From the NCBI RefSeq assembly GCF_029960785.1, contig NZ_JASBQE010000001.1, positions 186,001-250,000 of the forward strand: a stretch of DNA of 64,000 nt. Direction: 5' to 3'. The notes under the pieces were generated by a model. It did no database searches. It saw only the letters and a program-made list of their open reading frames with translations, and had not been told where the DNA came from. Positions 1 through 64,000 of the stretch are shown here, in pieces. Both the position numbers and the translations under genes were made by a program. Numbering within the stretch: the stretch's first letter is position 1; each line of letters opens with the position of its first letter. Origin of the DNA: Polyangium sp. 15x6 (lineage in GTDB: Bacteria; Myxococcota_A; Polyangia; Polyangiales; Polyangiaceae).

Positions 1-2
1 AC

Positions 3-659
3 CGTGGGTTCGAGACCGTCACGTACATGATCCACGGCGCCATGGAGCACCGGGACAGCGTGGGGAATCGGGGGCGGCTCAGCCCGGGCAGCGCGCAATG
101 GATGACCGCGGGGCGCGGGATCGTGCATTCCGAGATGCCCAAGCAGGAGCAGGGGCTCATGTGGGGCTTCCAGCTCTGGGTGAACCTCCCGGCCGCGCGG
201 AAGATGGTGAAGCCGCGGTATCAGGACATCGAGCCTTCGGCGATTCCGGAGATCGATATCGCGGACGCTCGGGTGCGGGTGGTCGCGGGGGAGGTGGGAG
301 GGCGGCGCGGGCCCGTGGACGGCGTCGTCGTCGCGCCGAGCTTGCTCGACGTCACGCTGGCGGCGGGCGCGAGCTTTCGGCATGCGCTCGCTCCGGAGCA
401 CAATGCATTCATCTACGTCATCGACGGCGCTGCGCGGATCGGGCCCGAAGGCACGCCCGTCGCGCGGGGAGAGCTCGCCGTGCTCGGCGCGGGTCGATCG
501 GCCGTCTCGACAAGCGCCACGGGGGCGCGCCTCCTGCTTCTCGCGGGGCAGCCCATCGGGGAGCCCATTGCGCGCCGCGGGCCTTTCGTGATGAATACGG
601 CCGAGGAAATCCGACAGGCGTTCGAGGATTATCGCTCGGGGCGCCTCGTGGGCGGCTGA
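3..659 (+). CDS. Pirin family protein, 5' end outside the window
   Basis: This is the C-terminal part of a pirin-like bicupin. The reading frame is already open at base 3 (RGFETVTYMIHG), so the true start and the first metal-binding pair (the HPH that normally precedes RGFETV) lie upstream of the window. The second pair of pirin iron ligands is present as GIVHSEMP. The second cupin half carries a typical LDVTLAAGASF segment. Pirins are cytoplasmic iron proteins; several have quercetin 2,3-dioxygenase activity and others act as regulators, and the exact role of this copy cannot be read from sequence. The gene ends 15 bases before the end of a convergent GspC-like gene. Confidence 0.9.
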   Translation, partial: RGFETVTYMIHGAMEHRDSVGNRGRLSPGSAQWMTAGRGIVHSEMPKQEQGLMWGFQLWVNLPAARKMVKPRYQDIEPSAIPEIDIADARVRVVAGEVGGRRGPVDGVVVAPSLLDVTLAAGASFRHALAPEHNAFIYVIDGAARIGPEGTPVARGELAVLGAGRSAVSTSATGARLLLLAGQPIGEPIARRGPFVMNTAEEIRQAFEDYRSGRLVGG

Positions 660-674
660 CGCATCGCGCGCGTT

Positions 675-1616
675 TTACCGCATCTCGACCTCGATCGACA
701 TGGGTTTGCCCCCGCGTACGATCCGCACGTCGAGCCGATCGGCGGCGCGCAGGCGCGTGAACGCCTCCATCATCTTCGTGAGATCACCCGTCTCGAATCC
801 ATTGATGCTATCGAGCCGATCCCCATTTTGAAGCCCGAGCATGCTGGGCAACGAACCGGGCCGGACTCCGCTGACTCGCATGCCCACGACCCGGTCGCCC
901 TCGCGCGCCGGCACCAGGCGCGCCGCGCCGAGGAGGTCCGGACGTTCGAGGATCGTGTCGATGACCGAGCGCTCGACGACGTAATGGTTGTCCGCGTCCT
1001 TGCGAATCCGATCGGCGATCTCGGGCGGTACACGCGAGGCGGGCTTCGCGGGCGCGTCGCCGCGCTCCTTCTGCGCCGCGGGGCTCTCGCGCCGCTCGTG
1101 CAAGGGGAGCTGACAGCGCGCCGCACCTTGCCGGAGCCATACCCGATCCCAGGTCATCGCGTGCACCGTCCGCCCGCCGATGTCGTCGCCGAGCCGCCGC
1201 AGCGCCGGCTTGCCGTCCGGCCCTGCAATGGCCGCGAACGACCAAAGCGCGTCGTCCGCCTCCGTGATGAGCAGGACCTTCGCGGCGTCGCAGATCGGAT
1301 CGGTATAAGGATCGCCGAGCGGTCCGGCGGGCTCCGGGTCCCCATCGTCCGGCGGGCCATGGCGCGCGAGGGGGCCGGTGATCGAATCGAAGGGATTGCG
1401 CCCGAGAATGGCCTCGCCATCTTTCTCGTCCTGCACCGCGGCGAGCGCGTTCCGCATCTTCCTGGGCGGCTGCGGCGAGACCGGCTCGAATGGCGGACCC
1501 GAGAGGCTCGACGAGACGAGCCGTCCGAGCCCGGCCGCCTGGAAATAGGCGGCGAGACCCACGAGCAGAACCAGGACCGCGGGGAACCATCGTTTCAAGC
1601 GCGCGTCGAATCCCAT
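675..1616 (-). CDS. gspC: Type II secretion system protein C-like (GspC) with PDZ domain
   Basis: The 313-residue product has the GspC layout: a short cytoplasmic N-terminus, one membrane helix at about residues 10-28, a homology region beginning ILGRNPFDS (70-78) and running to about 170, a low-complexity linker, and a C-terminal PDZ domain (about 210-313) with GLQNGDRLDSING. GspC links the inner-membrane platform to the secretin GspD, and the PDZ domain helps substrate choice. No other gsp gene is next to it (pirin on one side, a hydrolase lipoprotein on the other), so it is an orphan here. The start ATG at 1616 directly precedes the membrane helix. The family call is good; its partner secretion system is not in view. 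Confidence 0.82.
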   Translation of the reverse strand: MGFDARLKRWFPAVLVLLVGLAAYFQAAGLGRLVSSSLSGPPFEPVSPQPPRKMRNALAAVQDEKDGEAILGRNPFDSITGPLARHGPPDDGDPEPAGPLGDPYTDPICDAAKVLLITEADDALWSFAAIAGPDGKPALRRLGDDIGGRTVHAMTWDRVWLRQGAARCQLPLHERRESPAAQKERGDAPAKPASRVPPEIADRIRKDADNHYVVERSVIDTILERPDLLGAARLVPAREGDRVVGMRVSGVRPGSLPSMLGLQNGDRLDSINGFETGDLTKMMEAFTRLRAADRLDVRIVRGGKPMSIEVEMR

Positions 1617-1725
1617 GAAAACGGGAACAAGCGAGCGTCGTGCCAGCTTGAAGGCGCGGAAGATCCCCGCGAAAACTGCGCGGTACCCATCCGGACGGGC
1701 GACAAAATGGCCGGCGCGCTGCGGT

Positions 1726-2886
1726 TCAGCGCTGTACTTCTGTCAGCTTGGCACGGGCGGCGTGGGTATCGAGGAAACGCGAGACCTCGGCGAGCACCTC
1801 GGGCGAGATGTCGCGCCCGATGTCATCCGGCTTGATTCGCGTGGCGTCCGGCTGGGTGATGCAGTTCAGGGCGTGCGTGACACAATCGAGCACGCGCACC
1901 CGATGCGGGGCGCGCGACGAGCCGTCGAGCCACTTCGCCCAGCTCTCGATCTCCGAGGGCGCGACGTTGTAATCGTAGCTCCCGCCGAGCACGAGCAGCG
2001 GCCTGTCGAGCTTTCGGGCGAGGTCGGGCGCCCGCCGCGCGAGCTCGATCCACGATTCCCACAGGCCCGGCGGCTGCCCGAGGATCGGCGCGCCGAGGTG
2101 CGTGCCCCGCTCGATCTGCCGGAGCGCCTGCGCGGCGGCGAGCAATTCGCGACTTTCCGCGTCGGCGCGCTCCGGCTGCCCGGCCATGGTGAAAGACCAG
2201 CGCACGCGCTCGCTTTGCTGCTCCAGCACGACGGTCATCGTGTGAAAGGGCGGCGCGAGCATGACCCCTCCGCGCACGCGCGGCCTGTCCGAGAGCAGCA
2301 CGGGCACGAGCTCTCCGCCCTCGCTGTGCCCCGCGAAAAAGAGGCGATCGGGATCGATCTCGGGGCGCTCCGCCACCGCGTCGAGCGCGGCCTCGGCGTC
2401 GAGCACGTATTCGGTCGTGGCGAACTCCACTTCGAGGAGGGTATACGGCACGGAAGAAAAGCCACCGTCGGCGCAGTCGTTGAACGCGCCGCACGTTCGT
2501 TTGTCGTACCGATACACAGCGTAACCACGGTCGGCGAGCGCGTCGGCGAGGCGCTGGTAGACGGGGATCTGGAAGCCGAAGCCGAGCCCGATCTGTCCAC
2601 GCATCACGCCGTCGCGCGACATGGGCCCGCTTCCGTGCACGATGACCACGGCCGGCACGCGCTCGCCCTCCTCGCGCGCGGGCAGCGTGAGCGTCCCTTC
2701 GAGGCGCCAGAGGCCACGATCGAAGGAGACGGCGACTTCTTCTTTCGGCAGCCGCGGCCGGGCGGGCGCTGCGACGTCTTGCGCGGGCGCGGCCTTGGGG
2801 ACGACGTTCGCGCGCGGGGCCGCGGGCGGCGCCGAGCCGCAGGCGCCGAGGAGGAACACGGCGAGCGGCAGCGAGGCGAGACGCAT
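1726..2886 (-). CDS. Alpha/beta hydrolase lipoprotein
   Basis: The 386-residue product starts MRLASLPLAVFLLGACGS: a signal peptide with lipobox LGAC (Cys16), which is why the ATG at 2886 was preferred over the upstream start at 2952. The mature part is an alpha/beta hydrolase: HGSG at 84-87 (oxyanion region), the nucleophile elbow GHSEGG with Ser188, a probable acid at Asp305 (SYDYN) and a probable base at His338 (CVTHALN). It is likely anchored to a membrane facing the periplasm or surface and hydrolyses an ester or peptide bond; the substrate is unknown. It lies 62 bases downstream of an S41 peptidase gene on the same strand and may be co-transcribed with it. Confidence 0.85.
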   Translation of the reverse strand: MRLASLPLAVFLLGACGSAPPAAPRANVVPKAAPAQDVAAPARPRLPKEEVAVSFDRGLWRLEGTLTLPAREEGERVPAVVIVHGSGPMSRDGVMRGQIGLGFGFQIPVYQRLADALADRGYAVYRYDKRTCGAFNDCADGGFSSVPYTLLEVEFATTEYVLDAEAALDAVAERPEIDPDRLFFAGHSEGGELVPVLLSDRPRVRGGVMLAPPFHTMTVVLEQQSERVRWSFTMAGQPERADAESRELLAAAQALRQIERGTHLGAPILGQPPGLWESWIELARRAPDLARKLDRPLLVLGGSYDYNVAPSEIESWAKWLDGSSRAPHRVRVLDCVTHALNCITQPDATRIKPDDIGRDISPEVLAEVSRFLDTHAARAKLTEVQR

Positions 2887-2948
2887 GGGTACCCGAAAGA
2901 CAGCCGAGCCGCGCACGCCTTGGATGGTGACACCCTCGGGCGCGGGGT

Positions 2949-4193
2949 TCAATCCCGCATCGTGGCGAGCGCGGCCGTGAGGGCCTGGATCTTCTCCTCG
3001 TCGGACTTGTCGAGCGGCAGGGCGATATCCGGGGCGATGCCCTCGACCTCGTTCGTTCCGTCGGCGAGGAAGCGCGCGCAGTTCGGCATTCGCACCTCGA
3101 AGCCGATTTCGCGCAGCTCGAATCGTCCACCGTCATTCACGTATCCGCATCCCGCGCCTGCCGTGCGGGCGCCGAGGATCGTGGCGGCCTGGTTGTCCTT
3201 GAGCCAGGCGACGAAATCCTCGGAGGCCGAGGCCGTGCCGCGATCCGCGAGGACGAGCAGCGGCCCTTTCCACACACCCTTGCCTTCGAGCGTCGCCGTC
3301 CCGGGCGGGTCGCCGAAGATCGAGCAGACCTTTTCGCCCTTCCAGATCGGCGTGCGATCGCAGGTCGGCGCGATGATGCGGGCCTCGCTTCGCCGCAGGG
3401 TCTTTCCCGTGAACAGGGGGACGGCCTCCGAGACCCACTCGGTTCCGCCGCCATTGCCAGTGAGATCGACGAGGAGCCGTTGAGCGCCGCGATCCCGCAG
3501 CGCTCCGATCGCCGCCTGCAAGGCATCCTGGAGTTTTGCCCGGACCGCGAGGCGTAATGCCGTGTCATCCATTCCAGCGGCGAAGACTTGCTCACACATG
3601 GTGAGATACTTGTTTTCCCCGAACTGGGCGATACGAATCACACCGAGCTCGCCCGCCACGCCGGCGGGGAACGGCGCTTCGCGCACCGCCGTGAAGCCGG
3701 GCATTTTCTTGAATGGAAATCGGTAATCGACGGCGCGCGCCTCGTATCCCGCCGCCGCGCAGGTCGCGACGGGCGCGGAGGGCGCCTCGGGCGGCGGGGC
3801 GTTCGGCGAAGGGGGAGCGCTCGGGCGGGTGGCGCCTTTTGTCAGCTTGAAATGGGGATCCTGAAACGTGCGAACGAAGCGGCGGAGCGCGAGGAAGGCC
3901 TGCACCCGCGAGAACGCGCTGCCGAGCGAGGCGCGCGTATCGCGGTCGAGCATCGCGAGATCGACCCCGCGATGCTCGACCATCCAGTCGAGGTTCGCGT
4001 ACTCCTTTGCCATCGCGGCCTCGAGCGCCTCGAAATCGCGTACCCACGCGCCGCGGTCGAAGGTGACCACATCCCAGCCGAGGAGCCCGAGCACGATCGA
4101 CAGCAATCCGATCCCGATCCAGCGGAAGACCCTCCGCACCGTCTTTCGGCTCGCCTTCGGCGGCGAGGCGCTCCCGCTTTGCGTATCGCTCAT
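2949..4193 (-). CDS. S41 family peptidase (tail-specific / IRBP type), membrane anchored
   Basis: The 414-residue product has one membrane helix at about 23-40, then a helical N-terminal part, a Pro/Ala-rich stretch, and the S41 catalytic core. The core shows the conserved DLTGNGGGTEW segment and RGTASASEDF, where Ser322 is the expected nucleophile, followed by ILGARTAG. This is the IRBP/tricorn-like branch; no separate PDZ domain is obvious. The catalytic domain should face the periplasm. The ATG at 4193 (MSDTQ) is preferred because upstream codons (MHPRPG) do not look like coding sequence. The protein should cleave exported or mislocalised polypeptides; the physiological target is unknown. 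It precedes the hydrolase lipoprotein gene. Confidence 0.85.
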   Translation of the reverse strand: MSDTQSGSASPPKASRKTVRRVFRWIGIGLLSIVLGLLGWDVVTFDRGAWVRDFEALEAAMAKEYANLDWMVEHRGVDLAMLDRDTRASLGSAFSRVQAFLALRRFVRTFQDPHFKLTKGATRPSAPPSPNAPPPEAPSAPVATCAAAGYEARAVDYRFPFKKMPGFTAVREAPFPAGVAGELGVIRIAQFGENKYLTMCEQVFAAGMDDTALRLAVRAKLQDALQAAIGALRDRGAQRLLVDLTGNGGGTEWVSEAVPLFTGKTLRRSEARIIAPTCDRTPIWKGEKVCSIFGDPPGTATLEGKGVWKGPLLVLADRGTASASEDFVAWLKDNQAATILGARTAGAGCGYVNDGGRFELREIGFEVRMPNCARFLADGTNEVEGIAPDIALPLDKSDEEKIQALTAALATMRD

Positions 4194-4270
4194 GTGCGGG
4201 CGATGTTTACCGCATCCCGGCCGGGGATGCACCTTCCGAACACGCGCCGACGCGTGATATACCTCTTTCC

Positions 4271-4567
4271 ATGAAGCTCAGCACGCTGCGTATCGCCGAG
4301 CCATGCCACGAGGACTGGCAAGCGATGACGGGCGACGAACGCGCGCGCCGGTGCGAGCGCTGCGATTTGCAGGTCACGAATCTCTCCGAGCTCACACGCG
4401 CCGACGCCGAGCGCCTCTTGTCCACGCGTACGCGCGAGGGCCGGCTTTGCGTGCGTTATACGCACGATGGGCAGGGAAACGTGGTCACGCGGACCGCCCA
4501 GCAGGAGAGAATGGTCTCGGTGCTCTGGATGCTCGCCCAGCGAAGGCAGGCGGCGGGGGAAACATGA
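4271..4567 (+). CDS. Small four-cysteine protein, possible zinc-ribbon-like
   Basis: This 98-residue protein has Cys12, Cys28, Cys31 and Cys60 in the pattern PCHEDWQAMTGDE...RRCERCDLQVTNLSELT. The C-x2-C pair and spacing resemble a small metal-binding or redox fold seen in many uncharacterised proteins with the W-x-x-M-T-G-D-E signature. There is no signal peptide, so it should be cytoplasmic. Its stop codon overlaps the start of the next gene (ATGA), an L7/L12-like protein, so the two are probably translated together. No Shine-Dalgarno is evident before the ATG. Function unknown; I infer only that the pair works together. Confidence 0.75.
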   Translation: MKLSTLRIAEPCHEDWQAMTGDERARRCERCDLQVTNLSELTRADAERLLSTRTREGRLCVRYTHDGQGNVVTRTAQQERMVSVLWMLAQRRQAAGET

Positions 4568-4953
4568 GCCTCACGCGTGAAGAGGTCATCACGTACCTCG
4601 AAAGCCTCACGGCCGAGGAGCTCGGAGAGCTGGCGGACGAGCTCGTACGGCGCCTCGGGCTCCAGCCGTTCGCCGCGCCTCCGCGGTACGAGTTCACCAT
4701 GGGCGCGCCGCCGCCGGATCCTTACGAGGAGATCACGGAGTTTTCCGTCGTCTTGAAGGACATCGGAAAGGACAAGGTCGCCGTCGTGAAGGCCGTGCGG
4801 GCGCTCTGGGAAATGCCCTTGAAAGAAGCGAAAGAGCTCGTGGAATCGGCACCGGTCGTGGTTCGCCGGTGGCTCACGCGCGACGAGGCGAGAGGTATCG
4901 TCGATGCCCTCACCGCCGCGGGCGCAAACGCCGAAGTGCGAAACAGATCCTGA
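4564..4953 (+). CDS. Ribosomal protein L7/L12-like paralogue
   Basis: The 129-residue product resembles the whole of ribosomal protein L7/L12. Residues 1-32 (LTREEVITYLESLTAEELGE) resemble the dimerising N-terminal domain, a Pro-rich hinge follows, and about 60-125 match the factor-binding C-terminal domain (FSVVLKDIGKDKVAVVKAVR, LKEAKELVESAP). The Leu-Lys-Glu-Ala-Lys patch used by translation GTPases is kept, but a Gly of the usual GLGLKEAK is changed (EMPLKEAK). It is not in an rplJ-rplL setting, so it is unlikely to be the main stalk protein. It begins inside the stop codon of the upstream four-Cys gene (ATGA overlap). It could be a stalk variant or a free domain in another process. Confidence 0.8.
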   Translation: MSLTREEVITYLESLTAEELGELADELVRRLGLQPFAAPPRYEFTMGAPPPDPYEEITEFSVVLKDIGKDKVAVVKAVRALWEMPLKEAKELVESAPVVVRRWLTRDEARGIVDALTAAGANAEVRNRS

Positions 4954-4955
4954 GG

Positions 4956-5579
4956 TTATTTTTTCGCGGGTTTCTTGCGCGTCTTCGCGGGGGCTTCTCG
5001 CGCGCCGAGGCCGCCGAGGAGGAGGGACCAGACGCCCTCGAACGCAGCATCGATGCCCGGGTCGGACCATTCCGACGCATGGCTCGGTTTGTGGAACTTC
5101 GTCGTCGCGTGGAACACGGCCCAGCCCGCGGCGACCGGATCCTCGATCGTGAACGCGCCCTGCTCCACGCCGTCGGCGAGGATCTGTGCGATTTGTGAGG
5201 CGAGCGTCTCGACATGCACGCGGACCACGTCCCGCGCGTCGGCGACGAGCTCCCTGTACGTGGCGAAGAGCTCGGGATCGTCGCGCGCCTTTTTTCGCTT
5301 GAGCTCGATGAGCAGGTCGAGCCAGCGCCGCAGGCGCTCGGGAGCGGGGCCCTTCTCGGCCGCGACCTCCGCGAGCGGCTTCGACACGCGGGCGAGCCAG
5401 CGCTCCGCCACGGCGTCTCGTAATGCCGTCTTGCTCGGGAAATGCCGATACACGCTGCCATGACTGACGCCGAGCGCGCGGGCCACGTCGACGACCGTGG
5501 CCTTGGCGGGCCCGAAGCGGCGGAGGACCTCCTCGGCCGCTTCGAGGATACGTTCGGCGGTGAGCGCTTCTTCGACCAC
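4956..5579 (-). CDS. TetR family regulator downstream of an aldo/keto reductase
   Basis: The product, about 207 residues, has an N-terminal TetR helix-turn-helix (TAERILEAAEEVLRRFG through VDVARALGVSHGSVYRHF) and a helical C-terminal ligand/dimer domain ending in a Lys-rich tail (KTRKKPAKK). A GTG at 5579 is chosen because it begins one base beyond the stop codon of the upstream aldo/keto reductase gene; the frame is open further upstream but that sequence is antisense-quality. The pair is almost certainly one operon, and the TGACA/TGTCA inverted repeat in its promoter region (6635-6656) is a good candidate for its own operator. The ligand is unknown, possibly an aldehyde or ketone handled by the reductase. 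Confidence 0.87.
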   Translation of the reverse strand: MVEEALTAERILEAAEEVLRRFGPAKATVVDVARALGVSHGSVYRHFPSKTALRDAVAERWLARVSKPLAEVAAEKGPAPERLRRWLDLLIELKRKKARDDPELFATYRELVADARDVVRVHVETLASQIAQILADGVEQGAFTIEDPVAAGWAVFHATTKFHKPSHASEWSDPGIDAAFEGVWSLLLGGLGAREAPAKTRKKPAKK

Positions 5580-5580
5580 G

Positions 5581-6585
5581 TCAATGCGCCTTGCGTTCGC
5601 TGTCGAGGTGCGCCATCTGGGCCGCGGCATAACGCTCGCCCGCGGCCGCGCCCGCCGGTACGGCGCGCTCGATCCGCGCGAGGTCCTCGGGCCCGAGGTC
5701 GATCGAGAGCGCGCTGAGCGCCTCGGCGAGCCGGTCGCGTCGCCGCGCGCCGACGAGCGGGATGATGTCGCTGCCGCGCGAGAGCACCCACGCAATGGCG
5801 ATCGGCGCGACGGTCGTGCCCTTTTCCTCGGCGATCGCGCGGAGCGCGTCGACGAGCGCGAGGTTCTTGTCGAGGTTCTCCGGCGCGAACCGCGGGCTGT
5901 ATTGGCGGAAATCGGTGGGCGCCATCGCGCGCTCCTTCGACCAGTGCCCGCTGATGAGGCCGCGGGAGAGCACGCCGTACGCGGTGATCGCAATGCCGAG
6001 CTCGCGCGCCGTGGGGAGGATCGCGGCCTCGATGCTGCGCGTGATCAACGAATACTCGATCTGCAGGTCGCAGATGGGGTGCGTCGCGTGGGCGCGGCGC
6101 ATCGTGTCCGCGCCCGCCTCGGAAAGCCCGATGTGGCGGACGTAGCCGGCCTTGACCATGTCGGCGATGGCGCCGACCGTGTCCTCGATCGGCACGTTCG
6201 GATCGACGCGGGCGAGGCGGTAGACGTCGACGTGATCGGTGCCGAGGCGGCGCAGCGTGTAGGCGAGGAAGGTCTTCACCGCGGCGGGGCGGCCGTCGAC
6301 GCCGACCCAGTTGCCGCCCGGATCGCGCATCGCGCCGAATTTGACGCTGATCCGCACCTTGTCACGGGCCCGCCCCTCGAGCGCCTCGCGGATGAGCAGC
6401 TCGTTGTGGCCCATGCCGTAGAAATCGCCCGTATCGAGCAGGTCGATCCCTGCGTCGAGCGCGGCGTGAATGGTGGCAATGCTCTCGGCCCTGTCGGACG
6501 GGCCGTAGAGATCGGACATACCCATGCACCCGAGACCCAAGGCCGACACCTGGGGCCCCTTCGAGCCGAGCGAACGCGTGATCAT
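5581..6585 (-). CDS. Aldo/keto reductase
   Basis: The 334-residue protein has the NADPH-dependent aldo/keto reductase barrel: GLGCMGMS near the N-terminus, DTGDFYG with Asp51 and Tyr56, and Lys82 in SVKFG. Those are three of the four catalytic tetrad residues. The fourth, His in the usual HR-x-DP motif, is Ala125 here (YRLARVDP), so proton relay must differ; I recall other AKR-like proteins with a similar change. It should reduce small aldehydes or ketones in the cytoplasm. The ATG is preceded by AGGAG at good distance. The downstream TetR gene starts at the stop codon, and a strong -35/-10 pair lies 35-60 bases upstream. Confidence 0.9.
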   Translation of the reverse strand: MITRSLGSKGPQVSALGLGCMGMSDLYGPSDRAESIATIHAALDAGIDLLDTGDFYGMGHNELLIREALEGRARDKVRISVKFGAMRDPGGNWVGVDGRPAAVKTFLAYTLRRLGTDHVDVYRLARVDPNVPIEDTVGAIADMVKAGYVRHIGLSEAGADTMRRAHATHPICDLQIEYSLITRSIEAAILPTARELGIAITAYGVLSRGLISGHWSKERAMAPTDFRQYSPRFAPENLDKNLALVDALRAIAEEKGTTVAPIAIAWVLSRGSDIIPLVGARRRDRLAEALSALSIDLGPEDLARIERAVPAGAAAGERYAAAQMAHLDSERKAH

Positions 6586-6618
6586 GATGGACTCCTGTCG
6601 CGAGCCTGAACGAGCAGG

Positions 6619-6656
6619 AGTATCAGCGATGCGATGACAAAAGTCAACATCTGTCA
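6619..6656 (-). promoter_or_regulatory. Promoter and candidate TetR operator for the aldo/keto reductase operon
   Basis: Read on the minus strand there is TTGACT (6647-6642), a 17-base spacer, and GATACT (6624-6619), a near-consensus housekeeping promoter placed about 33 bases before the reductase start. An inverted repeat TGACA-N12-TGTCA (6635-6639 and 6652-6656) brackets the -35 element, a usual place for a repressor site. The TetR encoded in the same operon is the natural candidate. The assignment is inference from position and symmetry. Confidence 0.6.
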
Positions 6657-6706
6657 GTCCACATTTATCTCAGTCTCGGGATAAAAGTATGCCAGGATAC
6701 ATGGTG

Positions 6707-7621
6707 CTACTTCGGAGATTCGAGCGGCGCGCAGGTGGAGACGCCCGCGCCGACGACCCGGAAGCCGATGTTCGACTTCTGGTTCACGGTGGTCCCGTCC
6801 TTGGGGCGATATCGGTCGACGCGCGAGGCCACCCCCGGACACGTGAACAAGTAGAAATCACCTCCCCAGAACGCGAAGGCCCAGGCCGTGCCGATGTCGA
6901 GCGTCGGCTGCGGCGACTGGGAAATGACGTGGGAGGTCTTCGGGTCGAGCTCCGCGACGATCGGCGGGGATGTCGTGAAAAACCCCCAGAGGCGCCCGTC
7001 GCCCGTGCCCGAGAGTTCGGCCGAGTCGAAAATCGCGTCGTAAAACCCGAGCGTCTCGAGCTCCATCGTGTCGAGATCGATTCGCCCGAGCCCGCTGCCG
7101 CCGAGATCCGCCACGTAGAGCGCCTCCTTCGTGACGTCCGGCCCGTCGGTCGAAAAACCCATTCCGAATCGCCCGAACGCCCCGGTCTTCGGCGCGAACG
7201 AAGTGCTCTCGCACGAAGCGTCCTCCGTGCTCACGCGAAACAGGTGACCGTCGTCGTAAAGCACGTACGCCGTCGCGTCGCGATCGATGGCCATCGAGAA
7301 CGGCGACGCGCCTTGCGTGGCCGGGCACGAGAGCAAGCCGATCTTGTTGAACGTGAGCGTCGGCGGCGAGAAGCTGTAGAGCACGTTGTCCTGCCCGAGG
7401 AGATAGACGAGCTTCGCCCGCTCGTTACAATCCTTGCCTCCATCGATCCCCATTCCGCCGTCGAAGAGCGGGCCGCCGCCCGCGCCGCCGGCTCCCCCCG
7501 CGCCGCCCGCGCCGCCGCCGGCTCCATTCGGTGTGGTCCCGGAGGCCGAGCACCCCAGTGCGCAAGCGAGGAGCGCGGCTCCGGTCGTCGAGACGAACTT
7601 CTTTCCCAAGATCCTTTGCAT
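6707..7621 (-). CDS. Secreted lipoprotein with Gly/Ala linker, propeller-like
   Basis: The 304-residue product starts MQRILGKKFVS at an ATG preceded by GGGAGGAG, with a signal peptide and lipobox ALGC. A Gly/Ala-rich linker follows (GGGAGGAGG type), then a domain with repeated segments such as NVLYSFSPPTLTF, TAYVLYDDGHLFRVS and ALYVADLGGSGLGRIDLD. The pattern of short beta segments read as name-value or site readouts resembles a beta-propeller such as SMP-30/NHL types, but no catalytic motif is clear. It is 14 bases downstream of the FG-GAP lipoprotein gene and probably in the same operon. It is likely exposed on the cell surface; function unknown. Confidence 0.8.
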   Translation of the reverse strand: MQRILGKKFVSTTGAALLACALGCSASGTTPNGAGGGAGGAGGAGGAGGGPLFDGGMGIDGGKDCNERAKLVYLLGQDNVLYSFSPPTLTFNKIGLLSCPATQGASPFSMAIDRDATAYVLYDDGHLFRVSTEDASCESTSFAPKTGAFGRFGMGFSTDGPDVTKEALYVADLGGSGLGRIDLDTMELETLGFYDAIFDSAELSGTGDGRLWGFFTTSPPIVAELDPKTSHVISQSPQPTLDIGTAWAFAFWGGDFYLFTCPGVASRVDRYRPKDGTTVNQKSNIGFRVVGAGVSTCAPLESPK

Positions 7622-7635
7622 GATTTGCTCCTCCC

Positions 7636-8892
7636 TCAAGGCGCCTGGTTGATGAGCACCTTCACGTCCCGATCCACCGCGCTCGTCGTGGCCAGGTCGG
7701 GCTTGCCATCCTGATTGAAATCACCCACCACGAGCCCGTGCGGCGCCATGCCCGGCTGGAGCTTCACGGGCGCTTCGAGCGACCCGTCGCCCTTGCCGAG
7801 GAAAAGCGCGATCTCGGAGAAATCCGTATTCGTCACGGCCACGTCGAGCTTGCCGTCGCCGTCGAAATCAGCGAGCCCGAGGCCCGTGGGATTCTTGCCC
7901 GAAACATGATGCGTGGGCGCGGCGAACGTCCCGTCGCCCTTGCCGAGGAGGACACTCACATCGAGGCTCTGGCGATTCGAGACCACGAGGTCCGGCTGAC
8001 CATTGCCGTCGAGGTCCCCCACGGCCACGTCGACCGGCACTTCGCCGGCCGTCACCGCGGCCATGGCCCCGAACGTCCCGTCGCCCTTGCCGAGCATCAC
8101 GCCGATCTCCACCTGATTCGCAATCGCGAGGTCGAGCGCGCCATCCCCATTGAAATCCGCCGCGGCCGCGGCGAGCGTCGTGCCCGTCCCGTATTCGACC
8201 GCATCTGCGAACGTCCCATCGCCCTTGTTCAGGAGGACGCGTATCCCGGTGCCCGCCTGGTTCGGCACGGCGAGGTCCATGTCCCCATCCGCATCGAAGT
8301 CCCGCGCGAGCGGGCGTTGCGGGCCGCCGGGCACCGAATGAAGCGGCGCTTGCTCCCAGGGCTCGAAGGTCCCGTCGCCGAGGCTCCGCATCACCATCAC
8401 GTGCCCCATGCCATCGAGCCGCGCCGCCGCCACGTCGGCCTTCTCGTCGCCATCGAAATCCGCGAGCGTGAATGCATTGAGCTGAAACATCCCCGCGCCG
8501 CTCACCACGCGTGGCGTGAACGTCCCATCCCCCGCGCCGCGCAGCGCGCTCACCGTGAAACCGAGCGACATGAGGCCCATGCCGTCCAGCGTGACCAGAT
8601 CCAGGTGGCCGTCGTCATCCACGTCGCCCCCGGCAATGGCCGAGGGCATATGATCCCCCTCGGTCGTCAAATACGACGCGGGAGGGGCAAACAAGCCTGG
8701 CGCGCCCCCTGCGCCCCCTGTGCCGCCCCCACCGCCGCTGCCCCCTGCGCCGCCCGCGCCGCCGTTGCCCCCTGCGCCGCCGCTGCCGTCCGTACCGCCG
8801 GTCCCGGTGGGCGTGTTCGAACCGCCGTCCGCGCAGCCCATCACCAGGGCCGCCGCCATGAATACAATCGGGGTCCAAGCCAATCGAAGCAC
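7636..8892 (-). CDS. FG-GAP/VCBS repeat lipoprotein
   Basis: The 418-residue product is a lipoprotein: the GTG at 8892 is preceded by GGAGGAGG and encodes a signal sequence ending VMGCADGG. A long Gly/Ala linker leads into about seven FG-GAP/VCBS-type repeats, each with a calcium-loop-like motif such as DFDGDEKAD, DFNGDGALD and DLDGNGQPD. These repeats usually fold as an integrin-like beta-propeller that binds calcium and mediates contacts outside the cell. It leads a two-gene operon with the propeller-like lipoprotein downstream. The longer frame upstream of 8892 lacks signal-peptide features. Confidence 0.88.
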   Translation of the reverse strand: MLRLAWTPIVFMAAALVMGCADGGSNTPTGTGGTDGSGGAGGNGGAGGAGGSGGGGGTGGAGGAPGLFAPPASYLTTEGDHMPSAIAGGDVDDDGHLDLVTLDGMGLMSLGFTVSALRGAGDGTFTPRVVSGAGMFQLNAFTLADFDGDEKADVAAARLDGMGHVMVMRSLGDGTFEPWEQAPLHSVPGGPQRPLARDFDADGDMDLAVPNQAGTGIRVLLNKGDGTFADAVEYGTGTTLAAAAADFNGDGALDLAIANQVEIGVMLGKGDGTFGAMAAVTAGEVPVDVAVGDLDGNGQPDLVVSNRQSLDVSVLLGKGDGTFAAPTHHVSGKNPTGLGLADFDGDGKLDVAVTNTDFSEIALFLGKGDGSLEAPVKLQPGMAPHGLVVGDFNQDGKPDLATTSAVDRDVKVLINQAP

Positions 8893-9170
8893 GTGTCCTC
8901 CTCCGCCCGGCGACGACGAAGAAGGAAGGTCGCCCGCGTGTCGCCGCGCAGGCCGCCGCCGAGCGAGCACGGATTCTACAACATTCCCGCCGCATGGACA
9001 TCCGTTGGGCACGAACTCGGTTGTGTGAACGTCCATACGAACGTGTCCGCGGCGCGCCCAGGTCGAACGTCATTCCTTTCATAATTTCGATGTGCTCACG
9101 ATTTCGACGAAGCGAACATGCCCGGCGGCTGATTCCGTGTCATGTCGAGCCCGTAATCAGGGAGGACACG

Positions 9171-11348
9171 ATGGCGCAGAGCAAGACCGCTCCGATCGAC
9201 GAGCAAGCCAAAATTCGCGACCTGGAACCGGAACGGAAGGATTCGACCGGTACGTACCTGACGACCGACCAGGGGATCCGCGTCGACGACACCGACAATT
9301 CGCTCAAGGTCTCCGCCCGCGGGCCCACGCTCCTCGAGGACTTCCATTTCCGCGAGAAGATCACGCGATTCGATCACGAGCGAATCCCCGAGCGCGTGGT
9401 CCACGCCCGCGGCTCGGGCGCGCACGGATATTTTCAGGTCTACGCGTCCCTGAAAGACCTCACCCGCGCGCGCTTCCTCCAGGACCCTGCCGTGAAGACG
9501 CCGGTCTTCGTGCGTTTCTCCACGGTCGTCGGCTCGCGCGGCTCCGCGGATACGGTCCGCGACGTGCGCGGATTCGCGGTCAAGTTCTACACCGAAGAGG
9601 GTAATTTCGACCTGGTCGGCAACAACATCCCGGTCTTCTTCATCCAGGATGGAATCAAGTTCCCGGACGTGGTCCATGCCGTCAAACCCGAGCCGGATCG
9701 CGAGATCCCTCAGGCCGCGTCCGCGCACGACACGTTCTGGGATTTCGCTTCGCTCGTCCCCGAGACCACGCACATGCTGATGTGGATCCTCTCGGACCGC
9801 GCCATTCCGCGCAGCTTCCGCATGATGGAGGGCTTCGGCGTCCACACGTTCCGGCTCGTCAACGAGGAAGGCAAGTCGCGCTTCGTCAAATTCCACTGGA
9901 AGCCGCTCCTCGGCGTGCATTCGCTCGTCTGGGACGAGGCCCAGAAGATCGCCGGCAAAGAACCGGACTTCCACCGGCGTGACCTCTGGGAGGCCATCGA
10001 GAAGGGCGCCTATGCCGAGTACGAGCTCTGCCTGCAGGTCATCGAGGAGGACGAGGCAGACAGCTTCGATTTCGATCTGCTCGATCCGACGAAGATCGTC
10101 CCCGAGGAGCTCGTGCCCGTGCGGCGCGTGGGCAAGCTCGTCTTGAACAGGAACCCCGACAACTTCTTCGCCGAGACGGAGCAGGTCGCGTTTTGCGTGC
10201 AGAACGTCGTGCCCGGCATCGATTTCACGGACGATCCGCTCATGCACGCGCGTCTCTTCTCCTACCTCGACACGCAGCTCACGCGGCTCGGCGGACCGAA
10301 TTTCGCGCAGATCCCGATCAACCGGCCCGTCGCGCGCGTCGACAACCACCAGACGGACGGCTTCCATCAGCACCGCATCCCGACGGGGCGCGCGCATTAC
10401 ACGCCGAACTCGCTCGGCGGCGGCTGCCCGATGGTCGCGGGCCCCGGTGCGCGCGCGTTCACGCATTACCCGGAAAAACTCACCGGCGTGAAGCTGCGCG
10501 CGCGGAGCGAGAGCTTCGGGGACCATTTCACCCAGGCGACGTTGTTCTGGAACAGCATGTCGACGCCCGAGAAGGAGCACCTCGTGAAGGCGGCGGTCTT
10601 CGAGCTCGGAAAATGCGAGAGCAAGGACATCCGAAAGCGGATGGTCGAGCGATTCACGCGCGTCGACGCCGGCTTCGGACAGGCCGTCGCCGCGGGGCTC
10701 GGGCTCGCGGCGCATGCGGGCGTGGGCGCGACCGTGAAGAAGGCCGCGCAGGCGGTGGCGCAGAAGCTCACGACGAAGCGCACGGTGGACGCGTCGCCCG
10801 CGCTCAGCATGGAGAACACCGTGAAGAATTCGATTCGCACGCGCCGGATCGCCATCCTCGCGGAGAAGGGGGTGAGCCTCGCGGAGCTCTCGGCGGTGCG
10901 CAATGCGCTCGTCGCCGAGGGCGCCGAGGTGCACGTCATCTCGTCGCGGCTCGGCACGATCGAGGCCGCGGAGGGCGGCGACGTCGAGGTGGATCAGGCG
11001 AGCATCCACGTCGGATCCATTCTGTACGACGCGGTCTTCGTGCCCGGGGGAGCGGCGAGCGTCGAGGCCATGAAGAAGCTCGGGGACCCGATCCATTTCG
11101 TCAACGAGGCGTTCCGGCACAACAAACCCATCGGCGCGACGAGCGAGGGCGTCGAGCTGCTCCTCGCCTCGAACATCAAGGGCGTGACCCTGGCGAGCGC
11201 GCAGGCGTCGGGACAAACCTTCCAGGCCGAGGGTGTGGTGACCGTGCGCGGCGCGAGCGACCTCACGGCCTTCCTCCAGGACTTCGTGAAGGCCATCGCG
11301 CAGCACAGGCACTGGAACCGCGCCGAGAAGGAGGCCGTGCCGGCCTGA
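9171..11348 (+). CDS. katE: Large-subunit (clade II) monofunctional catalase, HPII type
   Basis: The 725-residue product has the full heme catalase core: distal His78 in [12 protein letters not shown], Asn151 in VGNNIPVF, and the proximal heme Tyr365 in [14 protein letters not shown]. From about residue 557 a second domain follows ([23 protein letters not shown]) of the DJ-1/PfpI flavodoxin-like type. That domain marks the large-subunit HPII class and is usually not active. It detoxifies hydrogen peroxide in the cytoplasm. The ATG at 9171 has GGGAGGACACG upstream; the frame remains open earlier but without a ribosome site. The gene stands alone between a divergent lipoprotein operon (278-base gap) and a small lipoprotein gene. 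Confidence 0.96.
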
Positions 11349-11469
11349 AGTCCGGGCCGCCGAAACCGCGGCGTTTCGTGCGAACTCGTCCGGTTTTTCG
11401 GTTCTTGGCGCGCGCCTGTGGCAGGATGCCGCCTCCCGGCGCGCGCGCCGACAAAGGACGGAGACGGAG

Positions 11470-11802
11470 ATGAAGAGAGTCGCGGTTGCCATCGTGATGA
11501 TGGGTGGGATGCTGCTCGCCGCCGCTTGCAGCAAAGAGGAGAAGTCCGAGGCCAAGCCGACGGAGGCCTCGGGCGCGGCGGCGCCGGCGGCGGAATCGAT
11601 TGGCGTCCCGGAGTGTGACGCGTACTTCAAGAAGGTCGCCGAATGCATGGGCAAGAAGCCCGAGCTCAAGCCCATGCTCGAGCCGGCGATGAAGCAGAGC
11701 GCCCAGGCCTGGAAGCCGCTCGCGGCGAACCCGGCCACGCGCGACGGGCTCATCAAGGGCTGCAACGCAGCCGTCGAGCAGCTCCAGAAGCAGTGTAACT
11801 GA
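11470..11802 (+). CDS. Small cysteine-paired lipoprotein
   Basis: The 110-residue product has a signal peptide with lipobox LAAAC (Cys20). After a short Ala/Glu-rich linker it carries four cysteines in two spaced pairs, Cys49/Cys59 (ECDAYFKKVAEC) and Cys98/Cys109 (GCNAAVEQLQKQC). This spacing suggests two helices held by disulfides, a pattern common in small myxobacterial lipoproteins. Role unknown. GGAG precedes the ATG. It is followed by a strong hairpin and a convergent TetR gene. Confidence 0.8.
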   Translation: MKRVAVAIVMMGGMLLAAACSKEEKSEAKPTEASGAAAPAAESIGVPECDAYFKKVAECMGKKPELKPMLEPAMKQSAQAWKPLAANPATRDGLIKGCNAAVEQLQKQCN

Positions 11803-11815
11803 AGGACGAACCCGG

Positions 11816-11837
11816 GCGCCGGCGTCCGCGCCGGCGC
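11816..11837. terminator. Hairpin between convergent genes
   Basis: A perfect 9-base stem (GCGCCGGCG pairing with CGCCGGCGC) around a 4-base loop TCCG sits 14 bases after the small lipoprotein gene and 20 bases after the end of the convergent TetR gene. No T-tract follows on either strand, so it may act as a bidirectional barrier or RNA-stabilising structure rather than a classic terminator. Confidence 0.55.
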
Positions 11838-11856
11838 TCGGCTCACGCGGCCTGAT

Positions 11857-12453
11857 TCAGCATTCGCCTGCCGCCGTGGGGCGAAAGCGCGAGAGATGTT
11901 TGTCGAGGACATCCATGGCTGCGCGTGTCGACAGGTGGCCGATGAGGACGTGGGTGGTCAACCCGTCCGCGAGGGCGAGCAGGGCGCGAGCCTCGATCCT
12001 GGGGTTCATGCCCTCGATACCCAGTTCGCCGAGGAGGCGCTCGAGCAGTCCGTGGAGATCGGCATAACTCTCCCGGATGACCTCGGCCAATCGTGGCGTG
12101 ACCGCGGCTTGTGACACGAACACGAGCCAGACGCCCGCCTCGGCTCGGTGCTTTGCGTCGAGGAGCGCCACCTCGGTCACGAGCTGGATCAGCCTCGCCC
12201 GAGGCGTTCGCGCGCGCGATGAGGCGAGCCTCTCTTTGGCACGGGCCGTCACCCGTTCACCCACGTACTGCAGGGCGAAGACGAGCATCTCGTCCCGCGT
12301 GGGAAAACATCGCTGCACCGCGCCCATCGAGACCCCCGCCCGCTCCGCGACGTCGCGCAAGGTGACGCCCTCCAGGCCGCGCTCGTGAGCGAGCGCGCAG
12401 ACCGCGTCGGCGAGCATTCGCCGCCGGCTCTCGTGATCGACTTGCTTCGGCAT
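11857..12453 (-). CDS. TetR family regulator divergent from an amidase
   Basis: The 198-residue product begins MPKQVDHESRRRMLADAVCA and has a TetR DNA-binding domain (GVTLRDVAERAGVSMGAVQR) with a helical effector domain of usual length. An ATG at 12453 fits the family N-terminus; the longer upstream frame is antisense to the amidase. Between the two genes are two copies of a 21-base element, one filling the spacer of a possible promoter for this gene, which points to autoregulation and control of the amidase. The ligand is unknown and may be the amide substrate or its product. Confidence 0.88.
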   Translation of the reverse strand: MPKQVDHESRRRMLADAVCALAHERGLEGVTLRDVAERAGVSMGAVQRCFPTRDEMLVFALQYVGERVTARAKERLASSRARTPRARLIQLVTEVALLDAKHRAEAGVWLVFVSQAAVTPRLAEVIRESYADLHGLLERLLGELGIEGMNPRIEARALLALADGLTTHVLIGHLSTRAAMDVLDKHLSRFRPTAAGEC

Positions 12454-12481
12454 GGCCGCTGGTTCTCTCCCGAAATTTTTC

Positions 12482-12537
12482 CGATGCATGCGCATCGGAT
12501 CCGCGCTAAGCATACGATGCAAGCGCATCGGATCCAA
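12482..12537. promoter_or_regulatory. Duplicated palindromic operator and promoter of the TetR/amidase pair
   Basis: Two near-identical 21-base elements lie at 12482-12502 and 12515-12535, 33 bases apart from start to start, differing at one base. Each holds CGATGC-N4-GCATCG, a 6-4-6 inverted repeat. On the minus strand, TTGGAT (12537-12532) and TATGCT (12514-12509) are 17 bases apart, so the second element fills the promoter spacer and the first lies just downstream of the -10. This geometry fits TetR repression; identity of the binder is inferred from adjacency. Confidence 0.6.
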
Positions 12538-12558
12538 GAACCTATCGGCGAGGACATC

Positions 12559-13968
12559 GTGCAAGGAACGTTCTTCCGCTCGAGCGCGCTCGAGCTTTCG
12601 GCTGCCGTGAGGCGCGGCGAAGTCAGCGCCGCCGAGATCGTGGAGAGTCACCTGCTTCGGATCGCCGAGGTGAACCCGACGATCAATGCCATCACCCAGC
12701 TCCTCGGCGATCGGGCGCGTGAGCAAGCCGCAGAGCTCGACCGGCGGCGCGCGGCAGGCGAAGCATTGGGACCCCTCGCCGGTGTCCCGTTCACGGTGAA
12801 GGACAACATCGCCATCGGAGGCGTGGCGACGACCCACGGCATCGCTCGTTTCCGTGAGCTCGTGGCGGCCGTCGACGCGCCTCCCGTCGCGCGCCTGCGA
12901 GCTGCCGGCGCCATTCCCATTGCGCACACGAACCTGCCGGACCTGACGATCGGCGGCATGCATCCGCGCAGCGAGCTGTTCGGCGAGACGAGAAATCCGT
13001 GGGATCACGCCAGCACGCCGGGAGGAACGAGCGGCGGCGACGGGGCTGCCGTGGCCTCCGGCATGGCGCCGCTCGGGCTCGGGAACGATTCGGGCGGGTC
13101 GATCCGTATTCCGGCGGCTTTCTGCGGGGTGGCCGGCTTGAAGCCGACGTACGGACGATTCCCCACGGATCACCGCATCGGGCCGGACGACCCGACGCTG
13201 GCCTCGCAGCTCATTCCGGTCGACGGGCCCATTGCACGAACCATCCGGGATCTCCGCGCCGTGTACGAGGTCCTGGCGGGCCCCGATTCGCGTGATCCGC
13301 GCGCCGTCCCCGTGCCCCTCACCGGGCCTCCGCTCGCGGCTCTCCCGAGGGTCGCAATGGTGGCAGATCCCGGCGGAAAGGGGGTGCACAGCGACGTTCG
13401 CGCGGCGGTGGAGCGAGCGGCGGCCGCGCTGAAGGATGCGGGCTACCCCGTCGTCGAAGTGCAAGACGTGCCGCGGCTCGAGGACGCGCTCTCGGCCTAT
13501 GGGCAGATGATCATGACGGAGTTCAGCCTGATCTGGCCGCGGTTGAAGACGATCCTTCCGGCGAGCAGCCTCCCCTACATCGAAATGTCCATGGAGAGGT
13601 CGAAGCCCGTCGATCTCGCCGGATACCTGCGACTCACCAGCGTGCGGCTCGGTATCCAGCGAGATTGGGCGCGGTTTTTCCTGGAATATCCCCTCGTGCT
13701 CGGACCGGTGTTCACCGAGCCGCCCGTCGCGCCCGGCCTCGAATCCAGCGGGCCGGAAGGACATGCGCGCGTGACGTCCGGCATGCGGCTCTGCACGGCC
13801 ACGAGCTTCGTCGGGGTGCCTGCGGTCGCGGTCTCGGCGGGGCTCTTCGGTGGCATGCCCCAGGGCGTGCAGATCATCGGCGCGATGTATCGAGAGGACC
13901 TCTGTCTGGACGCGGCGCAGGCCATCGAGGAGCGGATCGGCCGACTCACCCCCATCGACCCTCGTTGA
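12559..13968 (+). CDS. Amidase signature family enzyme
   Basis: The product, about 469 residues, has the amidase signature Ser-cisSer-Lys machinery: Lys in PFTVKDNIAIGG, the cis-Ser region GGTSGGDGAAVASG, and the nucleophile region GNDSGGSIRIPAAFCG followed by GLKPTYGRFP. The wording is close to the fatty-acid amide hydrolase branch (xDSGGSIRxPxAFCG), so an amide or acyl-amide substrate is plausible but not proven. A GTG at 12559 with GAGG before it is chosen; an ATG at 12517 would lie inside the operator. It is divergent from a TetR gene that probably controls it and convergent with a methionine aminopeptidase gene. Confidence 0.9.
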   Translation: MQGTFFRSSALELSAAVRRGEVSAAEIVESHLLRIAEVNPTINAITQLLGDRAREQAAELDRRRAAGEALGPLAGVPFTVKDNIAIGGVATTHGIARFRELVAAVDAPPVARLRAAGAIPIAHTNLPDLTIGGMHPRSELFGETRNPWDHASTPGGTSGGDGAAVASGMAPLGLGNDSGGSIRIPAAFCGVAGLKPTYGRFPTDHRIGPDDPTLASQLIPVDGPIARTIRDLRAVYEVLAGPDSRDPRAVPVPLTGPPLAALPRVAMVADPGGKGVHSDVRAAVERAAAALKDAGYPVVEVQDVPRLEDALSAYGQMIMTEFSLIWPRLKTILPASSLPYIEMSMERSKPVDLAGYLRLTSVRLGIQRDWARFFLEYPLVLGPVFTEPPVAPGLESSGPEGHARVTSGMRLCTATSFVGVPAVAVSAGLFGGMPQGVQIIGAMYREDLCLDAAQAIEERIGRLTPIDPR

Positions 13969-13980
13969 GCCCCGAGGACA

Positions 13981-14763
13981 TCAAAGCGCGACGGCCATGG
14001 CCATCTCCGGCTCGCGCGTGAGGATCTCGCAGCCCTTCCGGGTCACCACCACCGTGTGCTCGAATTGCGCCGAGAGCGAGCCGTCCGCGGTGACCACGGT
14101 CCATTCGTCCTCGAGCAGCCGCACCTCCGCGCCCCCGAGGTTCACCATCGGCTCGATCGTGAAGACCATTCCCGCGCGCAGCCTGATCCCCGAGCCGCGC
14201 CGGCCGACGTGGCTCACGTGCGGCGCGGCGTGCATGGAGCGGCCGATCCCGTGCCCACCGTATTCGCGCACCACGGAGCATCCTTCTTTGCGCGCGAGCT
14301 CGTCGATTGCCGCGCCGATGTCGCCGAGCCGCGCGCCGTCGCGGACCTCTGCGATTCCCGCGTCGCGGCAGCGGCGCGCGACGTCGACGACGTGCCTCGC
14401 CTCCGGCGACGGGCGGCCAATGAAAAACGTCGCCGACGTGTCGCCGTGATATCCGCCGAGCTCCGTGGTCACGTCGACATTGACGATGTCCCCGTCGGCG
14501 AGGACCTCGCGGGCGGTGGGGATGCCGTGGCAAACCACGTTGTTGCGGCTCACGCATACCGAGGCGGGAAATCCGTGGTAGCCGAGCTGGCTCGGGCGTC
14601 CGCCGCGGCGCGCGGTGTCTTCGCGCACCCACTGATCGATCTGGTCGGCGCGCACGCCGGGGGCGAGGCGCGCGGCCACGGTCGCGAGGGTCGCGGCGGC
14701 CGCGCGGCCCGCGAGGCGCAGGGCTTCGACCGAACGGGGCGTATGAATCTCGATGGACGGCAT
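13981..14763 (-). CDS. map: Type I methionine aminopeptidase
   Basis: The 260-residue enzyme removes initiator Met from new proteins. All five metal ligands are in place: Asp97 (VNVDVT), Asp108 (HGDTSATF), His171 ([10 protein letters not shown]), Glu204 (FTIEPM) and Glu235 (QFEHTVVV), plus conserved His79 in CHGIP. There is no N-terminal SH3-binding or zinc extension, so it is the short bacterial form. It sits apart from rpsM/secY-type genes, suggesting an additional copy. It is convergent with the amidase gene, only 12 bases separating the stops. Confidence 0.95.
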
Positions 14764-14869
14764 GATGCGGGCGAGGATGCCGGCGTCCGCGGACGAGATC
14801 CAATACCGTTTGGATATGGCTCACGCGGGGCGCTTGGATCCCGGCGCGAGTCGTGGTAGCGATCTTTGC

Positions 14870-15169
14870 ATGAGCCTGGCGCAGCTCAAGTACTTCGTGG
14901 CGGTGGCCGAGGAAGGGAACGTGACCCGCGCGGCGACGCGCCTCCGGATTGCGCAGCCGCCCTTGACCCGGCAGATCCGCAGCCTGGAGGACGAGCTCGG
15001 CGTCCCGCTCTTCGAGCGGACCGCGCGCGGCGTGCGCCTCTTGCCGTCGGGAGAGACGATGCTCGCGCACGCGCGCGCGATTCTGGCGCAGGTCGACGCG
15101 GCCGTGACGGCCGTGCAGGCGGGCGCTCCGGTGCAGAGCGGAGCGCCCGTCGTGGATCAGCCGCGCTGA
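14870..15169 (+). CDS. LysR-type DNA-binding domain protein lacking effector domain
   Basis: The 99-residue product matches only the N-terminal part of LysR regulators: [20 protein letters not shown], the winged helix-turn-helix [18 protein letters not shown], and the linker helix ending about residue 80. The roughly 200-residue co-inducer-binding domain is absent; the frame ends in [17 protein letters not shown] and stops cleanly. Downstream there is a convergent GST gene, leaving no room for the missing part. It may be a real stand-alone DNA-binding protein, able to dimerise through the linker helix, or a decayed regulator. Divergent from map by about 106 bases. Confidence 0.75.
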
Positions 15170-15172
15170 CGT

Positions 15173-15796
15173 TCAGCCGGTCGAGATCCGCTTGAACGCC
15201 GGCCGCTCCTTACAGCGGTCCGTCCACGCCTGGATGTTGGGCCAGCGCGCGAGCGAGGGCACGATCACCATCTGGTACCACCAGAGATCGGCCGCGAGGA
15301 GCGCGTCCGCGAGCGTGAACGTGTCCCCGGTCAGGTAGGGTTTGTCCTTGAGCTCCGCGTCGAGCAGGTCGAGCAGCCCTTCGAACTCCTTGCGCGCGCC
15401 CTCGCCCTGCGCCGCGTTCTTCAGCTCGGCCGGGACCTCCGGGGACGTATTGTACATGACGCGCGTCCCGGCATTGAGGAGCGAGGCGGCGGCCCATACC
15501 GTCCACGACATAGCGCGCCCGTGCGCGTGCGTGCCGGCCTTTGGCCAGAGGCCTTTTGCGACGCCGTATTTTTCTCCGAGGTAGATGTTGATGGCCGCGG
15601 ACTCGAAATACGGCACTCCGTCGTCGACGAGCGTCGGAACTTTGCCGTTCGGGTTCAGCTTCAGGAAATCGGGCTTCTTCTGATCACCCGCCTTCAGATC
15701 CATCCGCACCCCGTCGTACGGGATGCCGAGTTCTTCCAGCGCCCAATGCGTGCGAACCGCGCTGGAGAACGGCGAGAAATAAAACGTGATGGCCAT
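15173..15796 (-). CDS. Glutathione S-transferase family protein
   Basis: The 207-residue product has a thioredoxin-like N-terminal domain (MAITFYFSPFSSAVRTHWAL, with NPNGKVPTLVDDG and FESAAINIYLGEKYG, the glutathione-binding Glu-Ser) and an all-helical C-terminal domain with TGDTFTLADALLAADLWW. This is a cytoplasmic GST, likely conjugating or reducing electrophiles. The ATG at 15796 has GGGAGGTAACC in front. The gene ends 3 bases from the convergent LysR-domain gene and starts 241 bases from the divergent blaI-like gene. Confidence 0.93.
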   Translation of the reverse strand: MAITFYFSPFSSAVRTHWALEELGIPYDGVRMDLKAGDQKKPDFLKLNPNGKVPTLVDDGVPYFESAAINIYLGEKYGVAKGLWPKAGTHAHGRAMSWTVWAAASLLNAGTRVMYNTSPEVPAELKNAAQGEGARKEFEGLLDLLDAELKDKPYLTGDTFTLADALLAADLWWYQMVIVPSLARWPNIQAWTDRCKERPAFKRISTG

Positions 15797-16000
15797 GTGA
15801 TGGTTACCTCCCTGGGCATCGCTGTTTGGCATGACCGGACGGCGGGCACAAGAGGGTAGCAGCCTTGACGCCCGCATATTGTTATCCGTGTACCGGGACC
15901 TTTCCCCGGCACGAGAACGGGAGCCTCCACTGCGGCTGCACGTGGCGCGGGGAGACCGTGGCCTGAACCTGGACGTCCCGGAAAAAACGCCCCCGCGCGC

Positions 16001-16030
16001 TTGACATCTACGAAGAACTTCGTACATCAT
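16001..16030 (+). promoter_or_regulatory. Promoter and palindromic operator of the BlaI-like repressor gene
   Basis: TTGACA at 16001-16006 is a perfect -35. A 16-base palindrome TACGAAG-AA-CTTCGTA fills 16009-16024, in the spacer before a weak -10 (TACATC at 16023 or CATCAT at 16025). BlaI/MecI repressors bind such dyads (their own consensus has TACA/TGTA ends), so autorepression is likely. The -10 is 7-10 bases from the ATG and no Shine-Dalgarno is visible, so the transcript may have a very short leader. Confidence 0.65.
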
Positions 16031-16037
16031 CCGGACC

Positions 16038-16424
16038 ATGGTGAACAGGTCGCTCCCCACGGACGCGGAGCTCGCGATCCTGCGCGTCCTCTGGCGCCGC
16101 GGCCCCTCGACGGTGCGTGAGGTCCACGAGGATCTGAAGCCCGTTCAGGGCACGGGATACACGACGGTGCTCAAGCTCATGCAGATCATGGCCCAGAAAG
16201 GGCTCGTCGAGCGCGACGAGGCGGGCAAGAGCCACGTGTATCGAGCGACGATCCCCGAGGAACAGGCTCAAAAAGGGCTCGTGCACGACCTCGTGGAAAA
16301 GGCGTTCGGCGGCTCGGCGTCGCGGCTCGTCATGCGCGCGCTCTCGGCCGAGCGAGCTTCCCGCGAGGAGCTGGCCGAGATTCGCGCGCTGCTCGACGAC
16401 ATCGAGAAGAAGAGGTCGAAATGA
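16038..16424 (+). CDS. BlaI/MecI/CopY family repressor
   Basis: The 128-residue product is a winged-helix repressor of the BlaI/MecI type: LPTDAELAILRVLWRRGPST, TVREVHEDL and GTGYTTVLKLMQIMAQKGLV, with a helical dimer domain. In the known bla and mec systems this repressor is cut after the partner M56 membrane protease senses beta-lactam. Here the next gene overlaps by four bases (ATGA) and encodes an M56 protein, so the pair is a two-gene sensor-repressor unit. The operator dyad directly upstream supports autoregulation. The inducing signal is probably not simply penicillin, because the partner lacks a penicillin-binding domain. Confidence 0.92.
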   Translation: MVNRSLPTDAELAILRVLWRRGPSTVREVHEDLKPVQGTGYTTVLKLMQIMAQKGLVERDEAGKSHVYRATIPEEQAQKGLVHDLVEKAFGGSASRLVMRALSAERASREELAEIRALLDDIEKKRSK

Positions 16425-18367
16425 GCCTCGCAAACCTCGCCACCTCGCCGTTCGTCGCGGCGCTCGGGCTCGCGCTGCTCCATTTCCTCTGGCAAGGCGC
16501 GGTGATCGCCCTCTTTCTCGCCGCGACCCTCGCGGGCCTGCCGCGCAGCCACGCCGCCGCGCGGTACACCGCCGCCTGCGCCGCGCTCGCCTTCATGGCG
16601 CTCGCGCCGCTGCTGACGTTCGCCTATTTCCACGCGTCCTTCGCAGCCGAATCGTTTGTCTCGCCAAGCGCCTGGTCCACGCTCGCCGCGCCCGCGGCGG
16701 GCAGCAATCCACCCCTGTGGCCCGCGATCGTCGTGATGGCGTGGGTCCTTGGCGCGCTCTTCATGTCGGCCCGCCTCGCCGTGGGGCTCGCGCGCCTTTC
16801 GTCCTTGATTCGCCATCACACGGTGCCCGTGTCCTCGGCGCTCGAGGTTCGCTTCGACAAACTCGCCCGGCGCGTCGGCGTCCGGAAGGGCGTGCGGCTC
16901 GTCGGCTCGGATCGCGTGGACGTGCCCATGGTCATCGGCTGGCTTCGGCCCGTCGTGCTCGTGCCGATCGCCGCGCTCACGGATCTTCCGCCGTCTTGCC
17001 TCACGGCCTTGCTCGCGCACGAGCTCTCGCACGTGCGCAGGTTCGACTTCCTGACGAACATCCTGCAATCGATCGTCGAGGCAGCGCTGTTCTATCACCC
17101 GGCCGTCCACTGGGTCTCGCGCGTCGCGCGGAGGGAGCGCGAGCACCTCTGCGACGATGACGCCGTGGCAGCCGTCGGAGACCCGGTTCGTTATGCCCGC
17201 GCTCTCGCCGCGCTGGAGGGGATGCGCGCACGTACGCCCGAGCTCGCGCTCGGATCGAATGGAGGTTCACTCGTCATGAGGATTCGACGTCTGATCGATG
17301 GCAAAACGCCCCACGCGCCCACGGGTCGCGCCCTCGCCGCGCCGGCGCTCGCGCTCGCGAGCACGCTCGGGCTCGCCCTCGCCACGCTCGCCGCTTGTGG
17401 CGGAGAGGCGCCTGCCGCCGTGGAGAAGCCCGGCCTCACCGAAACGAAGTTCGAGACGGCCGCGCTCGGCATTCCCTGGCTGCCGCCCGCGATCGCGCGC
17501 TGGGAATCGGCCATCGCCGCGTCTGCCCGCAAGGGCAACGTCGATCCCGAGGCCGTCGCGATCCTCACGCTCGTCGAATCGTGCGGCGATCCGAAGGCGA
17601 AGAGCCCGGCCGGCGCCCTCGGCCTGATGCAGCTCATGCCCGGCACCGCCGTCACGGTCGCCAAGGAGCTCGGCATCGCCGATCATACCGACGAACGCCT
17701 GCTCGATCCGGCCTACAACCTCGAGCTCGGCGCCTCGTATTTCGGCAAGCAGTTCGTCGAGTTTGGCAAGAAAGACCCATCGCGCGCGTTCGAGCTCTCG
17801 GCCGCGGCGTACAACGGCGGCGAGAACCGCGTGCGCGCGTGGCTCGACGGCAAGGCGGAGCTCTCCGAAGAAACCGAGAAATACCGCGCGCTCGCCACGG
17901 GGATGTGGAACGAGCGTCACGCGGCGCGCTCGACGACGTACGATACGTGGCGTGAGCGCGTGCGCGGAAAGGTGGCCTCGCGCTCCTCGCACCCGCTCCC
18001 CGGCGCGCGCGTGACCTTGCATTTCGGCGGTGCCACGCCCGGACAAACGGGCGCGCCGCACGAAGGCGTGGACCTCGCGGCTGCGGCCGGGACCACGGTG
18101 CTCGCGCCCCTCGATGGGAAGGTGGACCGCATCGAGAAGAACGCGAAAGGCGAGCCCGTGCTGGTCCTCGCGCACGGCCGCGGCATCGAGACGCGGTATC
18201 GCCATCTCGCGAACGTGAAAGCAGAGGTCGGCGCGGTCGTCACGCGCGGCGACGTCCTCGGCGAGGTCGGCGCGCCCGAGGGCGGTCCGCACGTCCACTT
18301 CGAGGTGCGCGACAATGGCGAGGCGATCGATCCGGCGCGTTATCTCGGCCAGAACGCCGCGCCCTGA
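16421..18367 (+). CDS. M56 membrane protease fused to lytic transglycosylase and M23 peptidase domains
   Basis: The 648-residue protein combines three enzymes. Residues 1-290 are a BlaR1/MecR1-type M56 metalloprotease: membrane helices near 12-38, 50-72, 100-122, and the zinc motif H200-E-L-S-H204 with a downstream EREHLCDDDAVA. A fourth helix (305-325) ends LATLAACGG. Residues about 355-500 are an SLT lytic transglycosylase with catalytic Glu386 in LVESCGD, then GALGLMQLMPGT and AAAYNGGENRV. Residues about 520-645 are an M23 (LytM/Gly-Gly endopeptidase) domain with His547, Asp551, His624 and His626. The last two should lie in the periplasm, where BlaR1 has its penicillin sensor. It is co-translated with the BlaI-like repressor. 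LATLAAC (Cys326) resembles a lipobox; an internal start at Met286 (17276) would give a separate lipoprotein and cannot be excluded. Confidence 0.88.
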   Translation: MSLANLATSPFVAALGLALLHFLWQGAVIALFLAATLAGLPRSHAAARYTAACAALAFMALAPLLTFAYFHASFAAESFVSPSAWSTLAAPAAGSNPPLWPAIVVMAWVLGALFMSARLAVGLARLSSLIRHHTVPVSSALEVRFDKLARRVGVRKGVRLVGSDRVDVPMVIGWLRPVVLVPIAALTDLPPSCLTALLAHELSHVRRFDFLTNILQSIVEAALFYHPAVHWVSRVARREREHLCDDDAVAAVGDPVRYARALAALEGMRARTPELALGSNGGSLVMRIRRLIDGKTPHAPTGRALAAPALALASTLGLALATLAACGGEAPAAVEKPGLTETKFETAALGIPWLPPAIARWESAIAASARKGNVDPEAVAILTLVESCGDPKAKSPAGALGLMQLMPGTAVTVAKELGIADHTDERLLDPAYNLELGASYFGKQFVEFGKKDPSRAFELSAAAYNGGENRVRAWLDGKAELSEETEKYRALATGMWNERHAARSTTYDTWRERVRGKVASRSSHPLPGARVTLHFGGATPGQTGAPHEGVDLAAAAGTTVLAPLDGKVDRIEKNAKGEPVLVLAHGRGIETRYRHLANVKAEVGAVVTRGDVLGEVGAPEGGPHVHFEVRDNGEAIDPARYLGQNAAP

Positions 18368-20337
18368 TCACGGGCCGCCCTGTCGAGCACGCGTCCGAGC
18401 AGCCCTGGCGCCGCGATGGCGTCGGGGCAATGGGCGAGCGGGTAGGTTTTTCCGTCTTCGCGACACGTGAAGAAATCGGCCGACGTGGTGCCCAGCGTAT
18501 CGACGATCCCGTCGGCCATGACGAAGGCCGCGCCCGGCCGATCGAGCACACCGAAGCTCGCCACGGGCCGGATCGGATCCCCATCACGCGACGGATCCTC
18601 CACGTCGAGCCTGCAGACCGCGTCCCAGCACTCGAGCAGGAGCCGCCGCTTGGCCGACTCCCAGGGTTCGACGGGCGCATTGGGATCTCCGCCGAGCAGG
18701 CCGATGAGGCCCGCTTCTCCGAAGGACTTCAGCTTGCCCGTATCAAGGTCGAGCACGAGCACGTGATCCCGGTCGACCGCGATCTGCGCAGTCGTCTCGT
18801 CCTGCGCCAGGATGGCGGACACGGCCTTGCCGCCGGTGCGCACGACGCGACGGGTTTTTCCAGTCGAACCATCGACGATCACGACCTCGCCCCGCCGCGT
18901 CCCGACGAGGATCCGATCCCCCGAGGCGTCGAACCCCACCGCGCTCGCGGGCCCGTTCGTCCGCAGGGAATGGCGCGGCTTCAACGTGGTGCCCTGTCGC
19001 TCCCACACGATCGCCGCGCCGTCCTTGCCTACCGTGGCCACGGCGCCCTTTGCGTGGATCGCCAGCGAGGACAGGGGCGGGAGCGGACCGTTTTTCAGGA
19101 CGATCGGTTGTCCCGTCCGCACATTCCACATCCGCGCCGTGCCATCGTCCCACACCGCGCCGAGCAGCACGGCTCCGTCCGCGAGCGGGCCCGCGCCGAG
19201 CGCCCCGCCTCGCAGGTGGAGGCCGAGCGTGAGCCCGTCGGCCGTCAGGTCCCCCGGGCGTCGCAGAAAGACGTGCGTGTCGTGCGCAACGACGACACGG
19301 TCCCCCTCCGGCGACAGCGCTGCGACGGTCTCGGCCCAAGGGCGGCGGGACGGCGGCACGGTGAAGGTCCGCGCGTCCTGTGTCACGGTCGTCACGTCCT
19401 CCTTTTGCAAGACGTCGACGATATGCCCATCCGAGGCAATTCCGACAAACCTTGCGTCTGGACGAACCTGCCCGAGGCGCACCGGCGGCGCCCCGGACAC
19501 GGGGAGGCCCCAGATCTGCCCGCCTTCCACCTCGGAAATGAGGCGATCGCCCTGGAACCGCAGGCTTTTCGGTGCACCGGACAGGCTCGCGAGCTCGCGG
19601 ACGACGTGTCCGTCGGGTAAACCTCGCAATCGAATCCGACCGTCCTTCGTGCCGAGCGCCAGCGTGCTCCCGTCCTCCGAGAGCGCCATTGCGGTGAAGG
19701 AAGGATCGCTGAACGTGGCCAGCGGATCGCCCGAGGGGAGCCGTCGCAGAAAGACCTTTCCATCGCGGAAAACGCCGACGGCCACGGCCGTGTTGGCGAC
19801 CGAGAGCCGGAACCCGCCGAACCCGGAAGGTGGTTCGATATCGAACGCGTGGGACGCGCCCGTGCGCGGATCGAGGAACGCGAGTATCGCAGCGGGGCCA
19901 CCCAAACCGCCGACGCCCCGCCGGGCCACGATCGCGAGGGTCTCGCCCGATGGCGTGAAGGCCATTTCGTCGAGGCTGAAGTCGTGCAAACGGAGCGAGG
20001 CGATCTCGTCGCCCTCCGCGGCCGTATGCACGGTGACCTCGACATTGGTGAACCCGAAGCACCCGGCCGCCGCGGATTCATGGTCCGCGACGGCCACGAG
20101 CGCGCCCCCGGCCGACACCGCCACACCGCCGATATCATCGAAGTCGTGCGTCAACTGCACGCTACGGCGCGAGGGCCAGGCGTTCCCGGCAGACGACGCG
20201 CTCTCCTTCGGCGCAGCCTGAGCCGACACCACCGGTCGAGCCGCGGGCTCCGCGACCTTTTGCGCTTCCCGCCCCGCACACCCGACGGCGAGCAAGACGG
20301 CGGCGAGCGCTGGAAACAAAAGCGAACGGGGGCGCAT
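18340..20337 (-). CDS. WD40-like beta-propeller lipoprotein
   Basis: The 665-residue product begins MRPRSLLFPALAAVLLAVGC, a lipoprotein signal with Cys20. The rest is a string of beta-propeller blades (GGVAVSAGGALVAVADHES, EMAFTPSGETLAIVARRG, AMALSEDGSTLALGTKDGRI, AVGFDASGDRILVGTRRGE), mostly in the WD40-like form of a sequence reading successive values. Two propellers would fit the length. No catalytic residues are seen, so it is likely a scaffold or binding protein on the outer face of a membrane. Its 3' end overlaps the convergent M56-fusion gene by 28 bases. A methyltransferase-like lipoprotein gene lies 47 bases upstream on the same strand. Confidence 0.82.
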   Translation of the reverse strand: MRPRSLLFPALAAVLLAVGCAGREAQKVAEPAARPVVSAQAAPKESASSAGNAWPSRRSVQLTHDFDDIGGVAVSAGGALVAVADHESAAAGCFGFTNVEVTVHTAAEGDEIASLRLHDFSLDEMAFTPSGETLAIVARRGVGGLGGPAAILAFLDPRTGASHAFDIEPPSGFGGFRLSVANTAVAVGVFRDGKVFLRRLPSGDPLATFSDPSFTAMALSEDGSTLALGTKDGRIRLRGLPDGHVVRELASLSGAPKSLRFQGDRLISEVEGGQIWGLPVSGAPPVRLGQVRPDARFVGIASDGHIVDVLQKEDVTTVTQDARTFTVPPSRRPWAETVAALSPEGDRVVVAHDTHVFLRRPGDLTADGLTLGLHLRGGALGAGPLADGAVLLGAVWDDGTARMWNVRTGQPIVLKNGPLPPLSSLAIHAKGAVATVGKDGAAIVWERQGTTLKPRHSLRTNGPASAVGFDASGDRILVGTRRGEVVIVDGSTGKTRRVVRTGGKAVSAILAQDETTAQIAVDRDHVLVLDLDTGKLKSFGEAGLIGLLGGDPNAPVEPWESAKRRLLLECWDAVCRLDVEDPSRDGDPIRPVASFGVLDRPGAAFVMADGIVDTLGTTSADFFTCREDGKTYPLAHCPDAIAAPGLLGRVLDRAARDQGAAFWPR

Positions 20338-20384
20338 GGTCCTTTTAGTCCGATGCGCCCCCGTCCTTGGGTCGTGGCAGGAAG

Positions 20385-21470
<1,086 letters not shown>

Positions 21471-21560
21471 GGGGCGCATCCTTGCCCCAACGGAAACGGG
21501 AAGGCAATGGGGCCGCAGTTTCGTGTTGCTACACCGCGCCATCCCAGTAGAGTGGAAATT

Positions 21561-21920
21561 ATGTCCACACTTACGGAAAACAAGTTGCTTGTGTGCTTAC
21601 TCTCGTTTTCCATGGCCGCGTTTGGCGCGCTCGCGGGGTGCGGCAGCGACAGCGAGGCGCTCGGCGCGTGCCCGCCCGACTCGTCCGCGCAGCAGACGGC
21701 GGGCCTGAGCGTGATCACCAATTCCTGCACGGTTTGCCACAACCCGAATTACGCCAACGGAACGCCAGCGGGGGGATACGATTTCACGTCGGCGGACGAA
21801 ATCAAGGCGGAGGCGGCGGAGATGTACAGCGAGGCCGCGGAAGGCGCGATGCCTCCGACCGGCAAGCTGAGCGAGACCGATCTCGAAGCGCTGCGGGTTT
21901 ATCTGGCCTGCACGCAGTGA
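21561..21920 (+). CDS. Small lipoprotein with one c-type heme motif
   Basis: The 119-residue product has a lipobox LAGC (Cys27) and one CxxCH heme-binding motif, Cys56-T-V-Cys59-His60. Met97 in EGAMPPTGKLSETD is in the right place to be the distal ligand, and ETDLEALRVYLAC is the usual last helix of a cytochrome c fold. It could carry electrons in the periplasm or be a small surface heme protein. The ATG follows AGTGGAAATT, so ribosome binding is not strong. It is divergent from the methyltransferase-like gene and convergent with a hydrolase gene. Confidence 0.82.
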   Translation: MSTLTENKLLVCLLSFSMAAFGALAGCGSDSEALGACPPDSSAQQTAGLSVITNSCTVCHNPNYANGTPAGGYDFTSADEIKAEAAEMYSEAAEGAMPPTGKLSETDLEALRVYLACTQ

Positions 21921-21927
21921 GCGTCGT

Positions 21928-23085
21928 TCAGTCGTTCGCCACGTCGAGCACGCCCGCCATGAACCGGACGAGCTCCCATTGCTGCGCGAACGACGGCTCT
22001 CCGCGGAGCTCGACGTGCTCGACGGCCGGCGTGACGAGCGCGGCGTGGAGGAGCGACGGCGGGACGTCGTGGGCGAGCCATTGGGTCTCCGAGGCCGGAA
22101 TCACCGAATCCGTCGCGCCGTGAAGCAAGAACACCGGGGCGCGTAGCTCGCCGAGGTGCCCCGCGGGCGAGACCGAGAGCGCTTGCTCGGGGTGCTTCGC
22201 AATCTCGTCGATGAGCGCCGGCACGTCGGCCTTTCCTTCGAGCAGCGCCTCGACCTTGCCGCGCGCCTCGGTGGAGAGCGCCGCGAGCTTCGCCTTCGAG
22301 GCCTCGCGATCGTCCCAGAGCCAGAGCCGGATCGCTTCGCGCGCCGCGGCCACGTCGGTCGGCGGGACGAAGGCCTCGACGTGCGAATAAAGCAGGACCA
22401 GCGCGCCATACGGGTGCGCGGCGAGCGCCTCCTTGTGCCCGTCGGGCCACGAGGTCTCGTTCTTCTTGAAAAACTCGAGCACGCGCCGCATGTCGTGGTG
22501 CGCCCCGATCGCCACGACGAACCCGATGTCCTCGGCGAACGCCCCATCCGACGCGGCGCGGAGCGCGAGCCCGCCCGCGAAGCTCATGCCCATGAGGCCC
22601 ACGGGCCGGCCGCCGAGGCGCTCGCGCAGCGAATGCGCGGCCGCGCCGAGCGTCTCGATCGAAGCAGGGTCGATACGATAATCGGCGATCTCCTTCACCT
22701 CGGGCGTGAGCACGACGACGCCCGACGCCGCGATCGCGCGGGCGAACCGCATGAGGCGCGGCTCGTCGATGGCGAGGCGGTGGACGCCGTGCACGATCAC
22801 CACGCCCGGCGCATTCGTCACGCCCACGGGCGAATACACGCGCGCCCGCACGGGGCCACGCGTGGAGGACACCTCCGTCAGGCTCTCCTCGAGCGTGTGT
22901 TTTCCGTACTCCGGCAAGAACCCCTGCGCTCGTTCGTCCGCGAAACGAAGGAGCAGCGAGGCCGCGCGCAGGTGCCGATCCGCGGGCCGCGCGAGGAGCA
23001 CGATCGCCGCGAGGATCACGAGGAGCACGGCTCGCCGGATGTTTCGTCGCTTTCGAGGCGCCTCCGCCGCCTTCGTCTCGGTCAT
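21928..23085 (-). CDS. Membrane-anchored alpha/beta hydrolase
   Basis: The 385-residue product has a basic N-terminus, one membrane helix (about 17-32) and an alpha/beta hydrolase domain: VVIVHGVH, the nucleophile elbow GMSFAGG (Ser168), a probable acid Asp in LLHGATDSVIP and base His in TPAVEHVEL. Between elbow and acid is a long helical insertion (DDREASKAKLAALSTEARGK), probably a lid. The catalytic part should face the periplasm. The start is uncertain: MTETK at 23085 has no clear Shine-Dalgarno, and an ATG further upstream (MANFTSFL) could extend it. Substrate unknown. Confidence 0.8.
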   Translation of the reverse strand: MTETKAAEAPRKRRNIRRAVLLVILAAIVLLARPADRHLRAASLLLRFADERAQGFLPEYGKHTLEESLTEVSSTRGPVRARVYSPVGVTNAPGVVIVHGVHRLAIDEPRLMRFARAIAASGVVVLTPEVKEIADYRIDPASIETLGAAAHSLRERLGGRPVGLMGMSFAGGLALRAASDGAFAEDIGFVVAIGAHHDMRRVLEFFKKNETSWPDGHKEALAAHPYGALVLLYSHVEAFVPPTDVAAAREAIRLWLWDDREASKAKLAALSTEARGKVEALLEGKADVPALIDEIAKHPEQALSVSPAGHLGELRAPVFLLHGATDSVIPASETQWLAHDVPPSLLHAALVTPAVEHVELRGEPSFAQQWELVRFMAGVLDVAND

Positions 23086-23288
23086 CGCGGAGGGAGCGTA
23101 GCAGGGCGGCGCGCCGTCCGTGGTGCGGGGTTCGTTCGAGGTCGGGAGGAACGAGGTGAAGTTCGCCATGACCTCCATCGTGGGGCGCGAAAGAGGAGGG
23201 AGCCTGTGCCGCTGGTCATGGTCCGAGGTCGATTTCCACCATGACTTTCGGCACAGGCGAGCGTGAGAGGCGCTACGATGCCCCGCGC

Positions 23289-24437
23289 ATGGATCGGCCG
23301 CCGCCCACCCGGATGCTGCTCTTCGTCGCGGGGACGCTGGCGTGGGCCGCGATCGCTCAGCCGTTCGTGCTGCCGCTCGTGCGGGATCCGGCGCGCCTTG
23401 TCGATTCGACCGCGGCGGCGAGCTTCGCGGCGCACGCGGCGTATCTGGGCGCGTTCGTCGCGAGCGCGTCGCGGCTCGACAGGCTCGGGCCGACGAGCCG
23501 GATCGTGCTGCTCGCGGTGCAATCGATCTCCGCGCTCGTGCTCGTGCACCTCCGGAACCTGTGGCTCGAAGCGGGGCTTTTGGCGATCGTCGCGGCGCAG
23601 GCGTCGCTCCTCCTCTCACGCGGCGCGGCGCTCGGCTGGGTCGCGGCGCAGACCGTGGCGATCTTTCCGTTTTACGTGGGGCGCGCCGACGTGGCGCAGG
23701 CGGCGTTCTGGACGGCCGGCGTGCTCGGCTTTCAGCTCTTCGCGACGACGATCGGGACGGTGGCGCGGCACGAGGCGGCCGCGCGCGCCGAGCTCTCGCG
23801 GGTCAACGCCGAGCTCCGCGCCGCGCAGGTGATGCTCGCCGAGAGCGCGCGCACGGCCGAGCGGCTGCACATCGCGCGCGAATTGCACGACGCCGTGGGC
23901 CATCACCTCACGGCGATGAGCATCCACCTCGAGCTCGCGCGCCGCACGTCGCCCGGCGAAGAGACCCTCGCGCGGGCGCACGAGCTCGCGAAGAGCACGC
24001 TCTCCGAGGTGCGCGGCGTCGTGCGCGCGATGCGCGAGGAGCGCACGCTCGACCTGCCGCGCGCGATCGAGGCGCTCGCCGCGGGTTTGCCGCGCCCCCG
24101 GGTGCACGTCGATCTCGCCGAGGGGCTCGTGATCGAGGACGACGCGCTCGCCCACGCGCTCTTTCGCGGCGTGCAGGAGGCCATCACGAATGCGGCGCGC
24201 CACGGCGGCGCGGAGAACCTGTGGATCCGGCTCACCGAAGAGCCGGAAGGCGTCGTGCTCGAAGCGCGCGACGACGGGCGAGGGGCGACGAGCGCCGCGG
24301 AGGGCAGCGGCCTCTCGGGCTTGCGTGAGCGGATCGAGGCGCTCGGCGGGGCCTTGACCGTGACGCCGGGTCCGGGCAAAGGTTTTGAATGGCGCGCGGT
24401 CGTCCCGCCGCGCCAGAGGACGATGGCTGCGCCGTGA
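23289..24437 (+). CDS. NarL-type sensor histidine kinase
   Basis: The product, about 382 residues, has five or six predicted membrane helices in residues 8-155 with little outside the bilayer, then a HisKA_3 dimer/phosphoacceptor region (IARELHDAVGHHLTAMSIHL, His200) and a HATPase domain (EAITNAARHGG, DGRG, GLSGLRERIEALGG). The small extracytoplasmic part suggests a signal within or near the membrane. The ATG at 23289 (MDRPPPTRM) is preferred over 23241. The stop overlaps the next start (GTGA), encoding a response regulator, so the two form a cognate pair. Confidence 0.93.
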   Translation: MDRPPPTRMLLFVAGTLAWAAIAQPFVLPLVRDPARLVDSTAAASFAAHAAYLGAFVASASRLDRLGPTSRIVLLAVQSISALVLVHLRNLWLEAGLLAIVAAQASLLLSRGAALGWVAAQTVAIFPFYVGRADVAQAAFWTAGVLGFQLFATTIGTVARHEAAARAELSRVNAELRAAQVMLAESARTAERLHIARELHDAVGHHLTAMSIHLELARRTSPGEETLARAHELAKSTLSEVRGVVRAMREERTLDLPRAIEALAAGLPRPRVHVDLAEGLVIEDDALAHALFRGVQEAITNAARHGGAENLWIRLTEEPEGVVLEARDDGRGATSAAEGSGLSGLRERIEALGGALTVTPGPGKGFEWRAVVPPRQRTMAAP

Positions 24438-25075
24438 TTCACGTCTTGCTCGCGGACGATCAGACGCTCGTGCGGCAGGGCATCAAGAGCCTGCTCGCGC
24501 TCACGCCCGACATCCGCGTCGCCGCCGAGGCGAGTGATGGAGAGGAGGCGCTCGCGATCGTGGCCACGACCGCGCTCGACGTGCTCTTGCTCGACGTACG
24601 AATGCCGCGAAAAACCGGGCTCGACGTGCTCACGGCGCTGCGCGGAAAGCCGAAGGTTCCGCCCACGATCCTGCTCACGACGTTCGACGACGACGCCGTC
24701 GCGGCCGCGGGGATCCGGCTCGGGGCGCGGGGGTTTTTGTTGAAGGACATCGGCCTCGAGCAGCTCGCCGAGGCGATTCGCACGGTGGCCTCCGGCGGGA
24801 CGCTCTGGAACCCGGCGATCACCGAGCGGGTCCTGCGCGGGCTCGACCGCCTGAAGCCCGACGTCCCCGTGATCGAGCCGCCCACCGCGCTCACGGCGCG
24901 CGAGGTCGAGGTGCTGCGCCTCATGGCCTCGGGGGCGAGCAACCGCGAGATCGCCGAAATGCTCGGGACGGCCGAGGGCACCGTGAAGAATCACGCGTCG
25001 AGCATCTTCTCGAAGCTCGGGGTGCGTGATCGGACGAAGGCCGTGCTGCGGGCGATCGAGCTCGGGTTCATCTAG
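24434..25075 (+). CDS. NarL/FixJ-type response regulator
   Basis: The 213-residue product has a receiver domain (VIHVLLADDQTLVRQG, phosphoacceptor Asp54 in LLLDVRMP, conserved Lys in GFLLKD) and a LuxR-type helix-turn-helix (LTAREVEVLRLMASGASNRE, EGTVKNHASSIFSKLGV). A GTG that overlaps the kinase stop codon by four bases is chosen as start; a longer open frame begins at 24389 but duplicates kinase coding sequence. No target operon is evident in the window. Confidence 0.95.
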   Translation: MIHVLLADDQTLVRQGIKSLLALTPDIRVAAEASDGEEALAIVATTALDVLLLDVRMPRKTGLDVLTALRGKPKVPPTILLTTFDDDAVAAAGIRLGARGFLLKDIGLEQLAEAIRTVASGGTLWNPAITERVLRGLDRLKPDVPVIEPPTALTAREVEVLRLMASGASNREIAEMLGTAEGTVKNHASSIFSKLGVRDRTKAVLRAIELGFI

Positions 25076-25084
25076 CGAGACGCT

Positions 25085-26350
25085 TCAAGGCCGCGACAGG
25101 TACGCCACCATGAAGCACATCTCCTGATTCGTCCCCTCGCCCCAGGCGACGTCGAGCGGCGGGAAATGGGTTTGCCCTTTCCCGGTCGCCGAATTGTCCC
25201 AGGTGCATTCGGTGACGAACCGTTGCCCCGGCTGCCAGTGGATTGGCTCGTCGAACATGTAGAGCGCCTGGTGATGGAACTCGAAATCGCCTCGCCCGAC
25301 GCATGCGTTCGCGCCCGCGTCGTCCTCGATCCACGCGTCGTAGGAGCGGCCGAGCAGGTGCATGTGCGGGAGGAGCCCGTAGATCGTCGTCGTCGGCCCC
25401 TCGTTCGTGACCACGCTTCGCTCGACGTGCTTCGATGCGCCCGCGGGGATCGTGAACGGCACCGGGCCGAAGACGTCCATGAAGACCTCCGCGGCGGGCG
25501 CCTCGGTCGCGAGGCGCATCCGGTAGGCCGATCGATCCTGCGCGCCCGGCTTCGTGGCGTAATAATGCATCTGGATCACGATCTGCTCGCCCGGATCGAG
25601 CCGGATGCCCGTGTCTTTCGGGAGCTCCATGACGCCGACGCCCGGCGCGAAGGCGTGCAGGAGTTGCCAATCGAGCTCCAGCACCGGATCCCGACACGAA
25701 AACGCCTTCGTGCCCGGCGGGACCCCGTACCCCGCGCCCGCGTCGTGCCCCGCGTCCCGGTAGAGCCCGATGTGATGCACGACGAGCGGATCGCCGGGCA
25801 CCGCCTCGATCGCCTGGATCCACGCGGGCGCGTCGAGAGGATTGTCGAGCACCACGCACCAGTATTCATTGCCGTCGTCGTCCGGGGTGACCTCGTGGGC
25901 CTCGGGCATTTCGAGCACGAGATCCGGGGCGTCGATGTGCGTGACGCCGCCCGGCTTCGTCGTCGCCTCGCTCGGATCGCCGAGCGGCGCGCCCGCGTCG
26001 GCCCAGGCGCGAATGCGCGCGCGATCGTCCGGGCCGAGGTACATCCTCTCTGCGCCGGCATAGGACCGGCATGACGGATCGAGCGCGGGGGGCGGCATCT
26101 CGCCCGCCTCGACCCGCGCGGCCATCGTGGCCGCGAGCGCTTGCGCAGTCGCGGCGTCGCGCAGGTTCACCCGGCCCACGCCGCTTCCGTCGTGGCATGC
26201 GGCGCAGGATCGATCGACCAGCGGCTGGATGTCCCGATACCACGTCGGCGTGGGCTCCGGCTCGGCGCCGCATGCCGGCACCAAGGCGGCCACGCATCCC
26301 ACGAAGACGAACCCGTATCCCCGCCTTTTCCAGGCGTTTTCTTCCCTCAT
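25085..26350 (-). CDS. Cytochrome c / copper monooxygenase-like lipoprotein
   Basis: The 421-residue product has a lipobox VPAC (Cys27), a c-type heme motif SCAACH (Cys49, Cys52, His53) in a small cytochrome domain, and a C-terminal part like peptidylglycine alpha-hydroxylating monooxygenase. The two copper sites are all present: His192-His193 (VVHHIGLY), His262 (IQMHYYA), His329 and His331 (PHMHLLG), and Met411 (NQEMCFM). This family in myxobacteria and planctomycetes is thought to carry out copper-dependent redox chemistry outside the cell; substrate unknown. It starts 178 bases from a divergent TetR gene. Confidence 0.86.
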   Translation of the reverse strand: MREENAWKRRGYGFVFVGCVAALVPACGAEPEPTPTWYRDIQPLVDRSCAACHDGSGVGRVNLRDAATAQALAATMAARVEAGEMPPPALDPSCRSYAGAERMYLGPDDRARIRAWADAGAPLGDPSEATTKPGGVTHIDAPDLVLEMPEAHEVTPDDDGNEYWCVVLDNPLDAPAWIQAIEAVPGDPLVVHHIGLYRDAGHDAGAGYGVPPGTKAFSCRDPVLELDWQLLHAFAPGVGVMELPKDTGIRLDPGEQIVIQMHYYATKPGAQDRSAYRMRLATEAPAAEVFMDVFGPVPFTIPAGASKHVERSVVTNEGPTTTIYGLLPHMHLLGRSYDAWIEDDAGANACVGRGDFEFHHQALYMFDEPIHWQPGQRFVTECTWDNSATGKGQTHFPPLDVAWGEGTNQEMCFMVAYLSRP

Positions 26351-26392
26351 GACGCACCTCTCCCGCCTGCGCGCGTTCTGGGACGCGGCAGT

Positions 26393-26421
26393 TCAAACGG
26401 TTGTTTCAAACAGTTGTTTGA
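26393..26421. promoter_or_regulatory. Tandem TCAAACA/TGTTTGA operator between divergent genes
   Basis: TCAAACA-GT-TGTTTGA at 26406-26421 is a perfect 7-2-7 inverted repeat. A second, imperfect copy (TCAAACGGTTGTTTCA) begins at 26393 and overlaps it by three bases, so the copies repeat every 13 bases. This AT-rich dyad stands out from the GC-rich background and lies between the copper monooxygenase-like gene and a TetR gene, the natural binding protein. Confidence 0.6.
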
Positions 26422-26528
26422 GGCGGAGGATTCGTTCAACGAGTAGCAGGATTTCGACGCCGGCCATGGCGGGGAGCGCTCGGGGGGCTCGACCGCCTCG
26501 CGGGATCTGGGCTAAACCGAGGGCCGTG

Positions 26529-27194
26529 ATGGACAGCGAGCAGGGCGGCGGCGCGCGCGAGCGGATCATCGAGGCCGCGATCGGGGTCGTCGAGCGGGAA
26601 GGCATCGAGGCCCTCACGGTGCGCGCGATCGCCCTGGAAGCGGGCGTGAACGTGGCCGCGATCAACTACTATTTCGGGAGCAAAGAGCGGCTCGTCGAGG
26701 TGGTGCTCGCGCGGACGCTGGAGAATGGGCTCGGCGGGCAGCTCGTCGAGCTCGACGCGCTCGTCGAGGCCGAGGGCGGGGACGTCCGCGCCGCGCTCGA
26801 GCGCTTCATGCCGGCGTTCTTGCCAGACGCCGTCCGATACCCGCGCCTCAGCGCGGCGCACCTGCACGACGCCATCACGCGTCAGGACTACACGGGCCCG
26901 GCGGCCCAGGGGTATCGCGACTTCCTCGAAGGGTTTTTCCGCCGCGTACGCCCCGCCTTGCCGGCGGGCTCGGAGGATGAGCAACGCCTCCGCGTCGCCG
27001 CATTCTGGTCCGCCATTCACATGGTCTGCCTCGCGCCGCGCCTTTGCGAGGGGTTCGTCTCCGCAAACCTCCACGAGCCCGCGGGGGCCGCGTCGTTCGC
27101 GTGCCTGCTCGTCCGGCAGCTCCTCGGCGATCGCCCCGAAGCAGAAGCGGAGAGCCGCCCCCGAGGTCGGAGGCGGCGGCGCGACCGTGTTTGA
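26529..27194 (+). CDS. TetR family regulator
   Basis: The 221-residue product has a TetR DNA-binding region (ARERIIEAAIGVVEREGIEA, ALEAGVNVAAINYYFGSKER) and a helical C-terminal domain, ending in an Arg-rich tail (PRGRRRRRDRV). The ATG at 26529 fits the family N-terminus; the frame is open upstream but over non-coding sequence containing the operator. It is divergent from the cytochrome/copper monooxygenase-like lipoprotein gene, and the TCAAACA palindromes between them suggest it represses that gene and itself. Confidence 0.9.
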   Translation: MDSEQGGGARERIIEAAIGVVEREGIEALTVRAIALEAGVNVAAINYYFGSKERLVEVVLARTLENGLGGQLVELDALVEAEGGDVRAALERFMPAFLPDAVRYPRLSAAHLHDAITRQDYTGPAAQGYRDFLEGFFRRVRPALPAGSEDEQRLRVAAFWSAIHMVCLAPRLCEGFVSANLHEPAGAASFACLLVRQLLGDRPEAEAESRPRGRRRRRDRV

Positions 27195-27266
27195 AGGCGA
27201 GGAGCGCCATCCGTGACCGCGTGAAGAGCTTCCCAACCGCGGTTCGAACCTGCATACTCGCGGGTG

Positions 27267-28484
27267 ATGGCCGTGAAGAGCGACACCGGGAGAGTTTCGC
27301 GCCGCGCGCTCCTGGCCGGCGGCGCGCTCGCCGCCATCAGCGCGGCGGGTTGCAGCGTTTTACCGGCCGAGGCGCCCCGCGCGCCTTCGCCTCGCCGGAG
27401 GCTCCGGGATCTCGGCATCGCGATCGGCTCGCTCACGCCCGGCCGATGGAATGCGATCACCGACGTGCCCGGCGTGCGCGTGGGGCACTTGACGCGTATC
27501 GAGGGCGAAGGCCCGCTCGTGCCCGGCCGCGGGCCGATCCGCACCGGCGTGACCGTGATCCTGCCAGGCGACGATGTTTGGCGGGACAACGTCCCCGCGG
27601 CGCGCTTCACGCTGAACGGCAATGGCGAGCTCACGGGCGTTTCCATGCTCGACCGGCACGGCCTCCTGGAGACGCCGATTTTCCTGACCGACACCTCGAA
27701 CATCGGTCGCGTGATGGACGGGGCGCTCGCGTGGATGCTCGAAAAATATACGGAGATCGGCGACAGCGCGCCCGTCCCCACGCCGATCGTGGGCGAGACC
27801 TGGGCGGCGTTTTTGCACGACGCCGAGGGTCGACACCTCACGGAGGAGCACGTGCGCGAGGCGATCTCGGCGGCGCGCAGCGGACCCGTCGAGGAGGGGG
27901 CCGTGGGCGGCGGCACGGGCATGTTGTGTTACGAGTTCAAGGGCGGTATCGGGACCGCATCGCGGCGGCTTCCCGCCGCGATGGGGAATTACACGCTCGG
28001 CGTGCTCGTGCAGACGAACCACGGCCGGAGGGCGCAGCTCCGCATCGACGGGGTGCCGGTGGGGCGCGAGATCACCGAGGGAATGCCCTACGAGGGCCGG
28101 AAGTCGAAATCCATTTTGATCATCGGCGCCACGGACGCGCCCATGACGCCAGTGCAGCTCGGCCGGCTCGCGAAGCGGATGGCGCTCGGGCTCGGGCGGA
28201 CCGGCGCGGTGTCGATGCACGGATCGGGCGATCTCTTGCTCTTCTTTTCGACGGGCGTCCGCGTGCGGCGCGGCGCGGCGTCGACGGCGGTGCCCGTCTG
28301 GAACGACGAGCACATCAGCGTGGCGCACGAGGCGGCGGTCGAGGCCACGGAGGAGGCCGTGCTCAATGCTCTCGCGATGGCCCAGACGATGACCGGGATC
28401 CACGGGAACACGGCCTACGCATTGCCGCTCGATCGGCTGCCGGAGATCATGCGCAAGTACGGGCGCCCGATTCCAGGGCGCTAG
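27267..28484 (+). CDS. P1 family (S58/DmpA-type) peptidase, Tat-exported lipoprotein
   Basis: The 405-residue product has a twin-arginine signal (RVSRRALLAGG) that ends in a lipobox SAAGC (Cys29), so it should be exported folded and lipidated. The body is a DmpA-type beta-peptidyl/D-aminopeptidase: AITDVPGVRVGH, GGGTGMLCYEFKGGIGTAS and SMHGSGDLLLFFST. These enzymes cut themselves between Gly and Ser to free the nucleophile; Gly319-Ser320 in HGSGD fits. It should trim peptides outside the cytoplasm. A second, cytoplasmic-looking homologue starts 17 bases downstream. Confidence 0.9.
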   Translation: MAVKSDTGRVSRRALLAGGALAAISAAGCSVLPAEAPRAPSPRRRLRDLGIAIGSLTPGRWNAITDVPGVRVGHLTRIEGEGPLVPGRGPIRTGVTVILPGDDVWRDNVPAARFTLNGNGELTGVSMLDRHGLLETPIFLTDTSNIGRVMDGALAWMLEKYTEIGDSAPVPTPIVGETWAAFLHDAEGRHLTEEHVREAISAARSGPVEEGAVGGGTGMLCYEFKGGIGTASRRLPAAMGNYTLGVLVQTNHGRRAQLRIDGVPVGREITEGMPYEGRKSKSILIIGATDAPMTPVQLGRLAKRMALGLGRTGAVSMHGSGDLLLFFSTGVRVRRGAASTAVPVWNDEHISVAHEAAVEATEEAVLNALAMAQTMTGIHGNTAYALPLDRLPEIMRKYGRPIPGR

Positions 28485-28501
28485 GAGCCACGCGGAAAAC
28501 C

Positions 28502-29479
28502 ATGCCGGCCGATCGCACCCTGCGCAATTCGATCACCGACGTCCCCGGCGTCGAGGTCGCCCACGTGACCGTGGCCGAGGGCGACGTGCAAACGGGCGTG
28601 ACCGTGGTCATGCCGTGCCCGCCGTCCGTGCGTCATCGGAAGTTTTCTTTCGGCGCATACGCGGCCGGCGGCGCGCTCGCGTGGACGGGCGTGGAGGTGG
28701 CGGAGGATTTCGGCACGTTCGCGTCGCCGATGGTGCTTTGTAATGCGACGAGCGTGGGCGCGGCCTACGACGCTTTGATCACGCGGGGGCACAAGCGGGA
28801 CCCGGAATTGCCGGTCGACGATGGATGGCCGCCCGTCGTGGTGGGCATCGACGACGGGTATTTGAATGATCTCAGGCGTCGGCGGGTGAAACACGACGAC
28901 GTGCTCGCGGCTTGTGATGCGGCGCGTGGAGACGTGCCGGCCTGCGGGAGCGTGGGCGTGGGCCGGGGGCTCGTGGCCCTCGGGTACAAGGGAGGCGTGG
29001 GGGATGCATCGGCCGCGGCGCGTATCGGCGCCGACGCATTCGTCGTGGGTGTGCTCCTCGCGGCGAATGGCGGGGCGCCGCGAGGCGCGAGCGCCGTGCG
29101 CGCGATTTCACCAGGATTCGTGGCGATCGTCGCGACGGACGCGCCGCTCTTCCCGGCGGAGCTTCGATGGCTGGGCGAGGCGACCCTGCGTGGGATCGAC
29201 GCGGCCGTGACGGTTGGCGGCGAGGAGGGGCGGCTCGCGCTCGCGTTTTCGGTGGCGAATACAATCGACGGGTCCCTCACGGCGCCGCCGGGGCGGCTTT
29301 ACGAGGCGCGCAGGCTCGGGGACGCCGGGCTCGGCCCGCTCTTCGACGCGGCGGTCCGCGCGGCGCGGGCAGCGCTCGGGAAGGCGCTCGGGGAAGCGAC
29401 CGCGGTGACGGGGAGGAAGGGGCGCACGGTCGAAAAGGCGTCCGCGGAGATCGTGGCGTCCCTTGCATTCGGACGTTGA
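28502..29479 (+). CDS. P1 family peptidase homologue lacking the autocleavage motif
   Basis: The 325-residue product shares the S58 fold with its upstream neighbour (NSITDVPGVEVAHV, CGSVGVGRGLVALGYKGGVG, ALAFSVANT) but has no signal peptide. Where the neighbour has HGSGDLLLFFST, this protein reads GGEEGRLALAFSV (239-251): the Gly-Ser cleavage pair and the following Asp are replaced by Glu and Arg. It may therefore not process itself and may be inactive as a peptidase, or use other chemistry. It is 17 bases downstream of the first gene and probably co-transcribed. Confidence 0.85.
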   Translation: MPADRTLRNSITDVPGVEVAHVTVAEGDVQTGVTVVMPCPPSVRHRKFSFGAYAAGGALAWTGVEVAEDFGTFASPMVLCNATSVGAAYDALITRGHKRDPELPVDDGWPPVVVGIDDGYLNDLRRRRVKHDDVLAACDAARGDVPACGSVGVGRGLVALGYKGGVGDASAAARIGADAFVVGVLLAANGGAPRGASAVRAISPGFVAIVATDAPLFPAELRWLGEATLRGIDAAVTVGGEEGRLALAFSVANTIDGSLTAPPGRLYEARRLGDAGLGPLFDAAVRAARAALGKALGEATAVTGRKGRTVEKASAEIVASLAFGR

Positions 29480-29526
29480 CCGGAAGCCGAGTGTAAGTCC
29501 GAGAGGTGATCGACAGTTCCCACGCC

Positions 29527-29955
29527 ATGGGCTACAAGGCGCGCGTGCGCATCTTCTTCTCGACACTGCTTGTCATCGCGATCTCGACCTTCACCGCCCT
29601 CGCCGCGGCCGACGTGGCGGGGCCCCGTAATGTTTGCGACGCCGACGGGCTCGACTGTCAGAAATGCTACTGGCACTATGGTCGGGAGCCCGGCGATCAG
29701 ACGGAATTCGAACAGTGCGCCGGCCCCCTCCGCGAAAAAGGGCTCGCGGAGGCTTGTCGCCACAAGATGGGAGCCGGCGATGAGGTCTTCTTCTGCCCTG
29801 CGGGCGTGAAGCCCGAGACACGCGTGGTCGGTGGTGGCTGCGGCGGGTGCACGACGGCGGGAGCCGCGGAGGGCGCGGGGCTTTTCGTGTTCGCGGCGGG
29901 CCTCGGGATTGCGCTCGCGCGGCGTCGCCGGATGGCCCGGATCACGGGCTCTTGA
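29527..29955 (+). CDS. Secreted Cys-rich protein with MYXO-CTERM-like tail
   Basis: The product, about 142 residues, has a signal peptide (RIFFSTLLVIAISTFTALAA), a Cys-rich middle (CDADGLDCQKCYW) and a C-terminal tail of GGGCGGCTTAG, a membrane helix and RRRR. That order of Cys motif, helix and Arg cluster is the MYXO-CTERM sorting signal, thought to be cleaved and anchored at the surface. The ATG at 29527 is chosen; a GTG at 29506 is also possible. Function unknown. It follows the P1 peptidase pair by 47 bases. Confidence 0.75.
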   Translation: MGYKARVRIFFSTLLVIAISTFTALAAADVAGPRNVCDADGLDCQKCYWHYGREPGDQTEFEQCAGPLREKGLAEACRHKMGAGDEVFFCPAGVKPETRVVGGGCGGCTTAGAAEGAGLFVFAAGLGIALARRRRMARITGS

Positions 29956-30064
29956 GCTGACTGTCATTGCCGGCGACCTTGGCCTTGACGGGCCTCGGGA
30001 ACTCGCGTCTCCTGTCCGTCCGGACCCGAGATACGCAATCGGGAGATTCGGGGCGGAGGCGGCG

Positions 30065-31921
30065 ATGACGACGAGGTCGAAGTTTCGAGCGGCGAGCGTG
30101 GCGGCAGTCCAGTGCTCGCTCGCCCTGTGCGTCGCGTTCGCGACGTGGACGTGCGGGCAGGATTCGCAGGGCAGCGGGGCCGGGGGCGCCGGCGCGAGCG
30201 GCGGCGCGGGCGGCAATGGCGGCGCGGGCGGCGAAGGGGCCGTGTTCTTCGACGGCGGGCCCGACGCGAACGGGACGCTCGGCTGCAGCCCCGATCTGCG
30301 ATCGATCGTCGACGATGCCGGGCAAGTCGTCTCGGTTTGTCCCGCCGATCAGGGCTGCCTCGACGGGGCGTGCGCGCCCGCGTGCGACGCCGCCGCCGAT
30401 AGCAAGGGCAACGTCGGCTGCAATTTCCGCGTCACGACGCCCGGCTCCTATCCGCCGGCGCTCCCGCCCTGCTTTGCGGTTTTCCTGACGAACACCTGGC
30501 CCCGGCCCGCGAAGGTCTCGGTCACGCGCGGCGGGCAATCGTACGACGTCACGACGTTCGGCCGGATCCCCAAGAACGGGATGCCCGAGTCGTCGTGGCC
30601 CGCGGTGCCCGCGGAGGGCATTCCGGAGGGCGAGGTCGCGGTGCTCTTCCTCTCGCACGATCCGAATTCGATCATGCCGGAGACGGGCAAACCCCTGACC
30701 TGCCCGGTCCCGCCCGCGATCGCTGAGCCGACGCTCGTCCCGGGCACGGGGCGCGGCGAGGCGTTCCATATCGTCTCCGACACGCCCGTGAGCGCGTACG
30801 ACATTCTGCCGTATGGCGGCGCCGAGTCGTTTTTCCCGAGCGCGGAGCTCCTCTTCCCGACCTCGGCCTGGGGCACGAACTACATCGTGATGGCGACGCC
30901 CCAGGGCACGGCCATGCCGCCGGGTCCGCTCTTCGCGCACGTCCTCGCGACCGAGGACGATACGAAGGTCGACCTGCTCCCGACCGTCGATCTGCCTGCC
31001 GGCTCCGATTTCCCGGCCTCGCCGAAGGGAATGCCGGCGAGCTTCACGCTCTCGGCCGGGGAGTACTTGCAATGGGAGCTGCCGACGAGCTCGCAGGATC
31101 CCTCGGGGAGCGTGGTGCTGAGCGACAAACCCGTCGCCGTCATCACCGGAAACCGCTTCTTCCGGCTGCAGCCCGTGCCAGGGCCCGGCGGCGAGGCCAC
31201 GCATCAGCAGATCTTGCCGGTCTCGGCGCTCGCGAACGAATACGTCGCCGCGCCTTACGAGACCCGCAGGAAGGATCTCCAGCCCGAGAACATCCATTAC
31301 CGCATGGTCGGCATCGCCGACGGGACGACGCTCACGTTCGACCCCTCCGTGCCGGGCGCGCCCCAGATGCTCGCGCAGGGCCAGATCGCCGATTTCCAGG
31401 CGACGGGGCCGTTCCGCGTGTCGAGCCAGGACGGGGCGCATCCTTTCTCGATCGCGCAGATCATGGATACCTGCAACATCCCGGGCGGCACCCGCGAGGG
31501 CGCGACAGCGCCGAATTTCGAGAAGAACCTCGGCGACGAGGAGTTCGTGATCATGCTGCCGCCCGAGCAGTTTCTCTCGAACTACGTCTTCTTCACGGAC
31601 CCCGCCTATCCGACGACGAACCTATCGCTCACGCGCGTGAAGACGAGCAAGGGTTTTTCCGACGTCACCGTCGATTGTCTCGGCGTCATCTCCGGGTGGA
31701 AGCCGGTCGGATCGGACGGTCGTTTCGAGGTGACGACGGTCGATCTGATGCGCGCCGAGGTGGGTGTGAACGGCTGCCAGAATGGAAGGCACACCGCGAA
31801 GAGCGACGGGCCGTTCGGGCTCGTCGTCTGGGGCCTCGACAGTTACTCGTCGTATGCGTATCCGGCCGGCGGATACGCGGTCACCATCACCGACGTGGTG
31901 ATCCCGCCCGTGCCCAAATGA
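30065..31921 (+). CDS. IgGFc-binding-like surface lipoprotein
   Basis: The 618-residue product has a signal region (CSLALCVAFATWTCGQD) and a Gly/Ala-rich linker, then a short Cys-rich stretch (GCLDGACAPACD). The rest resembles the IgGFc-binding N-terminal domain family, common in myxobacterial surface proteins: AFHIVSDTPVSAYDILPYGG, FPTSAWGTNYIVMATP, VVLSDKPVAVITGNRFF, HQQILPVSALANEYVA and GPFGLVVWGLDSYSSYAYPAG. These repeated segments suggest an adhesive beta-rich fold. The ATG at 30065 precedes the signal directly; the upstream open frame is not coding. It likely acts in cell-surface contact. Confidence 0.82.
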   Translation: MTTRSKFRAASVAAVQCSLALCVAFATWTCGQDSQGSGAGGAGASGGAGGNGGAGGEGAVFFDGGPDANGTLGCSPDLRSIVDDAGQVVSVCPADQGCLDGACAPACDAAADSKGNVGCNFRVTTPGSYPPALPPCFAVFLTNTWPRPAKVSVTRGGQSYDVTTFGRIPKNGMPESSWPAVPAEGIPEGEVAVLFLSHDPNSIMPETGKPLTCPVPPAIAEPTLVPGTGRGEAFHIVSDTPVSAYDILPYGGAESFFPSAELLFPTSAWGTNYIVMATPQGTAMPPGPLFAHVLATEDDTKVDLLPTVDLPAGSDFPASPKGMPASFTLSAGEYLQWELPTSSQDPSGSVVLSDKPVAVITGNRFFRLQPVPGPGGEATHQQILPVSALANEYVAAPYETRRKDLQPENIHYRMVGIADGTTLTFDPSVPGAPQMLAQGQIADFQATGPFRVSSQDGAHPFSIAQIMDTCNIPGGTREGATAPNFEKNLGDEEFVIMLPPEQFLSNYVFFTDPAYPTTNLSLTRVKTSKGFSDVTVDCLGVISGWKPVGSDGRFEVTTVDLMRAEVGVNGCQNGRHTAKSDGPFGLVVWGLDSYSSYAYPAGGYAVTITDVVIPPVPK

Positions 31922-32063
31922 ACATCGGCTTCCGCTCTTGCGCGGACGCGTCATGAGCACGAAGCGTTCACCCGGCCCCGACAACCGCCGAGGGCGGGCC
32001 CGCCCGCGCCCCTCGCGTGCGCGCGTCGCGCATGGGCTGTGGCGCGCCGCATGCGTACGCGGG

Positions 32064-32069
32064 TATGCT
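32064..32069 (+). promoter_or_regulatory. Possible -10 element of a leaderless transcript
   Basis: TATGCT lies exactly six bases before the ATG at 32076, and no Shine-Dalgarno is present. A TANNNT box at this distance is typical of leaderless transcripts. The -35 region is not recognisable, so this is weak. Confidence 0.3.
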
Positions 32070-32075
32070 CGTCGT

Positions 32076-32702
32076 ATGAGCAAGGACGATCGTCGTCGAG
32101 ACGAGGGAGGCGAGCTTGCGGCCGCAGCGCTGTCCCTCGAGCAAGAGCTGCGGCGCTTCGAGGATCTCGCCGCGGGGGTCGGGCGGGCGCCGCTGAACTC
32201 GCAGAAAGGGCTCGAGCAGGCGGCGCGGGCCACGAGCGACGCCGCGGCCTCGCAAGCGCGCTTCGCCGAGCATCTGAAGGCGCTCGTCGAGGCCGTGAAC
32301 GCCGCGCGCGACCGTCAGGCCGCCGCGGCGGCGACGATCAACGCCCGCGTGGTGGAGATCGACGCGCGCGCCGCGCGGTTCCTGGAGCTGCGCGAGCGAT
32401 TCGCGCAGCTCGGCGCGCGGGCCGCCGAGGTGAACGTGATCATGCAGCGCGCCGCGGCGGTCAAGCGCGAGCCCGGGGACGGCTCCGATCGCACGGAGCT
32501 CCGGGCCTCGATCGCGCAGGCGCTCGAAGGTCTCGGCGCCGTGGTCGAGGGCGCGCAGCAGCTCATGCAGGACGCGCGCGACGCCGAAGCGCAGGACCTC
32601 TCGCGCGAGGCGGAGTCGCTCCGGCAGCAGGTCCTCTCCGCGCGGAACAAGCTCGGGCTCCTGCAGAAGCATCTCGAGAACGAAGGCCCGCCGCCGAGCT
32701 GA
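32076..32702 (+). CDS. Alpha-helical coiled-coil protein, unknown
   Basis: The 208-residue product is almost wholly Ala/Glu/Arg-rich helix (LSLEQELRRFEDLAAGVG, RFLELRERFAQLGARAAEVN, EAESLRQQVLSARNKLGLLQ) with no signal peptide, membrane segment or Cys. It should form a coiled coil in the cytoplasm, perhaps as a structural or partner protein. I do not recognise the family. It ends 4 bases before the convergent AraC gene. Confidence 0.7.
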   Translation: MSKDDRRRDEGGELAAAALSLEQELRRFEDLAAGVGRAPLNSQKGLEQAARATSDAAASQARFAEHLKALVEAVNAARDRQAAAAATINARVVEIDARAARFLELRERFAQLGARAAEVNVIMQRAAAVKREPGDGSDRTELRASIAQALEGLGAVVEGAQQLMQDARDAEAQDLSREAESLRQQVLSARNKLGLLQKHLENEGPPPS

Positions 32703-32706
32703 ATCC

Positions 32707-33756
32707 TCAGCGCGACGTCCGACGCGTGTTCGCCGCCCGCCACGCTTCGGGGGACATGCCGGTCCACCGCTTGAATGCGCGGTGAAACACGCTCGGCTCC
32801 GCATACCCCAGGAGATGGGCGACTTCTGCAATGGCGACGCGCGCGTCGAGGTACGCCATGGCGCGGCCGCGCCGCACGCCGTCGACGAGATCCTCGAACG
32901 ACGTGCCCTCGGCGCGCAGCCGCCGCTGGAGCGTGCGGGCGCTCATGCCGAGCGCGGCCGCGGCCGAGGTGAGCGAGGCGGAGCCTTCGGGGAGGCGATC
33001 GGCGACGAACGCGCGCAATCGGGCGAGGAACGAGGCTTCGGGGCCGAGCCGCGCGAGCGCCGCGTCGGCGTGGCGCTGGAAATACGCGTGCATGGCCTCG
33101 TTGGCGAGCGGCATGGCCCGCTCGAGTATGTCGGCGGGGAGGACCACCTCGTCGATCGGGGAGGCGAAGGTCACGGGCGCGTCGAATACGGCCTCGTAGG
33201 CGGCGCGATCCGGCGGTGGTTCACCTCGAAATCGTATGGCCGTGGCGGATATGGGCTCGGCGACGAGCCTCGGCGCATTGACGCCCACATCGAACGCGAA
33301 CATCTCGGCCATGTGGCGATGCGCCGGTCGTGGTGCGCCGAAAGGCTCGTAACGCAGGTGCGCGTGCCCCGCGTCGATGACGAGCGAATACCGTTCGCCG
33401 TCGTTCCAGAGGCGCTGATAACGCAGGATGCGCTCCATGGCCACGCCGAACGTGGGGCTCGTGAGGACGAGGAAGCCGAGCACGTCGAAGATTTCGGCCT
33501 CGACGCCGGACGCGACTTTCACGCCGAAGAGCGGCTCGGCGGCCGCGACCGCGGCTTTCTCCACGAGCGTGTAGATCGACGTGAGGGGCACGCGAAGGTC
33601 CGGCGACCCGAGGTCCAACCCCGACAAACCCGCCGCGTGGCAGAGGGCCGCCGTGTCGACCCCGCTCGCCGCCGCGACGTCGACGATGCGGCCCGCGAGG
33701 CGCGCGTTGTGCGTCGGTTGTCGCGTGAAGTCAGCGTTTCTGGCGTCCGATGTCAC
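32707..33756 (-). CDS. AraC family regulator with arabinose-binding-like N-terminal domain
   Basis: The product, about 349 residues, has an N-terminal ligand domain of the type found in OruR/ArgR-like AraC regulators (DVLGFLVLTSPTFGVAMERI, LRYQRLWNDGERYSLVID) and a C-terminal double helix-turn-helix (ASLTSAAAALGMSARTLQRR, VAHLLGYAEPSVFHRAFKRW). A GTG at 33756 is used as start because the frame upstream runs antisense into the Rieske gene. It is divergent from the Rieske oxygenase gene with only 45 bases between, containing a perfect 7-1-7 palindrome, so it probably controls that gene. Confidence 0.9.
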   Translation of the reverse strand: MTSDARNADFTRQPTHNARLAGRIVDVAAASGVDTAALCHAAGLSGLDLGSPDLRVPLTSIYTLVEKAAVAAAEPLFGVKVASGVEAEIFDVLGFLVLTSPTFGVAMERILRYQRLWNDGERYSLVIDAGHAHLRYEPFGAPRPAHRHMAEMFAFDVGVNAPRLVAEPISATAIRFRGEPPPDRAAYEAVFDAPVTFASPIDEVVLPADILERAMPLANEAMHAYFQRHADAALARLGPEASFLARLRAFVADRLPEGSASLTSAAAALGMSARTLQRRLRAEGTSFEDLVDGVRRGRAMAYLDARVAIAEVAHLLGYAEPSVFHRAFKRWTGMSPEAWRAANTRRTSR

Positions 33757-33781
33757 TGACGAAGGTCCTCGGGGGGCGCAT

Positions 33782-33796
33782 CCTCGATCATCGAGG
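33782..33796. promoter_or_regulatory. Palindrome in the AraC/Rieske divergent region
   Basis: CCTCGAT-C-ATCGAGG is a perfect 15-base palindrome six bases before the Rieske start and 26 bases from the AraC start. AraC proteins usually bind direct repeats, so the site may serve another dimeric regulator. Its last bases GAGGG could also act as a Shine-Dalgarno. Confidence 0.35.
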
Positions 33797-33801
33797 GTTC
33801 G

Positions 33802-34851
33802 ATGAGCATGCCACAAAGGACGCGCAACGAAAGACACTCGCTCCCGATGCTCGAAGGCGCGGAGCCTCCGCTCCCGCGCGACGGTTGGTATCCCATCGCG
33901 TCCGCGCGCCACGTCCGCAAGCGCCCGCGGACCGTGCGGCGGCTCGGCCGCTCCCTCGTGCTCTGGCGCAACGGAGCCGGCGAGCTCGTCGTGCACGACG
34001 CGCGTTGCCCGCATCGTGGGGCGGACCTCGGCCTCGGCCGCGTGGTCGCGGGCGAGCTTTCGTGTCCCTATCACGGCTTTCGTTTCGGGACCGACGGCGA
34101 ATGCACGGCGATGCCCTGCGAGCCCGAAGGAAAGCCGAGCCGCCGGGATCTTTCGATTCGTCGCTACGAGGTGCGCGAGCACCGCGGCCTCGTGTGGTTG
34201 TGGCACGGGGACGTCGCCGCGGATCGGCCTCCGCTGCCGTGGTTCGAGGAGCTGCCCGAAACGGATCGGCATGCATGGGATCACGAGACCGTGTGGCCGC
34301 TGCCGCAGCTCCGCGTGATGGAGGGGATGCTCGACATGCATCACGTGCCGTTCGCGCACGGCAGGTATTTGCGTGGCATCGGGACGTGGCTCGATCCCTA
34401 CGAGGTGAAGGTCGAGGGGGACACGGTGCGCACGTTCGGCACGCTGCGGAGACCCGGAGACGGCCCGAAGCGTGGCTTCAGCGTTCGGATCGACGCGCGG
34501 CTGCCGGGGCTCTTGCTCCTCCGCTTCGGGGCGCGTTTTTGGGGCTTCGTCGCGTGCACACCGGTCGATCGGGAGGCGACGTGGATCTTCGCGCGGTATT
34601 TCGTGGAGGTGCCCGTCATGGGCAAGCTCCTCGCGGCGCTCTCCTTGTGGACCGAGTTCGCGTTGGTACAGCCCGACGATCGGCGCATGTTGCTATCGAC
34701 GTCGCCGCGTACGCCGGATGTGCGTGATCACAAGCTCGTTCGCGCGGACCTCGGGATTGCGCAATGGCACAAGCTGTTCTCCCGCGCGGTGGGCGACAAA
34801 CCACGCGGTAAAGCAGGGACATCACCAGCGTCATCAGGGACGGAAGCGTAA
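33802..34851 (+). CDS. Rieske [2Fe-2S] aromatic-type oxygenase
   Basis: The 349-residue product has a Rieske cluster (Cys69-P-His71, Cys88-x2-His91 in SCPYHGF) and a catalytic domain with a mononuclear iron site, Asp178/His181/His186 in GMLDMHHVPFAHG. Its length matches the 3-ketosteroid 9-alpha-hydroxylase/oxygenase-like single-component alpha subunits, so it needs a separate reductase, not found here. It should hydroxylate a hydrophobic ring substrate. Divergent AraC regulator upstream; a SRPBCC protein downstream after a 77-base gap may be co-transcribed. Confidence 0.9.
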   Translation: MSMPQRTRNERHSLPMLEGAEPPLPRDGWYPIASARHVRKRPRTVRRLGRSLVLWRNGAGELVVHDARCPHRGADLGLGRVVAGELSCPYHGFRFGTDGECTAMPCEPEGKPSRRDLSIRRYEVREHRGLVWLWHGDVAADRPPLPWFEELPETDRHAWDHETVWPLPQLRVMEGMLDMHHVPFAHGRYLRGIGTWLDPYEVKVEGDTVRTFGTLRRPGDGPKRGFSVRIDARLPGLLLLRFGARFWGFVACTPVDREATWIFARYFVEVPVMGKLLAALSLWTEFALVQPDDRRMLLSTSPRTPDVRDHKLVRADLGIAQWHKLFSRAVGDKPRGKAGTSPASSGTEA

Positions 34852-34928
34852 AGATCCCACCCGCATGGGTGAAATCCATACGGCATCAACCTCGTGCATT
34901 CCGGTACGAGATCGGGCAGTCTGTCCCC

Positions 34929-35393
34929 ATGCACCGACTCACTTTCACCTCCGAGCACCGGATCGAGGCTCCACCCGAGCGTGTCTTCGACGCGATGACG
35001 AGGCCCGATGACGTCGGCGACTGGATGCAGGGGTTCGTGCGGGCCGAGCGTCTCACCTCCGGCGACTTCGGCGTGGGCACGCAGTTCCGCGAGACCCGCC
35101 GGATGTTCGGGAGAGAAGCGACCGAGCATTTCGAGGTCACATCGTTTGTCCCGGCGAAACGCCTCGGCCTCAAGGTCGACGGCACCAAGGGCACCACGGG
35201 CAAGGGTGAATACCGCTTCGACTACGAATTCGAGCCTGCCGGCGCGGGGACGCTGGTGCGGACCCACGCCGTCATCGACATGCCTGGCGGCCTGTTCACG
35301 AAGCTCATCGGCAAGCTCATGGGAGGCGCCTTCAAGAAGGCGTGTGACAAGGATCTGCTCGCGCTGAAGACATTCGTGGAGCGGGGGAGCTGA
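34929..35393 (+). CDS. SRPBCC (START-like) ligand-binding protein
   Basis: The 154-residue product is a SRPBCC/polyketide-cyclase-like domain: RIEAPPERVFDAMTRPDDVG at the N-terminus, a central beta-sheet (RFDYEFEPAGAGTLVRTHAV) and a long C-terminal helix (KLIGKLMGGAFKKACDKDLL). Such proteins bind hydrophobic molecules in a deep pocket and often lack an enzyme activity of their own. The ATG at 34929 directly precedes the first strand. It may serve the adjacent Rieske oxygenase by binding its substrate, but this is inference from position only. Confidence 0.85.
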   Translation: MHRLTFTSEHRIEAPPERVFDAMTRPDDVGDWMQGFVRAERLTSGDFGVGTQFRETRRMFGREATEHFEVTSFVPAKRLGLKVDGTKGTTGKGEYRFDYEFEPAGAGTLVRTHAVIDMPGGLFTKLIGKLMGGAFKKACDKDLLALKTFVERGS

Positions 35394-35396
35394 AGG

Positions 35397-35433
35397 GCGG
35401 CACGGCAAACCTCCTCGAGCCGGACCGTGCCGC
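35397..35433 (+). terminator. Long hairpin after the SRPBCC gene
   Basis: A 9-base stem (GCGGCACGG with CCGTGCCGC) closes a 19-base loop immediately after the SRPBCC stop codon and is followed by GTTT. The stem is strong but the T-run is short, so it is a probable rather than certain terminator. Confidence 0.45.
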
Positions 35434-35508
35434 GTTTCGCCGTAGACGCCTGTTCCCATCGGGTCCGCTTTCTGCGATAAGTTCCGCTCGACGAACGAGG
35501 AGCTGCGC

Positions 35509-36336
35509 ATGGCGGAGTCGAAGACATCATCGGACGTGGGCATTGTCGGGATTTTGGGGATCCTCATCGGCGGAGCCTGCGTGCTCGTCGCCCTGGTCGG
35601 CGTGCTCAACACTGCGTTCGACCTCAATCTCGCGCTCTCGGTGTATGGCACGAGCACGCCGCTGCCGAAGCACTGGGACGAGGTCTTCGGCGTCGCGGCG
35701 GCCGGCGTGCTCATCATGGCGCTCACGGTCTTCGGCGGGTTCGTGCGCCGCAAGTTCACCGAGGCCAAAGGCAAGCCGCTCTTGCGGGCCGGTATCCTCC
35801 TCGGCGCGCTCGCGTTGCTCGTCATGGTCGGTCGTGGGCTCCAGATCGTCGCGCTCACCATGACCTACGGGAGCATGCTCGCCTATTACTCGACCGACGG
35901 CGATCTCGACGACGTCAAGGCGGAGCTCGCCGGCAAGCCCGACCGCGCCGCGCTCGACCAGGCCGTCGGCCGCGCCGCGCAATACAACAATGCGCCCGCC
36001 CTGGCCTTGCTGCTCGAAGCCGGCGCCGACATGCGCGAATCGACCCTGCCCGAGGCCCATCGACGCTGCCCGCTCGTCGGCAGGAGCTACGAATTCATCA
36101 AGACGGCGCTCGATCACGGGATCAAGCCCGACGCGTGCCCCCGAGGCGAGACCGCGGTCTGGGAAGCCGTGCGATTCGGCAAGAGCGACGACGAGGCGGC
36201 CAAGAACGTCACGCTCCTCCTCGGCGCAGGGTGGTCCGCGTCCGCGACGCCGGACGACGACAAGCGGTCGCCGAAGAAGCTCGCGGCCGAGAAGAAGTGG
36301 AGCAAGACCCTCCAGGCGCTCGGCGGCGCCGGATGA
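35509..36336 (+). CDS. Membrane protein with ankyrin-like repeats
   Basis: The 275-residue product has three membrane helices (about 10-34, 61-83 and 93-117) and a soluble C-terminal half with ankyrin-like repeats: DLDDVKAELAGKPDRAALDQ, NNAPALALLLEAGADMRES, SYEFIKTALDHGIKPDACPR and TAVWEAVRFGKSDDEA. Ankyrin repeats bind other proteins; the membrane part anchors the array. No partner gene is evident. It has its own upstream region after the SRPBCC hairpin and is convergent with a YetF-like gene. Confidence 0.75.
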   Translation: MAESKTSSDVGIVGILGILIGGACVLVALVGVLNTAFDLNLALSVYGTSTPLPKHWDEVFGVAAAGVLIMALTVFGGFVRRKFTEAKGKPLLRAGILLGALALLVMVGRGLQIVALTMTYGSMLAYYSTDGDLDDVKAELAGKPDRAALDQAVGRAAQYNNAPALALLLEAGADMRESTLPEAHRRCPLVGRSYEFIKTALDHGIKPDACPRGETAVWEAVRFGKSDDEAAKNVTLLLGAGWSASATPDDDKRSPKKLAAEKKWSKTLQALGGAG

Positions 36337-36347
36337 GCGCGTGGGGC

Positions 36348-36364
36348 GGGGGCATTCAGCCCCC
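36348..36364. terminator. Hairpin spanning a stop codon between convergent genes
   Basis: GGGGGC-ATTCA-GCCCCC (6-base stem, 5-base loop) lies 11 bases after the ankyrin-like gene and covers the stop codon of the YetF-like gene on the other strand. It is a candidate bidirectional terminator; no clear T-tract on either strand. Confidence 0.4.
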
Positions 36365-36808
36365 TTCCTGCCAGGGGATGATGGCGATCGACCCGTTTCG
36401 CTCGACGATCGCATAACGGATTTGATCGAGGCGGAGGAGACCATGCTGCACGTGCGCGGCCTCCAGGATGTCCTCCTCGTCGACGCTCAGCCAGGCGAGC
36501 CGCTCGCGCAGGATGCGTCCCTCCTCGATGATGACGAGCGGCGTGCCGTCGAGCCACCGCTCGAACCTCGTGCTCCGGCACTTGAGCCATGACAAACCTA
36601 GCTCCAGACTCACGAGCGTCCCCACGAGGATGATGGCGCCCGTGACGGAGTAGTCCTGCCCGAGCAGCGCTTGTTGCGTGCATTCGCTGATGATGAGCAG
36701 GAGCAGGAAATCGAAGGTCGTCACCGTCACGAGCGCGCGTTTGCCCGCGATGCGGAAGACGACGAGGAGGGCCATGTAAACGCAGACGGCGCGCAAGACG
36801 AGGTTCAT
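36356..36808 (-). CDS. YetF-like (DUF421) membrane protein
   Basis: The product, about 150 residues, starts MNLVLRAVCVYMALLVVFRIAGKRALV, the well-known first helices of the YetF family, with two or three membrane segments, and ends in a soluble domain with GTPLVIIEEGRILRERLAWL. YetF proteins are poorly understood membrane proteins with a small beta-rich cytoplasmic domain. An ATG at 36808 is preferred over a GTG at 36814 because GAGG stands at the right distance. It follows a small membrane protein gene by 10 bases, likely one operon. Confidence 0.86.
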   Translation of the reverse strand: MNLVLRAVCVYMALLVVFRIAGKRALVTVTTFDFLLLLIISECTQQALLGQDYSVTGAIILVGTLVSLELGLSWLKCRSTRFERWLDGTPLVIIEEGRILRERLAWLSVDEEDILEAAHVQHGLLRLDQIRYAIVERNGSIAIIPWQEGG

Positions 36809-36818
36809 GGCCACGGCC

Positions 36819-37319
36819 TCACGGGTACACGAAGAGCGAGAGGTCGAGCGCGGGGCCGCCCTCCTCGCCGAGGGAAAAACGCAGAAGCCCGGGTTGCGAG
36901 GGGCGCATCACGAGCACGACGAGGCCCTCCGCATCGACGCGCGGGAACGTGATGACGGTTCGATCCGCGGCGACCTCGACCGACGAGGGCTCGGGCACGA
37001 AATGCTCCACGTGCCCGCGCTCGAAGAGCGACGCCGAGGCAAAGAGGCGGCGCGGGGCGGCGGAATGCTGGGGGTGGGGATGGATCTCGAATCGGGTCGT
37101 GCCGTCCACGCGGGCGAAACGCTCGTACCGGACGAAAAAACCGGATTCGTCGCCGGCGCGGGCGTGGCTCAACGGGCCATCCCCGAAGAGACCCGCCGCG
37201 GCGAGCAGCACGAACAGGATGAGGAGGGCCCTGCCCACGCCACGGACGCGCATGCTCGTGCGCTCGAATGCGAGGTCCTCGCTCGTCTCGAGATCGCCCG
37301 TCCGCTTGATTTCGACCAC
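36819..37319 (-). CDS. Small membrane-anchored protein next to YetF
   Basis: The 166-residue product has an N-terminal hydrophilic stretch, one hydrophobic helix (GRALLILFVLLAAAGLFGDG) and a soluble beta-rich domain (RYERFARVDGTTRFEIHPHP, VLVMRPSQPGLLRFSLGEEG). I do not recognise the soluble domain with confidence. It leads a two-gene unit with the YetF-like protein, so it may be its membrane partner. A shorter form starting MRVRGVGR (37253) is also possible. It is divergent from the beta-lactamase gene. Confidence 0.65.
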   Translation of the reverse strand: MVEIKRTGDLETSEDLAFERTSMRVRGVGRALLILFVLLAAAGLFGDGPLSHARAGDESGFFVRYERFARVDGTTRFEIHPHPQHSAAPRRLFASASLFERGHVEHFVPEPSSVEVAADRTVITFPRVDAEGLVVLVMRPSQPGLLRFSLGEEGGPALDLSLFVYP

Positions 37320-37445
37320 GGCTCCCCCTGCGGCCGAACCTTGGACCCGGCCGCGCGCGCGTCAATCATGCGGTTTGTCCGGGGGCGTCCTCGACGTACG
37401 CCGGCGCGGGAATACGGCTCGCGCCTCGTGCGTTCGTCGCGGATC

Positions 37446-38447
37446 ATGCAACGATTGTCACTCCTCTCCGCCGCCGTCCTCCTCTGCGCTTGCGCCGCCC
37501 CGCCCCGCGCGCTCGACGTCACGCGCCTCGAACGGGACGTGACTGCGGCCGAAGCGCGGTCGGGGGGTCGGCTCGGCGTCGCCGTGGTCGAACCGACCTC
37601 GGGGCAGCGCTGGGTGCATCATGCGGGCGAGCATTTTCCTCTGCAAAGCACCTTCAAGGCGCCGCTCGCCGCGGCGGTGCTCGCACGCGTGGACGCGGGC
37701 GCGCTCGCGCTCGACACGAAGATCGAGGTACGTCGCGACGAACTGAGCGTATGCTGGAGCCCGCTCGCGGAGGCTTTCCAGGGCGAGGCGCAATCGTTCT
37801 CGCTGCTCGACCTCCTCACACAATCGGTCGCCGTGAGCGACAATACGGCGGCCGATGTCCTCATGCACGAGATCGGCGGTCCCGAGAGCGTCAATGCCCT
37901 GCTCTCTCGATCGGGCGTGACGGGGATGCACGTCGATCGATACGAGCGGGATTTGCAGCTCCAGTTCCACGGGCTCGCCGCGTACGAGCCCGCGATGTCC
38001 ACCTGCCAGGGGATGGACGCCGCGATCGATCGATTGCCGAAGGACGAACAGGTGCGCGCCTTCGAGGCCTACCTGCGAGACCCTCGCGATACGACCACGC
38101 CCGAGGCGGCGGCGGATTTCCTCCTGAAGCTCGATCGCGGGGAGATGCTCACGCCTGCGTCGACGCGGGTCCTCCTCGACATCATGCATGGGGCGAAGAC
38201 CGGTCCTCGCCGGCTCCGCGCAGGTCTCCCGCCGGACGCGCGTTTGGCGCATAAAACCGGAACGTCGGCGGACACCGAGGGGCGCAATGGCGCCACGAAC
38301 GACATCGGAATCGCGACCCTGCCGGACGGGCGAAAGCTCGTGATCGTGGCCCTCTTGACGAATTCGAGCGCGCCGGAGGAGACGCGCGAGTCCGCGTTGG
38401 CCGACGTCGCGCGGGCGGCGGTGGGGGCAATGATGGGCCCGCAATGA
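37446..38447 (+). CDS. Class A beta-lactamase, subclass A2-like lipoprotein
   Basis: The 333-residue enzyme has all serine beta-lactamase motifs: Ser68-T-F-Lys71, Ser131-D-Asn133, a probable Glu167 in the omega loop (DRYERDL) and Lys270-T-Gly. RDTTTP is typical of class A, and HKTGTSADTEGRNGATNDIG resembles the PER/VEB/CfxA (A2) branch. The signal ends in a lipobox (LLCAC, Cys16), so the enzyme should be membrane-anchored. It cuts beta-lactams in the periplasm. No BlaI-type dyad is seen upstream, so it is probably not controlled by the 16-kb repressor. Confidence 0.92.
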   Translation: MQRLSLLSAAVLLCACAAPPRALDVTRLERDVTAAEARSGGRLGVAVVEPTSGQRWVHHAGEHFPLQSTFKAPLAAAVLARVDAGALALDTKIEVRRDELSVCWSPLAEAFQGEAQSFSLLDLLTQSVAVSDNTAADVLMHEIGGPESVNALLSRSGVTGMHVDRYERDLQLQFHGLAAYEPAMSTCQGMDAAIDRLPKDEQVRAFEAYLRDPRDTTTPEAAADFLLKLDRGEMLTPASTRVLLDIMHGAKTGPRRLRAGLPPDARLAHKTGTSADTEGRNGATNDIGIATLPDGRKLVIVALLTNSSAPEETRESALADVARAAVGAMMGPQ

Positions 38448-38450
38448 GAA

Positions 38451-38465
38451 AGCCATTCGATGGCT
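38451..38465 (+). terminator. Small hairpin after the beta-lactamase gene
   Basis: AGCCAT-TCG-ATGGCT forms a 6-base stem four bases after the stop codon. It is followed by CAAAA on the plus strand, so it is not a classic T-tailed terminator. Confidence 0.35.
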
Positions 38466-38483
38466 CAAAACGTCACAATGTCC

Positions 38484-38503
38484 TGGCGCACTGTGGCGCA
38501 CTG
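38484..38503 (+). repeat. Tandem 10-bp direct repeat TGGCGCACTG
   Basis: Two perfect copies of TGGCGCACTG stand head to tail in the 152-base gap between the beta-lactamase and a Ca-loop lipoprotein gene. One helical turn separates the copies, suggesting a binding site for a protein that touches one face of the DNA. No regulator can be named. Confidence 0.4.
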
Positions 38504-38599
38504 TTCCGGAGCCATTGTAATTCATAGCGAAAAGGCCATCTTTTCGTCCCGCGGACCGTGGCACGTGCGTTGCTGATGCGGGGCCCCGGAGGTTCGCTC

Positions 38600-39427
38600 A
38601 TGGCTCATCTGTCCCGCATCGCCCGTCTCTTGCTGGTCCTCGTCCCCGTCTTTTCACTCGGAGCCATGGGATGCTCGACCGAGGTCACCTCCGGCGACGG
38701 GGAAGGAGACGGCGGTGAAGGCGGCGGCGGTGAAGGCGGCAGCGGCGAGGGCGGCCAGGGCGGCGAATGCACGACGTACGGGGGCGCCGGCTGCAAGCCC
38801 GGAGAGCTCTCGGCCTGCGATCTCCCGCCCGAGTTCGGCGAGATCAACATGACGTGCCAGCTCCTGGAGAATTGCGAGACCACGTGGGACTACACGGCTT
38901 GCAATACACCGCTCGTGCTCTCGTTCGATCAGGTGAGCGTCGAGTACACGACCGACGCGACGCACTCGTTCGACCTCCAGAATCGCGCGAGCCAGGTGAC
39001 GGATTGGCCCACGGCGCGCACGCCGTGGCTCGCCCTGGACCGCGACGGCAGCGGCGCGATTGAAGATGGATCCGAGCTCTTCGGTTCGATGTCCCCGCTC
39101 GCGAGCGGCCGCGGCGCGCCGAACGGCTTCGTCGCCCTGCGCGAGCTCGACGAGAACCACGACGGGCGCATCGACGCGCTCGATCCGCACTTCTCGCGCC
39201 TGCTCGTCTGGGCCGACCGCGACGCCGATCGGCGCGCCACGCCGGCCGAGCTCGAGAGCGCCGCCGCGATCGAGATCGAGTCGATCTCCCTCGATTACGT
39301 GTCCGTGCCCCGCTGCGACGCGCGCGGCAATTGCGAGGTCGAGCGCGCGCCCTTCGTGTACCGCGACGCCGCGGGCGTGCAGCGCACGGGTGCCGTGATC
39401 GACGTGCGCCTCCCCCCGCAGCGCTGA
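38600..39427 (+). CDS. Lipoprotein with EF-hand/dockerin-type calcium loops
   Basis: The 275-residue product has a signal with lipobox GAMGC, a Gly/Glu-rich linker, a Cys-rich stretch (CTTYGGAGCKPGELSACDLP) and a domain with two calcium loops, LDRDGSGAIEDGSELFG and DENHDGRIDALDPHF. The DxDGSGxIxxGSELFG form is shared with many secreted calcium-binding proteins. It is probably surface-exposed and stabilised by calcium; role unknown. The ATG at 38600 precedes the signal; 38558 is an alternative. Confidence 0.8.
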   Translation: MAHLSRIARLLLVLVPVFSLGAMGCSTEVTSGDGEGDGGEGGGGEGGSGEGGQGGECTTYGGAGCKPGELSACDLPPEFGEINMTCQLLENCETTWDYTACNTPLVLSFDQVSVEYTTDATHSFDLQNRASQVTDWPTARTPWLALDRDGSGAIEDGSELFGSMSPLASGRGAPNGFVALRELDENHDGRIDALDPHFSRLLVWADRDADRRATPAELESAAAIEIESISLDYVSVPRCDARGNCEVERAPFVYRDAAGVQRTGAVIDVRLPPQR

Positions 39428-39578
39428 CCTCGCGCCCTCGTCGACGCGTCGTCCTCGGCTCATCGATCCCGTACGGTCTCGTACGATGTTCGTTTGAGTG
39501 CAAATATGTCTGGCACGAAGGCCCGCACACCCCGCGGCGCTCGTGCTAGACTCGGACGCACGCCAGACGACCTGCGAA

Positions 39579-41492
39579 ATGGATCCATCTCCGGAAAAAA
39601 CCGGCGTTTCCGTCACACGGACGCCTCTCCCCTCGCCGCGCGCGCAGGGGCTCCTCTCCGCGCTCTTCGTCGACGCCTCGCCCATCGATCTTCGCCTCGT
39701 GGGCCGCACCTTGCTCCACGCGGCGCTCGTCGGGGCCGGGGCGGGCGTCGTCGCGGTCGTGTTTTTCGCCGCGATCGAGGTTCTGGATCGCTTCTTTCTC
39801 TCGGGCCTCGCCGGATACCGCGCGCTTCGCGCCGCGGGCGAATCCTTCTTCGGCGAGCACGCCACGGGGTCGTTCCGGCCGTGGCTCCTCGTGCTCTTGC
39901 CCGCGTTCGGCGGCCTCGCAAGTGGCCTGATCACGCGCCTGGCCCCCGAATGCCGCGGCGGCGGCGGCGACGCGATGATCGAAGCCTTTCACCGAGACGG
40001 CGGGATCATCCGGCGGCGTGTCGTCTGGGTGAAGGCGCTCGCCTCCGCGCTCACGCTCGGAACGGGCGGCGCGGGCGGGCGCGAGGGGCCCACGATGCAG
40101 ATCGGCGCGGCGTTCGGCTCGTTCGTCGCCGGGGTCTTGAAGGTCTCGGCGCGCGAGCGGCGCATCCTCATGATCGCCGGCGTCGCGGCCGGCATGAGCG
40201 CGATCTTCCGCACCCCGCTCGGCGCCGCCCTGCTCGCCACCGAGGTCCTTTATCGCGACGACGTCGAGAGCGACGCGCTCATCCCCGCGCTGCTCGCGAG
40301 CGTCATCTCGTATTCGGTTTTCATCTCCGTCTTCGGCGAGGCCACGCTCTTCGCGCACGCGCCGCGGTATCCGTTCGTCCCGGCGCACCTCCCCTTGTAT
40401 GCGCTGCTCGCCATCTTCGTCGCGCTTTGCGCCATCGTCTTTCTCAAGGTGATGGCATTCGTGAAGCGCGCCTCCGCGCGCCTGCCGGTCCCCGATTGGG
40501 CGCGTCCCGGCGTCGGCGGCCTCGCGCTCGGGCTCGTGGCGGTGCCTCTGCTCTTGCTCCTCGGCGCGCGGCACGTCCTGCCGGAGGGGCAGGGGATCGG
40601 CGTCCTCGGTGGCGGTTATGGCGCCGCGCAAGTGGCCATCACGGGCGCCTCGTGGCTCCCCGAGGGCTGGCAGGGCATCGAGCTGCTCGTCGCGCTCGCG
40701 GCGATCAAGATCGTCGCGGCCTCGCTCACCATTGGCACGGGCGGCAGCGCGGGTGATTTCGCGCCCTCGCTGGCGATCGGCGGGCTCGTCGGGGGCGCGT
40801 TCGGCCGCATCGCGGCGCTCTCGATCGGCGACCCGCGGATCGATCCCGGAGCGTTCGCGCTCGTCGGCATGGGCACGTTTTACGGGGGCGTCGCGCACGT
40901 GCCGCTCGGCTCGCTCGTCATGGTCTGCGAGCTCGCGGGCAGCTACGACCTCCTCGTCCCGCTCATGCTCGCCGAGGGCATTGCATTCGTGGCGCTGCGC
41001 GACCGCTCGCTTTATTCGGCGCAGGTCCCCACGCAGCGCGACTCCCCCGCGCATCCGCCGGGCGTGCTCGACGTGCTTCGCTCCCTCAAGGTCGCCGACG
41101 TCATGATCGCCGGCCGACCGTATGTTCGTTTCGGCCTCGCGACGCCCGTGCCCGAGGTCCTCCGCCTCGCGGCGGACACGGGCTGGCAGGACGTGTTTCC
41201 CGTGCTCGACGAGCAGGGCAAAATGGCCGGGGTCATCACGAGCGACGTCGTGCGCCTGCTCGCCACGGAGCGGGACCTCGAGGTATTGACCCTCGCGGTC
41301 GACGCCATGCAGCCGCCGGTCGCCGTGCGGCCGGACGACGATTTGAGGACGGCGACCGAGGTGCTGCTCGCGCAAGGCGTGCGGGAAGTGCCCGTCGTCG
41401 ACGATTCCGGCAGGATCGTGGGTTTCCTCGACGAATCCGAGGTAGGGCGCGCTTATCTGGAGGCGACGCCGCGCGAAGAGCGGGCGGCTTGA
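39579..41492 (+). CDS. ClC-type chloride channel/antiporter with CBS domains
   Basis: The 637-residue product has a ClC core (residues about 40-480) with the gating-Glu motif GREGP (167-171), GGGGDAMIEA (127-136) in place of GSGIP, and GSAGDFAPSLAIGG. The C-terminal part has two CBS domains (VADVMIAGRPYVRFG, VDAMQPPVAVRPDDD) that usually bind nucleotides and regulate gating. The gating Glu suggests a proton-coupled chloride antiporter rather than a passive channel. The ATG at 39579 (MDPSPEKTG) is chosen. Confidence 0.92.
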   Translation: MDPSPEKTGVSVTRTPLPSPRAQGLLSALFVDASPIDLRLVGRTLLHAALVGAGAGVVAVVFFAAIEVLDRFFLSGLAGYRALRAAGESFFGEHATGSFRPWLLVLLPAFGGLASGLITRLAPECRGGGGDAMIEAFHRDGGIIRRRVVWVKALASALTLGTGGAGGREGPTMQIGAAFGSFVAGVLKVSARERRILMIAGVAAGMSAIFRTPLGAALLATEVLYRDDVESDALIPALLASVISYSVFISVFGEATLFAHAPRYPFVPAHLPLYALLAIFVALCAIVFLKVMAFVKRASARLPVPDWARPGVGGLALGLVAVPLLLLLGARHVLPEGQGIGVLGGGYGAAQVAITGASWLPEGWQGIELLVALAAIKIVAASLTIGTGGSAGDFAPSLAIGGLVGGAFGRIAALSIGDPRIDPGAFALVGMGTFYGGVAHVPLGSLVMVCELAGSYDLLVPLMLAEGIAFVALRDRSLYSAQVPTQRDSPAHPPGVLDVLRSLKVADVMIAGRPYVRFGLATPVPEVLRLAADTGWQDVFPVLDEQGKMAGVITSDVVRLLATERDLEVLTLAVDAMQPPVAVRPDDDLRTATEVLLAQGVREVPVVDDSGRIVGFLDESEVGRAYLEATPREERAA

Positions 41493-41683
41493 AGCTCGTT
41501 CGACCCGGGGCGCGGAGAGGTCCGAGGGCGCCCTCGCTCCGCTTCCCTTTCGCTCTCCGAGCCTTGCGGGGTCACGATTGCTGCGCGTCACGTTCACGCG
41601 GCGAGCGGCATCGGACTCGCATGTGCGGGGCGGGAGCCTTCCGCGAAGACCGCGGCAGGCATTCAACCGGAAGGAGACGATCA

Positions 41684-42016
41684 ATGACACGTATACTCCG
41701 GCCCCTCCTCGCCTCGCTCGCGCTCGGGCTGCTCGCGTCGCCCGCCATTGCGACGGCCGACGAACACGCCCAGTCGCTCCACGAGCAGTACAAGGACGCC
41801 AAGAAGGACGAGATCGCGTTCGCGAACCTGCCCACCGCGGCACAGAACGCCATCCGGACCTGGGCCGAAGGCGGCGAGATCAAGAAGGTCGAGCAGGTCA
41901 CGCTCAAGAACGGCCAGGTTCAATACAAGGCCGAGATCAAAAAAGGGAAAGAGAAGCTCGAGGTCGCCGTGACCCCGGACGGCAAGACCGTCGCCCGCGG
42001 CGAGGACATCGATTAG
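41684..42016 (+). CDS. Small secreted PepSY-like protein
   Basis: The 110-residue product has a signal peptide (LRPLLASLALGLLASPAIATA) and a domain with FANLPTAAQNAIRTWAEGG, IKKVEQVTLKNGQVQYKAEI and VAVTPDGKTVARGEDI, which looks like a PepSY-type (periplasmic protease-inhibitor-like) domain. It should be periplasmic. AAGGAGACGATCA precedes the ATG. Role unknown, perhaps inhibiting or binding a protease. Confidence 0.8.
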   Translation: MTRILRPLLASLALGLLASPAIATADEHAQSLHEQYKDAKKDEIAFANLPTAAQNAIRTWAEGGEIKKVEQVTLKNGQVQYKAEIKKGKEKLEVAVTPDGKTVARGEDID

Positions 42017-42082
42017 CAGAGCCTCCGAGCCCCGTTGAAGCGAGCTCGCGGGACCCGCGGGCTCGCTCCCGTATGCCGGAAG

Positions 42083-42117
42083 TTGACTTGAACGACCAGT
42101 TGAGTCATCTTGGTCGT
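42083..42117 (+). promoter_or_regulatory. Operator and possible promoter of the TetR-ABC operon
   Basis: TTGACT (42083-42088) is a good -35, and ACGACCA-N12-TGGTCGT (42092-42098, 42111-42117) is a perfect inverted repeat ending just before the TetR start. TGACT/AGTCA forms an overlapping dyad. The -10 is unclear. Autoregulation by the TetR is likely. Confidence 0.55.
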
Positions 42118-42118
42118 G

Positions 42119-42790
42119 ATGGTCGCACGACGCAGCCAGAAGCCTCGTGATCCTGCGCGGCGCCAGCGCATCCTCGAAGCGGCGCGGCGGCACTTCACCC
42201 AGCACGGCTTCAAGGGGACGAACCTCGACGCGGTCGCGGCCGAGGCGGGCTGCGCGAAGGGCGCGCTCTACCTCGAGTTCGCCGACAAGGAGTCGCTCCT
42301 GCGCGAGGTCGTCGAGCAGGCGTTCGCGGCGATCGGCGCTCGGTATGCCGAGGAGGTCATGTCGATCGAGTCGCCGCTCGAGCGGCTCGTGGCCACGCTG
42401 CGTTTCGCGTATCGACAGCTCCTCGCCGACCCGATGTTCGGCAAGTTGCTCCGCGAGGACCCGGATTTCCGCGCGCTCGGGCTCACCTCCGATTCGCAGA
42501 AGATCGAGCAAGGCAAGGCGCAGCTCGCCATGATCCGCGGCTGGGTCGACGAGGGAATCGCGCGCGGTGAGATTCGCGCCGACATCGATCGCGACGCGGT
42601 CCCGATCGTGATCGGGGTCCTGCGCTTCGCGCCGCAGCACCTCGGCATGATCGCCGAGCTCGGCCTCTTTTCGACCGAGCGCGCGCTCGACGCGATCGTC
42701 GACGTCTTCCGCGCGGGCCTCTCCGCGCCGAAGAGCCCACCGCCCGCGAAACGCGCGGCGCCCACACCCACGAGGAGATCCAAGCGATGA
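42119..42790 (+). CDS. TetR family regulator heading an ABC exporter operon
   Basis: The 223-residue product has an AcrR-like TetR domain (RRQRILEAARRHFTQHGFKG, VAAEAGCAKGALYLEFADKE) and a C-terminal effector domain of standard length, with a basic Pro-rich tail (KRAAPTPTRRSKR). It overlaps the ABC ATPase gene by four bases (ATGA), so it heads the operon. The inverted repeat immediately upstream is the likely operator. The transported compound may be the inducer, by analogy with other TetR-exporter units. Confidence 0.9.
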   Translation: MVARRSQKPRDPARRQRILEAARRHFTQHGFKGTNLDAVAAEAGCAKGALYLEFADKESLLREVVEQAFAAIGARYAEEVMSIESPLERLVATLRFAYRQLLADPMFGKLLREDPDFRALGLTSDSQKIEQGKAQLAMIRGWVDEGIARGEIRADIDRDAVPIVIGVLRFAPQHLGMIAELGLFSTERALDAIVDVFRAGLSAPKSPPPAKRAAPTPTRRSKR

Positions 42791-43530
42791 ACACCACGCA
42801 TGCAATCGAGGTAGAGGGCCTGACGAAGCGGTTCGGCAAGGTCACGGCCGTCGACGGTGTCACGTTCGCGGTCGAGCCCGGCGAGGTCTTCGGGTTCATG
42901 GGCCACAACGGCGCGGGGAAAACCACGACGCTCCGCATGCTCCTCGGCCTCACGCCGATCACGTCCGGCGCGGCGCGCGTGCTCGGCCGGGAGGTCGGTC
43001 GCGAGACGCTCGAGGTTCGCCGGACCGCCGGGTATTTGCCGGCGAACTACACGCTCCCGCCGGACATGACGGCCCGCCAGTTCTTGCATTACGTGGGCGC
43101 CATGTTCGCGCTCCCGCGCGGCGTCGTCACGGAGCGGGCCGAGGCGCTCCTCCGGCGCTTCGACCTCGTGCGCGATGCGGATCGAGCTCTCCGCGGCTTT
43201 TCCACCGGCATGGCGCAGAAAGTGGGGCTCGCCCAGGCGCTCATCAACGAGCCGCGCGTTCTCCTGCTCGACGAGCCCACCTCGGGCCTCGATCCGCTCG
43301 GCCGCCACGAGCTTCTGGAGCTCCTCCGCGAGCTCGCGCGCGATAGGGGCGTCACCGTCGTCTTTTCATCGCACATCCTCTCCGACGTCGAGGCGCTTTG
43401 CCGGCGCGTCGCGGTCCTGCATCGCGCGCGGCTCGTCGCATTCGGCGACGTCGATCGCCTCAAAGCGCAGCACGCGGCGCGCACGATGGATGACCTCTAC
43501 CTCGCGCTCGTGCGCAAGGAGGCCGCATGA
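42787..43530 (+). CDS. ABC transporter ATP-binding protein
   Basis: The 247-residue product has Walker A GHNGAGKTTT (40-49), a signature region FSTGMAQKV, Walker B VLLLDEPTSGLDP and the H-loop FSSHIL. It is of the DrrA/CcmA-like exporter ATPase class that works with ABC-2 permeases. Start and stop both overlap neighbours by four bases (ATGA), showing tight coupling with the TetR and permease genes. Confidence 0.95.
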   Translation: MNTTHAIEVEGLTKRFGKVTAVDGVTFAVEPGEVFGFMGHNGAGKTTTLRMLLGLTPITSGAARVLGREVGRETLEVRRTAGYLPANYTLPPDMTARQFLHYVGAMFALPRGVVTERAEALLRRFDLVRDADRALRGFSTGMAQKVGLAQALINEPRVLLLDEPTSGLDPLGRHELLELLRELARDRGVTVVFSSHILSDVEALCRRVAVLHRARLVAFGDVDRLKAQHAARTMDDLYLALVRKEAA

Positions 43531-44294
43531 TCCGGCTTCTGTGGCTCGACTATCTGGCGACGCTGCGCGAGCGCAAGACGTGGCTCTCTGGGGCCATGCT
43601 GCTCTATGCGGTGCTCTCCATTCCGGTGCTCCTCGCGCGCCCGCCCGCGCACGTGGAGGACGCGATCGCCACGTGGTTCGGCCACGGCGGCCCGTTCGTG
43701 ATCTTCATGTACGTGTGGATCGACCTCGCGATGAACAAGGTGATCGCGTTCCTCCCGGTCGTCCTCGCGAGCGGCATCGTCCTGCGAGAGCGTGACGTCG
43801 GCGTCCTGCCGATCCTCGCGGCGAAACCCCTCACGATGTCGCGGTATTTCGCGCTCCGCGCCGTAAGCGTGTGCGCCGTCATGGCCACGCTCCACGTGGG
43901 CGCGCAGCTCGTCGGCCTCGTTTATTTCACCGCGCGTGTGCCAGGCTTTCGTCCCTCGACCTTCCTCGCTGCGATGACCCCGCACCTCTTCGCGGCGATC
44001 TTCTCGACCGGGCTTTCGGCCGCCATTGCAGGCTGGGTGAAGCATCGTGGTGCTTCCGCGCTGATCGGGCTCGCCGTACTCGGCCTGCTCCTCGGTTTGT
44101 CCCTCGTCGGGTTTTACCAGCCCGCGTGGCGGACCCTGACGCTCGTGAATCCGATGTCGCTCGGCGCGCTCGCCCTAGGAAACCTCGATCACCTCGGCCC
44201 GGCCGACCTCGCGCCGCCGATGCTCGTGCTCTCGCTTCTCTCGGTCGCCGCGATCGCGATCGGCGCCGCCGGTGTGCGCCGCATGGAGGCTTGA
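43527..44294 (+). CDS. ABC-2 type permease, first subunit
   Basis: The 255-residue product has about six membrane helices (GAMLLYAVLSIPVLLA, VIAFLPVVLASGIVLRERD, ALIGLAVLGLLLGLSLVGFY) and the RERDVGVLPILAAKPL loop typical of ABC-2 permeases. It overlaps the ATPase gene by ATGA and precedes a second permease gene by two bases. The pair should form a heterodimer driven by the ATPase. Substrate unknown. Confidence 0.9.
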   Translation: MIRLLWLDYLATLRERKTWLSGAMLLYAVLSIPVLLARPPAHVEDAIATWFGHGGPFVIFMYVWIDLAMNKVIAFLPVVLASGIVLRERDVGVLPILAAKPLTMSRYFALRAVSVCAVMATLHVGAQLVGLVYFTARVPGFRPSTFLAAMTPHLFAAIFSTGLSAAIAGWVKHRGASALIGLAVLGLLLGLSLVGFYQPAWRTLTLVNPMSLGALALGNLDHLGPADLAPPMLVLSLLSVAAIAIGAAGVRRMEA

Positions 44295-44296
44295 TC

Positions 44297-45088
44297 ATGT
44301 CCGAGACCGCTTCGCTCCGTGATTATTTTCTCCTCGAGGCACGGCACACGCCGCGCCGCGCGCCGGTCGCGGCCGCGATCCTCGGCGCCCTCGGCGTGCT
44401 CGGCACGCACGCGATCCTCGTGCGTTTTCCCCCGCGCGCGATCCACTTCCTCGAACAGGCCTTCGACCTCCGAGGGATCGCGGCGGTCCTGCTCATCAAC
44501 GACCTGATGGCCGCCTATTTCGCACCCTTTTTCGTGGGGCTCGCGGGCCTGCTCGGCGCCGTCGTCACGGCGCGGGAGGAGGATCAGCTCGAAGTCCTGC
44601 TCGCGAAGCCCATCCGCGCCCGCGTGCTCCTCGCCGCGCGCGTCTGGCCCATTCTCGGCGTCGCAACCGCGACCGGCGCGGCCGTCTCGATCGCCACGGC
44701 GCTCTCGATCGTCCCCTATCTCGCGCCGGGCGACATGGTCAGCGCGGCCGGCGCGCTCGGCGGCGGGCTCTTTCTGACCGCGTTCGCTTTGCTCCTCCTC
44801 GTGATGCTCCTGCCGCTCCTCGTGCGCATGCGCGACGCCTTCCACGCGCTGCTCGTCGGATCGCTCGTGTGGCTCGCGCCGCTCATGCCGTCCGCCGTCA
44901 TGATCTATCGCCCGGATGTCTATGAAGGCCGCGCGGCCTTGCGATCCGCGATCACTCTCCCGAGCCTCGTCTGGCACGACGCCGCGGCGGCCTGGATCGG
45001 ACCTTTGGCGCTCATATTGGTGGCCCCGCTCTGCGCGCTCTTCGTGCGGATCGCGGGGAGCGTTCTCGAACGGACCGACACCCGGTGA
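44297..45088 (+). CDS. ABC-2 type permease, second subunit
   Basis: The 263-residue product has about six membrane helices and a loop REEDQLEVLLAKPIRARVLL like its neighbour's. It starts two bases after the first permease gene and ends the operon, followed by a strong hairpin. With the ATPase it should form a heterodimeric exporter. Confidence 0.88.
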   Translation: MSETASLRDYFLLEARHTPRRAPVAAAILGALGVLGTHAILVRFPPRAIHFLEQAFDLRGIAAVLLINDLMAAYFAPFFVGLAGLLGAVVTAREEDQLEVLLAKPIRARVLLAARVWPILGVATATGAAVSIATALSIVPYLAPGDMVSAAGALGGGLFLTAFALLLLVMLLPLLVRMRDAFHALLVGSLVWLAPLMPSAVMIYRPDVYEGRAALRSAITLPSLVWHDAAAAWIGPLALILVAPLCALFVRIAGSVLERTDTR

Positions 45089-45140
45089 CGTGACTCGACG
45101 AAATGCCCAGCCGTGGCCTTGACGTGCGCCGGCCGGTGCT

Positions 45141-45168
45141 GTCCGATGCGGGGCTGAACGCCCCGGAC
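45141..45168 (+). terminator. Hairpin after the ABC operon
   Basis: CGGGGC-TGAAC-GCCCCG (45149-45165) forms a 6-base stem, extended by GTCCG/CGGAC pairing around it (45141-45145 with 45164-45168, one base shared). It lies about 53 bases after the last permease gene. No T-run follows. Confidence 0.4.
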
Positions 45169-45230
45169 GGTCCCGGCTTCGTCGAGCCGCGGCAACGTAG
45201 GGCGGGGCGAGCATTCACCTGGTGGGAGAC

Positions 45231-48200
45231 ATGCAATCTCGAACGGTTCCACGCACGCGCGCCGCGTGCAGAAGGCTCCGCGGCGCGACGGTCGGCTGGT
45301 TTGTCCACGGCCTGATCCTCGCCGCGCTCGCAGGGTGTAGCAGCGAAGGCCGCGACGCGGGCACATCGCAAAACCCGGGCGCGAGCGCGCCGCCCGCGGC
45401 CACGACAAACCCGACCGAGGCGATCGATCTCGACACCGTCATGCGGCGGACGCATTTCGGTTATCGCGCCGAGGGCGGCGTGTTCTCGGCGGGGCACGCG
45501 ACGTATGCCGTCAAGGCGAGCCCCGAGGCGCTCACGGTGTGGCCGAGCGAGAGTGACCTCGCCGCGCCGGACGAGGGCGCGACGGCGCCGTTCGTCGCGT
45601 CGCTCGAGAGCATCACCCGCGGCGGACGATCGATCGCGGAGGGGCGCGGCGGAAAGGCCGCGGTCCGGCCCGACGCGAGCCTCGGTATCCAGCGCGGCGC
45701 CGTGGTCGAGCACCTCGAGAACGACGAGGAGGGCGTCGAGCAGAGCTTCGAATTCGCCGAGCGCCCGGCGGGCGAGGGCGATCTCGAGGTCAAGATCGCC
45801 GTGACGGGCGAAGAGTTCCTCGGCGAAACCGAGGGTGGCTTGCACTTCGCGGATCCTGCGACCGGGCTCGGCGTGCGTTACGGCGTGGCCACGTGGATCG
45901 ACGCGAAGGGCGTGCGCACGCACGTCGACGCGGATTTCGTGGACGGTCGCATCGTGCTGCGCGTGCCGTCTTCGGTGCTCGACGCGAGCGCGTACCCGGC
46001 GGTGCTCGATCCCGTGATCGGGCCCGAGATCGCGATCGACACGCCCGTGTATGCCCCGGCGACCCGGGACGAGTACGAAACGGCCGTCTCGTACGCGGGC
46101 GGCACCTACCTCGTCGTCTGGTCGGACACTCGGTATCTGGGCGCCGAGGATGTGTACGGCGTGCGCGTGTCGGCGGCCGGCACCGTGCTCGATACGTCGG
46201 GCATCCCGATCGCGATCGCGAAGTACTACCAATACTCGCCGGCGGTGGCATCCAACGGCACGGACTGGATGGTCACCTGGGTCGACAGTCGCACCGGCAG
46301 CGACGACATCTACGCCGCTCGCGTCACCGCGGCCGGCGTCGTGCAGGATCCGAACGGGATCGTACTGACCACGGGCGGCAGCAAGGGCCACCCGTCGATC
46401 GCGTTCGACGGCACGAACTACTTCATCGCCTACGTGCAGAGCAGCCAGGTCCGCGGCAACTTCGTCGGGACGAACGGCACCGTGAACGCGAACACGGTGA
46501 ACATCGCGTCCCTCGCGTACACCGTGTACGACACGGCGGTCTCCTTCAATGGGACGAACTACCTGGTCGCGTTCGACTACTTCACGGGGGCGACGTATTA
46601 CCGCCTCGCCGCCCGGCGCGTGAATCCGGCCGGCACCGTGCTCGACGCGAGCGACATCCTCGCGTGCAACAACAGCACGACGTGCCCGCGCAGCCCGATC
46701 GGAGTCGCGTCGGACGGGGTGAACTGGCTGCTCGCGTGGGACACCTCGAGCTCCTCGAACTACATCTACGGCCAGCGGATCTCGGCGGCCGGGGTCCCGA
46801 TGGACGCGTCGAACGGGTTCCAGATCGGGGGCGGCGTCACTACGGCCGATCCCATGAACGTCAACGTCACGTTCGCGGGCAACGGCTACGGCGTGTTCTG
46901 GGACGACGATAACCAGGTGTTCGGCGCGCGCGTGAGCTCGGGCGCGGCGGTGCTCGTCCCGGCGACCGCGTTGACGAACGAGATGGGCAGCCGCAGCTAC
47001 CCCGGCGTGGCGCACGACGGGACGAACTTCTACGTGGCCTTCCGCGATACGCGCGGCGCCACGGCGAGCAGCCCGGCCGACATCTACGGGCTGCGCGTGT
47101 CGGGCGCGCTCGTGAAGGTCGACGCCACGAGCACGCTGCTCTCCCGCACGGCGAACGACGAGCGCTCCCCGCGCGCCGCTTTCAACGGGACGAACTGGCT
47201 CGTCGTCTGGGAGGATCAGCGCCCGGGCACCACGACCGACATCTGGGGCGCGCGCCTCTCCGGCACGGGCACCGTGCTCGACCCGGCGGGCTTCGCGATC
47301 TCGCAAGGGACGAGCTCGCAGTACGTGCCTGCGGTCGCGGCGAACGGCGTCGACTGGCTCGTCGTCTGGCAGGACCGTCGCAATGGCAGCGGCAACGACG
47401 ACATCTTCGCCTCGCGTGTCTCCAGTACCGGCGCCGTGCTCGACGCCGGCGGAATCCCGGTGAACGCGGGGAGCGGCACCCAGACGAACCCCGCCGTCGC
47501 CGCGGACGGGACGAACTGGTTCGTCACGTGGCGCGACGCGACGAGCACGGAGGTCTGGGGCGCGCGCATCGCGCCGTCGTCGACCGTGCTCGATCCCGCG
47601 GGCATCAAGATCTCGACCGGCGGCGGGTCGTTGCCCGCGGTCGCGTACAACGGCACGAACTACCTCGTCGCCTGGACCAAGGCGTCGAACGCGAACGACA
47701 TCTTCGCGTCGCGCGTGACGCCTGCCGGCGCGGTCCTCGACGCGGGGGCGCTCGCGATCCCCGTCTCGGCCGTCGTGGGCGCGGCGGAGACGAATGCCTC
47801 GGTCGCGTCGAACGGAACAGACTGGTTCGTCGCGTGGAACGACGTCTCCGACGTGCGCGGCGCCCGCGTCAACGCCGCGGGCACGGTGCTCGACGTCGTG
47901 GGCATCAACGTGAGCAACGCGACGAACACCCAGAACTTCCCCAGCACGGTCTGGGATGGCACGCAGTACTGGGTCGCCTGGCAGGACGATCGTACGACGG
48001 TGAACTATCAAGACGTCTACGCCGCCCGCATCACGAGCACCGGCACGAACAAGGATCCGAGCGGGTTCGTCGTGTCGAACGACGTGCTCCAGCTCGAGCT
48101 CCGGCCGCAGCTCGCGGCGGGCAAGCCGCAGGAGGTCCTCGCGGCGTATCACCGGTTCGATCCGCAGCAGCCGTATGGATCGGATCGGGCCCGCGCGCGT

Positions 48201-50396
48201 GTCCTCTCGGACGTCTCGCCGGGCGCGAACGGCGCGTCTTGCTCGATCGGCGCGCAATGCGTGAGCGGCTTCTGCGTGGACGGCGTCTGCTGCGACGCGG
48301 CCTGCACGAGCACCTGCCAGGCGTGCACCGCGGCAAAGAAGGGCGCGGGCGCCGACGGCGTCTGTGGACCGATCAAGGTCGACACCGATCCCGACAACGA
48401 GTGCACCGACCAGGGCGCGAGCTCGTGCGGCACGAACGGCAGCTGCAACGGCGCGGCCGCGTGCAAGCTCTACCCCTCGGGCACGAGCTGCGGCGCGACC
48501 TGCAATGCCGGCTCGCTCCAGCCGCAGACCTGCGATGGCGCCGGGACGTGCGCGGCGAACGGCATGCCGACGAGCTGCGCGCCCTACGCGTGCGGGGCGA
48601 ACATGTGCAAGACCTCGTGCACGACGGGCGCGGATTGCGCGTCCGGCTTCTCGTGCGTGGGCGGCGCGTGCGTGGGCCTGCTCGGCAACGGCGCGCAGTG
48701 CACGGCGAACTCCGATTGCCAGTCGGCGAACTGCGTCGACGGCGTCTGCTGCAACACGAGCTGCACGGGCACGTGCCAGGCGTGCTCGGCGGGCAAGAAG
48801 GGCGCGGGCGCGGACGGCACGTGCGGGCCGATCGTGGCCGGCGCCGATCCGGATAGCGACTGCTCGGCCGAAGCCGCCGCGACCTGCGGCCGGACGGGGC
48901 AATGCAATGGTTCCGGCGCTTGCCAGCTCCACACGGCGGGCACGTCCTGCGGCAGCCCGCTTTGCCAGGGCACGGTGCTCAAGGGTCAGGTCTGCGACGG
49001 TGTGGGCACGTGCATCCCGTCCGCGACGGGGCAAGACTGCGCGCCGTACGCGTGCTCGGGCGGCGCTTGCCAGGGCGCGTGCACGATGAACGCCGATTGC
49101 GCGGCGGGCAACGCCTGCGTCATGGGCGCGTGTGTCCCGCCGCTCGCGAACGGCGGCGCTTGCATGACGGATGCCCAGTGCGCGTCGGGCTCCTGCGTCG
49201 ACGGCGTCTGTTGCAACACGGCGTGCGGCGGCCTCTGCCAGGCGTGCACCGTGGCGAAGAAGGGCAGCGGCACGGACGGCGTGTGCGGGCCGATCGCGCT
49301 CGGCGTCGATCCCGACAACGAGTGCGTGACGCAGGCGGCGTCGAGCTGCGGACAAACCGGCGTTTGCAATGGCTCGGGCGCTTGCCAGCTCCACCCGCAG
49401 GGCACCTCCTGCGGCGTGAGCACCTGCCAGGGCAGCGTGGTCACGGGCCAGATCTGCAATGGCTCGGGCCAGTGCGTGAACGACGCGATGGGGCAGGACT
49501 GCGCGCCGTATGTCTGCTCGGGCGGCACGTGCAAGAACCCCTGCACGAACAGCAACGAATGCTTGCCGGGCAACGTCTGCTCGGCCGGCGCTTGCAAGCC
49601 CGCGGGCTCGCCGGGCGCGCCTTGCTCGAACGCGTCGGAGTGCGGCTCGGGCTTCTGCGTCGACGGCGTCTGCTGCGACGCGGCGTGCAATGGCGGGTGC
49701 GAGGCTTGCTCCACGGCGAAGAAGGGCCAGGGCGCGGACGGCGCGTGCGGCCCGATCAAGAACGGCACGGATCCCGATAACGAGTGCGCGGCCCAGGTGC
49801 CCACGACCTGCGGCCAGAACGGCCAGTGCAACGGCAATGGCGCGTGCGCCCTCTACGCGTCCGGCACGCAATGCGCGTCGGGCACGTGCACCGGGACCAC
49901 GCAGACGAACCCGTCCCAGTGCGACGGCAGCGGCACGTGCGTCGCGGGCACGGAGACCTCGTGCGTGCCCGGGTATGCGTGCGACGGGACGAAGTGCGCG
50001 ACGAGCTGCACGACGAACAGCCAATGCGCCCCGGAGTACGAGTGTGATCCGGTCATGGAGTGGTGCGTGCCCTCGATGAGCGGCGTCGGCGGCGGCGGTG
50101 GCGCGGGCGGTGGCGGCGGCGCCGGTGGCAATGGCGGCGCCGGCGGCGCCGGTGGCAATGGCGGCGCGGGCGGCAATGGCGGCGCCGGCGGTGCCGGTGG
50201 CAATGGTGGTGCCGGCGGCGCCGGTGGTGAAGGCGGCATGGGCGGCCGTCCGGCGGGCGCCGGCGGCGGACAGACGACCGACGACGGCGGCGGCTGCGGC
50301 TGCCGGACGGCGTCGGAGCCCTCCACGGCCGGCGGCATGGGCGCTCTGCTCGTCGTCGCGGCCTTCGGCCTGCGTCGTCGCCGTCGCTCCGCCTGA
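45231..50396 (+). CDS. Giant Cys-rich surface protein with propeller repeats and MYXO-CTERM-like tail
   Basis: The product, about 1721 residues, starts with a signal (VGWFVHGLILAALAGCSS, Cys36). After an N-terminal domain, residues about 250-990 carry many copies of a repeat like GTYLVVWSDTR, NYLVAWTKAS and TNWLVVWEDQR, which suggests beta-propeller blades. Residues about 1000-1600 hold four long Cys-rich repeats (each with CVDGVCC and KKGxGxDGxCGPI). A Gly-rich stretch follows, and the end is CGCRTASEP, a membrane helix and RRRRR, a MYXO-CTERM-like sorting tail. It is probably a large surface or matrix protein held by disulfides. The ATG at 45231 is chosen over a GTG at 45222. Confidence 0.85.
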   Translation: MQSRTVPRTRAACRRLRGATVGWFVHGLILAALAGCSSEGRDAGTSQNPGASAPPAATTNPTEAIDLDTVMRRTHFGYRAEGGVFSAGHATYAVKASPEALTVWPSESDLAAPDEGATAPFVASLESITRGGRSIAEGRGGKAAVRPDASLGIQRGAVVEHLENDEEGVEQSFEFAERPAGEGDLEVKIAVTGEEFLGETEGGLHFADPATGLGVRYGVATWIDAKGVRTHVDADFVDGRIVLRVPSSVLDASAYPAVLDPVIGPEIAIDTPVYAPATRDEYETAVSYAGGTYLVVWSDTRYLGAEDVYGVRVSAAGTVLDTSGIPIAIAKYYQYSPAVASNGTDWMVTWVDSRTGSDDIYAARVTAAGVVQDPNGIVLTTGGSKGHPSIAFDGTNYFIAYVQSSQVRGNFVGTNGTVNANTVNIASLAYTVYDTAVSFNGTNYLVAFDYFTGATYYRLAARRVNPAGTVLDASDILACNNSTTCPRSPIGVASDGVNWLLAWDTSSSSNYIYGQRISAAGVPMDASNGFQIGGGVTTADPMNVNVTFAGNGYGVFWDDDNQVFGARVSSGAAVLVPATALTNEMGSRSYPGVAHDGTNFYVAFRDTRGATASSPADIYGLRVSGALVKVDATSTLLSRTANDERSPRAAFNGTNWLVVWEDQRPGTTTDIWGARLSGTGTVLDPAGFAISQGTSSQYVPAVAANGVDWLVVWQDRRNGSGNDDIFASRVSSTGAVLDAGGIPVNAGSGTQTNPAVAADGTNWFVTWRDATSTEVWGARIAPSSTVLDPAGIKISTGGGSLPAVAYNGTNYLVAWTKASNANDIFASRVTPAGAVLDAGALAIPVSAVVGAAETNASVASNGTDWFVAWNDVSDVRGARVNAAGTVLDVVGINVSNATNTQNFPSTVWDGTQYWVAWQDDRTTVNYQDVYAARITSTGTNKDPSGFVVSNDVLQLELRPQLAAGKPQEVLAAYHRFDPQQPYGSDRARARVLSDVSPGANGASCSIGAQCVSGFCVDGVCCDAACTSTCQACTAAKKGAGADGVCGPIKVDTDPDNECTDQGASSCGTNGSCNGAAACKLYPSGTSCGATCNAGSLQPQTCDGAGTCAANGMPTSCAPYACGANMCKTSCTTGADCASGFSCVGGACVGLLGNGAQCTANSDCQSANCVDGVCCNTSCTGTCQACSAGKKGAGADGTCGPIVAGADPDSDCSAEAAATCGRTGQCNGSGACQLHTAGTSCGSPLCQGTVLKGQVCDGVGTCIPSATGQDCAPYACSGGACQGACTMNADCAAGNACVMGACVPPLANGGACMTDAQCASGSCVDGVCCNTACGGLCQACTVAKKGSGTDGVCGPIALGVDPDNECVTQAASSCGQTGVCNGSGACQLHPQGTSCGVSTCQGSVVTGQICNGSGQCVNDAMGQDCAPYVCSGGTCKNPCTNSNECLPGNVCSAGACKPAGSPGAPCSNASECGSGFCVDGVCCDAACNGGCEACSTAKKGQGADGACGPIKNGTDPDNECAAQVPTTCGQNGQCNGNGACALYASGTQCASGTCTGTTQTNPSQCDGSGTCVAGTETSCVPGYACDGTKCATSCTTNSQCAPEYECDPVMEWCVPSMSGVGGGGGAGGGGGAGGNGGAGGAGGNGGAGGNGGAGGAGGNGGAGGAGGEGGMGGRPAGAGGGQTTDDGGGCGCRTASEPSTAGGMGALLVVAAFGLRRRRRSA
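48227..50060 (+). repeat. Four tandem repeats of about 460 bp in the giant gene
   Basis: Repeats begin near 48227, 48681, 49141 and 49600, giving units of about 455-462 bases (150 residues). Each encodes the order G-x-C-x5-C, CVDGVCC, C-x2-C, KKGxGxDGxCGPI, DPDxEC and a second Cys block. Units are similar but not identical, so they are old duplications. The spacing stays in frame. Confidence 0.8.
50087..50270 (+). repeat. Gly-rich short tandem repeat tract
   Basis: A run of GGCGGC/GGCAAT/GCCGGT units in 9- and 18-base steps encodes a (GGAGG)(N/E)-type linker before the C-terminal tail of the giant protein. Such G-rich tracts are prone to length change. Confidence 0.75.
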
Positions 50397-50422
50397 TTCT
50401 CCCCCTCTCGTTCTCCCTCCTC

Positions 50423-50446
50423 GCCGCGCCCTGACCGGGGCGCGGC
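50423..50446 (+). terminator. Strong hairpin after the giant gene
   Basis: GCCGCGCCC-TGACCG-GGGCGCGGC gives a perfect 9-base stem with a 6-base loop 26 bases after the giant gene's stop. A pyrimidine-rich run (CTCCCTCCCCC) follows. Probable terminator separating it from the next operon. Confidence 0.55.
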
Positions 50447-50512
50447 CTCCCTCCCCCGAAAGCCGAGATCGAGGTCACGCCGACGCGATCGTCGCGATCT
50501 TTTGTCCTCCAC

Positions 50513-50550
50513 GGGTAACATTAGGTAACATCCGACCACCTTGGGTAACG
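50513..50550 (+). promoter_or_regulatory. Three phased GGTAAC repeats before the envelope operon
   Basis: GGTAAC occurs at 50514-50519, 50524-50529 and 50544-50549, spaced exactly 10 and 20 bases, so all three face the same side of the helix. The first two extend to GGTAACAT. The last overlaps the TTG start of the regulator gene. This looks like an autoregulatory operator for the HTH protein encoded next. Confidence 0.6.
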
Positions 50551-51428
50551 ACGCACCTCCCCGACGGCCCGCGGCCTTGCTCACGACGAACGAGGTCGCG
50601 GCGCTGCTTCGTGTTCATCCGAAGCACGTCTACCGGCTCCTCAAACGCGGGCTCCCCGCGCGCCGCGTCGGCGACGAATGGCGTTACGACGAGGCCGATG
50701 TGCTCGCGTGGAGCCGGGGCGCGCCGGAAGCGGAGCCTGCGGAGGCGCCGGAGGCTTCCCCTCCGCCTTTGCTCGCGGCGAACGGTGACCTCGCGATCGA
50801 GGCCTTGTTCGACGAGGGCCGCGAGCGCTCGGCGCCGCTCGTGGGGTTCGTCCTCGCGGATCATGCGACGGGCCTCGTCCGGCTGGAGAGCGGCGCCGTG
50901 CTCGGCGCGGGCTGCCACGGCGACCATGCTCCGGCATCGCTCGGCGGTGAGAAGCTCGCGTGGCTCCACCTCGCCGTGCGGGAGCTCGGCATCGCGCATC
51001 GAAAGGGCCTGCGCCTGCGCAGGATCTCCGGCATCGTGGGGCGCAAGCTCGCGTCGCGGCCGAGGACCGCGGGCATTCGCCACCACGTCGACGAGGCCTT
51101 GTCCCGCGAGGGAGTCGAGCCCGAGCGCGCTTATGCGCACGCCGAGGAGTATCGATCCCACAGGGATGCGGTCATGGCCGTCGCGCGCGGGGACGCCGAG
51201 GTCGCGCTCGCGTCGCGCGCGTGGGCCGCGCACGCGGGGCTCGGGTTCACGCCCGTCGTGGCGGAGGCGTATGGCCTCGTATTTCGTGCCGGGCACCTCG
51301 GCGACCCCCGCGTCCTCGCGCTCTGCGAACTCGCGCAGAGCGGGAAATACCGCGAAAGACTCGCGCGGCATGCGGGGTACGACACGACGAGCGCCGGGCA
51401 TTTGCAGTTCGGAAGGAGCAGATCTTGA
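50541..51428 (+). CDS. HTH regulator with periplasmic-binding-protein-like ligand domain
   Basis: The product, about 295 residues, has an excisionase/MerR-like helix-turn-helix (LTTNEVAALLRVHPKHVYRL, then RVGDEWRYDEADVLAW) and, from about residue 80, a domain of the PBP-like type fused to such HTHs: VLGAGCHGDH, RSHRDAVMAVARGDAEVALA and GLGFTPVVAEAYGLVF. These domains resemble the substrate-binding proteins of molybdate or tungstate uptake and probably bind a small ligand in the cytoplasm. A TTG at 50541 is used; no Shine-Dalgarno is seen. It leads a seven-gene operon; the next gene starts inside its stop codon (TTGA). Confidence 0.83.
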   Translation: MGNDAPPRRPAALLTTNEVAALLRVHPKHVYRLLKRGLPARRVGDEWRYDEADVLAWSRGAPEAEPAEAPEASPPPLLAANGDLAIEALFDEGRERSAPLVGFVLADHATGLVRLESGAVLGAGCHGDHAPASLGGEKLAWLHLAVRELGIAHRKGLRLRRISGIVGRKLASRPRTAGIRHHVDEALSREGVEPERAYAHAEEYRSHRDAVMAVARGDAEVALASRAWAAHAGLGFTPVVAEAYGLVFRAGHLGDPRVLALCELAQSGKYRERLARHAGYDTTSAGHLQFGRSRS

Positions 51429-52624
51429 AATCGATCCGACAAACCATGGTGGCAGGCGTGCTCGCGGCGCTCCTTTCGCCGCGACCGGCGCTCGCGCTGG
51501 ATTGCAGTGCCCTGCCAAACCCCGTCTACATCCAGAGCGGGGACACGCAGGAGCCGCTCCTCAAGGCGCTCGGCCAGAAGCTCCGCGCCTCGCAGGCGAG
51601 CCCGATGACGCTCATCTACAAGACGAGCGGCTCGTGCACGAACATCGACGCGATGTACAAGGGCACGAAGCTCACGACGAACCCGCTTTACATCCCCTCG
51701 GTCGCCGAGGATCCGACCTGGAATCCGAGCAAGCCCGCGCCCCAGTGCACGATCGACCCGAATGGCGTCCCGCTCGACCTCGCCATCTCGGCGCTCTTCG
51801 TGAGCGCCTGCGAACCCTCGCCGCCGCCCTCCGGAATCGGCCTCTTCCGGGGGCCCGTGCAGCCGTATGTCTTCATCGTCCCGGAGGCGAGCTCGCAGCG
51901 CGCGATCACGGCGGAGGAGGCGTATTTCGTCTTTGGCTTCGGCTCTTCGGGGAAGGTCGAGCCCTGGACCGACGAGTCGCTTTCTTTCATCCGCACGACG
52001 ACGAAGAGCACACTGCTCACGATGGCCGCGGCCATCGGCGTGCCGGGCGCGAAATGGAAAGGGGTGATGCTCGACAAGTCCTCCGAGGTCCTGAACGGCG
52101 TCGCCACCTCGCCGAGCCCCGAAAAGACGATCGGCATCCTCGGCGCCGAGATCTACGACGGCAACCGGGACAAGGTCGAAGCGCTCGCGTTCCAGGCCTT
52201 CAAGCAAAAACACGCCTACTACCCCGACTCCACGGCGACGTCCTTCGACAAACGCAACGTGCGGGACGGCCATTACACGATCTGGTCTCCGACAGAGTAT
52301 CTCGCACCGGTCGATGCGCAGAGGACCGTGTCGAACCCCCGCGTTCGCTACCTCGTCGACATGATCCTCTCGAAGACCGTCTCTCCCGCGCCGGAGTTCG
52401 ATCCGCTCGACGTCGTCATCTCGAAGGGGCTCGTCCCCGACTGCGCGATGAAAGTCACGCGTTCTTTCGAGGGCGGCGACCTCTCGCTCTACACCCCTGC
52501 CGAGCCGTGCGGGTGTTTTTACGAGAGCCGCGTGGGACAGCCGAGCGCCACGTGCAAGACGTGCGGCGGGGACGGCGAATGCGGCGGGGGCAAGTGCCGG
52601 CATGGCTTCTGCGAGGCGAAATGA
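51425..52624 (+). CDS. Exported PstS-like substrate-binding protein with Cys-rich tail
   Basis: The 399-residue product has a signal peptide ending ALALDCS. The body resembles phosphate-type binding proteins: YIQSGDTQEPLLKALGQKL, MTLIYKTSGSCTNID, and GLFRGPVQPYVFIVPEASSQ. The last 40 residues hold seven Cys (PCGCFYES, CKTCGGDGEC, CRHGFC), which is unusual for this family. The TTG start is supported by AAGGAG six bases upstream and by overlap with the regulator stop (TTGA). No ABC permease or ATPase is in the operon, so its partner is not an adjacent importer. Confidence 0.82.
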   Translation: MKSIRQTMVAGVLAALLSPRPALALDCSALPNPVYIQSGDTQEPLLKALGQKLRASQASPMTLIYKTSGSCTNIDAMYKGTKLTTNPLYIPSVAEDPTWNPSKPAPQCTIDPNGVPLDLAISALFVSACEPSPPPSGIGLFRGPVQPYVFIVPEASSQRAITAEEAYFVFGFGSSGKVEPWTDESLSFIRTTTKSTLLTMAAAIGVPGAKWKGVMLDKSSEVLNGVATSPSPEKTIGILGAEIYDGNRDKVEALAFQAFKQKHAYYPDSTATSFDKRNVRDGHYTIWSPTEYLAPVDAQRTVSNPRVRYLVDMILSKTVSPAPEFDPLDVVISKGLVPDCAMKVTRSFEGGDLSLYTPAEPCGCFYESRVGQPSATCKTCGGDGECGGGKCRHGFCEAK

Positions 52625-52884
52625 GCACCAGATATTTCATGTCGAGTCTTTTCGTCCTCGTTTTGCTCGCGGGCGCGTGCGGCGAGGACAATCCGCCGGC
52701 AGACCCCTCGGGGAGCTCGTCGAGCAGCGGCGCGGGCGGGGCCGGCGGGGCCGGGCCCGAATGTTTCACCGAGCCCACGAGCCACGTGGAGATCATCAAC
52801 GCCTGCACCGACGCGGAGAAGGTGGACAAGACCGTGAACCTGCCGCTCCTGAATGCCGATGGCTCGTTGCCGCCGCTTCCCTGA
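52621..52884 (+). CDS. Small lipoprotein in the envelope operon
   Basis: The 87-residue product has lipobox LAGAC (Cys20), a Ser/Gly-rich linker and a short mature part (HVEIINACTDAEKVDKTVNL). It begins in the stop codon of the binding-protein gene (ATGA) and overlaps the porin gene by 32 bases. It may hold a partner at the membrane; no family recognised. Confidence 0.72.
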   Translation: MSTRYFMSSLFVLVLLAGACGEDNPPADPSGSSSSSGAGGAGGAGPECFTEPTSHVEIINACTDAEKVDKTVNLPLLNADGSLPPLP

Positions 52885-54187
52885 CCGTGCATTTCGGCGG
52901 CTCGTCGCGCTCGCGAGCCTGCTCGTCGCGAGCGCGTCCGGATCCGCGCAAGCCGAGCCGAAGCCAAAGCCGCCCGCGTCGCCCGTGCGCCTTCGCCTCT
53001 CGGGCTACGTGCAGGCCGACGCCGTGGCGTATCGGCAATCGTCCCAGGACGAGATCAACCCTGCGACCGGCGCGCCGCTCAACGAGGATCGATTCACGAT
53101 CACGCGGGCGCGCCTGCGCGCCGAGGCGAGCGCGGACATCGTGAGCGGCGCGCTCGAGCTCGACGCGAACACCGTCGAGGGGCCCGCCGCGCGTGTCATC
53201 GAGGCCGAGGTCTCGGCGCGCTGGCAAGGCGCGAACGCCGAGGCGCCGCCTTACGTCATGGCGACGCTCGGCCTCTTCAAGATTCCTTTCGGTGTCGAAG
53301 GACCGGAGCGCGAGCGGAGCCGCCTCTTCCTCGAACGAAGCATGACGAGCCGCGCGCTGTTTCCGGGCAACTACGACCTGGGCTTCCGCCTCTCGGGCGG
53401 ATATCGTGTCTTTCGGTATGCCGTGGCCCTCATGAACGGCGAGCCGGTCGGGCAGGTGTTTTTCCCGGCGCGTGATCCGAACGGCGGCAAGGACGTCCTC
53501 GGTCGCATCGGCGTCGATACCACGCCGCTCGCGAGGCTACGCGTGCAGGGCGGTTTTTCGGCCCTCTCCGGCACGGGCCTGCACCGGGGAACACCGAGCA
53601 CGAAGGACGTCCTCGTGTGGCGCGACGAGAATGAAAATGGCCTCGTGGAGGGGACCGAGATCCGCGCGATCCCCGGGACCGCGGCCACGCCCTCCGAGAA
53701 CTTCGACCGCTTCGCGCTCGGCGCCGACCTGCGGCTCACGGCGAAACTCCCGGTCGTCGGCGAGTCGTGCCTCTTCGGGGAAATCGTGCGCGCGCAAAAC
53801 CTCGACCGCGGCGTCGAGCCCGCCGATCCGATCGGCGCGGGCCGTGATCTGCGCGAGCTCGGCTTTCACGTCGGCATCACCCAGGAGCTCGGTCGGTATG
53901 CGATGGTCGGCGTGCGTTACGATCGGTACAACCCCGACCAGGACGCGAGCGAGCAACGCGGCAAGGACCTCGTGCCCCGAGATAGCACGTATTCCACCTT
54001 CTCGATTGCCGCCGCGCTCCGGTACACGCCGCCCACGTGGACGTTTGCCCGGGACAACCCGTTTCCCGCCCTGCGTGTCGTGGTCGAATACGATCATCGG
54101 AACAACGCGCTCGGCCGCACGGCGGGCGGGCTGCCGACCACGCTCGGGGACGACTCGTTCGCGGTCCGCGGGGAGGTGTCGTTTTGA
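52853..54187 (+). CDS. Porin-like outer-membrane beta-barrel
   Basis: The product, about 444 residues, has a signal peptide (VALASLLVASASGSAQA) and a barrel like the phosphate-selective porin O/P group: VRLRLSGYVQADAVAYRQSS, FTITRARLRAEASADI, GLFKIPFGVEG and ERSMTSRALFPGNYDLGFRL. Repeated alternating strands fill the remainder and the last residue is Phe, the usual barrel end. ATG at 52853 or 52859 overlaps the small lipoprotein gene. It should provide a diffusion path across the outer membrane for the operon's ligand. Confidence 0.85.
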   Translation: MPMARCRRFPDRAFRRLVALASLLVASASGSAQAEPKPKPPASPVRLRLSGYVQADAVAYRQSSQDEINPATGAPLNEDRFTITRARLRAEASADIVSGALELDANTVEGPAARVIEAEVSARWQGANAEAPPYVMATLGLFKIPFGVEGPERERSRLFLERSMTSRALFPGNYDLGFRLSGGYRVFRYAVALMNGEPVGQVFFPARDPNGGKDVLGRIGVDTTPLARLRVQGGFSALSGTGLHRGTPSTKDVLVWRDENENGLVEGTEIRAIPGTAATPSENFDRFALGADLRLTAKLPVVGESCLFGEIVRAQNLDRGVEPADPIGAGRDLRELGFHVGITQELGRYAMVGVRYDRYNPDQDASEQRGKDLVPRDSTYSTFSIAAALRYTPPTWTFARDNPFPALRVVVEYDHRNNALGRTAGGLPTTLGDDSFAVRGEVSF

Positions 54188-55074
54188 ATCGATGGCACGC
54201 GCTCGTCCTCGTTGGCCCCGTTCTCTCGGGCTGCGGCGGTGTCCCCTCCGATCCCGGGCTCTTTGCGGACATGCGCGTCGCGCCCGGCTCGTACGTGGAG
54301 GGGCCGATGCCAGAGGAGAATGGCGGGCCCGGCGTTGTCGCCGTGGACCTCGGCACGAATCGCGTGCGGGCCGGGCAGATCGACAAACCCTTGCGAGGTT
54401 CCCTCACCCCGGAGGCCACGTCGGTCGCGCTCGGCCTCGCCGGGGATACCGGGTACTGGATCGTCCCCGCGGGCTTACCCGACGTGCAATCGCCGGCATT
54501 TCCCACGTTCGACGTATCCCTCTCGTTTTCACCCGACATGCGCGCAGGTTCGCACGAGCTCCTCGTGCGCGCCGTCGACGCGGACGACCACTTCGGCCCC
54601 GCCAGCCGTCACCCGCTCGAAGCCACGGCGATCGCCGCGCCCGAGGGAGAACTCGTCGTCTCGCTTCGCTGGGATCGCGAGGCCGACCTCGATCTGCACG
54701 TCGTCGATCCCCACGGCGTGGAGATCTACAAGCGCAACATCAACTCGTACGAATTGCCGCCGCCCGGACAGCCTGTCGATCCCACGGCGTGGCAATCCGG
54801 CGCGATCCTCGATTTCGACTCCAATGCGGGATGCGTCATCGACGGCAGGCGCATGGAGAACGTCGTCTGGAAGGACGAACCGCCGTCCGGCCATTACATC
54901 GTCCGTGTCGACACGTTTTCTCTCTGCGGCGAGGCCTTCGCGAACTGGTCGGTCGACGTCCTCCGGAGCGGCGTCTCGCTCGCGCGGTCCACAGGACAGA
55001 GCGGACCCACGGACGAGGCCATGCCGCACGACAGGGGAGCGGGCGTCCTCGCGGTGGAGTTCGATCTCCCGTGA
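54184..55074 (+). CDS. Lipoprotein with YfaP-like (DUF2135) domain
   Basis: The product, about 296 residues, starts at a TTG overlapping the porin stop (TTGA), with lipobox LSGC (Cys17). The C-terminal half is like the YfaP/DUF2135 domain: VVSLRWDREADLDLHVVDPH, RMENVVWKDEPPSGHYIVRV. An N-terminal domain of about 100 residues precedes it. Probably a periplasm-facing or surface lipoprotein that binds the operon's other products. Confidence 0.75.
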   Translation: MNRWHALVLVGPVLSGCGGVPSDPGLFADMRVAPGSYVEGPMPEENGGPGVVAVDLGTNRVRAGQIDKPLRGSLTPEATSVALGLAGDTGYWIVPAGLPDVQSPAFPTFDVSLSFSPDMRAGSHELLVRAVDADDHFGPASRHPLEATAIAAPEGELVVSLRWDREADLDLHVVDPHGVEIYKRNINSYELPPPGQPVDPTAWQSGAILDFDSNAGCVIDGRRMENVVWKDEPPSGHYIVRVDTFSLCGEAFANWSVDVLRSGVSLARSTGQSGPTDEAMPHDRGAGVLAVEFDLP

Positions 55075-57122
55075 GGGGACGCGCCGCGCTCGTGATGGCG
55101 GCGCTGGCCGTGTGCTCATTTTCGAGGGCGGCCCATTCTGACGAACCTCGAGAGGTCACCGTTCGCGCGGCGCCACGCAAGCGGGATCCCGGACGCACGA
55201 CGGTTCGCGCAGACGAGGCCCGGCGCGTGGCGGGGACCCGGGACGATGCGCTTCGAATCGTCGAGAGCCTGCCGGGTGTCGCGCGCGGCGGGTATTTCGG
55301 AGGAGGGCTCGTCCTCTGGGGCGCCGCACCCGGCGATAGCCGCGTCACCGTGGACGGCGTGGAGATCCCGCTCCTCTATCATGGCAATGGCCTTCGTGGT
55401 GTGCTTCCCTCGGGCCTCGTGCAGGCCATCGACCTCGCGCCGGGCGCATACGGCGCCGAGTACGGTCGCGCGCTCGGCGGCCTCGTCCGCGTGACCACGC
55501 GTGACCTTCCGGCGGAGGGTATCCACGGCTCGATCGGCGCGGATCTCCTCGATGCCGCGGGCATGGTGAGCGCTGCCGTGGGCGATCGCGTGCGCGTCGC
55601 GGCCGCGGCGCGCGCGAGCCATTTCGATCGGCTCGTCTCCGCCGTCGCGCCGCCGAGCGTCCTCGATGTCGTGCCCATCCCTCGGTATCACGATTATCAG
55701 CTCAAGGCCACGCTTGCGCTCCGGGAGGACGAGGAGCTCTCGGCGGTGCTCCTCGGCGCGGGGGACGCGCTCACGCGCGCGCAGCCGTCGTCCGACCCCG
55801 CGAAGACACGTATCGAATCGACCGAGACCTCCTTTCAACGATTCTATCTGCGTTACACGCGCGCCCTGCCTGAAGGCGCGAACGTCGTCATCGTCCCATT
55901 TTTCGGCCGGGATCGCGAGCGTCGAGACGCCTCGTTCGGCGGAGTACCACAGGCGCGGGACGCGCTCACGTGGCGGTATGGCCTGCGCGCATCGTATCGC
56001 GCCCCGATCACGGACGCCGTCGTCGTGACGGCCGGCGTGGATGCCCTCGCGTCCCGCGCGAGCCTGTTCCGACAGGGCTCGCTCACGCTGCCTCCGAGGG
56101 AAGGGGATCTTTACGTCTTTGGCCAACCGCCTGGGAGTGACGTCAATGCCGATGATTGGAGCACCAACGTCGTCGACGTCGGCCCGTTCCTCGTCGCGGA
56201 GCTGCGGTTCGGACCTTTTCTCGTTACGCCGGGGCTGCGTGCCGACCTTTTCCTGGTGGAGGGTTCCCGCAGCACCCCGCGCGTGGGACAACCTCCCGGC
56301 ATTGGCTCGTCTCGCCTGTTGCCAGCGCTGGATCCGCGGCTCTCGGTGAGTGTCTCCCCCGTGCAGCACGTGACGCTCTCCGCGAGCGGCGGCCTCTACC
56401 ACCAGCCGCCCGCGGCCGAGGACCTCGGCCCGGTGTTCGGCACGCCAAACCTCACGCTCGCGCGGTCCGTGCACGCGAGTGCCGGCGCGTCCGTGCGCCT
56501 GCCCGCGGGCCTCGGCGTCGAGGTGACCGGCTTTTTCGTGTCGCTTGACGACCTCGTGGTCCGCAGCCGGCTCCCCACCCCGAAGCTCGCCGCCGCCCTC
56601 ACGCAGGAAGGCGAGGGTGAGAACTTCGGCGTGCAGGTCCTCGCGCGAAGGCAACTCCAGAATGGGATTTACGGATGGATCGCCTATACCGCGAGCCGTA
56701 GCGAACGGCGCTACGCGGGGGACGCGTCCTCGCGGCGCTTCGATCACGATCAGACGCACGTGCTCACGGCGACGGCCGGCTACGAATGGCGCGGATGGAC
56801 CTTCGGCATCCGGTTTCGCCACGCGACAGGCGCGCCACGCACGCCCGTCGTGGGCTCGTTCGACGACGTGACGACCGGCCGCTTTCAGCCGATTTTCGGC
56901 GTGCAGAACGGAACCCGCCTCCCGAGCTTCCAGGCCCTGGATCTCCGCGTGCAAAAGGCGATCGCCGTGCGCCGCGCCTCGGTCGTCCTTTCCCTCGACG
57001 TCACGAACGCGACGAACCAGGAGAACCCCGAGGAGATCGTTTATAACTACGATTTCAGTCGCAAGAGCTTCATCTCGGGTTTGCCCGCGCTGGCCATTCT
57101 CGGTGCGAGGGTCGAGCTGTGA
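55071..57122 (+). CDS. TonB-dependent receptor-like outer-membrane protein
   Basis: The 683-residue product has a signal peptide, a plug domain (ALRIVESLPGVARGGYFGG, RVTVDGVEIPLLYHG, APGAYGAEYGRALGGLVRVT) and a large beta-barrel ending ALAILGARVEL. The plug matches TonB-dependent receptors. It starts with GTG overlapping the previous stop (GTGA). No TonB/ExbB/ExbD genes are nearby, so energy would come from a shared complex. With the porin and binding protein it suggests uptake or display of a specific ligand. Confidence 0.88.
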   Translation: MRGRAALVMAALAVCSFSRAAHSDEPREVTVRAAPRKRDPGRTTVRADEARRVAGTRDDALRIVESLPGVARGGYFGGGLVLWGAAPGDSRVTVDGVEIPLLYHGNGLRGVLPSGLVQAIDLAPGAYGAEYGRALGGLVRVTTRDLPAEGIHGSIGADLLDAAGMVSAAVGDRVRVAAAARASHFDRLVSAVAPPSVLDVVPIPRYHDYQLKATLALREDEELSAVLLGAGDALTRAQPSSDPAKTRIESTETSFQRFYLRYTRALPEGANVVIVPFFGRDRERRDASFGGVPQARDALTWRYGLRASYRAPITDAVVVTAGVDALASRASLFRQGSLTLPPREGDLYVFGQPPGSDVNADDWSTNVVDVGPFLVAELRFGPFLVTPGLRADLFLVEGSRSTPRVGQPPGIGSSRLLPALDPRLSVSVSPVQHVTLSASGGLYHQPPAAEDLGPVFGTPNLTLARSVHASAGASVRLPAGLGVEVTGFFVSLDDLVVRSRLPTPKLAAALTQEGEGENFGVQVLARRQLQNGIYGWIAYTASRSERRYAGDASSRRFDHDQTHVLTATAGYEWRGWTFGIRFRHATGAPRTPVVGSFDDVTTGRFQPIFGVQNGTRLPSFQALDLRVQKAIAVRRASVVLSLDVTNATNQENPEEIVYNYDFSRKSFISGLPALAILGARVEL

Positions 57123-58021
57123 AGAGCCCCTTTTCGTGTTTGACGATACTTCTTGTCCTCGCGGGGTGCCTTCCCGTCGAAACCGAGCGCGAGTCGCTCG
57201 TGACAGGCCCGCGGATCCTCGCGGTGCGCAGCGAGCCGCCCGAGTCGAAGCCCGGTGAATCCGTCACGTACGAGGCGCTCGTGGTGACGCCGGACGGCGA
57301 GCCCGAGGGCGCCGCGATGCGCTGGGCTTTTTGCGCGGCGCCGAAGCCACTCACCGAAAACGGCTCGGTCAGCACCGCGTGCCTAGGAGACGCCGTCCGG
57401 CCGATCGTGGGCGCTTCCGCGAGCGTGACGGCCGCGACACCTCCCGACGCGTGCTCGCTCTTTGGTCCCGAGGCGCCGCCCGGCGATTTCCGCCCGCGGG
57501 ACCCGGACGCGACGGGCGGGTTTTACCAGCCAGTCCGCGTGGAAGCCATGCAGCGGACCGCGTTCGTGCTGGAGCGGATCACGTGCAACTTGCCGAATGC
57601 GCCGCTCGACGTCGCGGTGGAGCTCGCCGAGCGCCACGTCCCCAATCGAAATCCGAAGCTCCTTCCGCTGCACGCGTTCGTGAACGGCGCGTCCGCGTCG
57701 CTCGACGCATTGCCCGCGGGCGCGGACGTTCGATTCGAGGTCGGCTGGCGCGCCGAGGACGCCGAGGTGTATCCCACCTTCGATCCGAGAAAGCAGGTGC
57801 TCGTGGATCAGCGGGAAGCCTTGCGTGTCTCCTGGTATGCGACCGCGGGGGCCTTCGAGAGCGACGTGAACGGGCGGGCGACGAACGACATGGAGACGAC
57901 GGTGTCGAACGGATGGCGTGCGCCCGACGAGCCTACGCGTGTGTTTTTATGGCTCGTATTGCGGGACGGGCGCGGTGGGACCGATTTCGCGGGGTATGCC
58001 CTCGATGTGACCCCGCCGTGA
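57119..58021 (+). CDS. Lipoprotein, last gene of the envelope operon
   Basis: The 300-residue product has lipobox LAGC (Cys17), and begins at a GTG in the stop codon of the receptor gene (GTGA). It has an immunoglobulin-like first part (RILAVRSEPPESKPGESVTY) and Cys residues that may form disulfides. Function unknown; the coupling shows it belongs to the same unit. Confidence 0.72.
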   Translation: MKSPFSCLTILLVLAGCLPVETERESLVTGPRILAVRSEPPESKPGESVTYEALVVTPDGEPEGAAMRWAFCAAPKPLTENGSVSTACLGDAVRPIVGASASVTAATPPDACSLFGPEAPPGDFRPRDPDATGGFYQPVRVEAMQRTAFVLERITCNLPNAPLDVAVELAERHVPNRNPKLLPLHAFVNGASASLDALPAGADVRFEVGWRAEDAEVYPTFDPRKQVLVDQREALRVSWYATAGAFESDVNGRATNDMETTVSNGWRAPDEPTRVFLWLVLRDGRGGTDFAGYALDVTPP

Positions 58022-58030
58022 AGCGGGCAT

Positions 58031-58768
58031 CTACTCTTCCAGCGGGGGGATACGGAGCAACGCGAACGGATCGGGGACGCCATGCGGGCACTCCCAGACC
58101 TTGAACTGGAGCTCGACTTCCATCTCTCGCGCGATCGTTCGCACGGCCTGCACGCCCTCGATCAGATCACGGAAGACCACGGCAACGTGCCTGCTTCCCC
58201 ATTCCCCGTGATGCCACGCCGGCTCGATCGGCGGGCGGCTATCCCCTTCGCGGCGCCTCGTCCAGGAAGGTAGCTCCTCCGCGAGCCGCGCCTCGAAGGC
58301 GTCGAGTTTCTCCCGCCGAACCTCTTTGTCCTTGTATTGTTCATGCACGATCCAGTAGGCGAACTCGATGGCGATCTCCTCGTGCGCATGGTCGAGCTCC
58401 ATCTGGACGCGGCCGCCGCGCGCATAAAAAAGCTCGCCGATGACCGCCGGGATCGTCAAAGTGAACGAGGAATGGAAGAGCACCTGCAGCCCCGCGGCGA
58501 CGACCTGCGGGGGATCGTCGTAGTCGGGCCAATCGTCGTAGCGGCCTGGTTTGTCGCCCCGCAAGCCCTCGCGCTGCACCAGTTCGTCGAGCGGGGAGGG
58601 GCCGTCGTCGACCCCGCAGGTACGTTCGAGCCACGCGGAATGCGCCGCGCTCACCTCCGCGAGCAAGCGCGCGACCTCCTCGGCCGTGGCCTCGTCCTTG
58701 AACGTGCCGACGAGGGTATAGCTGCCGCTGTTGTTGCTGGCGAATGCCTGGAAGAGGTAGATACGCAT
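58031..58768 (-). CDS. Unknown protein paired with a radical SAM enzyme
   Basis: The 245-residue product begins MRIYLFQAFASNNSGSYTLV and contains a ferredoxin-like first part, an acidic middle (DDWPDYDDPP) and a His/Glu-rich helix (MELDHAHEEIAIEFAYWIVH). There is no signal or membrane segment. I do not recognise the family. It starts 5 bases after the radical SAM gene, so the two are one operon and may act together, for example as enzyme and substrate carrier or modifier. Confidence 0.7.
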   Translation of the reverse strand: MRIYLFQAFASNNSGSYTLVGTFKDEATAEEVARLLAEVSAAHSAWLERTCGVDDGPSPLDELVQREGLRGDKPGRYDDWPDYDDPPQVVAAGLQVLFHSSFTLTIPAVIGELFYARGGRVQMELDHAHEEIAIEFAYWIVHEQYKDKEVRREKLDAFEARLAEELPSWTRRREGDSRPPIEPAWHHGEWGSRHVAVVFRDLIEGVQAVRTIAREMEVELQFKVWECPHGVPDPFALLRIPPLEE

Positions 58769-58773
58769 GGGAG

Positions 58774-59793
58774 TCAGCCCGTCATCGGTAATCGTCGTGG
58801 GGAGCCGTCGAGGCCATACCCTGGCGTCCGCGCGCAACCAGGCTCGCGCGCGGGTTCGGCGAGCGCGGATGCGTGCGTCTCCCAGACGCGCAGCACGTCC
58901 GCGGCGGTCTCCGCGGGAAAATGCAGATGGTGGAAGCTGCAGGGGCTCACCTGTTTGTCGCTCGTGATCACCACGAATTCGCGACCCGCGGGGCAGGGGC
59001 GCCCGCCGAAGAGACGCGGCACGGCCTCCATGCGATCGCCCCAGCACACGTCGAGCTTGAGCGTCGCGCGCCCCGCGAGCGCGCGCCCGAGCACACGCGC
59101 GACGCGGGCAAGCTCCGACGCCTCGGCAGGATCGAGGTGCAGGGCGTGATCCGGGCCATTGTAGGAGAGGAGCAGGATGTCCCGACAACCCGCTTCCACG
59201 AGATCGAGGACGAACGCCGCGAGCCCGGGGAGGCGCGCGGGCGTGACGAGCCAGTTCACGCCGAAGCGCACGCCGCTTCCGGCGAGCCGCGAAAGGATGG
59301 GCCGGTGGTCGACGTCGTCGTAGACCGAAAGTCGAATTTGCCCGACGTGCGGCGCGAGCGCCGTGATCGTCGCGTCGTCGAGTCGCGTACCGTTGGTCGT
59401 CAAACTGACCGCGAGCCGCGTCTCCGTGTCGAGGCGCCGCACGAGCGCCGCGAATCCCTTGAACACGAGCGGCTCGCCGCCCCCGAACGCGACCTCCAGC
59501 ACGCCGGCACGATCGAGATCACGCAAGAGGGCGAACGCCTCCTCCGCCGTCCAGGCGCTTCGAGCCGCGATGTCGCGCGAGCAGAACGTGCAGGAGAGAT
59601 TGCACGCGTTCGTGATCGCGAACTGCACGACGCGCGGCGCGCGCATGCGGAGATGCGCCGTCTCGGGCCCCTCGCAGACGGCCGTGAGCCCCGTGCGCCG
59701 ATCGAAGCAGAGGAGCGCGCCGTCGAGCGCGAAACGTCGCATCGGCGCGAGCGCCCTCGGCAGCGGAATCTCGTCTTCGGGGCGCGGGAGCAC
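58774..59793 (-). CDS. Radical SAM enzyme with SPASM-like C-terminus
   Basis: The 339-residue product has a radical SAM core with CNLSCTFC (CxxxCxxC, 4Fe-4S), AFGGGEPLVFKGF and NGTRLDDATI, after a 70-residue N-terminal domain. The C-terminus has CPAGREFVV, SPCSFHH and a final GCARTPG, a reduced SPASM/twitch-like Cys set, suggesting peptide or protein modification. A GTG at 59793 is the start. It is co-transcribed with an unknown partner; no short precursor peptide was recognised. Confidence 0.87.
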   Translation of the reverse strand: MLPRPEDEIPLPRALAPMRRFALDGALLCFDRRTGLTAVCEGPETAHLRMRAPRVVQFAITNACNLSCTFCSRDIAARSAWTAEEAFALLRDLDRAGVLEVAFGGGEPLVFKGFAALVRRLDTETRLAVSLTTNGTRLDDATITALAPHVGQIRLSVYDDVDHRPILSRLAGSGVRFGVNWLVTPARLPGLAAFVLDLVEAGCRDILLLSYNGPDHALHLDPAEASELARVARVLGRALAGRATLKLDVCWGDRMEAVPRLFGGRPCPAGREFVVITSDKQVSPCSFHHLHFPAETAADVLRVWETHASALAEPAREPGCARTPGYGLDGSPRRLPMTG

Positions 59794-59880
59794 GCCTCGA
59801 GGCTATCCGAACGCAGCCGCGAGGGGAAGGGGACCCGGGCGCGTGAAACGACGGCGCGTTTCGGGTAAACTTCGCCGCGC

Positions 59881-60897
59881 ATGACGGCGCCCACGCACCT
59901 CCTCGTCGCGAACCCCATGGCCCAGAGCGGGCGTAATGCGGCGCGTATCGAGGTCGCATTGCGCCTGCTTCGTGCGGCAGGGCTCCACGCCCGACTTTTG
60001 CCGACGGAGCCCGGCGGACGCACCGTGCAGGCGGTGCGGGACGCGCTCGCGGAGGCGCCCTATCGATGCGTCATTGCCATGGGCGGAGACGGGACGTTCC
60101 GCGAGGTCGCCGAGGGGCTGCTCGAGAGCCCGCGAAGGGAGGCGGTCGCGCTCGGAATGCTGCCCGCGGGGACCGCGAACAACCATGGCCGGAGCTTCGG
60201 GTTGCGTGCGGGGGAGGGCGCGCTCGCGCGGAACGTCCGGGTCCTCGCGGCCGCCCGGGAGACGCGGCTCGACGCGGGGAAGCTCCATGCGATGGATGGC
60301 ACGGGCGGAACGATCGCGCGGGCGACGTTCTTCGATTCGGTAGGTTTTGGCATCGGAGCCGCGGTGATTGCGGCGCGTAACGTGGATCGGGATCGTGTCC
60401 GGCGTTTCGGCCGGGCCTTCGCACTTTATCGCGACGAACTCGTGTACGCGGGTGCCCTGGTCCGCACGCTCGTTTCTGCGCCGAGCACCGACGTCGATTT
60501 CGTTGCCGACATCGTCGCCGATGGATCCCACGACGAGGCGCGGCTCACGGAGCTCTTGATTCGAGGGACGCGCGTCTACGCAGGCGGGTGGGTGGTCGAT
60601 CCGACGTCACGCCACGACGATGGCCTCTTCGAGGTGTTCCCATTTCCCACCCGGCGCGATTGGCTCCGGCGCGCCACGCTCGGCCTCTCCGTCGGTCCCC
60701 TCGCTCGCGCCGGGCTCGTCGCCCCGGCCGCGCCGCCGGGGACGCGGAGGGCCTCACGGATCGACGTCCAATTTCGCGTCGCCGAAGGCGGCGCGCCCCC
60801 GCCTTGCCAGCTCGACGGCGAAGAATTCCCTCGCGCCGAGCGCGCTTCGATCGAGGTCCTCGCCCGCGCCTTGCGGCTGATCGTTCCGGACGAATGA
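59881..60897 (+). CDS. Diacylglycerol/lipid kinase family protein
   Basis: The 338-residue product has the DAGK catalytic motif MGGDGTFREVAEGLL and LPAGTANNHGRSFG, and a C-terminal beta-rich domain with QLDGEEFP, typical of DgkB/YegS-like lipid kinases. It should phosphorylate diacylglycerol or a related lipid at the membrane. Divergent from the radical SAM gene (87-base gap). Confidence 0.93.
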   Translation: MTAPTHLLVANPMAQSGRNAARIEVALRLLRAAGLHARLLPTEPGGRTVQAVRDALAEAPYRCVIAMGGDGTFREVAEGLLESPRREAVALGMLPAGTANNHGRSFGLRAGEGALARNVRVLAAARETRLDAGKLHAMDGTGGTIARATFFDSVGFGIGAAVIAARNVDRDRVRRFGRAFALYRDELVYAGALVRTLVSAPSTDVDFVADIVADGSHDEARLTELLIRGTRVYAGGWVVDPTSRHDDGLFEVFPFPTRRDWLRRATLGLSVGPLARAGLVAPAAPPGTRRASRIDVQFRVAEGGAPPPCQLDGEEFPRAERASIEVLARALRLIVPDE

Positions 60898-60964
60898 TTC
60901 TGATCCGTTTGAGGACAAAACATTTGACGGCGCTGCCCGATCAGGGAACGATGTCGTCGTGTTC

Positions 60965-62314
60965 ATGGGAGGAGACGAGCAGACCCGACGTTCCTTCCTC
61001 GCGACCACGGCGGGCCTCTCGCTTTCCGCGCTGATCTCCGGCTGTCGCCGCGCCCCGTCCGCGGAGATGGACGAGGGCGAAGAACTCCCCGAGGTCCGCA
61101 TGCCGCCGCCGCCCGTGCGAGGCGCCGTGCGGCATGCGGGCGCGCGGCTCGTGTTCTACGCGGAGTCCGTCGGCATCGGCGCAGCGATCGATCGCGCGCT
61201 CGCGCAGCGGTTCGCCCGGGACACGGGCGCTACCGTGGACGTGGTCCTGCGCCCGCGCGACGCGACCGAGACATATGCGAGTTATCAGCGCCTCTTCCAG
61301 GCGCGCTCCGCCGACGTGGACGTCCTCTCGCTCGACATCGTCTGGCCGGGCATCTTCGCCCCGCATTTGCTCGACCTCGGCCAGACGCTCGGGGCCCTCG
61401 CGGCCGCGCACCTCGAAGCCGCCATCCGGAACGACACCGTGCAAGGGCGGCTCGTGGCCATGCCTTATTTCACGGATTTCGGCATGCTTTATTATCGCAG
61501 CGATCTGCTGCAAAAATACGGATATGGTGCGCCCCCGACGACGTGGGACGAGCTCGAGGAGATGGCGAAGGCGATCCAGAGCGGGGAGCGCGCGCGTAGC
61601 CGCGCGTTCGCCGGCTTCGTCTGGCAGGGCAAGGCGTACGAAGGGCTCACCTGCAATGCGCTCGAGTGGATTCACTCGCACGGCGGCGGCGCGATCCTGG
61701 AGGGCCGCGAGCCCACGGTCAAAAATCCCCGGGCCGCGCAGGCGCTCGCTCGCTTCCGGCGGTTCGTCGGGACGATTTCCCCGATCGGCGTGACGGGATA
61801 CGAGGAGGAGGACGCGCGCAACGTGTTTCAGGGAGGAAACGCGGCCTTCATGCGCAACTGGCCGTACGCGTACGCGGCCGGTAATACGAAGGGCTCGCGT
61901 ATCGAGGGCCTTTTCGACGTCGCGCCGCTCCCGCACGAGCCGGGGTACGAGAGCAGCGCGACCCTGGGCGGGTGGACGCTCGGCATCTCGAAGTATTCGC
62001 GGTTTCCCGACGCGGCCGTCGCGTTCGTGGGGTATCTCTGCTCGCCCGAGGTGCAGCGCTTCCGGGCGCTCGTCGGGGGATACATCCCCACCATTCTCGC
62101 CGTGCAAAACGATCCGGACGTCGCCCGGGCGCTGCCTTTCCTCGAACGAGTGCGGGGAGCGACGCTCGTCGCGAGGCCCTCGAACCAGGCCGGAGCAAGG
62201 TACAACGAGGTCTCCATCGCCTTTTATCAAGGCGTGAGCAAGGCGCTTTACGGGACGGACCCCGAGAAGGCGCTGGAGCAGATCGAACGGCGTATCCGGC
62301 GCTCGCTGCGGTGA
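60965..62314 (+). CDS. ABC sugar transporter substrate-binding lipoprotein, Tat-exported
   Basis: The 449-residue product has a Tat signal (TRRSFLATTAG) ending in a lipobox ISGC (Cys27). The rest is a MalE/UgpB-type sugar-binding protein: DVLSLDIVWPGIFAPHL, AMPYFTDFGMLYYRSDLLQK, GGWTLGISKYSRFPDAAVAF. It leads a sugar importer operon with two permeases. The start is uncertain: ATG 60965 or GTG 60959; no Shine-Dalgarno precedes either. TTGACG with AACGAT 17 bases on may be the promoter. Confidence 0.92.
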   Translation: MGGDEQTRRSFLATTAGLSLSALISGCRRAPSAEMDEGEELPEVRMPPPPVRGAVRHAGARLVFYAESVGIGAAIDRALAQRFARDTGATVDVVLRPRDATETYASYQRLFQARSADVDVLSLDIVWPGIFAPHLLDLGQTLGALAAAHLEAAIRNDTVQGRLVAMPYFTDFGMLYYRSDLLQKYGYGAPPTTWDELEEMAKAIQSGERARSRAFAGFVWQGKAYEGLTCNALEWIHSHGGGAILEGREPTVKNPRAAQALARFRRFVGTISPIGVTGYEEEDARNVFQGGNAAFMRNWPYAYAAGNTKGSRIEGLFDVAPLPHEPGYESSATLGGWTLGISKYSRFPDAAVAFVGYLCSPEVQRFRALVGGYIPTILAVQNDPDVARALPFLERVRGATLVARPSNQAGARYNEVSIAFYQGVSKALYGTDPEKALEQIERRIRRSLR

Positions 62315-62324
62315 GGGACATGGG

Positions 62325-63248
62325 ATGAGCACGACGGCGAGCGAGGCGGAAAAGCAGGGGGAGGTCGCGGGGATTCGCGCGAGGCGGCGCGCCCGGGTCG
62401 CGTGGGCGTTCCTGTCTCCGGCGCTGATTGTCACGGCCTTCGTGGCGCTCTACCCGCTCTGCGACACGCTGTATCTGAGCCTCACGAACACCCGCCTCGC
62501 CAGCGAGGAGCCCCCGCGGTTCGTGGGTTTGTCGAATTATGTCGAGCTCGTCCACGACGGGTTTTTCCTCGACGCGTTGCTCCTCACCGTGCTCTTCGCC
62601 GTGATCACCGTGATGCTGGAGCTCGCCCTCGGCCTGGGGATCGCGCTGCTCCTCGATGCTCGGTTCAAGGGCCGCTCCGCCGTGCGCGCGGCCATGCTCG
62701 TTCCCTGGGCCATCCCCACGGCCGTGTCCACGCAGATGTGGAAATGGATGTACAACGACGTGTACGGCGTCTTTAATGACGTGCTCGTGAATCGGCTGGG
62801 GCTCGTCTCCGAGCCGATCGCATTCACCGCGGACCCGAGGACCTCGCTCGCCGCGGCCGTGCTCGTCGATGTCTGGAAGACGACGCCGTTCGTCGCGTTG
62901 CTCCTGCTCGCCGGCCTGCAGCTCATCCCGCGCGAGCTTTACGAGGCCGCGCGCGTGGACGGCGCGACGCGCCTGCAGGCCTTCACGCAGATCACGTTGC
63001 CGCTCCTCCGGCCGGCCCTGCTCGTCGCGCTCGTGTTCCGGACGCTCGACGCATTGCGTGTCTTCGATGTCTTCTACGTGATGTTCGGGAGCCGGCCCGA
63101 CATGCAGACCCTGGCCACGTATGCCCACGAGATCCTCGTCAGCATCTCCGACGTGGGATACGGATCGGCCGTCTCCACCGCGATTTTCCTGGTCATCGCC
63201 GTCTTCATCGTGATCTACGTGGTGCTCTTCCGACGGAGGGAAGCATGA
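62325..63248 (+). CDS. ABC sugar transporter permease, MalF/UgpA type
   Basis: The 307-residue product has six membrane helices and the EAA loop (EAARVDGATRLQAFTQITLP) that contacts the ATPase. It starts 10 bases after the binding-protein gene and overlaps the second permease by ATGA. The ATPase gene is not in view. Confidence 0.94.
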   Translation: MSTTASEAEKQGEVAGIRARRRARVAWAFLSPALIVTAFVALYPLCDTLYLSLTNTRLASEEPPRFVGLSNYVELVHDGFFLDALLLTVLFAVITVMLELALGLGIALLLDARFKGRSAVRAAMLVPWAIPTAVSTQMWKWMYNDVYGVFNDVLVNRLGLVSEPIAFTADPRTSLAAAVLVDVWKTTPFVALLLLAGLQLIPRELYEAARVDGATRLQAFTQITLPLLRPALLVALVFRTLDALRVFDVFYVMFGSRPDMQTLATYAHEILVSISDVGYGSAVSTAIFLVIAVFIVIYVVLFRRREA

Positions 63249-64000
63249 AGGCCCGGGCCATGGCGCGGCGAGGGATCTTCGGGATGGCCGTCCTTTCCCT
63301 CGTCGTGTATCTCGTCTTTCCCTTCGGCTGGGCGCTCGTGTCCTCGTTCAAGACGAACGCCGAGCTCTTCTCGACGCCCGCGCGTTTCTGGCCCGAGCAC
63401 CCCACGCTCGAACATTATCGTCACGTCCTCGCGAACGACGATTTTCTCCATGCGGCGCTGAACAGCGTCCTCGTGGCGAGCTCCGTGACGCTCGTCTCCC
63501 TCGCCATCGGCGCGCTCGCGGCCTTCGCCCTCGGCCGGTACCAATTCCGCGGCCGGAGCCTCGTGCTCTACGTCGTCCTCTCGATGACCCTGTTTCCCCA
63601 GATCGCCGTCCTCGGCGCGCTCTTCCAGCTCGTCAATGCGCTTGGCCTCTACAATCGGCTGCCGGCCCTCACCCTGACGTATCTCGTCTTCACGTTGCCG
63701 TTCACCATCTGGGTGCTCACCGGATTCCTCGAGGCCGTGCCCGTCGAGATCGAAGAGGCGGCGTACATGGACGGGGCATCTCCGCTCCAGCTCTTCACGA
63801 AAATCATGCTCCCGCTCGCGGCCCCCGGAATGGTCACGACGGGATTGCTCTCCTTCATCGCCGCATGGAACGAGCTCCTGTTCGCGCTCTCGTTCACGCA
63901 AACCCCGGACAAACGGACCGTGACCTATGCGATCCTCTCGTTTTCCGCGACGACGAGCTCTGCATTCGAGGTGCCCTGGGGTCAGATGATGGCCGCTTCC
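63245..64000 (+). CDS. ABC sugar transporter permease, MalG/UgpE type, 3' end outside the window
   Basis: The open frame gives 252 residues to the window edge: membrane helices including GMAVLSLVVYLVFPFGWALV, and the EAA loop EEAAYMDGASPLQLFTKIML. It starts at ATGA overlapping the first permease. It pairs with the upstream permease; only the last 20 or so residues are likely missing. Confidence 0.93.
   Translation, partial: MKARAMARRGIFGMAVLSLVVYLVFPFGWALVSSFKTNAELFSTPARFWPEHPTLEHYRHVLANDDFLHAALNSVLVASSVTLVSLAIGALAAFALGRYQFRGRSLVLYVVLSMTLFPQIAVLGALFQLVNALGLYNRLPALTLTYLVFTLPFTIWVLTGFLEAVPVEIEEAAYMDGASPLQLFTKIMLPLAAPGMVTTGLLSFIAAWNELLFALSFTQTPDKRTVTYAILSFSATTSSAFEVPWGQMMAAS

Follow-up and report, generated by a model that had tools for sequence, protein, structure and literature searches.

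The BlaR1/BlaI pair is a known penicillin alarm. As described for S. aureus, BlaR1 is shed by a signal peptidase just past its last helix (PMC9834060); work on B. licheniformis describes a wall fragment that inactivates BlaI and raises the idea of a wall response there (PMC3305447). M56 has also been named as one of the second catalytic domains that accompany M23 and that jointly account for less than 1% of hits (PMC9662197), and the phage endolysin Ply2638A is described as the product of one wall-hydrolase gene that yields both a full-length and a short in-frame protein (PMC12203907). The locus analyzed here lies in a window of 64,000 nucleotides (the whole stretch of DNA that was analyzed) and pairs a BlaI-type repressor with an M56 protein that continues into an SLT lytic transglycosylase domain and an M23 endopeptidase domain (Table 1). 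This architecture was not found described among the open-licence PMC matches listed, as judged from titles and abstract openings.

Gene pair, domains, and distribution

Table 1. Coordinates of the features of the locus within the window (residue numbers refer to the 648-aa protein)
Feature	Position	Strand	Details
-35 hexamer TTGACA	16001..16006	+	Sole promoter-like site within 15800-18700; identically placed in four genus sequences
Probable BlaI operator TACGAAG-AA-CTTCGTA	16009..16024	+	Palindrome between -35 and -10
-10 hexamer CATCAT	16025..16030	+	Spacer 18; blaI ATG 8 positions further
blaI-type repressor gene	16038..16424	+	128 aa; PF03965, E 8.5e-29
M56-SLT-M23 gene	16421..18367	+	648 aa; overlaps blaI by ATGA
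M56 domain	16712..17224	+	Residues 98-268 (Pfam); HELSH at 17018-17032; E241XXXD245
GGAGG, Shine-Dalgarno-like	17261..17265	+	10 bases before internal ATG
Nested in-frame ORF from Met286	17276..18367	+	Predicted start; 363 aa; MRIRR...LATLAAC, then SLT and M23
Last transmembrane helix / putative signal-peptide core	17336..17398	+	Residues 306-326; lipobox LAAC; Cys326 at 17396-17398
SLT lytic transglycosylase domain	17513..17869	+	Residues 365-483; catalytic Glu386 at 17576-17578
M23 endopeptidase domain	18056..18334	+	Residues 546-638; H547, D551, H624, H626

The initial annotation had described a BlaI gene overlapping a single frame for M56, SLT, and M23 and had placed their active-site motifs; the ORFs, Pfam matches, and translated protein bore this out. 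The repressor matched the Penicillinase_R winged helix (PF03965) at 100.7 bits against a cut-off of 22.6 and fell below the NCBIfam curated cut-offs for CopY_TcrY (54 bits vs. 122), BlaI_of_BCL (44 vs. 180), and BlaI_of_MRSA (29 vs. 250). The long protein contains M56 (PF05569, E 8.9e-25), SLT (PF01464, E 2.9e-23), and M23 (PF01551, E 9.8e-24). Pfam found no transpeptidase or beta-lactamase domain in it, SLT and M23 standing in their stead, and its scores were below the NCBIfam cut-offs for BlaR1 and MecR1 (blaR1_generic, 63.9 bits vs. 400; sensor_MecR1, 28.9 vs. 1200). HELSH (residues 200-204) is accompanied by the second zinc motif E241-XXX-D245, and H200, E201, H204, E241, and D245 are invariant in all ten aligned members, as are the SLT motifs Glu386-Ser387, GLMQ (401-404), and AYN (463-465). 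The M23 motifs H547EGVD551 and H624VH626 have the counterparts HAGVD and HMH in the more distant protein L164, and the SLT domain is alignable to Slt70, MltE, and MltC. A Foldseek search with the predicted model returned S. aureus BlaR1 (8exq, 8exs, 8exp, and 8ext) at E 1.7e-6 to 2.2e-5 and probability 1.00, but with TM-scores of 0.25-0.29 and rmsd above 17.

A frameshift or pseudogene splitting the long gene was ruled out, since six genus genomes share an identical open frame. The ORF is uninterrupted in the five genus genomes other than that of the window and in a more distant family member (genome G526, locus L164), in keeping with the single continuous frame first proposed. Protein identity was 92, 92, and 86% in the three genus genomes compared directly. 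Flanking genes are syntenic among the genus loci compared and are read in the opposite direction, so the operon comprises only blaI and the M56-SLT-M23 gene.

Of 317 genomes in the class, at least 18 have BlaI with M56-SLT, among some myxobacteria and relatives. The full chain beside BlaI, for which a domain search had been proposed, thus recurs (seven of these genomes include M23), with the M23-free form being the commoner one (11/18 genomes). A wider survey of M56 proteins covered 90 genes (85 in the class, five elsewhere in the phylum), which were better-scoring matches and not a random sample; two of 92 ORFs had been dropped (L234, a duplicate of L018, and the first piece of L170, at an assembly gap). 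M56 is immediately preceded by BlaI in 88 of the 90, the exceptions (L216 and L240) being at contig ends. The M56 tree does not group the SLT fusions together (support 0.34), and a single origin of the fusion has low tree support. These comparisons support a conserved system, rather than an oddity, in which BlaI accompanies an M56 protein with SLT and M23 at the position of the penicillin sensor.

A candidate operator at the blaI promoter

Since the blaI ATG follows so closely on the -10 hexamer, the transcript would be nearly leaderless. The palindrome between the two hexamers is the putative binding site of BlaI. Its palindromic bases are intact in all six genus genomes, each of which has a single site at one mismatch or fewer, at the operon's own promoter, compared with 0 to 2 sites per genome for a reversed-pattern control; at two mismatches, 27 sites were found in the genome of the window vs. 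19 for the control. The exact motif TACGAA-N4-TTCGTA was present in 14 of 23 genomes searched, in one copy each. Of these 14 copies, 13 lie at the promoter of the BlaI-M56-SLT operon; the exact site of G468 is away from the operon (L279). Four M56-SLT genomes have inexact copies only, and the exact motif is absent from five genomes taken in for their SLT-free M56 genes. In this search the reversed pattern gave 0 sites in 20 genomes, while the other three had 3 to 5. A larger BlaI regulon was considered and rejected, given the lone site per genus genome at up to one mismatch. As the palindrome is near-unique, BlaI seems to control its own operon alone, and the output would be the wall enzyme.

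The predicted internal start and the last helix

The ATG at 17276 had been raised in the initial annotation as a possible break separating the domains. The start gained support but the break did not; the frame is continuous, with an additional predicted start inside it. An in-frame ATG precedes the last helix in 16 of 18 M56-SLT genes (in 15 of them at a distance of 17-28 residues, in the remaining one at 44), the two without it being L166 and L170, the latter with an assembly gap. These 17 ATGs (L177 has two) show a median Shine-Dalgarno energy of -9.3, whereas the 149 other in-frame ATGs have a median of -2.2, and the RNA around the 17 is more open. Among SLT-free genes, 11/72 have an ATG at this place, and 7/72 have one with both a Shine-Dalgarno sequence and open RNA, vs. 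16/18 of the SLT genes.

The start was then compared with synonymous shuffles that preserve the protein, in tests built stepwise on the same data with no prior plan. The site in the window gave a joint p of 0.005. Ten hand-chosen sequences gave a combined p of 6e-10 (6e-8 without two sites chosen afterwards), with p ≤0.05 reached individually in seven, and the median p for 76 control ATGs of the same genes was 0.65. Because L148 and L150 fall under one genus label, the sum was repeated with one sequence per genus (nine), yielding 3e-8 or 2e-9, and 3e-6 when the two later-chosen sites were also left out. A start with p ≤0.05 was found in 14/18 SLT genes, 0/15 transpeptidase (penicillin-sensor) genes, 9/51 others, and 0/6 short genes; the penicillin-sensor gene L261 came close (p = 0.066), and the nine others mean that the internal start is not exclusive to SLT. 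Because of relatedness among the survey genes, independence is overstated by p-values taken over genes, and one gene per lineage was therefore also used. Open RNA accounts for most of the joint signal. Shine-Dalgarno strength alone was modestly above the shuffles (p = 0.008 over ten), L149 and L172 being no better than shuffled (p about 0.8-0.9). A synonymous-conservation scan of four genus sequences gave no outlier at 17276 (the longest run was elsewhere, p = 0.76), and the clustering of AT-ending codons around the start (permutation p 0.01-0.09 per genus sequence, these being correlated) is a hint only.

These data bear on an unlikely but still serious alternative, in which a single-chain receptor is the gene's sole product, the wall enzymes serve that receptor purely as sensor, the last helix is a plain anchor, and the internal ATG is unused. 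An open frame throughout fits such a receptor, as do the BlaR1 entries among the PDB matches and the position of 14 of the 16 internal ATGs at a conserved M56 motif (often GG-x-L-M-x-R-I) that by itself favors GGNGG. However, selection for an open start preceded by a Shine-Dalgarno sequence is still seen against shuffles with an unchanged protein, the penicillin-sensor receptors have no significant start, and L151 and L164, without the ATG of that motif, have another one nearby in very open RNA. The wall enzyme is probably also made as a separate lipoprotein from ATG 17276. The view that wall enzymes replace the sensor changes accordingly: SLT and M23 do hold that position, and it is conserved, but with a separate lipoprotein probable they look like output as much as sensor.

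By pattern, the nested N-terminus (MRIRRLIDG...ALALASTLGLALATLAAC326) offers a basic n-region, a hydrophobic core, and a lipobox cysteine. The lipobox ending at Cys326 was assigned from its pattern and hydropathy, and the model has a helix at 306-326 with low pLDDT (about 43-54). The 20 residues before this helix include 5 K/R and 1 D/E, and the 19 after it 2 K/R and 4 D/E; from this asymmetry, SLT and M23 are predicted to be extracytoplasmic, contrary to the inward-facing placement named at first as a refuting condition. A lipobox ends the last helix in all seven M56-SLT-M23 proteins and in 41 of 90 M56 proteins, compared with 4 of 178 N-terminal hydrophobic segments. In genomes of other groups it was found in 1 of 18 M56 proteins, whose helices were located by distance from HExxH under a rule slightly different from that for the 90-protein set. 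The strict lipobox is missing in 5 of the 18 M56-SLT proteins. Five free-standing SLT relatives in the class have lipoprotein-like N-termini, and the nested product would likewise be a bacterial lipoprotein bearing a lipid modification.

The lipobox counts also favor a reading by processing, which we consider quite improbable: only the full-length protein would be translated, and lipoprotein signal peptidase (LspA) would cut before Cys326 to free a lipid-anchored SLT-M23 fragment, comparable to the documented release of the BlaR1 sensor by SpsB (PMC9834060). Lipoboxes in 11/15 penicillin-sensor receptors that have no significant internal start agree with this, but codon choice at the internal ATG is left unexplained, and LspA acting on an internal helix was not found described. 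It is very unlikely that the fusion is a loose one, in which M56 has ceased signaling to BlaI, leaving the gene simply a membrane-tethered wall hydrolase beside a repressor. The BlaI site tentatively aligned with the Asn-Phe cut of S. aureus has the sequence RLVMRALS, not Asn-Phe, but all ten aligned members have an invariant HEL-x-H and E-XXX-D, and BlaI stays coupled in 88/90 genes. Mimicry linking the M56 loop with the BlaI cut site (shared LVMR) was also considered and was not convincing.

Proposed mechanism and comparison with known systems

Our preferred reading, held at even odds, is of a BlaR1-like receptor that is self-regulated and has a lipoprotein wall hydrolase nested in frame within its gene; we lean slightly toward the reading that the last receptor helix is the signal peptide of that lipoprotein, such that one operon with a single-target repressor provides a wall sensor and a free enzyme. 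The locus would then be a self-contained, self-repressed switch, with BlaI occupying one operator in its own promoter, flanked by the -35 and -10 boxes. From the second gene would come a BlaR1-like receptor with transmembrane helices, a cytoplasmic M56 protease, and SLT and M23 outside, and from the start at 17276 this gene would also produce a lipoprotein consisting of the two wall enzymes alone, for which the receptor's last helix would serve as signal peptide. The outer part would meet a signal, most likely the state of peptidoglycan or one of its products; M56 would then cut BlaI, and the promoter would open for more receptor and wall enzyme. Sequence comparison supports the order of the domains, the palindrome as conserved and near-unique, the lipobox, and the selection at the internal start; BlaI binding and cleavage, internal-start use, lipid modification, enzyme activity, and the signal are inferred. 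The BlaR1/BlaI signaling core appears here tied to wall-cutting enzymes, with its own gene the only repressor target seen, and it offers a natural system in which to ask directly if the wall itself elicits a response from BlaI/M56 switches. The nested start and lipobox lead to clear predictions that are testable in a tractable host; if true, a two-in-one gene would supply both sensor and enzyme.

The chain shares M56 and M23 with M23-M56 fusion proteins, but the section describing those is silent on a combination of SLT and M56, on coupling to BlaI, and on internal starts (PMC9662197). Unlike this locus, Ply2638A is a phage enzyme, and its published summary names no receptor, membrane helix, or repressor (PMC12203907). 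The alignable SLT domain and the lipoprotein-like free relatives recall lipoprotein lytic transglycosylases, although here the lipoprotein would be encoded within a receptor gene and share its helix. A further likeness is to BlaR1/MecR1-BlaI/MecI of S. aureus and B. licheniformis, in which BlaI is likewise next to an M56 gluzincin with HEXXH and EXXXD motifs and the last helix is followed by an extracytoplasmic domain (PMC9834060, PMC3356374). In contrast to those systems, SLT and M23 take the place of the penicillin-binding domain, the palindrome occurs in the genus solely at the operon's own promoter, and a lipobox and a predicted internal start coincide at the last helix.

Domain architecture and distribution

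The initial annotation described a blaI gene overlapping a gene whose product combines an M56 protease, an SLT lytic transglycosylase and an M23 endopeptidase. Pfam searches confirmed this arrangement and placed all three domains in a single chain, each well over its cut-off; the curated NCBIfam models for BlaI and BlaR1 gave only sub-cut-off matches to the two products. The catalytic residues named in the annotation are all intact (HELSH 200-204 of M56, Glu386 of SLT, and H547/D551 and H624/H626 of M23), as are E241XXXD245 of M56 and GLMQ and AYN of SLT. A predicted structure of the protein (mean pLDDT 79, pTM 0.49, with low confidence in the last helix), built on an alignment of 18 rows of which only three covered M56, matched M23 enzymes, the Slt and MltE transglycosylases and Staphylococcus aureus BlaR1 in the PDB, the BlaR1 match having E 1.7e-6 and low TM-scores.

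Features of the operon, in window positions
Feature	Position	Details
blaI	16038-16424	
M56-SLT-M23 gene	16421-18367	648 codons; ATGA overlap with blaI
Operon promoter		TTGACA-N18-CATCAT; palindrome TACGAAG-AA-CTTCGTA between both boxes

When 317 Polyangia genomes were searched and the loci then read, blaI lay directly upstream of an M56-SLT gene in at least 18; the count is a minimum because contig-end fragments were left out, and the locus in one of the 18 (genome G468) is broken by an assembly gap. The domain search proposed in the annotation, for M56, SLT and M23 in one chain beside BlaI, returned seven of these genomes: six of the window's genus and G526, a Polyangia MAG that is the other family member with M56-SLT-M23 (JAUILJ010000539.1). 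The remaining 11 encode M56-SLT without M23 and include Plesiocystis pacifica SIR-1 (Polyangia, Myxococcota; G221, NZ_ABCS01000028.1). A wider scan of named genomes gave M56 coverage in just two loci among the best 80 matches, and in a draw of 377 genomes from the phylum both M56 and SLT were covered solely within the class among the matches listed (at most three candidates scored per genome). The SLT fusions were not united as one group in the M56 tree.

A second BlaI-M56 pair lies ~13 kb beyond the window end (G000:C111:263381-263995; loci L002 and L152), with no SLT or M23 found, and the five other genomes of the genus likewise have a second M56 gene.

The promoter palindrome

The palindrome block is kept within the genus, whereas DNA further upstream diverges. 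Of 17 promoters upstream of BlaI in M56-SLT operons, 13 contain its exact core, TACGAA-N4-TTCGTA, and four (L148, L150, L163 and L166) have copies with one or two changes; several promoters have two copies flanking the -35 box. Fourteen of the 23 genomes searched contained the exact motif, always as a single copy, and in 13 it was the operon's own promoter; the sole exception is L279:1501-1516 (G468:C219:4607-4622). Of the nine genomes lacking it, five had been chosen for SLT-free M56 genes, and the other four are M56-SLT genomes whose copies are inexact. Within the genus, each genome had one site at ≤1 mismatch (reversed control, 0 to 2). The genes flanking the operon are oppositely oriented and syntenic among the genus loci compared. 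Since the palindrome is near-unique and these neighbors point the other way, the regulon, as far as visible, consists of this operon; the palindrome is the putative binding site of BlaI.

A candidate lipoprotein start within the receptor gene

The helix following the M56 domain terminates in LAAC (Cys326). A lipobox-like pattern marks this position in 41 of 90 surveyed M56 genes (85 from the class and five from elsewhere in the phylum, a non-random set of better-scoring matches), including 7/7 M56-SLT-M23 and 6/11 M56-SLT proteins. Among 178 hydrophobic segments taken from the N-terminal portion of the surveyed proteins it occurred in four and, outside the group, in 1/18 M56 proteins (from 14 of 50 other-group genomes searched). 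In S. aureus BlaR1, signal peptidase SpsB is described as shedding the sensor immediately beyond the last helix (PMC9834060). Lipoprotein-like N-termini are also seen in five free-standing SLT proteins of the class that are related to the fused SLT (L158-L161 and L167); no M56 gene was found in the 9-15 kb surrounding them. A sixth such protein (L162) is truncated by the contig start.

An in-frame ATG at 17276 (Met286) follows GGAGG by ten bases; the sequence read from it begins MRIRRLIDG...LALATLAAC, which matches the pattern of a lipoprotein signal. An ATG is present in this junction stretch in 16/18 M56-SLT genes (in 15 of them 17-28 residues upstream of the helix, in L177 44), compared with 11/72 SLT-free M56 genes, 7/72 having both a strong Shine-Dalgarno sequence and open RNA. 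The 17 junction ATGs of the M56-SLT genes (two in L177) had a median Shine-Dalgarno energy of -9.3, compared with -2.2 for the 149 other in-frame ATGs in those genes, and the RNA around them was also unusually open (p 2e-6 and 6e-6 with one gene per lineage).

Because the protein motif by itself favors GGNGG, synonymous codons were shuffled with the protein held constant, and Shine-Dalgarno strength and RNA openness were scored jointly. The annotation had held that a real start at 17276 separating the domains would count against the fusion; the shuffles supported the start (joint p 0.005 for the window sequence), and the domains stay in one chain. Over ten sequences, seven with single p ≤0.05, the joint p was 6e-10 (Fisher), or 6e-8 minus the post hoc sites L151 and L164, values that overstate independence among related genes. 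With one sequence per genus it was 3e-8 or 2e-9, and 3e-6 also minus those two sites. Control ATGs (n = 76) gave a median p of 0.65, with 4% at ≤0.1. RNA openness supplied most of the signal (3e-8; Shine-Dalgarno alone, 0.008). Two observations count against the internal start: in L149 and L172 Shine-Dalgarno strength was no better than in shuffles, and synonymous conservation within the genus showed no outlier at this site. Starts with p ≤0.05 were found in 14/18 SLT genes, 9/51 other M56 genes, 0/6 short ones and 0/15 with a transpeptidase (penicillin-sensor) tail (nearest L261, 0.066), a type called by a profile made from four Pfam-recognized tails.

Receptors joining M56 to a penicillin-binding transpeptidase occur in the same class: four are recognized by Pfam (L216, L217, L226 and L261) and 11 by profile, and 11 of the 15 have a lipobox-like last-helix end. 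L209:536-4252 (-), with BlaI upstream, fuses M56 to a PF00144 beta-lactamase-family domain and is possibly another nested enzyme (internal ATG, joint p 0.007). Four short-tailed M56 genes (L154-L157) have an internal GTG after GGAGGA (p 0.003-0.01), three with a lipobox-like LAAC, and may encode nested small lipoproteins.

A proposed variant of BlaI/M56 signaling

The arrangement, motifs, near-unique palindrome, lipobox and selection at the internal start are supported at the level of sequence. In the mechanism we propose, BlaI would repress the operon, the M56 receptor would sense the wall via its outer SLT/M23 portion and cleave BlaI, and the derepressed promoter would yield more receptor together with the free lipoprotein enzyme. 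A wall-derived dipeptide is reported to inactivate BlaI/MecI directly (PMC3305447); it is therefore conceivable, as speculation, that wall cutting by this gene's product could feed back on BlaI without M56.

M56 and M23 within one chain have been mentioned previously (PMC9662197), and searches of open-licence papers turned up no description of M56-SLT, nor of an internal start or a lipobox at the last helix of M56. Judged from these comparisons, the BlaI and M56-SLT system is genuine and conserved and appears to represent a new form of BlaI/M56 signaling, probably with a predicted nested lipoprotein wall hydrolase. It resembles BlaR1/BlaI in layout, but the penicillin-binding sensor that defines BlaR1 is absent from the M56-SLT-M23 protein.
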